This document shows positions 1 through 43,132 of a stretch of DNA of 43,132 nt, piece by piece. The notes beneath the pieces were generated by a model. The model was not told the origin of the DNA. It did not search any database and worked only from the letters and a program-made list of their open reading frames with translations. The position numbers and the translations under genes are program-made. Every line of letters begins with the position of its first letter. The first letter of the stretch is position 1. The stretch is from Acidimicrobiia bacterium. GTDB lineage: Bacteria; Actinomycetota; Acidimicrobiia; Acidimicrobiales; UBA8592. Where the stretch lies: NCBI GenBank assembly GCA_030431575.1, contig JAUIIS010000008.1:1-43132 (forward strand), read 5' to 3'.

Positions 1-739
1 CATCGAGTGTGTAGCTCACTTCGACAGAGACCTCCGAGGTTTGCCCCCAGAGGGACTCGTTTATGCGGAATCGGGCGTCATCTGTTTCGCCGTCTTCAAG
101 CAGGTCGTCTCCGTGCAGGCTGGTGTGTGTCTCGAGGGGGTAGTAGATGTCCATCCCTTCAGGGTCGACGACGCGGACCTGTACGCCTTCTACTCGTGGT
201 GCGAGGCCGGTGAGGGAGATGCCGACCCAGCCGTTGTCGGATTCGGTCACCGCAACCGTGTCGGTCAGCACCTGGAATGGGTCGCCGTTGAAGGGCACCA
301 CGGGCACCTTGACCGAAGCTGTTCCGGTAAGGGCTTTGCCATCCTCGGTCCAGGTTGCTGTGAGCTCCAAACCAAGATTGGCTTTGCGTTCGAAACCAGC
401 CGGGACCGTGACGCTGAAGGCCACGTAATCGGTTTCCTTCTTGTCCATGTCATACCCGTTGTAGGGGCCGGAGTGGTCAACCGTGTTGGCGGGATAGGTC
501 ACCGACCCATCTTCCAAGGTGGCAGTGAAACGCACGTCATCCACCGAGTTCTTGGCTCGGATGGAAACCGTGAGCCAGGCCGTGTCACCAGACACCACGG
601 CGGCAGTCTTGCCGGTGCGGATCTGGATTGATTTGTTGAGTTTCACCTGTTCGGGTGGGGTTTGCGCTGAGGCTGTAGGCACGAGCAGGGTGGCTGCCAA
701 CGCGAATACTGCGACGAGCATCGTGAGTCGCTTCATCAT
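1..739 (-). CDS. Secreted Ig-like/beta-sandwich repeat protein, 3' end off the window (partial)
   Basis: Not in the ORF track because it runs off the edge. Reverse complement from 739 reads MMKRLTMLVAVFALAATLLVPTASAQTPPEQVKLNKSIQIRTGKTAAVVSGDTAWLTVSIRAKNSVDDVRFTATLEDG..., a Sec signal peptide then a domain resembling the C-terminal half of the 1068-2627 product (SGDTAW.../AGDTAW..., YPxNTxxxSGP). ATGA overlap with the upstream gene. Confidence 0.8.
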   Translation of the reverse strand, partial: MMKRLTMLVAVFALAATLLVPTASAQTPPEQVKLNKSIQIRTGKTAAVVSGDTAWLTVSIRAKNSVDDVRFTATLEDGSVTYPANTVDHSGPYNGYDMDKKETDYVAFSVTVPAGFERKANLGLELTATWTEDGKALTGTASVKVPVVPFNGDPFQVLTDTVAVTESDNGWVGISLTGLAPRVEGVQVRVVDPEGMDIYYPLETHTSLHGDDLLEDGETDDARFRINESLWGQTSEVSVEVSYTLD

Positions 740-1068
740 GCTCCGACCTCTTCTTCGGCTTCGTCAACTACTGGGCAGAGCCCATCGACTCCCGCCGCTA
801 CCGAGTCTCGAAGCGTTTCGTCGTCTTCGAGCATGTCGGTGAAGATCTTGTGATCTTCTGCACTGACGCCAAAGCGAGCCCTTGTTTCCTCTCGCTTGGC
901 GTCGATCTCGTCGCTGGAAGCGAAGGCAAAGCGGGCCACGTCGCACTGCCATTTCGTTTCGAACTCGACCATGGTCTCGACCGGTGCGGTCAGCTCGGCA
1001 CCTCCGCACGCGGGGAGCACCAAGGCAAACCCGGCGCCGGCTAGAAGGGCATGGGGGAAACGGCGCAT
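736..1068 (-). CDS. Small lipoprotein-like protein (paralogue of 2751-3236 product)
   Basis: 110 aa, signal peptide with LPACGG lipobox. MVEFETKWQCDVARFAF...EETRARFGV parallels MVEFEAIWQCDLARYAV...TERRAQFGV of the second lipoprotein. TAATG and ATGA overlaps with neighbours. Confidence 0.75.
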   Translation of the reverse strand: MRRFPHALLAGAGFALVLPACGGAELTAPVETMVEFETKWQCDVARFAFASSDEIDAKREETRARFGVSAEDHKIFTDMLEDDETLRDSVAAGVDGLCPVVDEAEEEVGA

Positions 1069-2627
1069 TAGTTGCCTCCTTTGTTGGTCACGAAGAGTTC
1101 GTGTTTGACGGTTTCGCGCTGGCCGTTGCGGTCATAAGAGGACTCGAGGATCAGTTGTGCTTCCGATGGGATGGAGTCTTCGACGAAGAAGCGGGCCACA
1201 TCGGTCTCGCCTTTCACCAGCACGTCGTCGTTCTCGAGGCTGGTGAAGGCATCTCGTGGGTAGACAACGGTGGCATCGTCTGCGTCGATGACCCGCAGTT
1301 GGAAGTCGGACAGGATCGGGGCTTGGCCGAGGTAGGACACCGATATCCATCCGTCCACGACAGAGGTCTTCGTCGTGATGACGTTGAGGGCATCGCCGGT
1401 GAATGCTGTGGTGGGGACCTTGACGGTCACGTCGGCGACGTGTTCTTCGCCGAGCGCCGTCCATGTCACATGTGCGGTGAGCTTGGTGCCCGAGGTCATA
1501 TCTTCGGGGACATTGAGTCGAATGGCCGTGTAGTCGCTGGTGCCGAGCGTTAGGTCAGCAGCCACTGAGGGTCCGGAGTATTTCTCGGTGTTGGTTGGGT
1601 AGAGCACCTCGATGCCGTCGGTGTCGCGCAGCGTCACTCGTAGGTCCGTGACGTCTGCCAGCGCTCGCCACGTCAGGCTGACCCATGCGGTGTCGCCTGC
1701 GACCAGCGTGGGCAATGTGTCGGTCACCAGCTCAAGGCTTGGCTTGTCTGCTGGTTTTGTTGTGGGCTCCGCAGTGGGTTCGGGTGTGACAGTTGGTGCC
1801 GGGGTGGCTGTTGGCGCCATGGTTGCGGTCGGTGCCGGGACCGGTGTGGCTGTGGGGGCCGGGGTGGCTGTTGGCGCTGGCGTTGCCGTGGGCTCTGGCG
1901 CCGGCTCGGGGAGCACGCCAGCCTTGTCGAGGGCCAGCGTGGTGAGATTGCCCAGGAACACGGGGTCGCCGCTGCGGATGTATCCCTCGTCGCCGAGGAT
2001 GATTGCGTAGCCTTTGCCAAGCTGACGCCCGACAATGACGGCTCGTCCTTTGCTGTCGGTGGCCAGTACCTCAGAGCCAGAGCCAGAACCGAAATGGCCG
2101 TGTCGACCGATGCCCGTCACGCCCTTGATGAAGCCAAACGGTCCGTTTGAGAGCGGATTTTCTGAAGGGAAGTAGGCGTACTCGTCGGTTCGGCCAACGA
2201 GGGGCGAACCAAGTTGTTTGGCGGCACCTTGCCAATCGAAGTCGTCGTTGGTGGTGATCACCACGCCGCCGTCTCGTACCCATGACTCGATGTTGGCGAG
2301 TTCGTTGCGGCTCCACTGGGATTCGCTGATCCAACCTAGGTAGAGCACATCGATGCCTGCGAGATACCGGGCGTCGACGGTCCTGACGTCGTTGGTGATC
2401 GAGATTGTCGGCCCGTCAACGACGCCGTCTGGGCCGAAGTTCTTTTTGCTCAGCAACACCGAACGGTAGGCTGACATGTTGGAGCCCGATGAGATGTTGT
2501 ACTCGTAGCCGATCTTGCCAGCTCCAAAGACCACGGTGTCGGCCGCATTCGCAGTGCCAGGCGTAACGAGGATGCTGGCGAGTAGCGAAATGAGGAGGAG
2601 ACGAAACACACTGCGGTGCCTGGTCAT
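1068..2627 (-). CDS. Secreted protein: N-terminal GATase/ThuA-like domain, Thr/Pro-rich linker, C-terminal Ig-like domains
   Basis: The ORF starts at 2663 but the signal peptide MTRHRSVFRLLLISLLASILVTPGTANA starts at 2627. Linker PEPTATPAPTATPAPTATPVPAPTATMAPTATPAPTVTPEPTAEPTTKP. C-terminus paralogous to the 1-739 product. Confidence 0.75.
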   Translation of the reverse strand: MTRHRSVFRLLLISLLASILVTPGTANAADTVVFGAGKIGYEYNISSGSNMSAYRSVLLSKKNFGPDGVVDGPTISITNDVRTVDARYLAGIDVLYLGWISESQWSRNELANIESWVRDGGVVITTNDDFDWQGAAKQLGSPLVGRTDEYAYFPSENPLSNGPFGFIKGVTGIGRHGHFGSGSGSEVLATDSKGRAVIVGRQLGKGYAIILGDEGYIRSGDPVFLGNLTTLALDKAGVLPEPAPEPTATPAPTATPAPTATPVPAPTATMAPTATPAPTVTPEPTAEPTTKPADKPSLELVTDTLPTLVAGDTAWVSLTWRALADVTDLRVTLRDTDGIEVLYPTNTEKYSGPSVAADLTLGTSDYTAIRLNVPEDMTSGTKLTAHVTWTALGEEHVADVTVKVPTTAFTGDALNVITTKTSVVDGWISVSYLGQAPILSDFQLRVIDADDATVVYPRDAFTSLENDDVLVKGETDVARFFVEDSIPSEAQLILESSYDRNGQRETVKHELFVTNKGGN

Positions 2628-2750
2628 GAGTTCTTTCCTTTGTAACTTGGGACGTGGATCCATCGGTCGTTTGGGCAGGGTTTGACCCCGTTGGGGACTG
2701 GCACCCAGGCTTTTGGGGTCCGTGGCCTAGGTCGTTGGACCTGGTTTGCT

Positions 2751-3236
2751 TCAGAGCTGGACGGATTCGCCCGAATCAATGCAGCTGGCGGTTTGGTCGG
2801 CGACTGCTTGGCGCAGGGTTGCGTCGTTGCTGAGTTGGTCTTGGAACGCGGCATAGCTTTCGTCGGTCACGCCGAATTGGGCCCGGCGTTCGGTACGCAG
2901 GGCGTCGATGTCGCTGAGGTCGCTGACTGCATATCGGGCCAGGTCGCACTGCCAGATGGCCTCGAACTCCACCATCTTCTTCAGCTCTTGGTCTAGGAAG
3001 CCGAGATCCGGGGGTGGTGCAGGAGCTTCTTGGTTGGTGAAGTCCTCCACACTGGATGCACTCTTGCTCTCGACGGTGTCGCTTGCAGGGTTGGTGCCGT
3101 TGTCTTGGGTGACTGCTTCAGTTTGGTCGGTACTGACTGCTTCAGTACTTGTCGAACCGCTGGCGCACCCGCCGAGGATCGCTGCTGACAAAGCGGCTAC
3201 GGCCAGTGTTCGTTGGATGATTGGGGAGCGGGACAT
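2751..3236 (-). CDS. Lipoprotein (paralogue of 736-1068 product)
   Basis: MSRSPIIQRTLAVAALSAAILGGCASGS lipobox signal with an upstream purine-rich RBS (caaggagactt). The ORF-track start at 3380 overlaps the GT gene and is rejected. Confidence 0.75.
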   Translation of the reverse strand: MSRSPIIQRTLAVAALSAAILGGCASGSTSTEAVSTDQTEAVTQDNGTNPASDTVESKSASSVEDFTNQEAPAPPPDLGFLDQELKKMVEFEAIWQCDLARYAVSDLSDIDALRTERRAQFGVTDESYAAFQDQLSNDATLRQAVADQTASCIDSGESVQL

Positions 3237-3283
3237 GAAGTCTCCTTGGTGACTGGATAGGGGGTTCTTTGCGGGGATGTGAG

Positions 3284-4690
3284 TCATGCTGTGGCCGTGC
3301 GTTCGGTAAAGCCGCGGCGTTCCTGGGCCCCCCATTCGGTGCGTCCCTGGAGGAAGAGGCGTAGGCCCCAAAGCCGCCACACAATGGTCATGGGCCTAAA
3401 GATCAGTTGCTCGAACAACACGTGACCAACCATGCGTAGGCGGTCTCTGGTGTGGCGGTAGGTGCCGAAAGCGAGGTCGTCGAGGAGGAGAACGAGCAGC
3501 GAGGCGCCGATACCTACGAGGTAGACGAGCGCCACGGGCAGCAAGGACTCCCAGCCAATGACCCCCCATGCAAGTGCGATGGCGATGGCGACGATGCCAC
3601 AGGCCTCGATGATCGGGGCGAGCGCTTCGACAACGACGAAGTAGGGCAGGGCAAGCATGCCTGCTGAGCCGTACTTGGGCCGGCCGATCATGGCCCGGTG
3701 CCGAGACAAAACGTCGAGCAGGCCCCGGAACCATCGGTTGCGTTGCCTGGCCAGGGTCCGTAGCGACGTGGGTGCCTCGGTGTAGGCCACGGGGTCAGGC
3801 GTGAACTCGACGCGAGCGATCTTGCCCGTCTCGTAGCCGTGGCGCCGCAACCGGACAATGAGTTCCATGTCTTCGCCGATGGACTCGTGTTCGTATCCAC
3901 CGACATCAAGCAGCGATGACCGACGAAACAGCCCGAAAGCTCCGCTGATGATCAAGTTGCCACCCAGGGGGCCCCATGCAATTCGGCCGACGAGAAAGCT
4001 CCGTGCGTATTCTGCAGCCTGAGCACCGACCAGAAGCGAGCGCGGGGCGTGGAGTTCGCTGACTTGCCCGTTCTTCCACGACGCGTCGTTGGCGAGCCTG
4101 ATGGTTCCGCCCACGGCTACGGTTTCGTCGCTTGACAGGAAGGGCGAGACCAACTGTTGAAGTGCATCGGTGGCTACCAGGGTGTCTGCGTCGATGGCAC
4201 ACACCAAGTCACCGGACGCCACGTTGAGTGCAGTGTTGAGTGCGTCGGCCTTGCCGCCGTTGTGCTTGTCTACGACGATGAGGCGGGCATCCTCGGGGCT
4301 TCGATAGATCTCGGTGACGCGCTCGGTCGCTACAACGTGGCGATACACCGGACCCACCGGCGACAGTGCGAACCCCTCAACCAGCACATCAAGGGTGTCG
4401 TCGCTCGAGCCATCATTGACCACAACGATCTCCAGGTTCGGGTAGGTCAACGCCATGAGCCCGTTGACCGAATCCAAGATGCTGACTGATTCGTTGTAAG
4501 CGGGGACCAAGACGGTGATCTTTGGTGCAAGCGGCGACGAGAGCATGCGGCGCCAAAGCTGATGGCGGTCTCGGCTGCGAATGCGGCGGAGTTCCAGAGC
4601 GGCGCTGGCGTACAGCGCTAGTTGGCTGAGTGTCGAGACAACAACAATGCCAAACAGCAGCCAGAGCATCACGTCGAAGAACACGCTCAT
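3284..4690 (-). CDS. Family 2 processive glycosyltransferase, membrane-integrated (PgaC/NodC/BcsA-like fold)
   Basis: MSVFFDVMLWLLFG...; ITVLVPAYNES, NDGSSDDT, AIDADT (DxD), GED, RQRNRWFRG (QxxRW-like), flanking TM segments. Start at 4690 gives an ATGA overlap with the HEAT gene. Confidence 0.88.
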   Translation of the reverse strand: MSVFFDVMLWLLFGIVVVSTLSQLALYASAALELRRIRSRDRHQLWRRMLSSPLAPKITVLVPAYNESVSILDSVNGLMALTYPNLEIVVVNDGSSDDTLDVLVEGFALSPVGPVYRHVVATERVTEIYRSPEDARLIVVDKHNGGKADALNTALNVASGDLVCAIDADTLVATDALQQLVSPFLSSDETVAVGGTIRLANDASWKNGQVSELHAPRSLLVGAQAAEYARSFLVGRIAWGPLGGNLIISGAFGLFRRSSLLDVGGYEHESIGEDMELIVRLRRHGYETGKIARVEFTPDPVAYTEAPTSLRTLARQRNRWFRGLLDVLSRHRAMIGRPKYGSAGMLALPYFVVVEALAPIIEACGIVAIAIALAWGVIGWESLLPVALVYLVGIGASLLVLLLDDLAFGTYRHTRDRLRMVGHVLFEQLIFRPMTIVWRLWGLRLFLQGRTEWGAQERRGFTERTATA

Positions 4691-5769
4691 GCTGCAGCCT
4701 CCACACGCGTTCGGTGCTGGTTGCTCGTGGTGCGGTAGCGGGCTTCGGCGGTGGCCAAGACTTGTTGGGCCATGTCTGCGGCATAGGCGTCGTTGTCGTT
4801 GGCATAGACGCGCAGCGTCATCGTTCCCGCTGGCCCCATCTTTGTTAATGCCAAACCTGCGGCGCGCCGCACCTCCCACGATGGGTCTCGCAAAAGGCGG
4901 CCAACGTCGGCAGCCATGATCTCGGCGCCTCTGGACCCAACGGTGGTTGCTGCTGTTGCCCGCACTAGTGGCGCCTCGTCGTTGAGGAGCTCGCGAAAGA
5001 TCTCGGGCTCAAACAGCCAAGGGCCAAGCCCGCGTGTGGCGATCGCTCGCTCACGGGGGTCGGTTGCTTTGGTGTGCTTTGCGATGGCTTGCGTGAGGCG
5101 CGGGTCAGGAAAGTTCGCGGCGATCTCGAGGGCGTAGGCGGTGCCCACACTGTGCGGCTGACCTAAGTAGGCGCGCACAGCATCAACCACCCTGGTGTCG
5201 CCTTTGAGGAGCGCTTGTTGTGCTGCAAACCGGACCGCTTCAGATTCATCGTGGAGCATAGAAGTCAACGTCGGTGCAAGTTCGCTGGCATCGTCTTGTT
5301 CTAGAGACTCCGCGGCCCGTGCCCGCACAAGCGCCCGCTTGTCGCTCAAGAGCAACCACCGGCCAGGGTCGCCAGGGGGCAGGAGGCTGGCCAGAGCCGC
5401 ACCTTGGGCTCGCCGGCGCCAACTGCGGCTGTTGAGCCGACGTCGGATGTCGCGTGTCAACCCAGCGGTGCTGACAAGTTGACGGAGCCGCTCATCAGCA
5501 TCGCCTCCGAGATCGGTGGCTAGGCGTTGCACGAGGTCAAAGACGGCGCCGTGGGGCATGTCTGCGAGTCGTCCCGCAGCCTCTGCTGCCTGGACCTCGG
5601 ACTGGAACATGACCGTGGCCAGGTCTGTTTCGATGCGGTCGCGGCGCGCCTCGCGTCGGTGTCGCAACATATCGTTGACAACGCCCGCGGTGAGATAGCC
5701 GGCGGCCACCACACCCACAAGGATGAGCACGGTGGACAGCTCGACCAGAGGTAGCGCGGGGGGAGTCAC
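4687..5769 (-). CDS. Membrane-anchored HEAT-repeat protein
   Basis: N-terminal TM (LSTVLILVGVVAAGYLTAGVV), then repeated alpha-helical units (EAVRFAAQQALLKGD, PLVRATAATTVGSRG, WEVRRAAGLALTKMG). ATGA overlaps at both ends. Confidence 0.8.
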   Translation of the reverse strand: MTPPALPLVELSTVLILVGVVAAGYLTAGVVNDMLRHRREARRDRIETDLATVMFQSEVQAAEAAGRLADMPHGAVFDLVQRLATDLGGDADERLRQLVSTAGLTRDIRRRLNSRSWRRRAQGAALASLLPPGDPGRWLLLSDKRALVRARAAESLEQDDASELAPTLTSMLHDESEAVRFAAQQALLKGDTRVVDAVRAYLGQPHSVGTAYALEIAANFPDPRLTQAIAKHTKATDPRERAIATRGLGPWLFEPEIFRELLNDEAPLVRATAATTVGSRGAEIMAADVGRLLRDPSWEVRRAAGLALTKMGPAGTMTLRVYANDNDAYAADMAQQVLATAEARYRTTSNQHRTRVEAAA

Positions 5770-7778
5770 CGTTCGTTCTCCAACAGCCTGTGGACCCGGT
5801 GCATCAGCAGCGTTGCCGAGAATGGCTTGCGGATAACATCGGAAATGCCTAGCTCGAGCGCAACCTTCAGGTCGGACTCTGATGACCGCGAGGTCATAAG
5901 CAGCACATTGAGCTGGGCCATCACACCCGAAGCTCTCAGCTGACGCAACATGGACAGTCCATCGATACCGGGGGCGTCGAGGTCGAGCAGGAGTAGTTTA
6001 GGGATCGAGGCGTCGGTGCCGTTGACGAGCGTTGCCAGGGCTTGTCGCCCATCATTCTCGTGCACCGCGCGCAAGCCTGCGTTGGCGAGACCAGCGGTCA
6101 GTACTTTGCCGAGCACAGGGTCGGCATCCACGACCATCGCGTCTGGCGCGTTTTCTTCTGCAGGGCGCCACGTGGTGCTGGCCACTGAAGGACCCTGGTG
6201 GCGATATGCGAGGTCTGCAGCGCTGTCGGCCGCTGCAGCCAGCTCGTCGCCCGAGCGTCCGTCGGTCGGGAACATTGATACCCCAACTCGGGCTGCACCG
6301 TCTTCTAGGTCGAGCCGCCCCATGAGCGACCGCATGCGGTTGGTTGCTACCGAGCGCGAAACCTTGTCGAGGGCAATCACCAGGTCATCTGTGCGACGTA
6401 TACCAATAATGTCGCCGCGACGGAACTCGTGGGCTAGCAAGCGCTTGATGCGGGTGAGCTCGTCGTCGCTGATTGCTCCGTTGGGACGAATGGTGGCTAC
6501 TGCCACGTGACTGCCGCTGCGGTGTGCCGCCACAAGGGTGCGATCGATCAGGACGCGTGCGGCTTCCCAGCTCAGAACCGAGGTTGTTGATGTGTCTTGT
6601 TCGGCTGCGTCTGCGGCTGCTTTTGCCAGCAGCGAGTGCAGCCGCGTGGTCAACGCATCGTCTACCTCCTCGACGGCAAAGATGTCGAGGCGCGTGGCTT
6701 GGAGCCACTGTGACCGGTCGTGACGGTGCTGCCAGATGATGGGTGTACGCCGAAGTGCAGGTGTGGCACGAATAAGCCGTGACAGCTCGAACACCACCTT
6801 GGCGGCGACGTTAGGGCCAAAGACAACTGCGCACTGTTGGCTCTTGAGAACAGACTGCAGCTCTTCGGGGCCAGGGACCTTGGTGATGTCGAATCCATGC
6901 GTTGCAAGTTTGGCTGCCGCTTCTGGTGCGTTGCCGCAAATGAATGCGGTGAGCTGTGCCTCTTTGGTGATGACGGCTCGTTTGAGCTCGGCCGCGACTA
7001 CGTCGGGGGCGGTGCCCAACGGCAACATCGTTGTGCTGTAAGAAGCCAGCGTGCGCAGCGTGCTGGAGTCTTCGCTGGTGAACAGCATGACTACAGGCGC
7101 AGTCCACTCTTCACCGATGGCGCGCAGTAGCGTCTCGTCAGCGTCGGCCAGGTCGCCTTCGATGGCGACAACAATGGCGCACGGCTCTCCGGGGCATTCT
7201 GGGAGCGTGTTCGGGCTGTGGACCACGAGGTGGCCGCGGGTTTGAATGATCCAGCAGGCGGCGTCCAAGGCTGGACTTGGAGGGCCAATCACCACCACAG
7301 GGTCGGCGATGGCATCAAGTGACTCGTGTTGCGCGATTGCGCTTGTAAGCAGTGTTCGGAGATCTTCGGTGATCCCTGCGAGGTGGACGGCAAGGGTCGC
7401 GTCTGCTTCGTGGTGATTGTTGGCAACGGTCTTGGTTATTTGGCGCGCAAGCTGAGCGAGGTTTGGGAGTTCCAGCTGGCCAAACAGAACAGCAAGATGT
7501 TGAGCGGCTTCGGACGCGGCACTCGACTCTGCGTCCGTGAGGGCACGGTCGAAGAGGTAGTGGGCGCAGAGCTCCACTTCGGCGAGTGCGCCCTCCGCAT
7601 GTTCGCGGATTCGTCCCCAGATTCTCGAGGTCAGAAGCGGGTCCGCTTCGGTACTCGACTGGTTAACTGTATGGCTGTTTTTGGTTGGGACGAGTTCCGC
7701 CGTTGCCGTGGCGTCGCTCATGGCCAAGCAATCGGCATACAGCCTGCATTGTTGAGCCGTTTGAACCAAAACTGGCAT
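5766..7778 (-). CDS. Multidomain signalling protein: HPt-like, pseudo-receiver, degenerate GGDEF, C-terminal receiver domain
   Basis: C-terminal REC: LLLLDLDAPGIDG, LLMTS, IRKPFS. GGDEF-like fold RRGDIIGIR-RTDDL...GVSMFPTDGRSGDELAAAADSA. Start uncertain (7778 or 7721); the ORF-track start at 8009 overlaps the divergent gene. Confidence 0.75.
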   Translation of the reverse strand: MPVLVQTAQQCRLYADCLAMSDATATAELVPTKNSHTVNQSSTEADPLLTSRIWGRIREHAEGALAEVELCAHYLFDRALTDAESSAASEAAQHLAVLFGQLELPNLAQLARQITKTVANNHHEADATLAVHLAGITEDLRTLLTSAIAQHESLDAIADPVVVIGPPSPALDAACWIIQTRGHLVVHSPNTLPECPGEPCAIVVAIEGDLADADETLLRAIGEEWTAPVVMLFTSEDSSTLRTLASYSTTMLPLGTAPDVVAAELKRAVITKEAQLTAFICGNAPEAAAKLATHGFDITKVPGPEELQSVLKSQQCAVVFGPNVAAKVVFELSRLIRATPALRRTPIIWQHRHDRSQWLQATRLDIFAVEEVDDALTTRLHSLLAKAAADAAEQDTSTTSVLSWEAARVLIDRTLVAAHRSGSHVAVATIRPNGAISDDELTRIKRLLAHEFRRGDIIGIRRTDDLVIALDKVSRSVATNRMRSLMGRLDLEDGAARVGVSMFPTDGRSGDELAAAADSAADLAYRHQGPSVASTTWRPAEENAPDAMVVDADPVLGKVLTAGLANAGLRAVHENDGRQALATLVNGTDASIPKLLLLDLDAPGIDGLSMLRQLRASGVMAQLNVLLMTSRSSESDLKVALELGISDVIRKPFSATLLMHRVHRLLENER

Positions 7779-7858
7779 GAGGTATGGCACATCACCGGAC
7801 GGCAACCCAGCGGTGGGCTCGAACGGGCTAGATACTGCGGTCGCAGTAGCCTGATGCA

Positions 7859-8992
7859 ATGCCGGTAAGCGACGAACCAGTGCGAGCGCCTGGGAATCGT
7901 CGTGGGTTGGTAGCAACCGCAGTTGTCTTCGGGGTAGCGGCGCTTTGGTTTGGGAGCGGGTTGGCGGCAGGGCCGGATCGCCAAACCCAGGCGTTGCCAA
8001 CGCCGGCACCCACGCCCACAGCGGTCAGCAATGACCCGGCATTTGTCGTCCGTACGCCAGTCCCTACACCGACGCCTACGCCAACCCCGCTTCGGGCGCC
8101 TCAGATCAGTCGGCAAGACCGCGAAGCATCGGTGGCTTGGGCAGTCCTGGGTCTAGCTGGAGATGATGTCCGCGTCGCCTATGAGAGCACCAGCGGCATG
8201 ACCGTGCTGGTTGCCGAAGAAGAGGACGTGGGTCTGGTGGTGCAAAGGGTGGCCTTGTTCGACGAACCCGTTCAGCTCAGCCGCCAGGCCCGGAGCTTCG
8301 GTTTTGGCGCCGCCGACCTTGGGGCGCTAACCAGGCAAGAGACGGGCGCGGTAGTGGCTACGACTACGGACCCCACTCGCCTTGTGGTAGTCAGCCCAAA
8401 TGACGCCGTCTTGACCACAGCGAGTGCGACCGAACCGGGCACTATCGTGGCATCGGTGCCCGAAGGCGCGGTGGCCGTGGCCCTCGACGGCTGGGGGATT
8501 GCGTTCGACGACGACCAACGGACAACGATTATTGGGCTCGAAGGGGCCACCGATGTTGCTGGCCTGGTTCTGGATGCCATTGATAACAGCCTGCTGGTTT
8601 CGCCCTGCGCCGGGTGCGCGCACCTCATAGCTGGTCGCGAGGGAACAGCCACTGAGGTTCTTGCCCCGGACGGTTGGGTGCTGCCCGACGCGCGCTACCA
8701 ACTGTCGCCCAGCCTGAAGCACATTGTTCGAATCCTCCCCGATGGATCGGCCAGCATGCTTGAAATCGCCACTGGTACGACGTTCTGGGTGGCAGACAAG
8801 GGTCTGGGCGTGGGGGCTTGGGATCCCGCTGGACGCTTCCTCGCGTGGCTAGACACAACAGACCGTCAGCCAGCGCTCAAGCTCATGCTTGTTGACCCGA
8901 ACAATTGGATCACCGTTGCCCTAGAAGACATCGCGGCCCCGCCACCTCGTGGACACGATGCTGAGATTGTTGTGCTTGGCCGTGGCCGCTAA
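7859..8992 (+). CDS. Membrane-anchored extracytoplasmic hypothetical protein, possibly beta-propeller-like
   Basis: N-terminal TM (GLVATAVVFGVAALWFGSG), Thr/Pro linker (TPVPTPTPTPTP), then repeating beta-rich segments. Divergent from the regulator. Confidence 0.65.
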   Translation: MPVSDEPVRAPGNRRGLVATAVVFGVAALWFGSGLAAGPDRQTQALPTPAPTPTAVSNDPAFVVRTPVPTPTPTPTPLRAPQISRQDREASVAWAVLGLAGDDVRVAYESTSGMTVLVAEEEDVGLVVQRVALFDEPVQLSRQARSFGFGAADLGALTRQETGAVVATTTDPTRLVVVSPNDAVLTTASATEPGTIVASVPEGAVAVALDGWGIAFDDDQRTTIIGLEGATDVAGLVLDAIDNSLLVSPCAGCAHLIAGREGTATEVLAPDGWVLPDARYQLSPSLKHIVRILPDGSASMLEIATGTTFWVADKGLGVGAWDPAGRFLAWLDTTDRQPALKLMLVDPNNWITVALEDIAAPPPRGHDAEIVVLGRGR

Positions 8993-9016
8993 GGGTGAGC
9001 CAGTCGTCGGCCGAAC

Positions 9017-10240
9017 CTAACGCGGCGGGGTCAGGGGTCGGGGACCAGGGTCTACCTGGTCGGGGTCGGCGCCATCGGCGGCCTCGATCTCTTCTCGGGT
9101 GATGCCGAGCAAGAACAGCACCGCGTCCAGGTATGGGACCCGCAAGGCGGTGTCGGCCGCCGCGGCAACAACTGACTTTGCGTTAAAGGCAATGCCAAGG
9201 CCCGCGGCATCCAACATGTCGAGATCGTTCGCTCCGTCGCCAACGGCCACGGTTTGTTCGATGGGGATCCCCTCGTACGCAGCGACGTCGCGTAGAAACT
9301 CGGCCTTGGTGGCCCGGTCGACCACTGGCCCAATAAGGCGACCGGTGAGGCGACCATCTTTGACCTCAAGCTCATTGGCCTTGCCATAGGCGATGCCGAG
9401 TTCGTTCCTGAGGCGTTCGGTGAACACGGTGAAACCACCGCTGACCGTGGCCGTGATGTAGCCGAGGCGGTGAAGGGTCCGGATGAAGGTTCGGGCCCCT
9501 GGGGTTAATGTCATGGCCCGACGTGCCCGCTCGACAGCCAGCTCATCGAGGCCCGCTAGGAGAGCTACCCGTTCGTGCAAGCTCTCGGCAAAATCCAGCT
9601 CGCCAGCCATCGCCCGGGCGGTAATGGCCGAGACTTTGTCGAGCTGACCAGCCTGTTCGGCCAACAAGTCGATGACCTCATCCTGGATAAGGGTATTGTC
9701 GACGTCGAGCACGACCAGACGTTTTGCTCGCCGAGAAAGACCTTGCTTTTGAATAGCGACGTCCATGCCTGGGTGGGTTGCCGCGGCCTGGAGCAGATTG
9801 TGGCGGATGGCGCCAGCGTCACCGTCAGTGATGATGAGCTCGTAGCTCATTACGGGGTAGCGGCTGAGCCTGACAATGCGGTCGATGTTTCCCCGACCCG
9901 CGGCTATCGCGTCCGCCGCGGCCTTGATTTCAAGCGGCGACAACTCGGGGCCAACAATGGTGACCACATGGGGACTGCGGTATTGGGTTGGTTCGTCCTC
10001 GACATCCTGTAGCTCCACGTCGAGGTCGCGCTTGTACCCAAACAGCAGCAAGTCTTTGAGGACCTCGTCGCCAGGTGGAACCTCGATGAGGACATCGAGG
10101 GTTAGGCGGCGCCGCACTACCACTTGCTCGATGTCGGCAACAATGGCGTCAATGCCATCGAGGACACCAAAGAGTTCGGCCGAGATGCCTGGCTTGTCCG
10201 GGCCGCTGACGCGAACAAGCACTGTTCGTAGGTCGCTCAC
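9017..10240 (-). CDS. serB: Phosphoserine phosphatase SerB with N-terminal ACT domain(s)
   Basis: ACT-like N-terminus (TVLVRVSGPDKPGISAELFGVLDG); HAD motifs LDVDNTLIQ, TVSGGF, VGDGANDLDML. Confidence 0.93.
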   Translation of the reverse strand: MSDLRTVLVRVSGPDKPGISAELFGVLDGIDAIVADIEQVVVRRRLTLDVLIEVPPGDEVLKDLLLFGYKRDLDVELQDVEDEPTQYRSPHVVTIVGPELSPLEIKAAADAIAAGRGNIDRIVRLSRYPVMSYELIITDGDAGAIRHNLLQAAATHPGMDVAIQKQGLSRRAKRLVVLDVDNTLIQDEVIDLLAEQAGQLDKVSAITARAMAGELDFAESLHERVALLAGLDELAVERARRAMTLTPGARTFIRTLHRLGYITATVSGGFTVFTERLRNELGIAYGKANELEVKDGRLTGRLIGPVVDRATKAEFLRDVAAYEGIPIEQTVAVGDGANDLDMLDAAGLGIAFNAKSVVAAAADTALRVPYLDAVLFLLGITREEIEAADGADPDQVDPGPRPLTPPR

Positions 10241-10266
10241 CGTTTCAGGATAGGTAGGCGAGCTTG

Positions 10267-11532
10267 CTACAAGGCAGGATCAACGCAGTTTTCGAACCCG
10301 CCGCCGCCCGAGTCGAAGGTGTCGACAAACTCGGGCAGGTATCCCGACCCTTTGTGGCTCGACCGATACCAGCGGTCTATGCCCTTTGCCATGGCTTCGG
10401 CTTCGGCATCCTTCACGTCGTCGCGGGCCAGTAACCGGGCTTCAGCCGCGTTGGAGAGCCACAAGAACTCGGTGATGATCGAGGTGACCTCTGGTGTGCG
10501 TCGATGGATGCCGTAGAAGTCGGTGCCTCGTGCGTTCAACCGAGTGCTGACGCCGTCTTTTGAGTTGCCCACCCATGCCGTCGGGAATTCCGAGGCCGCT
10601 GCAAAGAGTTCCTCATAGAGAATGCCACTGGCCCGGCGGGCCTCAGGGTCGTCGTGCTGGTAGTAAACCTGCGTACCTGGGTAGTTCTGGCGGCCGGTCG
10701 CGCCGCCGTTGTGATGGAGCGACAAGAACAGATCGGGCTTGAGTGCGTTGGCTAACGCCGCCCGAGTGGGGATGGGAAGCCTCACGTCGGTGGTGCGCGT
10801 GAGCTGCACACTGTAGCCACGCCCCTCGAGCGCCTTGGCCGCTCGCTTCGCCACATCGAGGTTGAGCGCCTTCTCGCCAAGGCCATTGGGGCCAACCGAC
10901 GCCACCTCAGAACCACCGTGGCCAGGATCGATCAGGATTTGCGTAGTCCGGACACGTTGGCCATCGGCAACCGTGGCCTTGTTCCCGCATGGCGTAACCA
11001 CGCGATACCCGTTGGCCCGGACAGCAACAATCTCGACCATGACCCCCTTGGGGGTGATGAGCACGCCCAGCCAGTCTTGCGGCGCGGCCCGGTCGCAACC
11101 GAGTAGATCGCTTTCGGGTCCTATGAAGACGCAAATCTCGCTGGTTTGGTCGGCAGGAACGGTGATGGTTGCCGCAAACGCCCGGCCCGCTTGGCCGTAC
11201 GCTGCTTCGATGTCGATGCGCTCGGCGGGGCTTGTGCCCGTAGCGACTTCTTGGCCATTGACATGGATGGCGTAGTTGTCGATGGCCGGGTTAGCGAGAT
11301 GCACAAACCAACCTGAAATCGCAACCGATGTTCCTTCCGGCGTGCCGAGCTCGATCTCGCCCGCTGCAGCTGTTGCCGGAGCGACTTTGGGGTCGTTGGG
11401 GAGGTGTTGTGGCGCTGCTGCGAAACCCTCTGTGTCAATCCGGACCCCACGGTGGTCCGGGATCGCCAAGACGGCACCGAGCAGCGCAAGAATGGGCAAA
11501 ACACCACGAAATACACGGGTCAGCGAGGGAGG
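10267..11532 (-). CDS. N-acetylmuramoyl-L-alanine amidase (Amidase_3)
   Basis: ILIDPGHGGSE, LTRTTD, LFLSLHHNG, ITEFLWLSN. Start MPPSLTRVFRG at 11532 or 11553. Confidence 0.87.
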   Translation of the reverse strand, partial: PPSLTRVFRGVLPILALLGAVLAIPDHRGVRIDTEGFAAAPQHLPNDPKVAPATAAAGEIELGTPEGTSVAISGWFVHLANPAIDNYAIHVNGQEVATGTSPAERIDIEAAYGQAGRAFAATITVPADQTSEICVFIGPESDLLGCDRAAPQDWLGVLITPKGVMVEIVAVRANGYRVVTPCGNKATVADGQRVRTTQILIDPGHGGSEVASVGPNGLGEKALNLDVAKRAAKALEGRGYSVQLTRTTDVRLPIPTRAALANALKPDLFLSLHHNGGATGRQNYPGTQVYYQHDDPEARRASGILYEELFAAASEFPTAWVGNSKDGVSTRLNARGTDFYGIHRRTPEVTSIITEFLWLSNAAEARLLARDDVKDAEAEAMAKGIDRWYRSSHKGSGYLPEFVDTFDSGGGGFENCVDPAL

Positions 11533-11580
11533 CATCGGGCGCAACGGTAACACCCATGTGGCCTGGGGTTATGGCACGCT

Positions 11581-11607
11581 GTTACCGTCCGGAAACATGA
11601 TTGCAAC
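11581..11607 (+). promoter_or_regulatory. GlnR-box-like site upstream of the amino-acid ABC transporter
   Basis: GTTAC-cgtccg-GAAAC-atgatt-GCAAC matches the actinobacterial GlnR arrangement (GTnAC-n6-GAAAC-n6-GTnAC) with one deviation. It lies 148 bp upstream of the start codon. Confidence 0.35.
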
Positions 11608-11728
11608 ACCAAACATGGCCGCAATCTTGCATTCACGGGAGGTTTCACTATGGTAAGCGGCCATTCATGTGATGTTCGTTTCGGAACAAACGTTCCAGAC
11701 CAATCTCACACATGAGGGAGGAAACCAA

Positions 11729-12868
11729 ATGCATAACAGCAAGCTTTTGAAGCTGCTCGCAGTACTTCTCGCGTTCGTCATGATCGCGGCTGCGTGTGGT
11801 GACGATGACGACGAGGGCTCAACAGACGCCGAAACCGAGACGCCCGATGAGGGCGGATCCGATGGCGAAGGTGACGACGATACTGTCGAACTCACCCAAT
11901 CGGGCGGCACCTTGGCCAAGGTCCAAGACGCTGGCACGCTGCAGTGTGGCGGTAACGACACGTTGCCCGGCTTTGGCATCGTCGATGCCGACGGCGCCTT
12001 CAGCGGTTTCGACATCGACTTCTGCGCCGTTGTGGCCGCAGCAGTCCTTGGCGACTCGACCGCAGTCGAAGTCACCCCACTTGTTGCCGCACAGCGATTC
12101 CCAACGCTTCAGTCTGGTGAGATCGACATCTTGATCCGCAACACCACCTGGACCGCCAGCCGTGACGGTGCTGAGCAAGCAAACTTCTTGCACACCACCT
12201 TCTACGACGGCCAAGGCTTCATGGTTGCCGCCGACAGTGGGATCGCGTCACTTGACGACGTCGCCGACGCCTCCATCTGTGTGCTCACAGGCACGACCAC
12301 CTTGTTGAACCTCAACGCTGTGCTCGGCGACCTCGGCATTCCATTCACCGCCGTGGAGTTCGAGTCCAACGACGAACTCAACCCAGCCTTCCAGGCTGGC
12401 CAGTGCGAGGTTTGGACCTCAGATGCTTCCCAGCTGGCGTCATTTGCCGCCAACATGGACATCGAGACCAGCATTCTTCCTGAGATCATCTCAAAGGAGC
12501 CACTGGGTCCTGTTGTTGCCGACGGCGACACCGAATGGGCACAGGTTGTCAACTGGGCCGTCATGGCCACAGTCCAGGCCTGGGAATGGGGCATCGACTC
12601 CACCAACGTCGACGACTTCTTGACCAGCGAAGACTCCAACATCTTGCGCTTCTTGGGCGAGCCCATCGAAGACGATGATGGCAACTCCGTGGTAGCCGAA
12701 GTGGGCTTGGGTCTCGACCCCAAGTTTGCATACAACATCATTAGCCAGGTAGGTAACTACCAAGAGATCTTCGAGAAGAACCTCGGCCCCATCGGCCTTG
12801 CTCTCGAAGGTTCACCAAACGACCTGTGGACCAACGGTGGCCTGCAGTACGTGCCGCCGTTCCGCTAA
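11729..12868 (+). CDS. Amino-acid ABC transporter substrate-binding lipoprotein (AapJ/BztA family)
   Basis: MHNSKLLKLLAVLLAFVMIAAACGDDDDEG lipobox; TLQCGGNDTLPGFG, FDIDFCAVVAAAV, LQSGEIDILIRNTTWTASRD. RBS gagggagga upstream of the ATG at 11729. Confidence 0.9.
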   Translation: MHNSKLLKLLAVLLAFVMIAAACGDDDDEGSTDAETETPDEGGSDGEGDDDTVELTQSGGTLAKVQDAGTLQCGGNDTLPGFGIVDADGAFSGFDIDFCAVVAAAVLGDSTAVEVTPLVAAQRFPTLQSGEIDILIRNTTWTASRDGAEQANFLHTTFYDGQGFMVAADSGIASLDDVADASICVLTGTTTLLNLNAVLGDLGIPFTAVEFESNDELNPAFQAGQCEVWTSDASQLASFAANMDIETSILPEIISKEPLGPVVADGDTEWAQVVNWAVMATVQAWEWGIDSTNVDDFLTSEDSNILRFLGEPIEDDDGNSVVAEVGLGLDPKFAYNIISQVGNYQEIFEKNLGPIGLALEGSPNDLWTNGGLQYVPPFR

Positions 12869-12897
12869 GCGAACCGGTCATGTGAAGTAACGGATGA

Positions 12898-12930
12898 AAG
12901 AGGCGGGTGGACACCGTCCACCCGCCTCTT
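12898..12930 (+). terminator. Strong intercistronic hairpin (attenuator or RNA-stabilising stem)
   Basis: AAGAGGCGGGTGGAC-acc-GTCCACCCGCCTCTT: perfect 15-bp stem, 3-nt loop, no U tract, between SBP and permease genes. Confidence 0.65.
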
Positions 12931-13021
12931 CTACCGTGTCGTTCCCACAAGTGGGGGGGGAACCGAACCACTTGTATTTCCGGTGCCCGGCCTGACCTGG
13001 GCATCACACAGCTAAACAACC

Positions 13022-14320
13022 ATGGGGGTTGAGATGATCACTGCATTGCTGTGGCTATTGGCCATCGCAGCGGTGGGAACCGTTATCTACGTCGTCGGCC
13101 GGCTGCTCTGGGACATCTTCCAGCTCATTGCCGAACGCCGTCGAGGTGCCGAAGACGCCGAACTTCCGCCGTTGTGGCGCGATGTCAAAGTCATTGGCAT
13201 CGGTGCGCAGATAGCAGCATTGGTGCTGATCGGTCTCATCGGCAGCTACCTGTGGGGCAACTTCACCGACCGCGCCGACCAGATCGGGTTGGACCTGTCG
13301 TTCGATTTCTTGGACCAACCCGGCGGTATCACCATCGCCGACAACCCGCTCTCAGCAAACGACACCGTGGCCGAGGCCATAACCGCAGGATTCTTCAACA
13401 CTATCCGGATCATCTTGTTGGGCATCCCTGCTGCGGTCATATTGGGCACGTTGGTCGGTGTGGCCCGGCTTTCGAATAACTGGGTGCTCCGCAAGCTTGC
13501 AACGGGCTTCGTAGAGTTCATCCGAAACACTCCGCCACTGGTGGTCATCATCTTTGTATGGCGAGTGGTCTTCTTAGAAGGCTTTCCCCGGGCTCAAGAA
13601 GCCTGGAAGCCGCTGGGCGAGTGGTTCATCTTCAACAACTCCCGGTTTGCATTTCCTTCGCTCGAGGGCCAAGACAACTTTGGGGCCTTCCAAGTTGTGG
13701 TGCTGGTTGGCCTAGCCGCTGCTGCCGGAGTCGGCTACTGGCGAACCCAGGTCTTCAACAACACAGGCACCCCACACCGAAGGGTCCTATGGGGACTCGG
13801 CACGCTGGTGAGTATCTGCCTGCTTGGCTACATCGCTCTGGGCGGTCCAGTGGCTATGTCCAAACCCATGCTCGACGAAGCAGGCCGCGTCTACACCGGC
13901 GGCGTCCGCATGCAGATGCCCTACGCCGCACTGACATTCGCGCTGATTCTCTATACCTCTTCGCACATCGCTGAGATCGTGCGCGGCTCGATTCTGGCGG
14001 TCCACAAGGGCCAGGTCGAAGCCGCCAACGCTTTGGCGTTGTCGGGCTTCCAGCGGTACCGCTTCGTGGTCCTACCACAAGCAATGCGGGTGGCTTTCCC
14101 GCCGCTTATCAACCAGTTTCTGAACTTCTCCAAGAACAGTTCGTTGGCGATCGCGATCGGCTTCGCCGAGACGACGTCGATCATCAACAACCTGTTCGGT
14201 CAGTCCCAGCCCGCACCGCAGCTGCTGTTGATCCTGATGCTTTTGTACTTGGCGCTGTCGCTGGTGTTGTCGCTTATCGGCAACGTAATCAATAGCCGTC
14301 TACAGATCGTGGGGCGCTGA
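13022..14320 (+). CDS. Amino-acid ABC transporter permease (AapQ/BztB-like)
   Basis: FIRNTPPLVVIIFVWR; EIVRGSILAVHKGQVEAANALALSGFQRYRFVVLPQAMRVAFPPLINQFLNFSKNSSLAIAIGFAE (EAA loop). Confidence 0.9.
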   Translation: MGVEMITALLWLLAIAAVGTVIYVVGRLLWDIFQLIAERRRGAEDAELPPLWRDVKVIGIGAQIAALVLIGLIGSYLWGNFTDRADQIGLDLSFDFLDQPGGITIADNPLSANDTVAEAITAGFFNTIRIILLGIPAAVILGTLVGVARLSNNWVLRKLATGFVEFIRNTPPLVVIIFVWRVVFLEGFPRAQEAWKPLGEWFIFNNSRFAFPSLEGQDNFGAFQVVVLVGLAAAAGVGYWRTQVFNNTGTPHRRVLWGLGTLVSICLLGYIALGGPVAMSKPMLDEAGRVYTGGVRMQMPYAALTFALILYTSSHIAEIVRGSILAVHKGQVEAANALALSGFQRYRFVVLPQAMRVAFPPLINQFLNFSKNSSLAIAIGFAETTSIINNLFGQSQPAPQLLLILMLLYLALSLVLSLIGNVINSRLQIVGR

Positions 14321-14321
14321 G

Positions 14322-15767
14322 ATGTCGAACTCAGGATTGTCGGCTGGCGACGCCCAGCTCATGAATGCCGTGGCCGAGGCCGAGGCCGAATCAGCCCGGC
14401 ACGGCCAGGACCTGACCCCAGGGCAGTGGGCCAAGAAGAACCTCTTCGATGGGGTCTTGAACTCCATCTTCACGCTGGTGTTCGGCTCGATTGCCTTGGT
14501 CACTATTTGGTTTGGCGCTCGGTGGTTCATTGATTCCGACTGGGAGATCGTGCGGGCGAACCTACGACTCTTCATGGTCGGCCAGTTCCCAAGAGACGAC
14601 CTCTTCCGGTTGTGGGTGTCTGGCTACATCGTGGTGTTCATGGGCGGCTTCGTGGCTGGCGCTATGGCCCACAACGCTCAGGACCTCGCAGATATGCAAG
14701 GGGTCGAGTACGAGCGGGCTACCTGGGGGTCGCTGCTTCGGCGCTTCTGGACGATTATCGCCATCATCATCTTCTTTGTCAGCTTTGCTCGGACTGCGCT
14801 TCCCTATATCGGCGTCGCAGGCGGCATGGTCCTGGCGGTTGGATCTCGAGAACTCGGCTGGCGTGCCCCGGCCGCCGTCCGTGCTCGATCGGTCTACATC
14901 GGCGCCGCACTGTTCATCATCTCCATGATGGTTCTGGCCGGGACGTCCCGGTTGGGTGGGTTCGCCCTGGGTGCGGTGGCGTTGGCGTGGGTTGCCAGCG
15001 AGACGGGTAAGCGCGACCTTCCCGGAGGTGGAGCAGGGATGGTCCAGCGCTGGGCTCCAGCAATCCTCGTCGCGGTCGTCGTCTTTGTCGTGACCGTGTT
15101 GCTTCCCTATGACGGATACGGCTGGGAGGACTGGGGCGGTCTCCATATCACCCTGTTCACCACGGTCTTTGGCATTGGCATGGGCATGCCTATTGGTATC
15201 TTGTTGGCACTTGGGCGCCGCTCGGATCTCCCGGTGCTGAAGACTGCTTCGGTCATCTTCATCGAGTTCATTCGTGGCGTCCCGCTGATCTCGTTGCTGT
15301 TGTTCTCGAACCTCATGCTGCCGTTGTTCTTGCCGGGTGACCGTCCGGCCGACCTCACGCTGGCCGTTATCGTGATCACCGGTTTCAGTGCCGCCTACAT
15401 CGCTGAGATTGTCCGTGGCGGCTTGCAGGCTGTACCTAAGGGCCAAACCGAGGCCGCTCAGGCCTCGGGTATGTCGGCAGGTGCGGTTCAGCGGCTAATC
15501 GTGCTTCCTCAGGCGCTCCGTGCGGTCATACCCGCCATGGTTGGGCAGTTCATCTCGTTATTCAAAGACACCTCGCTGCTGTCCATCATTGGCATTCTCG
15601 AATTCCTGCGAGTAAGCGACGTCGCCAACGCGCAACCTGACTTCGTGGGTAAGGGATTGGCGCCAGTCACCTATGTCTTTGTCGCCCTTGGCTACGCGGC
15701 CTTTGCATATACGTTGTCTAAAGAGAGCCGCCGGCTCGAAACCAGATTGGGAGTTGGAGTTCGATGA
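14322..15767 (+). CDS. Amino-acid ABC transporter permease (AapM/BztC-like)
   Basis: [87 protein letters not shown]. Confidence 0.9.
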
Positions 15768-16543
15768 ACGACATCATCGTCAACGCAGATGCCACCGAAG
15801 TAGGTGGCACCGGAAACGTCATGATCGACGTCACCAACGTCGACAAGTACTTTGGCGACTTCCAGGCGCTCCATGGCATCAACATGAAGGTCGGCGAGCA
15901 AGAAGTGGTGGTCGTTATTGGGCCCTCGGGCTCTGGCAAGTCCACACTCATTCGCTGCATCAACCGTCTCGAACGCCACGACCGCGGCAGCATCGTGGTC
16001 GATGGTGTGGAGCTGTCCGACGACATTCGCAACATCCAGGAGATCCGGCGCGAAACCGGCATGGTCTTCCAGAGCTTCAACTTGTTCCCGCATCTGTCCG
16101 TGCTCGAGAACATCACGTTGGCGCCACGCAATGTTCGCAACGTGCCCAAAGCTGAGGCAGAGGCCACGGCTATGGAGTTGCTAGAACGCGTCAAGATCCC
16201 CGATCAAGCCCGCAAGTTCCCTGGGCAGCTTTCCGGTGGTCAGCAACAGCGTGTGGCCATCGCTCGATCCTTGGCCATGAAGCCAAAGGTCTTGCTCTTT
16301 GACGAGCCCACTTCAGCGCTCGACCCGGAAATGATCAAAGAAGTGCTCGACACTATGAAGGATCTGGCCAACGAAGGCATGACGATGATCTGTGTCACCC
16401 ACGAAATGGGCTTTGCTCGAGAGGTGGCCGACCGCGTAGTGTTCATGGCTGACGGCGAAATTGTCGAAGTGGGTACCCCAGAGCACTTTTTCACGAACCC
16501 TCAGGAGGAGCGCACCCAGCTCTTCTTGTCCCAAATCCTCTAG
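15764..16543 (+). CDS. Amino-acid ABC transporter ATP-binding protein (AapP/GlnQ family)
   Basis: Walker [26 protein letters not shown], Walker [35 protein letters not shown] overlap with upstream permease. Confidence 0.95.
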
Positions 16544-16597
16544 TCCATAGTGTTGTAGCTGCCTGGGCCTTACCTGGGCACAAAGAACGCCTCTTGC

Positions 16598-16644
16598 AAG
16601 GACCTGCGTCGAGACCTGCCACGGTCGACTCGGCGCAGGTTCTT
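16598..16644 (+). terminator. Candidate terminator hairpin after the ABC transporter operon
   Basis: AAGGACCTGCG ... CGCAGGTTCTT (11-bp stem with one G-U pair) just after the ATPase gene. Confidence 0.45.
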
Positions 16645-16679
16645 GTGGTTTTGGCGCATGTTGACCCCGTTGCCGTGGG

Positions 16680-17792
16680 CTAGCCGAACAGGGTGTGGAC
16701 TTCGGTGCGTTGGGCGTCGGGGTTGGCGGCGACGTTGGTTGAGTTGGCGGCACCGCCGAAGTCGTTGAGGCCCAATGCTTCGCGGTCTGCGGCCGATACG
16801 GCGAACATGCCTTCGTCGAGTTGAATGCCAGTGCCATCGGCAACCCGAACGAGACCGTTGAACGCAGCGATGGTTGCGCCGGCCTCTTGGGTGGCGGCCT
16901 CGCCGATTTCGTTGACCAACCGCAGGCGGGTGGCCTCGATACGCGAGGCAGCCTCAGGAGTGACGCTTGGTTGGCCACAAGATGCGGACTGCACCGCGTT
17001 GGTAAAGGCAAGCAGAGCCGCGCTGGCCGGCACACCCAGGTCTGCCTCGAAGTTGGAGTCGACGGCCGCAGCCAGGTCGACGGTGAGGTTTGCTAGTTCG
17101 CTGCTCGCACGGAGCAGCGTGGTGTGCGAAGACGTTCAATAGAAACACTCGTTGAGCGCTGTGGTTCTGGTGGCGACGAGCTCAGTTTGAGGGCGAGTCA
17201 GCGCCTGGTCCCATGCCAGATTCATGAACTCGGGTCCGCGTGAATAGTGGCTGGTTACCAGCGAACGCCACGTGGCGTTCGTGACGGGCACCATGCTGAG
17301 CGTTCGGCTGACGTTTGCCAGTGTCTTATCGGTGCTTTGGCTGACCCACGCCCCGATATCGCCGATGTCTTTTGGGCGCTCGCGTGCGGGATCTCCTGGG
17401 ACAGGTTCAGGGATGGCCACGGTCTGGAGACCCATGGCGAGGCGATACCTGTCGATCACCATCGCAATGGCAACCACCCCCACCAGTTCGGTGTAGGTCT
17501 CCTCGCCGAGTGCTGCGATCTGAATGTCGGCCCAGGTGCGCGTCAGGCGACCGGGGTCCGAGGCGACGCGATGCACAACTTCGACCGCGGCTGCCGAAAG
17601 CTCAGCAGTTGCGGGATGGTCGCCAACAACCGCGTAGGGCGACAACGCCGCCTTACGTTCGAGATCAAGCGGGTTTGTCGCGGCTTGCCGCGCCTGGTCC
17701 CAGGCGTCGCAGCGCTGCGCCGCGGTGAGCCAGTCGCCTGGCGCAGCTAAGCGCTCGACAGCGGCGAGTTGGTCGGCATCAATCGCATTCAT
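16680..17792 (-). CDS. AhpD-like (carboxymuconolactone decarboxylase/alkylhydroperoxidase fold) selenoprotein candidate; TGA at 17136-17138 read as Sec219
   Basis: ORFs 17136-17792 (218 aa, ending ...TTALNECFY) and 16680-17033 are in the same frame. The 34 codons between 17135 and 17034 are open (TSSHTTLLRASSELANLTVDLAAAVDSNFEADLG). Combined: ...LVATRTTALNECFY-U-TSSHTTLLRA..., i.e. the AhpD CxxCxxxH motif with the second Cys replaced by TGA. Confidence 0.85.
17099..17119 (-). promoter_or_regulatory. bSECIS-like stem-loop
   Basis: Minus strand, 17 nt after TGA: CGCTGCTC-CGTGC-GAGCAGCG, perfect 8-bp stem with a 5-nt loop that has G at position 2. The loop lies 25-29 nt after the UGA. Confidence 0.7.
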
Positions 17793-17894
17793 GGCACAGA
17801 CCTTAGTGCCGCGTAGACAACCGTGACTTGGCTGCTGGCGTGAAGCGTTGCCCAGTGGGTAGTTGTTAGCTCGCTGCCTGCAGCGCCGTTCGGC

Positions 17895-18881
17895 TCAGTC
17901 CCAGAAACGGAGTTTGGCCCACAGGCGCCGCAGTGGTCCCGCTGCCTCGCGCAGCTTGGCGCGGCCCGATGCCGAAAGTGGCCCTTGAAGCTGGCCGAGT
18001 TTGGCAGAAAGCGACGGGGAGAACGCGTCGAGCCGCTCGCGTTCGGCTTCGGACAAGGTAAGCGCCGCCGCGGCCACATTCTCACGGAGGTGGCTAAGCG
18101 ATGAGGTGCCCGGGATGGGCAACATAACGGGGGAGCGACCCAACAGCCACGCCAGGGCCGCTTGTGCTGCAGTTGCATCGTGGGCGGCGCCAACCTCGGT
18201 AAGGGCCGGTGTGCCTTTGGCATACCCGAAGCCTTTGAGCGGGAAGTAGGGGAGGAACGCCAACCTGTCGCCTTCGCATGCTCGCAGGACATCTTCGTTG
18301 TGGCGATCGTGAAGGTTGTACGGGTTTTGCACCGACACAATGTCCACAATCTCCTGGGCCTCTCGCAGCTGTGCCAAGTCGACGTTCGACAAGCCCACAA
18401 AGCGGACTTTGCCTTCGGTTTGGAGGTCGGCCAGCGCGCCCACCGATTCGGCAAAGGGGACATCGGGGTCGGGTCTGTGGAGCTGGTAGAGCGGCAACGC
18501 ATCTACGCCTAGGCGACCAATGCTCGCTTCGGCTGCTGCTTTGAGGTGTTCTGGCCGCCCATTTGGCTCCCAAGAGCCATCGGGTAAGCGAACCAGACCG
18601 CCCTTGGTTGCGAGGACGAGGTCGTCTGTGTAGGGGAACAGCGCCTCTGCGATGAGGTCCTCGTTGACGAACGGCCCGTAGGCGTCGGCGGTGTCGATGA
18701 AGTTGACACCCATATCGACGACCGTACGGAGCACGTCGATAGCGCCGTCGCGATCGGTCGGCGGACCCACCACGCCAGGTCCACAGAGTTGCATGGCCCC
18801 GTAGCCCAACCGCCGCACATTGGCCTCGCCGCCTATCAGGATTGTTCCTGCCGTGGCGTCAGTTAGCTGCGGTTGGTCCAT
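17895..18881 (-). CDS. Aldo/keto reductase
   Basis: RRLGYGAMQLCGPGV, GVNFIDTADAYGPFVNEDLIAEAL, LYQLHRPDP, VRFVGLSN, LLGRSPVMLPIPGTSSLSHLREN. Confidence 0.93.
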   Translation of the reverse strand: MDQPQLTDATAGTILIGGEANVRRLGYGAMQLCGPGVVGPPTDRDGAIDVLRTVVDMGVNFIDTADAYGPFVNEDLIAEALFPYTDDLVLATKGGLVRLPDGSWEPNGRPEHLKAAAEASIGRLGVDALPLYQLHRPDPDVPFAESVGALADLQTEGKVRFVGLSNVDLAQLREAQEIVDIVSVQNPYNLHDRHNEDVLRACEGDRLAFLPYFPLKGFGYAKGTPALTEVGAAHDATAAQAALAWLLGRSPVMLPIPGTSSLSHLRENVAAAALTLSEAERERLDAFSPSLSAKLGQLQGPLSASGRAKLREAAGPLRRLWAKLRFWD

Positions 18882-19089
18882 CCAACGGTTGTATCAGCCC
18901 AACGCTCAGATCCGGCGACTATCGCGATGTCGCTTTGAGCGGTGGTCCCTGGGCGTCTTGCCCAGATCGGCTGCGCCGCTGTCCAACCGGGAACCGGTTT
19001 TCAGAAATGGTATGGTGTCGTACAATCTGGATACACGCCACCGCATGTGTGTGGTGTTACGACCCCCGCACCTCAAGAGGCAGGTAGCT

Positions 19090-20337
19090 ATGAGCGCCCT
19101 CACCGCAGAAGAAGTCGAAGCCGAAGCTGGCGCATGGATTGACGCCAACTGGGATCCAGAACTCACCGTTGGTGAGTGGTGGCAAATGCTGGCCGACGAA
19201 CGCTACGCGCACCCTATGCTCCCCGAAGAAGCTGGCGGCCGCGGCTGGTCTCGAGATCTTGCCCAAGCCGTTCTCCGGGCCTTGGCCTCGCGCGATGCGT
19301 TGGGCCCTCCAACGGGTCTGGGCATGATGCTTGCTGCTCCGACCATTGCCGCGCACGGTACGCCAGAACAGATCGAGCGCTACGTCAAGCCGATCATCAA
19401 TGGCCAACAGGCTTGGTGTCAGCTGTTCTCAGAGCCAGGCGCCGGGTCCGACCTGGCCGGCCTCCAAGCACGAGCCGAACAAGATGGCGAAGAGTGGATC
19501 GTCAATGGCCAAAAGGTGTGGACCTCTGGCGGTCAGGTAGCCGACATGGGCATGCTCATTGCTCGCACCGACCCCGACCTGCCCAAGCATCAAGGCATCA
19601 CCTACTTCGCCTGCGAGATGCACCAACCCGGTGTTGACGTTCGTCCACTCACTGAGATGACCGGTCGAGCCATGTTCAACGAGGTGTTCCTCACCGACGC
19701 TCGCGTGCGTGACGATGCCATGATCGGCGGCAAGCAGAATGGCTGGCGCGTCGCCAACACCACGCTCATGTTCGAACGCTCCCATTTGGGCTCGGGAACC
19801 GTGCCGGTGGCCACCGCTGGAGCTGGCACTGTGCAGGGCCACCTGCATCGCCGCGCTGGCGACTTCACTACTCGCAAAGGCGGCGACCAGGGCGTTCCAC
19901 CGATTGGTCCCGTGCTATTCGACCGGCTGGTCGAGCTGGCCAAGAAGCTTGGCCGCACCGACGACCCGGTGCTGCGCGACGACCTCATGAAGCTCTACTC
20001 GCTAGTCACGGTCAACCGCCTCAACATGTTGCGAGCCAAGACCGGCCAAGGCCGCACCGGCGGCGAAGGCAACATTGGCAAGCTGATGGTCAGTGAGCTG
20101 TTCCGTCAGTTCCGTGAAATCGGCGGAAGCGTTATTGGCGCCGACGCCATGCTGGCTGGACGCGATTCGACCACCGCACCGTGGGTTGCTGAGATAACGC
20201 TGTTCTCGCCTGGCCCCGCCATTTATGGCGGCACCGACCAGGTGCAGCGCAACATCATTGGCGAGCGTGTGCTTGGGCTCCCCAAAGAGCCTGGTCCCGG
20301 CAAGGAAACCCCCTTCAAGGACCTTCCAAAGAACTGA
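19090..20337 (+). CDS. Acyl-CoA dehydrogenase
   Basis: WCQLFSEPGAGSDLAGLQARAEQDGEEWIVNGQKVWTSG; AIYGGTDQVQRNIIGERVLGLPKEP. Start at 19090 (MSALTAEEVEAEAG) rather than 18820, which overlaps the AKR gene. Confidence 0.92.
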   Translation: MSALTAEEVEAEAGAWIDANWDPELTVGEWWQMLADERYAHPMLPEEAGGRGWSRDLAQAVLRALASRDALGPPTGLGMMLAAPTIAAHGTPEQIERYVKPIINGQQAWCQLFSEPGAGSDLAGLQARAEQDGEEWIVNGQKVWTSGGQVADMGMLIARTDPDLPKHQGITYFACEMHQPGVDVRPLTEMTGRAMFNEVFLTDARVRDDAMIGGKQNGWRVANTTLMFERSHLGSGTVPVATAGAGTVQGHLHRRAGDFTTRKGGDQGVPPIGPVLFDRLVELAKKLGRTDDPVLRDDLMKLYSLVTVNRLNMLRAKTGQGRTGGEGNIGKLMVSELFRQFREIGGSVIGADAMLAGRDSTTAPWVAEITLFSPGPAIYGGTDQVQRNIIGERVLGLPKEPGPGKETPFKDLPKN

Positions 20338-20345
20338 GGCCAGCT

Positions 20346-20858
20346 ATGGCATGGGCAATGCGTCGACCCGCCGCGCGTGCGGTGTTGCTAGACAAAGAGG
20401 GCCGGATCTTTCTCATTCAGGGCTGTGACCCTATGCGCCCCGAAAAGGGTGATTGGTGGGAGATACCCGGTGGCGGCATAGACGCTGGCGAGCTCAGCCA
20501 AGACACCGCAAAGCGCGAGCTGTACGAGGAGTGCGGCTTCGAAGATGTGGTGGTGGGGCCCTGCATCTGGACCCAGTACGTCGAGTTCGACTTTGCCATG
20601 TACCACTTCAAGTCTGACGAGCGCATCCACGTGGCGTACACCGAAAAGGGTGGCGAGTGGGACCCTCAGGGCCTCGAGGCACTTGAGGCAGCGGCTTTCG
20701 AAGACGCCCGTTGGTGGACCCTCGATGAACTCCTCGCCTCAGGCGTGGCCACGCTACCGGCGCGGCTCAAAGAGTTCCTTCCCGACATCGTTGCCGGCAA
20801 GATCCCCGATGCGCCCATCGACATCTCGCCGCCGTTGGCTCCCTCAGCTGTTGACTGA
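20346..20858 (+). CDS. NUDIX hydrolase
   Basis: Nudix box GGGIDAGELSQDTAKRELYEECGFE. Confidence 0.92.
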   Translation: MAWAMRRPAARAVLLDKEGRIFLIQGCDPMRPEKGDWWEIPGGGIDAGELSQDTAKRELYEECGFEDVVVGPCIWTQYVEFDFAMYHFKSDERIHVAYTEKGGEWDPQGLEALEAAAFEDARWWTLDELLASGVATLPARLKEFLPDIVAGKIPDAPIDISPPLAPSAVD

Positions 20859-20934
20859 CGGGCCTATCGGGGGCCGGCGCAGTGAAGCGTTGATGGGGTC
20901 ACGTTGCCAGCCAGTGCTGTCCATAGGCGCCGCG

Positions 20935-21522
20935 TTAGCGGCGGGCGCCGCGTAGACCAGCCCAGGTGAGATCTGCGAGGAGCTGGCCCACACGGTCTGG
21001 ATCTAGGTTGGATGTGCCGCTGAGCCAGTGGCGGCAGGCGCCTTCGGCCATGCCGACCACACTGTGAGCCAACATGCGCCGGTCGTCGTCGCTGAGTTCG
21101 TCGATGGCAATGAGCGACGCGATGCGTTCGACCAACACCATTTCGGTGCGATGGACCTTCTCGGAGAACTCGGGGTCCGAGCGATTGGCGTCGCTGAACA
21201 TGGTGCGAAACATGGCGGGGTTGTCGTGGAAGAACTGCACAAACGCGCTGAACCCTTGCGTTACCTGGTTGCGCGGTCCGCTGGCGTTGGCTGTTGCCTT
21301 GTCAACGGCGGCCTGAAGGCGTAGACCGCACTCGTCGAGGACCTCGAGAAACAGTTCTCGTTTTGAGGAGAAGTGCTGATACACGACGGGCTTGGTGATA
21401 CCCGCGGCGCGGGCAATACCTGACATTGAGGCTTCGGCATACCCGCCAACGCCAAACTCGACCAGCGCGACGTCGAGCAGCTGTTGCCGGCGCTCGGGGC
21501 CAGAGAGCCGAGCGCTGCTCAA
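20935..21522 (-). CDS. TetR family transcriptional regulator
   Basis: HTH RRQQLLDVALVEFGVGGYAEASMSGIARAAGITKPVVYQHFSSKRELFLEVLDE. Probable TTG start at 21522 overlapping the upstream TGA (TTGA); ORF-track start at 21618 is too far upstream. Confidence 0.87.
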   Translation of the reverse strand: MSSARLSGPERRQQLLDVALVEFGVGGYAEASMSGIARAAGITKPVVYQHFSSKRELFLEVLDECGLRLQAAVDKATANASGPRNQVTQGFSAFVQFFHDNPAMFRTMFSDANRSDPEFSEKVHRTEMVLVERIASLIAIDELSDDDRRMLAHSVVGMAEGACRHWLSGTSNLDPDRVGQLLADLTWAGLRGARR

Positions 21523-21782
21523 AGCCGTCCCATTTCGTGGTCTTCTCGATGCGCCGAACGCACGGCGTATCCAAACACGATGGCTGGGGCTAGGACCAAT
21601 GAGCCAATCACCATGCAAGCCACGATAACGCCGGTGAGTTCACCCGAGAATTCGGTGGCGAACCCAATGAAAAACAAGATCATGGCGGCAAGAAAGAGGG
21701 TGTAGCCAACGCGCTTTCCCAGCCTGACCACCTTGGCAATGCGAACGCGGCGTTCTAGAACGGGGTCAGACATAGGGTCCAT
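21519..21782 (-). CDS. Small two-TM membrane protein
   Basis: MDPMSDPVLERRVRIAKVVRLGKRVGYTLFLAAMILFFIGFATEFSGELTGVIVACMVIGSLVLAPAIVFGYAVRS; directly upstream of and overlapping tetR. Confidence 0.65.
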   Translation of the reverse strand: MDPMSDPVLERRVRIAKVVRLGKRVGYTLFLAAMILFFIGFATEFSGELTGVIVACMVIGSLVLAPAIVFGYAVRSAHREDHEMGRL

Positions 21783-21861
21783 CTTCGTGCATTGCAGCTA
21801 GCAATACCAACACAGGTGCTGCCAGGCCTACGCTGCGAAAGCATGAAGCGGCAGCCACCTG

Positions 21862-22425
21862 CTATATCTGTGTGTTTCCCATTGGGCCAATGAGCTGCGC
21901 GTCCAAGGCGTGCACGTAGCAGATGACCTCGCGGTGCGGCCCAGCGAGCCAAGTTTCTTCGGTCGGGCGGATAGTGCCTATGTACAACTCTGACTCCTCG
22001 AACGCCCGCCCAACGAACGCTTCGAAGCCGTCGTGGCAGTTGATCTTGGCCCAAAGCTCCATCTCGTTGTTCCCCGGGTACGGCGTCGAGCCGTCAGCAG
22101 GATGAAAATAGGTGGCGTAGACCTCGCCGTCGTGGGGGCGCAGGCAGTCGACTTCAGTGGTCAGTTCGCTGGTCTCGTCGAGCTGCTCGGAGTACAGCTC
22201 GTAGGTGTTAAAGCAGGTGCCCACATCGAGGTCGTATTGGTTGACCGTGCGGCCCTCGGGAACGGGCGTGGGCGTTGGTGCTGCATCGGGCCCAACGGGT
22301 GCTTCAGAGACCGTTGGTGCCAAGATGCCGGGTTGGTCCCCCGACGCCCCTCCTCCGTCACCAGAACAGGCGCTTACAAGCGCGGCACCAACAAGCACTG
22401 CAATCCAGATCCTGGATCTCCACAT
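21862..22425 (-). CDS. Lipoprotein with Septum_form-like domain
   Basis: MWRSRIWIAVLVGAALVSACSGDGG lipobox; DVGTCFNTY...VDCLRPHDGEVYATYFHP...YPGNNEMELWAKINCHDGFEAFVGRAFEESELYIGTIRPTEETWLAGPHREVICYVHA. Start at 22425. Confidence 0.75.
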   Translation of the reverse strand: MWRSRIWIAVLVGAALVSACSGDGGGASGDQPGILAPTVSEAPVGPDAAPTPTPVPEGRTVNQYDLDVGTCFNTYELYSEQLDETSELTTEVDCLRPHDGEVYATYFHPADGSTPYPGNNEMELWAKINCHDGFEAFVGRAFEESELYIGTIRPTEETWLAGPHREVICYVHALDAQLIGPMGNTQI

Positions 22426-22472
22426 AGCGCAGACACTACTGGCGCGCCGACAAAAAGTGACTTCATGACCTC

Positions 22473-22585
22473 GGACCAGCGTCACCTGAACAGACCAGCG
22501 TCACCTGAACAGACCAGCGTCACCTGAACAGACCAGCGTCACCGCTGAACAGACCGGCGTCACCGCTGAACAGACCAGCCTCGCC
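22473..22585. repeat. Short tandem repeat, 19-bp then 21-bp units
   Basis: Unit agaccagcgtcacctgaac about 3x (22473-22529), then agacc[a/g]gcgtcaccgctgaac 2x (22530-22571), then partial agaccagcctcgcc. Confidence 0.92.
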
Positions 22586-22649
22586 CCGATGGCGACCGGG
22601 GGCGCGGAGAAGGTTCGTTCGAACAGCGCAAACGCTTTCTGAAACTCCA

Positions 22650-23942
22650 CTAGTAGCTGGGTAGCGCCTGGTCGATGTGCATGAAGCAGACGAACAACAC
22701 AATGGCAAAGGGAACGATGCCCAGAGCATAGGAGGGCAGCTTGCGCCACCGCCGTGCCGCAAAGCCTGCGGTCAGGGCAATGGCCGCAGCAGCTAGACCC
22801 CACAGGATCGCCGGCCCAATCGCCGACCGGTCGCCGTTGAGACCTTCGCCGAAGTCGTCGGTAGCGGCAAACCCTTGTAGAGCCATCGGACCGGCGGAGT
22901 CGTCCCCAACCGGGGCACCAAGCGCTTCCTCGTCGGGGTCTTGCTCGGCCTCTCGGTCTTGTGCAGGCAGATCTTCTGGTGGGTTCTCAGTTGGCTCGCT
23001 GTCGGCGGTTGCCAGTTCGTCGATCGCCTCCTCGTCAGGCTCATCGGTTGGAAGGTCGGCATCGCCGGGGAGCGCTGCGGCGTCTTCATTCTCGGCGCCG
23101 CCAACAGTCTCCGAAGCCAGACGCGGTTCGGCAATTTCGAGCAGATCGGGCGGTGGAATGAACGGAGCTGGCTCTCCAACGAGTTCGGCAACCACAATGA
23201 TGCGTTGGCGAGCCGAGAACTTTGGGTGACAGGCCGTCAACGTGATGCGGTTTGGAGCCACCTCGAAATCCTGATCCAAGACGTCGACGCGGTCGGGGCT
23301 GACGATGAAGTGACCCTTGCCAGTCTCTTGTTCGATTACTCGGTACGTGAAATCGCCCTGCAGGGTCTGCACATAGATCTCATCGCCGGGTGCCAGCTCG
23401 TCGATGCGGTTGAATGGTGCACCCCATGTGGTGCGATGCCCAGCTATGCCCACATTGCCCGGCATCCCGGGCAACGGTGTACCGGGGTAGTGGCCAGGAC
23501 CTTGTTTGAGTTCTTCAGTGCCCACGCCAGCAACGATGGTTTGATCCAGGCCGATCTTGGGGATCTGCATCTTGGCCACGGCTTCGCCGTTGGGCCTCCA
23601 CAACAGTTCGGCCCAAACCGCGAGTTCGGCCCTGGCCTTCTCGAGCTCGGCTGCCTCGGCAGCTTCGCGAGCTTCGCGGTCCGCCGCCGACTCCTGAGCC
23701 GGGGTGGGTTCAACCGGCTCGTCCAGGTCGGGGTTGGCCAGCTCGGCAGCCGCGTTGAGGGCCTCGACATCCAAGTCCTGTGCTTCTTCGACCAGTTCTT
23801 CGAAGTCGTTCTCGAGGTCGTTCTGGGCTTGAGCAGTAAGGATCCCGGTGCCCCAGAGTTGATACGCCACAAACAGCAGCGTCAGCAATCCCAAAGAGAT
23901 GCAGAATCGCCCGATGGCGCCGAGCACGCGAGATAACAACAT
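22650..23942 (-). CDS. Class E-like sortase with C-terminal TM
   Basis: N-terminal TM; GIAGHRTTWGAPFNRIDELAPGDEIYVQT, ITLTACHPKFSARQRIIVVAEL (catalytic Cys/Arg), C-terminal hydrophobic tail. Start at 23942. Confidence 0.88.
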   Translation of the reverse strand: MLLSRVLGAIGRFCISLGLLTLLFVAYQLWGTGILTAQAQNDLENDFEELVEEAQDLDVEALNAAAELANPDLDEPVEPTPAQESAADREAREAAEAAELEKARAELAVWAELLWRPNGEAVAKMQIPKIGLDQTIVAGVGTEELKQGPGHYPGTPLPGMPGNVGIAGHRTTWGAPFNRIDELAPGDEIYVQTLQGDFTYRVIEQETGKGHFIVSPDRVDVLDQDFEVAPNRITLTACHPKFSARQRIIVVAELVGEPAPFIPPPDLLEIAEPRLASETVGGAENEDAAALPGDADLPTDEPDEEAIDELATADSEPTENPPEDLPAQDREAEQDPDEEALGAPVGDDSAGPMALQGFAATDDFGEGLNGDRSAIGPAILWGLAAAAIALTAGFAARRWRKLPSYALGIVPFAIVLFVCFMHIDQALPSY

Positions 23943-24106
23943 AGGTACCGACAGTATCGGCCCGCAGTCGCCTACTTGGAGCACTTGGGCACATCTCCCG
24001 TTGGCTCCAACAAGGCCAGTGCGCGCGGCGACGTTGACCGCGCACAACTCACAGCAGCTCCATTCGCGCCGAGGCCGCTCGTTCGGCGGTAGCCTTTTGC
24101 TAGCTC

Positions 24107-24823
24107 ATGAACCCTGCCAACCACCCTGCCATTCAGCTTGTCGATGCAGTGTCGCTACTTGGCCGGTTCCCGGCGTTGGCAGGTCTGTCACTGACTGTGC
24201 AACCCGGCGAAGTGGTGCTGATCCAAGGCCCGAACGGTGCAGGCAAAACAACTGCACTCCGCCTCTGCGCTGGCCTACTTCGGCTCGAATCTGGACATGG
24301 ATTAGTGCTTGGCCACAACCTGGCCAATGACCGCCGGTCGGTGCGTCGCCGCGTGGGGCTGCTCGGCCATGCCACTGGCTTGTACGAAGACCTCACCGTT
24401 GCCGAAAACGTCGAGTTCTGGGCCAAGGCCTCCCACGCAGATGTGAAGACGGTTCCCTCAGCGCTCAGCCACCTGGGGTTGCCGGCTCGGCTCCATGACC
24501 TTCAGGTGCGCCGCCTATCTGCGGGCCAACGCCGACGAACGGCGTTGGCCACGTTGTTGGTGCGTCGCCCAGAGCTGTGGCTGCTCGACGAGCCACACGC
24601 AGCCCTAGACCAGGAGGGTCGCGACATCGTCGACCAACTTGTGGCCGACGCCGCCGACGCCGGGGCAACTGTGCTGTTGGCCAGCCACGAACTCGAACGC
24701 GTCGCAGGCATTAGCCGCCGCGTGGTCACCATTGCTGGCGGCCGACTGGTGGGCGACACTGGTGCGGACACAGCCAAGCCCACTGGGCAACGTGACCAAG
24801 ACCAGGCCCGCAATGCTCGCTGA
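24107..24823 (+). CDS. ccmA: Haem exporter ATP-binding protein CcmA
   Basis: Walker A QGPNGAGKTTALR, LSAGQRRRTALATLLVRRPELWLLDEPHAALD; first gene of the ccm operon. Confidence 0.9.
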   Translation: MNPANHPAIQLVDAVSLLGRFPALAGLSLTVQPGEVVLIQGPNGAGKTTALRLCAGLLRLESGHGLVLGHNLANDRRSVRRRVGLLGHATGLYEDLTVAENVEFWAKASHADVKTVPSALSHLGLPARLHDLQVRRLSAGQRRRTALATLLVRRPELWLLDEPHAALDQEGRDIVDQLVADAADAGATVLLASHELERVAGISRRVVTIAGGRLVGDTGADTAKPTGQRDQDQARNAR

Positions 24824-25481
24824 CGCATGGCTGGTCGCCGCCAAAGACCTCAAGGTCGAGTGGCGCGCTCGCATCATTATCAATCAAGTGGCGCCATTCA
24901 CGTTGCTCATCGTCGTGCTGTTTGGGTTGGCGCTCGACGCAGACCCTGAAACTCTGCGCAATACTGCCCCGGGCTTGTTCTGGGTGGCAGTCCTGCTCAT
25001 CACGCTGCTCGCAGTGCAGCGTGGCGCGGCCATCGAAACCTCCGATGGGGCCCAAGAACGTATCCTGCTCAGCGACCTCGATCCGGCCGCAGTGTTCCTC
25101 GGCAAAGCGCTGGCCTTGCTGGTGCAACTCTTGGCGCTCGAGGTCTTGCTTGGGGTGGCTATCGTCGTGCTCTTCGATGTGTCGGTTGGCGACCCGCTAC
25201 TCATGGTGGTTTCGGCGCTAGCCGCGTCCGTTGGCATCGCCGCCGCGGGTACCATCTATGGAGTCCTGGCCGTCGGTCTCGGCGTCCGAGAGACGCTTCT
25301 GCCAATCCTTTTATTACCGGTGCTTGCGCCGGTGCTCATCAGCGCTACCCGAACCTTTGGCGATGCCTTCGACCGAGTAGATGCAGATGGCTGGGCTTGG
25401 CTTGGCATGCTCGCCATGTTTGGAGTCATCTACATGGTGAGCGGATTGCTTGCCTACGGTGTTCTATTGGAGGAAACGTGA
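24813..25481 (+). CDS. ccmB: Haem exporter permease CcmB
   Basis: MLADAWLVAAKDLKVEWRARIIINQVAPFTLLIVVLFGLAL...GLFWVAVLLITLLAVQR. ATG at 24813, not the out-of-context ORF-track start at 24639. Confidence 0.87.
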   Translation: MLADAWLVAAKDLKVEWRARIIINQVAPFTLLIVVLFGLALDADPETLRNTAPGLFWVAVLLITLLAVQRGAAIETSDGAQERILLSDLDPAAVFLGKALALLVQLLALEVLLGVAIVVLFDVSVGDPLLMVVSALAASVGIAAAGTIYGVLAVGLGVRETLLPILLLPVLAPVLISATRTFGDAFDRVDADGWAWLGMLAMFGVIYMVSGLLAYGVLLEET

Positions 25482-26305
25482 GTTCAGTCGGCGCAGCATC
25501 GCCACAGACAGCGCAAGCGGCTGACTACAGCGTCTCTTCGCGCGGCACCCGCCTGCTGGGGGTGTTCATCTTGGTGAGCGTTCCCGTGCTGTTGTTGTTC
25601 GCCTTTGTGTTCACCGAGGCCGACGACACGATGGAAGATGCCGTTCGGTTGCTGTACATCCATGTTCCTGTGGCGGTTCTCACCTATGTGGCGTTTAGCC
25701 TCACCGCTGTTGGCAGTGTTGCCTACCTCTGGAAGCGTTCCCGTTGGTGGGACACCGTGGCTCATGCTGCGGCCGAGGTTGGAGTGGTGTTTTGCGGACT
25801 CACCTTGGTTACCGGAAGCATCTGGGGCCGCCCAACATGGAATACTTGGTGGGAATGGGGCGACGTTCGCCTCGTCACCACGCTGGTGCTTTTCCTCGTC
25901 TTTGTGGGTTATCTGGCGTTCCGGAGCGTTCCGGCCGAACCCGAAACCCGGGCCAAGCGTGCCGCAGTCATCGGCATCATTGGTGCCATCAACATTCCCA
26001 TCGTCAACCGCTCCGTCGAATGGTGGGAGAACAACACGCTGCACCAGCAGTCCTCGTTGACCGATGGCCAGCTCGAAGATCTCACCTTGTTTACGTGGTT
26101 CTTGGGCACAGTGGTTCTGGGCGCCATCTTCGTGTGGCTGCTCATCACTCGCTTTCGCTTGGCATGGCTGGAAGAAGAGATCGACCGTCATGGCCTGGTC
26201 ACCGCGCTAGAAGAGCGCCGCGCAGAATCTCATGTGGGGGTGGAAGCAGCCGTAGGGGGATCAGTAGTCGGTGGCTTCCAAGACAACCCAGGAGGTCCCC
26301 AATAA
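25478..26305 (+). CDS. ccmC: Haem transporter CcmC
   Basis: MRLLYIHVP-like RLLYIHVPVAVLTYVAF; GSIWGRPTWNTWWEWGDVRLVTTLVLFLVFVGYLAFR; VNRSVEWW. GTG start at 25478 overlapping the ccmB stop (GTGA). Confidence 0.9.
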   Translation: MSSVGAASPQTAQAADYSVSSRGTRLLGVFILVSVPVLLLFAFVFTEADDTMEDAVRLLYIHVPVAVLTYVAFSLTAVGSVAYLWKRSRWWDTVAHAAAEVGVVFCGLTLVTGSIWGRPTWNTWWEWGDVRLVTTLVLFLVFVGYLAFRSVPAEPETRAKRAAVIGIIGAINIPIVNRSVEWWENNTLHQQSSLTDGQLEDLTLFTWFLGTVVLGAIFVWLLITRFRLAWLEEEIDRHGLVTALEERRAESHVGVEAAVGGSVVGGFQDNPGGPQ

Positions 26306-26451
26306 TGACGCACCTCGGCTATCTCATCGCAGGGTGGTCGATTGGCCTCGGAACGCTGGCCGTGTATGGCTGGTCTGTTGCTCGGCGCGCCAAGGCCGCT
26401 GCCCGGCACGTCCCTGCCGACCGTCGTCGCTGGATGAGCGCCAATGACTAA
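26305..26451 (+). CDS. ccmD: CcmD-like small membrane protein, 48 aa
   Basis: MTHLGYLIAGWSIGLGTLAVYGWSVARRAKAAARHVPADRRRWMSAND; TAATG overlap with ccmC. The ORF track shows it only as the tail of a spurious 235-aa ORF. Confidence 0.75.
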   Translation: MTHLGYLIAGWSIGLGTLAVYGWSVARRAKAAARHVPADRRRWMSAND

Positions 26452-26986
26452 CACCGCTGGAAGCCCCGATCTCGACCTGACCCCACGGACGGGTAGCACG
26501 GCACGTTCGCGTAGCAAATGGGTGCCGCTGGCGCTGCTGGCCGCGATAGCGGTTGCTGTGGTTGGTCTCATTTGGTTCCTCATCACAAACAGTCAAGCCT
26601 TCCTTGAGGCCGACGTTGCCGTTGCAGAACGCGTCGAGCAAGGCGACAAACGCTTCCAGCTGCTGGGGTCGCCGGTCAGCGACGCAGACCCAGACGACAC
26701 GGTGCTTATCGATGGCGCAGAACACACACCTTTCACCGTGGCGTTCGACGATGTACTGGTCGATGTGGTCAGTCAAGGAACGCCACCCGACCTGTTCGCT
26801 GAAGGCGTTCCCGTGGTTCTCGAAGGACACTGGGTGCAAGGCCCCGCGCCTGCCGGGGTCGAGTGGCCAGAAGGCGCCAACGACGGCTGGTACTTCGATG
26901 CCGACCGGGTCCTGGTCAAACACGACGAGGATTACCGCAACGAGCGCATCGAAGAGGCCGAAGACCGCGGCCGACTAGATACCTAG
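26444..26986 (+). CDS. ccmE: Cytochrome c maturation haem chaperone CcmE
   Basis: Single TM then OB-like domain ending GWYFDADRVLVKHDEDY (haem-binding His and Tyr context). Confidence 0.87.
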   Translation: MTNTAGSPDLDLTPRTGSTARSRSKWVPLALLAAIAVAVVGLIWFLITNSQAFLEADVAVAERVEQGDKRFQLLGSPVSDADPDDTVLIDGAEHTPFTVAFDDVLVDVVSQGTPPDLFAEGVPVVLEGHWVQGPAPAGVEWPEGANDGWYFDADRVLVKHDEDYRNERIEEAEDRGRLDT

Positions 26987-26992
26987 GTCTCC

Positions 26993-28960
26993 ATGAACTC
27001 CTTCCTCGGTACCGCCGCGGTCATCGCTGCGCTGGCCGCGGCCATTGTTGGTATTGGCCTGTTGGTGACCGGCATTAGGCTGCGTCGATCCGACATGCTG
27101 CGCTCGGGGGCTCGGTACGGCTACGTGATGTTCGCGGCCATGCTGTTTGCCACCATCATCATGCAACGGGCGCTGATTACCCGGGACTTCACGGTGCTCT
27201 TCGTCGCCGAACACGGCAGCTCCCGAACCCCGCCGTTGTTCAACGTGGCCACTATGTGGTCGGCGCTGGAAGGCTCCATTTTGTTGTGGGGGCTCGTCCT
27301 TGCCGGCTATGTGGCCATCGTCGTGCACAAGTTCCGTGACCGCCTCAGCGACCCGTTAGTTAGTTGGGCGCTGGTTGTCTTGTTTGTCGTGTCTGGGTTC
27401 TTCTTTGCGCTGATGATGGGTCCCGCCGACCCCTTCACCAGCTTTGACCCCACCCCCGGGTTCGACGGGCCCGGCCCCAACCCGCTGCTTCAAAACCACA
27501 TCCTCGTTGCCTTCCACCCGCCCATGCTTTACCTGGGTTACGTGGGGTTCACGGTGCCGTTTGCTTTTGCCATCGCTGCCCTCATCACCGGACGCCTCGG
27601 CGAAGGCTGGCTGCTTGAGACACGCCGCTGGACCCTGTTTTCGTGGGGGTTCCTCACCGCAGGCATCATCTTGGGTTCTTGGTGGGCCTACGACGTGTTG
27701 GGCTGGGGCGGCTACTGGGGCTGGGACCCAGTAGAGAACGCGTCGTTGTTGCCGTGGCTTACGGGCACCGCGTACTTGCATTCGGTGCTCGTCCAAGAAC
27801 GGCGCGGCATGTTGCGGGTTTGGAACCTGTCGCTGGTGTGCGCCACATTCTCACTCACCATCTTGGGCACCTTTATCACCCGCTCCGGTGTGCTTGCCTC
27901 GGTGCACGCGTTCTCCGAAGGCGGGGTAGGTACCTGGCTCATTAGCTTCTTTGCGGCCACCGTGGTGGTGACGGTCGGCCTGATCTTTTGGCGAGGTGAC
28001 CGGCTCCGAAGCCCTGGTGCTATCGACTCGCCGTTGTCTCGCGAAGGCGCCTTTTTGGCAAACAACTTGGCCTTTGCGGCCTTTGCCTTCATCATCTTGC
28101 TGGGAACCGTGTTCCCGCTCATTGTCGAGGCCGTCAATGGCAACCAAGTGTCCATTGGGGTCCCCTACTTCGAACGCATGACCATGCCTGTGGGCATCGT
28201 GCTGCTCTTTCTCATGGCCGTGGCCCCGGTCTTGCCATGGCGCAAAGCCAGCGGCGAGGTGTTGTCCAAGCGGCTCGAGTGGCCAGCTTGGTTTGGTGTG
28301 GCCACCTTGGTGTTTGCGCTGGTTGTCGGTGCGCGCGGGTTAGCGCCATTGATTGGCTTTGGGCTCGCGGGATTTGCCGCTGGTGCGGCGATTCGCCAGT
28401 TGGTGCTCGCCACCAGGCGTCAGGGCTGGCGGGGCTTCGTTGGACGGGCCAATGGCGGCATGATCGTGCACCTTGGCGTCATTGTGTTGGCCTGTGGGCT
28501 GGTGGCCAGCTCGTCATACATCCGCCAAGCCGAGTTTGAGCTCGGTCCCGGCGAAACGTTTGCCCTGGGTGACACCGACATCACCTATGTCTCGGCCGAA
28601 ACTGTCGTGCACGACAATCGGGTAGAACAACGCGCGAACCTTGTGGTCGACGGCAATGAGCTAACAACCTCGCTCGAACAGTTTGTGACCAGTGGCCAGG
28701 TGGTGGCCGCCCCAGGGACCCGCTCCACGATCTCTGCCGACGTCCAGGTGGCGTTGTTGCGTTACCCCGAAACCGACGACGGTGATGTCATCCTCCGCGC
28801 CACGCGCCAGCCGCTCATAGCTTGGCTGTGGACCGGCGGCCTGATCATGTTGCTCGGGACGGCGCTGTCGGCCTTCCCAGCTCGCGGCAGCCGCAAGCCC
28901 ACCGATCCAACATCGGCCCCGCTGCCCAACGCGGACCCCGACAGGGCCACAACCTCATGA
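26993..28960 (+). CDS. ccmF: Haem lyase CcmF
   Basis: WGGYWGWDPVENASLLPWLTGTAYLHSV WWD motif; multiple TMs; NHILVAFHPPMLYLGYVGFTVPFAFAI. Confidence 0.95.
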   Translation: MNSFLGTAAVIAALAAAIVGIGLLVTGIRLRRSDMLRSGARYGYVMFAAMLFATIIMQRALITRDFTVLFVAEHGSSRTPPLFNVATMWSALEGSILLWGLVLAGYVAIVVHKFRDRLSDPLVSWALVVLFVVSGFFFALMMGPADPFTSFDPTPGFDGPGPNPLLQNHILVAFHPPMLYLGYVGFTVPFAFAIAALITGRLGEGWLLETRRWTLFSWGFLTAGIILGSWWAYDVLGWGGYWGWDPVENASLLPWLTGTAYLHSVLVQERRGMLRVWNLSLVCATFSLTILGTFITRSGVLASVHAFSEGGVGTWLISFFAATVVVTVGLIFWRGDRLRSPGAIDSPLSREGAFLANNLAFAAFAFIILLGTVFPLIVEAVNGNQVSIGVPYFERMTMPVGIVLLFLMAVAPVLPWRKASGEVLSKRLEWPAWFGVATLVFALVVGARGLAPLIGFGLAGFAAGAAIRQLVLATRRQGWRGFVGRANGGMIVHLGVIVLACGLVASSSYIRQAEFELGPGETFALGDTDITYVSAETVVHDNRVEQRANLVVDGNELTTSLEQFVTSGQVVAAPGTRSTISADVQVALLRYPETDDGDVILRATRQPLIAWLWTGGLIMLLGTALSAFPARGSRKPTDPTSAPLPNADPDRATTS

Positions 28961-29544
28961 GCGATCTCCAGGCAGGCGAAGAGTCCCAGCGGACCGCAAC
29001 GTTGTCCGGGGTGCGCCTTGCGGCTCTGGTTGTCGGCGTCGTGTTGATCGCCTTTGTTGGGCTGTTGGCTACCAGCGGTCGCCACGAGAACCCTGCTCCG
29101 GACGCGGCAGTCGGCGAAGCCGTGCCATTGGTGTCTGGCATCTCCTACGACGACACCACCTTCGACCTCGAGGAGGTGCTGGCTGCTAACCGCACTGTCG
29201 AGGCCAGCGAACAGGAATGGGTGGTTGTTAACTTCTTTGCCAGCTGGTGCATTCCTTGTCAGGTGGAGCACCCCGACCTGGTCCGCTTCGACACCGAGGG
29301 TGTGGCCTGCCCCACCCGGTTGGTCGGGGTGAGTATCCAAGACAGCCCTGAGCGCGTCGAGGAGTTCTTCGACGAACGCGGTGGCGACTGGCCCGTGCTT
29401 GTTGGCGATACGAATCCCACCATCATCGACTTTGGCGTTACTGCGCCGCCGGAGACCTTTGTCATCACTCCCGCAGGCATCATCGGCGCAAAGTTCATTG
29501 GACCGGTTACCTACGACGACCTGGCCGAGGTCATTCCATGTTGA
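28957..29544 (+). CDS. ccmG: Thioredoxin-like CcmG/DsbE
   Basis: VVNFFASWCIPCQVEHPDL; GVTAPPETFVITPAGIIGAKFIGPV. ATGA overlap at 28957; ORF-track start at 28822 is too far upstream. Confidence 0.9.
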   Translation: MSDLQAGEESQRTATLSGVRLAALVVGVVLIAFVGLLATSGRHENPAPDAAVGEAVPLVSGISYDDTTFDLEEVLAANRTVEASEQEWVVVNFFASWCIPCQVEHPDLVRFDTEGVACPTRLVGVSIQDSPERVEEFFDERGGDWPVLVGDTNPTIIDFGVTAPPETFVITPAGIIGAKFIGPVTYDDLAEVIPC

Positions 29545-30062
29545 GCCCAGGACGCGTCCGGGCGCTGTCTTGGGTGTTGCTTGGCACCGTGGCCATCGCT
29601 GCCCTTGTCTATGGCACCATCGACAATGACGGGCCGAAGAGCAATGCCGAGAGGGCCGCGGCTGTTGCCGCCACGGTGGCCTGCCCTGAATGCGACGGCC
29701 AACCGGTGTCGGACTCCAACGCCCCCATCGCCGAGATCATCCGCGTGGAAATCAAGAAGCAAGTCGATGCTGGTCTCACCGATGCCCAGATTCGCCAAAC
29801 GTACGTCGATCAATATGGCGAATGGGTCGACCTCAGCCCAAGCCGCAGCGGGCTGACAGGAGTGGTCTGGATTGCCCCGTTCCTGGTGATTGGTTTGGCC
29901 GTTGGAGCGTTGGCCATCGCCTTTGCCCGGTGGAACGCCAACGCTAGCAATCAGTCGGCGTCTGCAGAAGACCACCAGCTGGTCCAACAAGCCCAATCAC
30001 GCGGGCAGAGCACCCGGCCCGCCGCAGGTGGCGACACCAGTGACATTGGTGAGGGGCAGTGA
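29538..30062 (+). CDS. ccmH: CcmH
   Basis: VACPECDGQPVSDSNAPIAEIIRVEIKKQVDAGLTDAQIRQTYVDQYGEWVDLSP. Confidence 0.9.
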   Translation: MLSPGRVRALSWVLLGTVAIAALVYGTIDNDGPKSNAERAAAVAATVACPECDGQPVSDSNAPIAEIIRVEIKKQVDAGLTDAQIRQTYVDQYGEWVDLSPSRSGLTGVVWIAPFLVIGLAVGALAIAFARWNANASNQSASAEDHQLVQQAQSRGQSTRPAAGGDTSDIGEGQ

Positions 30063-31237
30063 CCGACACTAAACCTCGAAGATTCGACGCAGACCGGCTG
30101 GCGGCGCTCGAAGAAGAACGTGACTTCTTGTTGGGATCGTTGCGGGATCTTGAAGCCGAGCTTGGCGCCGGCGACATCGACCAGGCTGACTACGAGCAGC
30201 TCAAAGACGACTACACCCGACGCGCGGCTTCGGTACTTCGAGCCATCGACGGTCAACAGCAGGCCATGGCGCCCAAGAAGGGCATCGATTGGAAAAGGGC
30301 CGCCGTATGGCTGGTTTCTTTGGCGTTGCTTGGAGCAATCAGCGGTGTTCTGCTGGCACGCGCATCTGGCACAAGAACGGGTGGTGAGTCTGCGACAGGC
30401 GAAGTGCGCGAAAGCGTGGTCTCTCGACTCAACCAGGCTCGGGCCCTGCTGGGCGACCAGACGCAGTGGGACCAAGCCATCGAGCTGTATCAAGAGATCG
30501 TCGACGAGCAGCCGTCCAACACCGAAGCCCTCACCTACCAAGCATGGTTGCAGTATCGCCGCGGCGACGACAGCGAAGGACCCATCAACCTTCTTCGCGA
30601 GGCCACTTCTGTCGACCCCGCGTACGCCGACGCCACCGTGTTTCTCACCATCGTGTTGGCCGACGCTGGGCGCTACGAAGAAGCTGCCGATGCCCTTCGT
30701 GGCCTTGACCCCGAGACCACGCCCGAAGGTGTGGGAGGTCTTGTGGCCCAACGCGGTCTGGTTGGCGAGGTTTTTGGCGAGGCCGTCTACCCCATGCTCA
30801 ACCAGGGCACAGACCACACCCTTGAAAGCCTCAACCTCACGGTGTCTCAGGCGCTCAACGCCGCTGGCTATCTGCTCGACACCGACAAGCAGGATCGCAC
30901 TGTCGCCGCGCTGATGCTGTATCGAGCGGTCAACGAAGTCGAGGCAGACAACACAGCAGCGCTCAGCCGCCGGGCCATGCTGATGGCGCTCACGTTCGAT
31001 CCCGATCTATTGGTCGAAGCAGAGAAGCTGGCAGACCAGGCCGTGGCCTCGGACCCCGACGACGCAGAGGCCCTGCTGACCAGGGTCACGGTGTTGGTCA
31101 TTCTGGAGGACCCCCAAGGCCAGTTGTGCGACGACGTCGCGACGCTGCTGGCGCTGTCGCCGTTGGAACAAGCCGTACAGGATCAACTGGCTGCGCTTGA
31201 CGTAGCGTCGCGTTGCGAGCTACCCGCAGACAGCTAG
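30059..31237 (+). CDS. ccmI: CcmI-like TPR protein
   Basis: N-terminal coiled region plus TM (WLVSLALLGAISGVLLAR), TPR units (WDQAIELYQEIVDEQPSNTEALTYQAWLQYRRGD). GTG start overlapping ccmH stop. Confidence 0.75.
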   Translation: MTDTKPRRFDADRLAALEEERDFLLGSLRDLEAELGAGDIDQADYEQLKDDYTRRAASVLRAIDGQQQAMAPKKGIDWKRAAVWLVSLALLGAISGVLLARASGTRTGGESATGEVRESVVSRLNQARALLGDQTQWDQAIELYQEIVDEQPSNTEALTYQAWLQYRRGDDSEGPINLLREATSVDPAYADATVFLTIVLADAGRYEEAADALRGLDPETTPEGVGGLVAQRGLVGEVFGEAVYPMLNQGTDHTLESLNLTVSQALNAAGYLLDTDKQDRTVAALMLYRAVNEVEADNTAALSRRAMLMALTFDPDLLVEAEKLADQAVASDPDDAEALLTRVTVLVILEDPQGQLCDDVATLLALSPLEQAVQDQLAALDVASRCELPADS

Positions 31238-31465
31238 CCGTCCGCTCCAGCAGTGTCGCTGCCATGTGCTCGGTGTCAGATTCGGGTTGCCGCTTACTGC
31301 GCCGAGTGCCTGTCCGGCTCTTTCGCCTACTCATTCGCCGTCGCCTGGACAGCTCGCTGGGTAGCGACCCCTTGCGGTAGAGCAGGATTATGGCTGCGCA
31401 CACGCAGGGTTGCCGAGCTGGCGATGCTCGGCCGAACGGATAACCGCTCTAACCCGGTCAGAGCA

Positions 31466-31921
31466 CTAGGGCATCGAGTAGCGGGCTTCGGTGATCGCAT
31501 TGTCGTTCACTGTCAAGGTCCAGATGGAACCTTTGGCGCAACTAGACCCGCGGACTTCGGCGCCGTCGGCGGCCAGGAGATCGAGCACCGCAGGGATAAG
31601 GTTTCCGTGGCTGCAAAGCGCAGCCGTGGAATCACCACGAACAAGCCGCTGCATCAACGAGACGGTTGCCTTAGGGCTTTCCTCTTCCCAGAGGGCCTGG
31701 TTCGTCTCAACGCGGCGGCCCAGCATGGTGGCCAGCGGAGTGACCGTTTGGATGCAACGCGTTGCTGGGGAGGACAAGATGCTCTCGACTCCAGCGTTGC
31801 CAAGGTGTTCAGCGATGCGTTTTGCCTGCAGGCGGCCAGCTTCGTCGAGTTCTCGGTTGATGTCACTCGGCGCGTTGGTTCGCTGGCCAGCTGTGCTGTG
31901 TCTGATCAGGTAAATGGTCAT
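31466..31921 (-). CDS. SixA-like phosphohistidine phosphatase (histidine phosphatase superfamily)
   Basis: MTIYLIRHSTAGQR, ELDEAGRLQAKRIAEHL, ILSSPATRCIQTVTPLA, CSHGNLIPAVLDLL. Confidence 0.87.
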   Translation of the reverse strand: MTIYLIRHSTAGQRTNAPSDINRELDEAGRLQAKRIAEHLGNAGVESILSSPATRCIQTVTPLATMLGRRVETNQALWEEESPKATVSLMQRLVRGDSTAALCSHGNLIPAVLDLLAADGAEVRGSSCAKGSIWTLTVNDNAITEARYSMP

Positions 31922-32063
31922 GAGAGGGGGGCGCCCGCAGGCTCCGAGACGCGTTCGGGGCTGAGGCCGTCGATTGACACTACTCGGGCCGACCCGTTGG
32001 CCCCAACTGTGTTCGCTTCGTCGGCTCTTTCGCGCCGCCTCCTGACTCTCCGTAACTGCGAAA

Positions 32064-32190
32064 CCGCAAGCCGCGGGGTCAGCCGCGGGGTCAGACCCTC
32101 AACGTTGACCCCGTCGGGGGTTGTTGCCGGGTCGGGCAGCGGCAACGGGGTCAACGTTGAACGTTGAGGGTCTGACCCCAGGGCTTGCGG
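32064..32190. repeat. REP/BIME-like composite inverted repeat
   Basis: CCGCAAG...GGGGTCAGACCCTCAACGTTGACCCCGT and ACGGGGTCAACGTTGAACGTTGAGGGTCTGACCCC...CTTGCGG face each other. The centre forms its own hairpin GTTGCCG-N10-CGGCAAC. Confidence 0.75.
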
Positions 32191-32334
32191 GATAGGGGCT
32201 GTTCGGCAGGCTGGTTCTGGGGTGAGATCGGTAGTCTTAGCGGAGGACAGTTTGCGCTGTTCGTGTATGAGTAACCCCCGCCGGTAGCTGTTTGCGCCCC
32301 CAGACTGCGGCTGCCATGAAGGAGCCAGCAACAC

Positions 32335-33477
32335 ATGGCCGTGACCGAAGAACAGATCATCGATGCCCTACGCCCTGTCGAAGACCCCGAGCTGCACCGC
32401 AGCATCGTCGACCTCGGCATGGTCAAAGAGGTCGTCATCGTCGACACCGATGTGACCATCCAGATAGCGCTCACCATTGCTGGGTGTCCGCTGCGCAACG
32501 AAATCGATGGCCGCGTCAAGGGTGCTGTCGAGGCGCTCGATGGTGTCAGCACCAGCGCGGTCGACTTCACGGTCATGAACGACGAAGAGCGAGCCGCAGT
32601 GCGCCAGCTCGTCCACGGCGACCCCGCAGCTACCGCAGGTAGTCAGCAAGCGCATGGCCACGCCGAGGGCCGCGAGATCCCCTTTGCCGACCCGTCCTCC
32701 AAGACCCGAGTCTTGCTAATTGCATCGGGCAAAGGTGGCGTGGGCAAGTCTTCGGTCACGTCCAACTTGGCGATTGCCTTGGCCAATCGCGGCAAGAGCA
32801 CCGCCATCATTGACGCAGACGTCTGGGGATTCTCGATCCCACGCATGCTGGGTATCGACCGGGCCCCGGTGGTCATCGACGAGATGTTGATCCCGCCCGA
32901 GGTGCACGGCGTACGTGCCATCTCCATGGGTTTCTTCGCCAAAGAAGACCAGCCCGTTATCTGGCGCGGCCCCATGCTGCACAAGGCGTTGGAGCAATTC
33001 CTCACTGACGTCTACTGGAACGACCCCGACTTCGTCCTCATCGACTTGCCGCCCGGCACCGGGGACATTTCGCTGTCGCTGGCACAGTTCTTGCCACGCG
33101 CCGAGGTCTACGTTGTCACGACCCCGCAGCCAGCAGCGCAGCGCGTTGCCCAACGTGCCGCATTCATGGCCGACACCGTCAACCTTGAGGTCAAGGGCAT
33201 CATCGAGAACATGAGCTGGTTCACTGGCGACGACGGGAAGCAATACTTCTTGTTCGGTTCCGGTGGCGGCAAGGAACTCGCAGATCGCTTAGAAGTACCT
33301 TTGCTGGGTATGGTGCCGCTGACGCCCGAGCTTCGCGAAGGCGCCGACTCGGGCAACCCGCTCGTGGCAACCAATCCAAACAGCGAAGCTGGGAAAGTCT
33401 TTGCGGCGATGGCCGAAACCATCGACGTGGAACTTGCCCCAACCCGTCGCTACCACCCAGAACTCAAAGTCATCTAA
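32335..33477 (+). CDS. Mrp/ApbC-type P-loop ATPase with N-terminal MIP18-like (DUF59) domain
   Basis: IASGKGGVGKSSVTSNLAIALANRG, DADVWGFSIPRMLG, VLIDLPPGTGDISLSLAQ; N-terminal ALRPVEDPELHRSIVDLGMV. Confidence 0.94.
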   Translation: MAVTEEQIIDALRPVEDPELHRSIVDLGMVKEVVIVDTDVTIQIALTIAGCPLRNEIDGRVKGAVEALDGVSTSAVDFTVMNDEERAAVRQLVHGDPAATAGSQQAHGHAEGREIPFADPSSKTRVLLIASGKGGVGKSSVTSNLAIALANRGKSTAIIDADVWGFSIPRMLGIDRAPVVIDEMLIPPEVHGVRAISMGFFAKEDQPVIWRGPMLHKALEQFLTDVYWNDPDFVLIDLPPGTGDISLSLAQFLPRAEVYVVTTPQPAAQRVAQRAAFMADTVNLEVKGIIENMSWFTGDDGKQYFLFGSGGGKELADRLEVPLLGMVPLTPELREGADSGNPLVATNPNSEAGKVFAAMAETIDVELAPTRRYHPELKVI

Positions 33478-33492
33478 ATCCGAGGAGCCCCC

Positions 33493-33723
33493 ATGATCGT
33501 GCGCATTGGCGTCAGTGACACCCCCAAAGAACTCGAAGTCGACATGGCCGACGATTCCGTCGACGCCCTCAAGAGCGACCTCGACGCCGCTCTTGGCGCA
33601 GCCGATGGCGTCTTGTGGCTCAACGACCGCCACGGCCGACAGGTCGGGGTTCCTGCTGGACGCATTGCGTATGTAGATCTCGGCGAACCTGGCTCGGGCC
33701 CAAAGATCGGGTTCGGCGCATAA
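33493..33723 (+). CDS. DUF3107 family protein
   Basis: MIVRIGVSDTPKELEVDMADDSVDALKSDLDAALG...GRQVGVPAGRIAYVDLGEP, matches the actinobacterial DUF3107 pattern. Confidence 0.8.
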   Translation: MIVRIGVSDTPKELEVDMADDSVDALKSDLDAALGAADGVLWLNDRHGRQVGVPAGRIAYVDLGEPGSGPKIGFGA

Positions 33724-33759
33724 CGCAGCGCTGCTTGAAGCCGGCGAGATTGCACGACC

Positions 33760-34698
33760 ATGACGTTGCTCGATCGCCGGCTGATCTTTGTCACAGGTAA
33801 GGGTGGCGTTGGCAAAACGAGCGTCGCCGCGGGCCTTGCGCTGATGGCGGCCAGCCGTGGCCAACGCACCTTGTTGTGTGATGTCGATGCTAAGGGCGGG
33901 GTAGCCGCGGCGTTCGAATCTGGGCCGCTGCGGTTTAAGCCTCAGGAGGTTTCCCCGAACCTCTTTGCCATGGTCATGGATACCGAGGAGTCGCTCAACG
34001 AGTACCTCCGGATCCAACTCCGCGTCCCGTTTGTGCCGCGCTTGGGTCCGTTGGCGCGTTCGTTCGACTTTGTGGCTTCGGCCGCTCCGGGCGTACGCGA
34101 AATCCTTGTTGTGGGAAAGCTGGCCCACGAGGTGCGCCAAAACAACTACGACCTCGTGGTGGTCGACGCGCCTGCCACAGGCCACGTTGTGGGTCAGCTG
34201 GCATCGCCAGCGGCGATCCACGATCTCGTTCGGGTCGGCCCAGTGCGCGACCAGACCGCCTGGATGCTCGACATCTTGCGCAACCCTTCGGTCACGGGCA
34301 CCGCCATTGTTGCGGTCCCCGAGGAGATGCCGGTCACCGAGACCATCGAGCTCGGCGAGCGACTGCAAGAAGAAACCGAAGTCGCTTTGGCAGGCGTGAT
34401 TGTCAATCGGGTGCTGCCCGAGCTTTTCTCTCGACGCGAGGAACTGGTCTTCGACCGGCTTGGGACCACGAAGGCGATGGAGCTCCTTTGCGCCGATGCG
34501 GGGGCTGCGACCGAGAAAGTGTTTGCTGGCGCTGAGCTCGCGGTGCGTCTACGCAGGTCGCGAGCTGCCCACATAGCGCGGCTCCGCGACGGTCTTCCAC
34601 CAGCCACCCCCATGTTGTTCGTGCCCGAGCTGTTCACCCGAGCCAGCGGCATTCGCGCCACCCGCATGCTGGCTGAAGCCCTGGAAGACGAGCTATGA
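33760..34698 (+). CDS. ArsA family ATPase (first of pair)
   Basis: LIFVTGKGGVGKTSVAAGLAL, LLCDVDAKGG, YDLVVVDAPATGH. Confidence 0.9.
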   Translation: MTLLDRRLIFVTGKGGVGKTSVAAGLALMAASRGQRTLLCDVDAKGGVAAAFESGPLRFKPQEVSPNLFAMVMDTEESLNEYLRIQLRVPFVPRLGPLARSFDFVASAAPGVREILVVGKLAHEVRQNNYDLVVVDAPATGHVVGQLASPAAIHDLVRVGPVRDQTAWMLDILRNPSVTGTAIVAVPEEMPVTETIELGERLQEETEVALAGVIVNRVLPELFSRREELVFDRLGTTKAMELLCADAGAATEKVFAGAELAVRLRRSRAAHIARLRDGLPPATPMLFVPELFTRASGIRATRMLAEALEDEL

Positions 34699-35843
34699 GC
34701 AGCGGCCAGTTGGGTCAGCTGTTGGCCTCGAAGGAGGTCATCATTGTCTGTGGGCCGGGCGGTGTTGGAAAGACGACGGTGTCGGCTGCAGCCGGCATTA
34801 AGGCGGCGCACGAGTTGGGTGGGCGCATATTGGTGCTCACGGTCGACCCTGCGCGTCGGTTAGCTACCGCGCTGGGGCTTGATCAGGTCGGGAATGAGGC
34901 CACCCAAATCGACCCGGAACGCCTCACCATCGACGGCATCGAAGCCCGCGGCGAGCTGTGGGTCGCTCAGCTAGATACCAAGGCATCATGGGATGACCTG
35001 GTGCGTCAACATGCCCCCGATGCAGCAACCCGCGACGCTATCTTGGCCAACACCTTGTACGAGAACGTCACCGCCAAGTTTGTGCAGAGCCACGATTACA
35101 TCGCCATGGAACGTCTGCATGACCTGCACGCCTCAGGTGACTATGACCTCATCATCATCGACACCCCGCCGTCGAGGCATGCTGTCGATTTCCTCGACGC
35201 CCCCGAACGCATGGCCGAGTTCTTCAGCAGTCGGCTGCTTCGGTGGCTCACCGTGCCGTACCGGTCAAAGCTGTTCACCGCGGCCTCAAAGCCGTTCTAT
35301 AGCGTGGCGGATCGGGTGCTTGGGCAGCAGTTCTTGCGAGAGATCGCCGACTTCTTTCTGCTGTTTCAGACCATGTACAAGGGGTTTGTGGAGCGGGCTA
35401 CCGAAGTGCAGCGCACGCTCCGCGACGACCGCACCAGCTTTGTGGTGGTTTCAACGCTCGAGGCGGCCTCGGTAAACGAGTGCCAGTACTTCATGGATGC
35501 CTTAGACGAGCGCGACCTTCATCTGGGAGGGGTTGTATTCAACCGGGCTCTCCCCAAATACTTCACGTCCCGACCAGCGTCTACTGCTGCTCGCAAGCTC
35601 GACCGCCACTGTGAATCGCTGGCAGCTGAGCTGGCACTTGGTGACTACGCACCAGAGATGGTTGCGCGGGTGATCAGTGATGTGGCCACAGGCTTCTTGG
35701 ACTTCAGTTTGGCTGCCACTCGCCAAGCCGAGACCAAGGCGCGTCTTGTGTCCGCTCCAGGCGTGGGTGTCACCACCCTGGCACTCTTGGCCGCTGATGC
35801 CTCAGACTTCGAAACGCTCACGACCATCTCACGCAGCCTCTAG
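34695..35843 (+). CDS. ArsA family ATPase (second of pair)
   Basis: VIIVCGPGGVGKTTVSAAAGIKAA, VLTVDPARRLATALGLD, DLIIIDTPPSRHAVDFLDAP; ATGA overlap with the first. Stop TAG lies inside the left terminal repeat of the downstream MITE-like element. Confidence 0.9.
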   Translation: MSSGQLGQLLASKEVIIVCGPGGVGKTTVSAAAGIKAAHELGGRILVLTVDPARRLATALGLDQVGNEATQIDPERLTIDGIEARGELWVAQLDTKASWDDLVRQHAPDAATRDAILANTLYENVTAKFVQSHDYIAMERLHDLHASGDYDLIIIDTPPSRHAVDFLDAPERMAEFFSSRLLRWLTVPYRSKLFTAASKPFYSVADRVLGQQFLREIADFFLLFQTMYKGFVERATEVQRTLRDDRTSFVVVSTLEAASVNECQYFMDALDERDLHLGGVVFNRALPKYFTSRPASTAARKLDRHCESLAAELALGDYAPEMVARVISDVATGFLDFSLAATRQAETKARLVSAPGVGVTTLALLAADASDFETLTTISRSL

Positions 35844-36006
35844 TGTCCTGAGTCAGAAGAGCGGTGAATTAGTCGGCTGAGAATGCGCTGTTCAGCGAGG
35901 CGCAGGTTCGAAAGCGCACTCCGGCGCGTGCGATGAGAACCCGCAACGCAGCTGAGCTGCGCATGCGAAGGTGAATACACCGGCGAACTTCTGACTCAGG
36001 ACACTA
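35841..36006. mobile_element. MITE-like element, 166 bp, perfect 19-bp terminal inverted repeats
   Basis: TAGTGTCCTGAGTCAGAAG (35841-35859) ... CTTCTGACTCAGGACACTA (35988-36006). Outer TA on both sides is compatible with a TA target duplication (IS630/Tc1-mariner type). No coding capacity. Confidence 0.75.
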
Positions 36007-36053
36007 CGGCCCCAGCGGCCCGGCCCGCGGGCCGAGAGCGGGAAATGGGCGCC

Positions 36054-36093
36054 AGGACCTGTGCGGTGACCATGGCCTAGCCGCGCAGGTCCT
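36054..36093 (+). other. 13-bp hairpin upstream of the sensor kinase gene
   Basis: AGGACCTGTGCGG ... CCGCGCAGGTCCT, one U-G pair, 14-nt loop. Confidence 0.5.
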
Positions 36094-36188
36094 AAGCACA
36101 GTCGTTCCGGGGTCTCAACCCGAAGCCCGAGGCCGCCTCGGCGTGCTAGTGAGCGCGCAGTAGCGACGGGAGCGGCCATACTGGCGCC

Positions 36189-37652
36189 ATGTCGAGCTTG
36201 GCTGAGATGTGCCCACGCATGCCGCTGGCGCACCGCGCCCACCTCGAACGATTGATGCGCACGTGGGCTCCACTGGCCGACATTAGCTTTGCCGACTTGC
36301 TGTTGTGCGTGCCCCACAAAGGCGGCGACACCAGTGGGTACGTCGTGGTTGGCCACATGCGCCCTTCCACGAGTCGGGCCCTGCACAGGACCGAGATGGT
36401 AGGTGCGGAGTTCCCACGAGGCTCCCGACCGCTGATCGACCTGGCTCGAGTGAGCGGCCAGGTCATTGATGGGGGTCGAATCGGAGATCCTCTAGCGCCA
36501 CGAATTCGGACGTTGTCGGTGCCGGTTCGCTACAAAGACAAGGTCATCGCGGTGTTATCACGCGAGTTCTCGCCTGACGAACAGCGCGAGCCCGGCGAGT
36601 TGGAGATGAACTACTTCTTTACTTTCCGCAGGTTGGCCCAGATGATCTCTGAGGGCACGTACCCTTTCCCTGGCGACGACCTCGATATCGAGGTATTGCC
36701 CCGCGTTAGCGACGGTTTGTTGCTGGTTGACGCATCGGCGCGGGTCAGGTTTGCCTCACCTAACGCGGTCTCGGTGCTGAGTCGGCTGGGAGTGCGCCGG
36801 GTTGAAGGCGAGCGGCTGTCCTCCACGGGCCTGCCCACCAAGGCGGTGCGGCTTTCCTTTGCCGACCGCCAACCGCATCTCGAGGAGCTGAGTCGTGGTG
36901 ACAGCCACGTGGTGTTGTGGTGTATGCCTCTTCTGGAAACGGGTGAGCTCACGGGTGCTGTGGTGCTCTTGCGGGACATTACCGAGCTGCGCAGACGAGA
37001 TCGCCTATTGATGTCCAAGGATGCTCGGATCGCGGAGATCCATCACCGAGTCAAGAACAATCTGCAAACCATCTCGTCGTTGCTGCGGTTGCAGGGACGT
37101 CGTGTGGTTAACGAGGAGGCTCGCACCGCAATTGAGGAATCTGTGCGCCGGATTCGTTCCATTGCGGTTGTGCACGAGATCCTGAGCCAGGAGGTCGCTA
37201 ACGACGTTCCCTTCACCGACATTGCCCGACCGCTGGTGCGGGTGGTCGAGGAGGGTTTCAGCTCAACAGAACAGCCACTGCGTTTCACTATTGCTGGCGA
37301 TGTTGGGACCTTGCCCACCGACGTAGCAACACCGTTGGCGGTTGTGCTGACCGAGCTCATGCAGAACGCTGTTGAGCACGGATTTGGGGGGCAGCGCCAG
37401 AACGAGGCCACTGTGGCCATCGAGTTCGAGAACGTGGCTGGCGAGCTGCACGTATCTGTGGTGGACGATGGTGTTGGTGTGCCGGAGGACTTTGACATCG
37501 ACCAGGCCTCTGGGCTTGGCCTGACCATTGTAAGAAGCCTGATCGAGGCCGATCTAGGTGGCTCGATCACTGTCGAGGCGCTGCCCGCTCCAAGGAGCGG
37601 GACAGCGGTTCGACTCGTTGTGCCTCAACCCGGCCCTACAAGCAGCGGGTAG
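36189..37652 (+). CDS. Sensor histidine kinase, PdtaS-like (HisKA_2 plus HATPase)
   Basis: EIHHRVKNNLQTISSLLRLQGRRV; VLTELMQNAVEHGF; VVDDGVGVPEDFDIDQASGLGLTIVRSLIEADLGGSI; GAF/PAS-like N-terminus. Confidence 0.87.
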   Translation: MSSLAEMCPRMPLAHRAHLERLMRTWAPLADISFADLLLCVPHKGGDTSGYVVVGHMRPSTSRALHRTEMVGAEFPRGSRPLIDLARVSGQVIDGGRIGDPLAPRIRTLSVPVRYKDKVIAVLSREFSPDEQREPGELEMNYFFTFRRLAQMISEGTYPFPGDDLDIEVLPRVSDGLLLVDASARVRFASPNAVSVLSRLGVRRVEGERLSSTGLPTKAVRLSFADRQPHLEELSRGDSHVVLWCMPLLETGELTGAVVLLRDITELRRRDRLLMSKDARIAEIHHRVKNNLQTISSLLRLQGRRVVNEEARTAIEESVRRIRSIAVVHEILSQEVANDVPFTDIARPLVRVVEEGFSSTEQPLRFTIAGDVGTLPTDVATPLAVVLTELMQNAVEHGFGGQRQNEATVAIEFENVAGELHVSVVDDGVGVPEDFDIDQASGLGLTIVRSLIEADLGGSITVEALPAPRSGTAVRLVVPQPGPTSSG

Positions 37653-37666
37653 AGGCGCCCAGGGCT

Positions 37667-37963
37667 CTAGCCCGAGTACTGCATGCTGCGACGGGCAGCC
37701 TTGCGCTCGCGGCGGATCTGGCGACGTTCTTCTTCGGAAAGGCCGCCCCACACGCCACTATCCTGGTTGGACTCAAGCGCAAACTCGAGGCAGTCGGGTC
37801 GAGCGGCGCATTGCAGGCATACGGCTTTGGCGGCAGCAATCTGGTCGAGCGCGGCGCCGGTGGCACCAACAGGGAAGAACAGCGTTGGATCGGTGTCTCG
37901 GCACAGGGCGACGGAGCGCCAGTCGGTTACTGCATCTCTAAAGGGAAAGACCTCAACGGCCAC
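37667..37963 (-). CDS. WhiB family [4Fe-4S] regulator, WhiB1-like
   Basis: WRSVALCRDTDPTLFFPVG...AKAVCLQCAARPDCLEFALESNQDSGVWGGLSEEERRQIRRERKA. GTG start at 37963 proposed; ORF track gives 38131. Confidence 0.9.
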   Translation of the reverse strand: MAVEVFPFRDAVTDWRSVALCRDTDPTLFFPVGATGAALDQIAAAKAVCLQCAARPDCLEFALESNQDSGVWGGLSEEERRQIRRERKAARRSMQYSG

Positions 37964-38238
37964 GGGGAACCTCCACTGGGGTGGTGCGTAAATCTGGGCC
38001 GTTGCGGGACGGCTCAGAGCGGGGCGAGCGAACAATCCATATGGGTCGTTCGGACCGCTAGGACGATAGACGCAGTTGCCCCTGTGTGACAAGGGGCGAA
38101 TGTTGTCAATGTTGTTACTGTGGTTTTGCAAAGTGCCCTGACCTGCATGAATCCAAAAGAAAAATCTGGACTTTGGTCGCCTCGGTCCGCCGTATCTGGC
38201 ACCCTGTGAGCGCCAACCGGCCGTCCCCTGGAGGACAC

Positions 38239-38940
38239 GTGACCCTGGTTATTGCGCATCGAGGTGCCTCGGTAGAGCGTCAACAAAACACCCTCGAGGC
38301 ATTCCGCCTTGCGGTAGAGATGGGGGCCGACTGGATCGAGCTCGACGTGCGTCGCAGTAAAGACGACGTTTTGATCATCAGCCACGACGCCCACCTGCCC
38401 GACGGTCGATTCATCGTCGATCACAACTACGACGAGCTGCCCGAATTTGTGCCCACGTTGGCCGAAGCACTCGACGCCTGCGAGGGCGCCAAGGTCAACA
38501 TCGAGATCAAGAACGAACCCGACGACCCCGACTACGACGTCGAGCACCAAATCTCTGACGCAACCATCGGCCTAGCCCTGGCTTTCCGAGACCCAAGTGA
38601 GCTGCTGTTCACGTCGTTCAACCTGGACACCGTCAAACGCATCAAGTCACTCAATCCCGACATCGTGGTGGGTTTTGTCACGGGGTTCGACGTGCTGCAG
38701 ATACAAATGCTGCTCGAAGCGGCCGTCGAAGCCGAGATGGACGTCATCGTGCCCTATGACGGCACCGTCGACCGTCGATTTGTAGCGCGAGCACACGACG
38801 CTGGACTGCCCGTCTATACCTGGACGGTCAACGACCCCAATCGGATGGCTGAGCTCATAGAGATCGGCGTCGACGGCATTATTACCGACCAACCCGATCT
38901 GGCCCGGGCTGCGGTTGATGCTGCCAAGAGTCCGGAGTAA
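38239..38940 (+). CDS. Glycerophosphodiester phosphodiesterase
   Basis: VIAHRGASVERQQNTLEAFRLAVEMGADWIELDVRRSKDDVLIISHDAHL. GTG start at 38239 preceded by ggagg. Confidence 0.92.
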   Translation: MTLVIAHRGASVERQQNTLEAFRLAVEMGADWIELDVRRSKDDVLIISHDAHLPDGRFIVDHNYDELPEFVPTLAEALDACEGAKVNIEIKNEPDDPDYDVEHQISDATIGLALAFRDPSELLFTSFNLDTVKRIKSLNPDIVVGFVTGFDVLQIQMLLEAAVEAEMDVIVPYDGTVDRRFVARAHDAGLPVYTWTVNDPNRMAELIEIGVDGIITDQPDLARAAVDAAKSPE

Positions 38941-38946
38941 CCAGCA

Positions 38947-39441
38947 GTGGGTGCAACGACGGTACGGGTGGCCACCGAGCAGGACCTCGGGTCCATATGT
39001 GAGATCTACAACTGGGCCATCATCGACAATCACGTGTCATTCGACACCGAGCCTTACACGGTCGAGAACCGGCTGCAGTGGTGGCGCGATCGTGAGGCCG
39101 AACTCACCTGTCTTGTAGCTGAGATTGACGGTGAGGTTGTGGGGGTTGCTTACTCGAGCTGGTATCGGCCCAAGGCCGCATACCGGTCGTCCATGGAAAC
39201 CACTATTGCCTTGTCGGCCGGCGCACGGGGCCAAGGCGTAGGCACCGTCCTGCTGGGCGAGCTCCTTGACCGCCTGGCAACCCAAGGAGTGCATCGAGCG
39301 GTGGCGGTCGTGGCGCTACCCAACGAGGCCTCGATTGCGCTGCACCACAAGCTGGGCTACCAAACCATTGGTGTGCTCACCGAGGTTGGTTACAAGCTTG
39401 GCCGATACTGGGACACCGAAATTCTCGAAAAGAAGCTGTAG
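38947..39441 (+). CDS. GNAT N-acetyltransferase, phosphinothricin acetyltransferase-like
   Basis: VRVATEQDLGSICEIYNWAI, YRSSMETTIALSAGARGQGVGTVLLGELLDRL, LHHKLGYQTIGVLTEVGYKLGRYWDT. Confidence 0.88.
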   Translation: MGATTVRVATEQDLGSICEIYNWAIIDNHVSFDTEPYTVENRLQWWRDREAELTCLVAEIDGEVVGVAYSSWYRPKAAYRSSMETTIALSAGARGQGVGTVLLGELLDRLATQGVHRAVAVVALPNEASIALHHKLGYQTIGVLTEVGYKLGRYWDTEILEKKL

Positions 39442-39472
39442 CCCACGGCTGGCCGCGTCGTCGGACAGGACA

Positions 39473-40864
39473 CTACGTGCCGCTGGCGCAGGCTGCCACG
39501 AGCGCCTGCGGCAGCAAGAACGAGCCGTCCGATGCAGGGTGCAGAGCGATTTCATCTACCACCGCGGCGCGCTCGATAGCGGCGTAGTAATGCGGGAACC
39601 GTTCAAGCGTTTCTGTGCCGGCTTCCCAAACCAGGCCCGGGCCCAACAGATTGGGGTCAACCACCAGCGCCACAAGATCGTGACGGCCCCGGTAGAAGCG
39701 GTTGGCCGGGGTCAGCAGCTGGTGAAGCCCGGAAAGATGCACAAAGCCGTCCTTGGCGAACTCGGCCGGAAGGTACGTGTCGCCAGCTGAGCGCCAGCGC
39801 TCGCGTTCGGCCAGATGCACGAGACGACTTGGCATCTGCGCCCAGCCAGCGTGCACGGCTTCCACCAGGGCCGCCCGCTGCTGATCGTCACAGAATGCAG
39901 CCACCGCAGCGCGCTCATTGCAGTGGGCCAGGTCGGCTCGGCTGAAACCCAACAGCTCTGCGGCGTGTCGGTGTTCCGCCGATGCTGTTGTGGTGGTGAT
40001 GCTGCGGTCGTCGGGGCTGAGCGTGACCAAGAAGCCAGCGTCGCGGAGCATGGCGGCCGGGTGGGACGCGATAGGTTTGCCCAAAGCGGCGTTGGATGTG
40101 AGGCACATCTCAAGCGGTACTCGACCGTCGCGGACAGCCAGTGCAGTTGAGCCCAGGGCCGTTATGTGCCCATCATCGACAACGCAGTCGTCGATGAGGC
40201 GCCAGCCGTGCCCAATCCGGTCCGGGTGGCACGACCCCATTGCGCTGGCCACCTGATGGGCGCCGTCCATCTCGCCGGCGTGCACCGTAATCTTGAGGCC
40301 CGCTTGGCGTGCGAGGTCGAACGCTCGTGCATGGAGTTCGGCAGGAAACCCGGGCTCGATACCAGCCAAATCGACACCAACGACCAACCCGTCGCGGGCC
40401 GCGACAACCGCAGCGCGAACCAGTTCTTCAGAGACCTCTACAGGTTGATCTCGCATGGCACAACACAGCAGGCGAGCTTGGATACCCGTGCCGTCCATGC
40501 CCGCAACGAGCCCACGCTGAACCGCCGCGATCGCGCCGTTGGGGCTGAGGCCACCAACGGTGTGTAACAAGGGAGCGAAGCGCAACTCGGCGTAGATCAC
40601 GCCATCGGCAGCCAAGTCTTCCAATGCTTCTTGTGCAACCCGTTCAAGCGCGTCAGCACCTTGGAGCAAAGAACCAACAAGATCGAAACGGCTAAACGCG
40701 TCGGGAAGCGACAACGCCGGCGTGATGGTCATCCATTCGGCCAACGCAGCAGCATTATCGACCGGCGTGGAAACGCCCAGGCGTTCGGCCAAGTCCAGAA
40801 CCGTCGACGGGCGCACACCTCCATCGAGGTGATCGTGCAACACAACGAGCGGTCCGAGGTTCAT
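39473..40864 (-). CDS. Adenosine deaminase fused to C-terminal DUF952 domain
   Basis: LHDHLDGGVRPST, ITVHAGE, RIGHGWRL, LSPDD; C-terminal LVHLAERERWRSAGDTYLPAEFAKDGFVHLSGLHQLLTPANRFYRGRHDLVALVVDPNLLGPGLVWE...FPHYYAAI (DUF952). ATGA overlap at 40861-40864. Confidence 0.87.
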   Translation of the reverse strand: MNLGPLVVLHDHLDGGVRPSTVLDLAERLGVSTPVDNAAALAEWMTITPALSLPDAFSRFDLVGSLLQGADALERVAQEALEDLAADGVIYAELRFAPLLHTVGGLSPNGAIAAVQRGLVAGMDGTGIQARLLCCAMRDQPVEVSEELVRAAVVAARDGLVVGVDLAGIEPGFPAELHARAFDLARQAGLKITVHAGEMDGAHQVASAMGSCHPDRIGHGWRLIDDCVVDDGHITALGSTALAVRDGRVPLEMCLTSNAALGKPIASHPAAMLRDAGFLVTLSPDDRSITTTTASAEHRHAAELLGFSRADLAHCNERAAVAAFCDDQQRAALVEAVHAGWAQMPSRLVHLAERERWRSAGDTYLPAEFAKDGFVHLSGLHQLLTPANRFYRGRHDLVALVVDPNLLGPGLVWEAGTETLERFPHYYAAIERAAVVDEIALHPASDGSFLLPQALVAACASGT

Positions 40865-42405
40865 GATCCTTCGGGGATCGCCGGTAGGTCGGTGCTGTAG
40901 AGCCATGCATCGAAGAAGTCGTCGAGGTCCTGTCCGCTGACTTCTTCTGCCACGGCCACGAAGTCTTCTGTGGTCACGTTGGAGCCAGCGAAACGCTCCA
41001 GGTAGGTCCGCAGCGTCTCGAAGAAGGCGTCGTCGCCGATGGTGCGGCGCAGCGCATGGAGGGTCACCCCGCCGCGGAAGTACACCGACGCGGCAAAAAG
41101 CTGGTCTGGGCCGGGGTCTCCGGGCACCGGATTGGAGAAAAACTCAGGAGCGAAGCTGGCCACACCAGCGATCTGAGCGTCGATGTCGTAGGTGGGGTCG
41201 GACGCCTCGAAGTAGAGGTGCTCGGCGTAGGTGGCGAAGCCCTCGTTGAGCCAGATGTTGTCCCACGACGCCACCGAGACCAGATTCCCAAACCACTGAT
41301 GCGCAAGCTCGTGGGCGACAACGCTGTCGATGTTGAACCCACCCTCTAAGAAGTCGGTGCCGAAGATGGACATGGTTTGTTGCTCCAGCGCCACGCCCAG
41401 CGCGGTGTCGACCACCAATACTCCGTAGGCGTCAAAGGGGTACGGGCCGAACATCTCCGTGAAGATCTCCATCATGTCCGCAGTGGCGTCGAACGCCCCA
41501 ACCTGGTCGGCCACGCTGGACACCAACGCGTTTCGGATGGGCACCCCGCCGACCGTTGTGTCTTCCAACAGGACGAGGTCGCCAATTGCGAGGGGCAACA
41601 AGTACGGGGCCATGGGGTCTCGGGCCTCGTAGATCCAGGTGGCGGTGCCGTCTTCGTTGGGTGTTGTGCTTTCCAAGAGCCCTGCCGAAGCAACGGTGAG
41701 TTCGTCAGGAGCGGTGACGATGACTCGGAACAAGGCCTTGTCGGTGGGGTGGTCGTTGACAGGATGCCAAGTGAAGTTGCCAGCCGGTTCCGACACCACA
41801 AAGGCGTTCGAGCCCTCGAAGTACCAGCCACCGATATCGATGTCGCTAAGGGCCTCTGTGCGGGCCGGGGTACCGGAGTAGGTAACTGCGGTTTCGAACG
41901 GGTCGCCTTCCGCGATGGCTTCGTTGGGGATCACCGTCAGCTCAGCGAGGTCGCGATCGAAGTCAGCATCAGTTCCGGCGACCGTGAGCTCTGAGATTTC
42001 CATGCCCAAGAAGTCGAGGTTGAACGACGCTAGGTCCTGGGTAGCGGTGGCTTCGATGGTTGTTGTGCCCGACAACACGGCGGTGGCTGGATCCCACGTG
42101 AGGTCCAACACGTAACGCTGCACGTCATAGCCCCCGTTGCCCAGGGTGGGGTAGTAGGGGTCGCCCACACCGTCGGCCCCAGGGGTGCCCACGACCGGCT
42201 CATCAACGGTGGGCTCCGGCGTCGGTGTTGGCGCGGACTCGGGTGTGGACTCTGCGTCTTCAGGTGACTCCGCTGCGGCAGCCTCAGCGGTGGGCTCGGT
42301 GGTGCCATCGGCACCCTCTTGGGTGACCTCAGCCCCGCGAGAAGAGCAGGCAGTCGCAACAAGGGCGAAGGCGACAGCAACAACCAGGGCTTTGAGACGC
42401 ATCAC
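40861..42405 (-). CDS. M1 family metallopeptidase, lipoprotein
   Basis: VAFALVATACSS lipobox; VAHELAHQWFGNLVSVASWDNIWLNEGFATYAEHLYFE (HExxH...E). Confidence 0.93.
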   Translation of the reverse strand: MMRLKALVVAVAFALVATACSSRGAEVTQEGADGTTEPTAEAAAAESPEDAESTPESAPTPTPEPTVDEPVVGTPGADGVGDPYYPTLGNGGYDVQRYVLDLTWDPATAVLSGTTTIEATATQDLASFNLDFLGMEISELTVAGTDADFDRDLAELTVIPNEAIAEGDPFETAVTYSGTPARTEALSDIDIGGWYFEGSNAFVVSEPAGNFTWHPVNDHPTDKALFRVIVTAPDELTVASAGLLESTTPNEDGTATWIYEARDPMAPYLLPLAIGDLVLLEDTTVGGVPIRNALVSSVADQVGAFDATADMMEIFTEMFGPYPFDAYGVLVVDTALGVALEQQTMSIFGTDFLEGGFNIDSVVAHELAHQWFGNLVSVASWDNIWLNEGFATYAEHLYFEASDPTYDIDAQIAGVASFAPEFFSNPVPGDPGPDQLFAASVYFRGGVTLHALRRTIGDDAFFETLRTYLERFAGSNVTTEDFVAVAEEVSGQDLDDFFDAWLYSTDLPAIPEGS

Positions 42406-42441
42406 CTGCCAAGTATGGCGTCCCCAACACGCTTGGCTGTG

Positions 42442-43132
42442 TCAGCTGCCCAAGATCTCTTCTTGGGGGACCAAGAGGCGCAAGATGTTTGGCTCGTGCT
42501 TGAAATGCAGATGCGTGACCTCGCCCAAATAGTCACCGTCGACCTGATACGGGAATGGGCGGTGGCCCACCAAGGTGAACTCGCTCAGATCGGTGCGGTA
42601 ATCGACTGCCTTGTTCTTCTTTAAGGCATCTGTCCCCCGCAACGCCCCCGCAGCGAGCCCAGCGATCTTGGTTAGCCGGAGGCTGCGTATCGAGATCATG
42701 ACCAGGCCGCGGTCAAGGGTGGCTTCGGGCGCAAGATCTAATGGCCGGCTGCCCAGATAGGTGTATGGATTGGTGTTGAGACAGATCCCGAACTTGGCGT
42801 CGGGCACCAGCGTCCCGTCGGTGAACTCCACTCGGAACGCCGGTTTGCGTCGGTCGTAGTGGCGCAGCCAGGTGTCTATTGCGGCATAGACAAACAGCGG
42901 ATGGCTGGCATAGCGCTTCAGTTGTCCCCGCTTTTCGACTTCTGCCACAACCGCAGCGTCAAATCCCAGACCGGCATGAAACAAGAAGTAGCGGCCATTC
43001 ACAGAGCCCAAGCCCACAGCGTGGATAGCGCCGCGATCGATGGTGTCGAGCAACACGCCGGTGGCCTCGACTGCGTCGTCGGGCAAGCCGAGGGTCCGGG
43101 CAAAGACGTTAGTTGACCCGCCGGGGAGCGCC
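42442..43132 (-). CDS. Diacylglycerol kinase family lipid kinase (5' end off the window)
   Basis: The edge reads GALPGGSTNVFARTLGLPDDAVEATGVLL..., with PYTYLGSRPLDLAPEATLDRGLVMISI and YQVDGDYLG. Confidence 0.87.
   Translation of the reverse strand, partial: ALPGGSTNVFARTLGLPDDAVEATGVLLDTIDRGAIHAVGLGSVNGRYFLFHAGLGFDAAVVAEVEKRGQLKRYASHPLFVYAAIDTWLRHYDRRKPAFRVEFTDGTLVPDAKFGICLNTNPYTYLGSRPLDLAPEATLDRGLVMISIRSLRLTKIAGLAAGALRGTDALKKNKAVDYRTDLSEFTLVGHRPFPYQVDGDYLGEVTHLHFKHEPNILRLLVPQEEILGS

Follow-up and report, generated by a model that had tools for sequence, protein, structure and literature searches.

An in-frame TGA at the second CxxC position probably encodes selenocysteine in an AhpD-related NF041238 protein of an Acidimicrobiia bacterium

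The window (the whole 43,132-nucleotide stretch of Acidimicrobiia DNA analysed here) contains, at positions 16680–17792 of the minus strand, what is very probably one protein-coding gene, a member of the NF041238 family, in which UGA 219 is decoded as selenocysteine (Sec) through SelB and an RNA hairpin. The frame starts at ATG 17792, comprises 371 codons, and ends at TAG 16680–16682; its sole interruption is the TGA at 17136–17138, and, read through, it specifies 370 residues with Sec at residue 219. The motif around the TGA reads ...TTALNECFY-U-TSSHTTLLRASSEL..., such that the TGA occupies the second CxxC position, and the CFYUT motif is present as CFY-U-TSSH. The initial annotation had described two open reading frames (17136–17792 and 16680–17033) that share a frame and are separated by a single TGA, with 34 open codons between them and 151 intact codons between the TGA and the stop; the coordinates are exact, and both counts hold on the minus strand. 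Gene callers would cut this gene in two at the catalytic residue, and reading it as one corrects the annotation.

Taken by itself, the length of the open frame says little, because the DNA is 62–64% GC and a 240-aa open reading frame (16313–17035) is also present in another frame of the same strand. Read-through is placed above chance by the presence of TGA at the same codon in many divergent relatives and by an independent NF041238 match of the segment that follows the TGA (profile positions 289–355, E 2.3e-15). The complete read-through protein scores 327.6 bits against NF041238 (AhpD_rel_CFYUT; full name in NCBIfam, "alkylhydroperoxidase-related (seleno)protein"), compared with an equivalog cut-off of 175, and the match spans residues 6–345 of the protein and positions 7–355 of the 357 in the model. 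Pfam CMD (PF02627) is matched at residues 191–234 with 25.8 bits against a cut-off of 23. The protein shares the CFYUT motif, the Sec position, and the length class of NF041238; its one notable difference from most relatives is an 11-residue insertion in its C-terminal half. NF041238 is listed as a known CxxU selenoprotein in a 2026 review, which also identifies the AhpD-related protein with the earlier "hypothetical protein 1" of the Sargasso Sea metagenome survey (PMC13188914); therefore, the family has already been described. The gene is a further member of a catalogued bacterial selenoprotein family and is ordinary within selenoprotein biology. The initial annotation proposed a selenoprotein related to AhpD in which Sec takes the place of the second Cys of CxxC; this is borne out by the PF02627 and NF041238 matches, the TGA in relatives, the one homologue with Cys at that codon, and the hairpin described below.

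The TGA is conserved in relatives. A first survey of 41 genomes of the same family and order, in which the count was limited to matches covering the site with a long frame, revealed one TGA, always at CFY-U, in 18 of 18 full-length relatives besides the window's own. A profile search of 296 genomes of the class revealed one TGA in 48 of 49 copies. The sole TGA-free copy among these 49 (L144:3471–3518, genome G278) has TGC (Cys) at the codon and lacks the hairpin; having lost both TGA and hairpin, this locus is a natural Sec-to-Cys comparison. A scan of named genomes, using an alignment with X at the Sec site and a search pattern ending at CFY, before the TGA codon, yielded 336 relatives, and TGA is present in all of the best 80 of the 336, which come from genomes labelled Acidimicrobiia, Myxococcota/Deltaproteobacteria, Gammaproteobacteria, Acidobacteria, and others. 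The same contig scan with C in place of U found zero relatives, and a search for a plasmid-borne relative found none. In Acidimicrobiia, and likewise in the genomes with Myxococcota/Deltaproteobacteria, Gammaproteobacteria, and Acidobacteria labels, the family is nearly always seen in its Sec form.

In comparisons with relatives, the two halves of the protein that the TGA separates show equal conservation (for example, 0.38 before and 0.40 after it with L127, and 0.33 and 0.34, respectively, with L111), and the half after the TGA contains no further stop or frameshift. The equal conservation of the two halves argues against translation normally terminating at the TGA. The initial annotation had named homologues ending at ECFY as an observation that would count against a selenoprotein; the relatives continue past ECFY, with a conserved downstream half.

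A bacterial SECIS hairpin, CGCUGCUC-CGUGC-GAGCAGCG, is located at 17099–17119 on the minus strand and comprises an 8-bp stem and a 5-nt loop (17107–17111) with a conserved G at 17110. The hairpin alone has a folding energy of −13.3 kcal/mol, the UGA-to-loop distance is 24 nt, and the G is at loop position 2 and is followed by U. The bSECIS model specifies a loop of 3–9 nt, a stem of 4–16 bp, a G in the first two loop positions, and 16–37 nt between UGA and loop (PMC13188914), and the hairpin lies within these loop, stem, loop-G, and spacing constraints. Since the hairpin region, folded as a single sequence, is not significantly more stable than shuffled sequences (z −1.2), the case for a SECIS rests on conservation, in the form of covariation and codon choice. 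Specifically, 84% of the cells from 42 distinct sequences are paired at the hairpin, compared with 30–51% in slid controls; the top stem pair changes from C-G to U-A in relatives, and the loop G is invariant. Some outer stem pairs vary freely, leaving a conserved core of ~4 pairs. The SECIS of the family is also visible in codon choice: of 124 genes, 123 use CTC or CTT for the Leu of the 5′ arm, compared with 47% at other sites in the genes, and all 121 that encode Ser in the 3′ arm do so with AGC or AGT, compared with 32% at other sites.

The active-site stretch (E204-x11-C216-x-Y218-U219-x3-H223; 17124–17183, minus strand) contains five residues, E204, C216, Y218, U219, and H223, that are invariant in 32 of 32 sequences. 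Their spacing is that of the AhpD proton-relay residues Glu36, Cys48, Tyr50, Cys51, and His55 of Pseudomonas aeruginosa PA0269 (PMC3141380), with Sec replacing the second Cys. The spacing is likewise identical in Mycobacterium tuberculosis AhpD, and the Sec position corresponds to Cys133 of AhpD and Cys51 of PA0269; unlike both proteins, the protein described here has Sec in place of that Cys, and its overall sequence similarity to them is low. It is also about twice as long as PA0269.

An AlphaFold2 model of the protein is all-helical and confident (pLDDT 90.5, pTM 0.91), and places the active site in a two-helix hairpin (residues 200–213 and 217–233). The PDB structures that best match its fold are AhpD-like proteins; these matches have a probability near 1, but their E-values are weak (0.04 and above) and their coverage is partial. 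A profile search matches PDB 2pfx, which has CFYC at the aligned site (E 4.7e-13), and the TIGR01926 match, in which only the C-terminal half aligns, reaches 31 bits against a cut-off of 81.8. The peroxidase-related proteins represented by TIGR01926 and PDB 2pfx, 2prr, and 6k40 share the AhpD-like domain, but have Cys rather than Sec at the site and align only in the C-terminal half. Comparison of the two halves of the protein with hhalign gives no more than a weak hint of internal duplication (E 5e-4, probability 31%).

In the proposed mechanism, SelB carrying Sec-tRNA would recognise the hairpin just 3′ of UGA 219, and Sec would be inserted at this codon, yielding a 370-residue, AhpD-like, all-helical oxidoreductase with a predicted active site of Glu204, Cys216, Tyr218, Sec219, and His223. 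The Sec219 selenolate would most likely attack a peroxide or disulphide, the presumed substrate, and Cys216 would most likely resolve Sec219 after the attack. The protein is likely to be a peroxide- or disulphide-handling enzyme.

The search for sel genes suggested in the initial annotation had a divided outcome: SelB was recovered through its C-terminal 47 residues, and SelA, tRNA-Sec (selC), and SelD were not found in the window's genome, a draft that is 83.4% complete and comprises 518 contigs. The best tRNA-Sec-like matches in the genome were rejected as ordinary tRNAs (Ser, Leu, Trp, and Tyr). A TIGR00475 search gave one match in this genome, below the family cut-off, a poor result probably due to alignments that stop short of the C-terminus together with a strict E-value limit. 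Using SelB of a same-family genome (G002) as query, the last 47 SelB residues were found at the first bases of contig C463, with 77% identity; the fragment is intact to its stop codon and is followed by the genes that adjoin selB in G002, in the same order. The presence of a SelB C-terminus at the edge of a contig in conserved gene order indicates that the genome has a selB gene, truncated here by a gap in the assembly, and, once this fragment had been found, true absence of Sec machinery from the genome was mostly dropped as an explanation.

Assembly gaps are the likeliest explanation for the missing sel genes, and we infer that SelA, SelC, and SelD are in unassembled DNA. Contig C6 (4.8 kb) carries MrpORP and FxsA, which are neighbours of selA and selB in G011 and of selB in G002; the open frame that follows them and runs to the contig end reads like an ABC-type ATPase, and the assembled part of C6, a contig collinear with the sel regions of relatives, contains no sel genes. 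Contig C202, syntenic with the selC region of G002, ends without tRNA-Sec. SelB and tRNA-Sec (canonical, anticodon TCA) are present in most same-family genomes, and a SelD that itself has one TGA is present in over half; at least one sel gene is also missing in same-family genomes with similarly incomplete assemblies. Most of the relatives' selD loci (L091, L093–L102, L104, and L105) have one in-frame TGA each, and SelD in most of these loci is probably also a selenoprotein. G002 (92% complete) encodes SelB, tRNA-Sec, and a SelD with a TGA, but gave no match to the selenoprotein described here. Nothing in the base composition suggests that the contig is of foreign origin: the window is 61.7% GC, compared with 59–65% in other stretches of the genome, with tetranucleotide correlations of 0.94–0.98.

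The sel genes missing from the draft, together with the syntenic positions on C6 and C202 that lack them, would be expected of a lineage that is losing Sec decoding, in which translation would now stop at UGA 219 and the gene would recently have become a pseudogene. We consider this very unlikely, given the intact end of SelB and its similarity to the SelB of a relative, a post-TGA half that is as conserved as the pre-TGA half and free of further lesions, a hairpin that retains its full 8-bp stem, and the same kind of gap in comparably incomplete assemblies of the family. It is similarly improbable that the Sec codon and SECIS have been kept while the Sec pathway is incomplete or replaced, with UGA 219 serving as a site of non-standard decoding or a regulated stop.

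The failure to find a canonical tRNA-Sec in this genome is also consistent with decoding of UGA by another route, for example by a tRNA that reads UGA as Cys or as some other residue. However, the best candidates in the genome are ordinary tRNAs, same-family genomes carry the canonical tRNA-Sec, and the presence of a SECIS hairpin and of a SelB fragment favours ordinary Sec insertion, making such decoding highly improbable. A sequencing or assembly error that converted a Cys codon (TGC or TGT) to TGA has almost no likelihood, since the same TGA is present in more than 100 independently assembled relatives and is accompanied by a SECIS hairpin. Decoding of UGA 219 as Sec through SelB and the hairpin is the reading that we prefer.

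An aldo/keto reductase gene (17895–18881, minus strand; PF00248, E 1e-59; NF007695) is located ~100 bp upstream of the selenoprotein gene on the same strand, and no relative of this reductase was matched beside the selenoprotein in related loci. In 14 same-family loci (L003–L016), an acyl-CoA dehydrogenase gene is directly upstream of the selenoprotein gene on the same strand. The encoded dehydrogenases are 32–37% identical to that of the window (18820–20337, plus strand), which is nearby on the strand opposite to the selenoprotein gene, with the aldo/keto reductase gene in between. Elsewhere in the window, a second MrpORP/ApbC-like ATPase (32344–33390, plus strand) is 47% identical to a G002 protein and has a closer homologue (70%) on contig C6.
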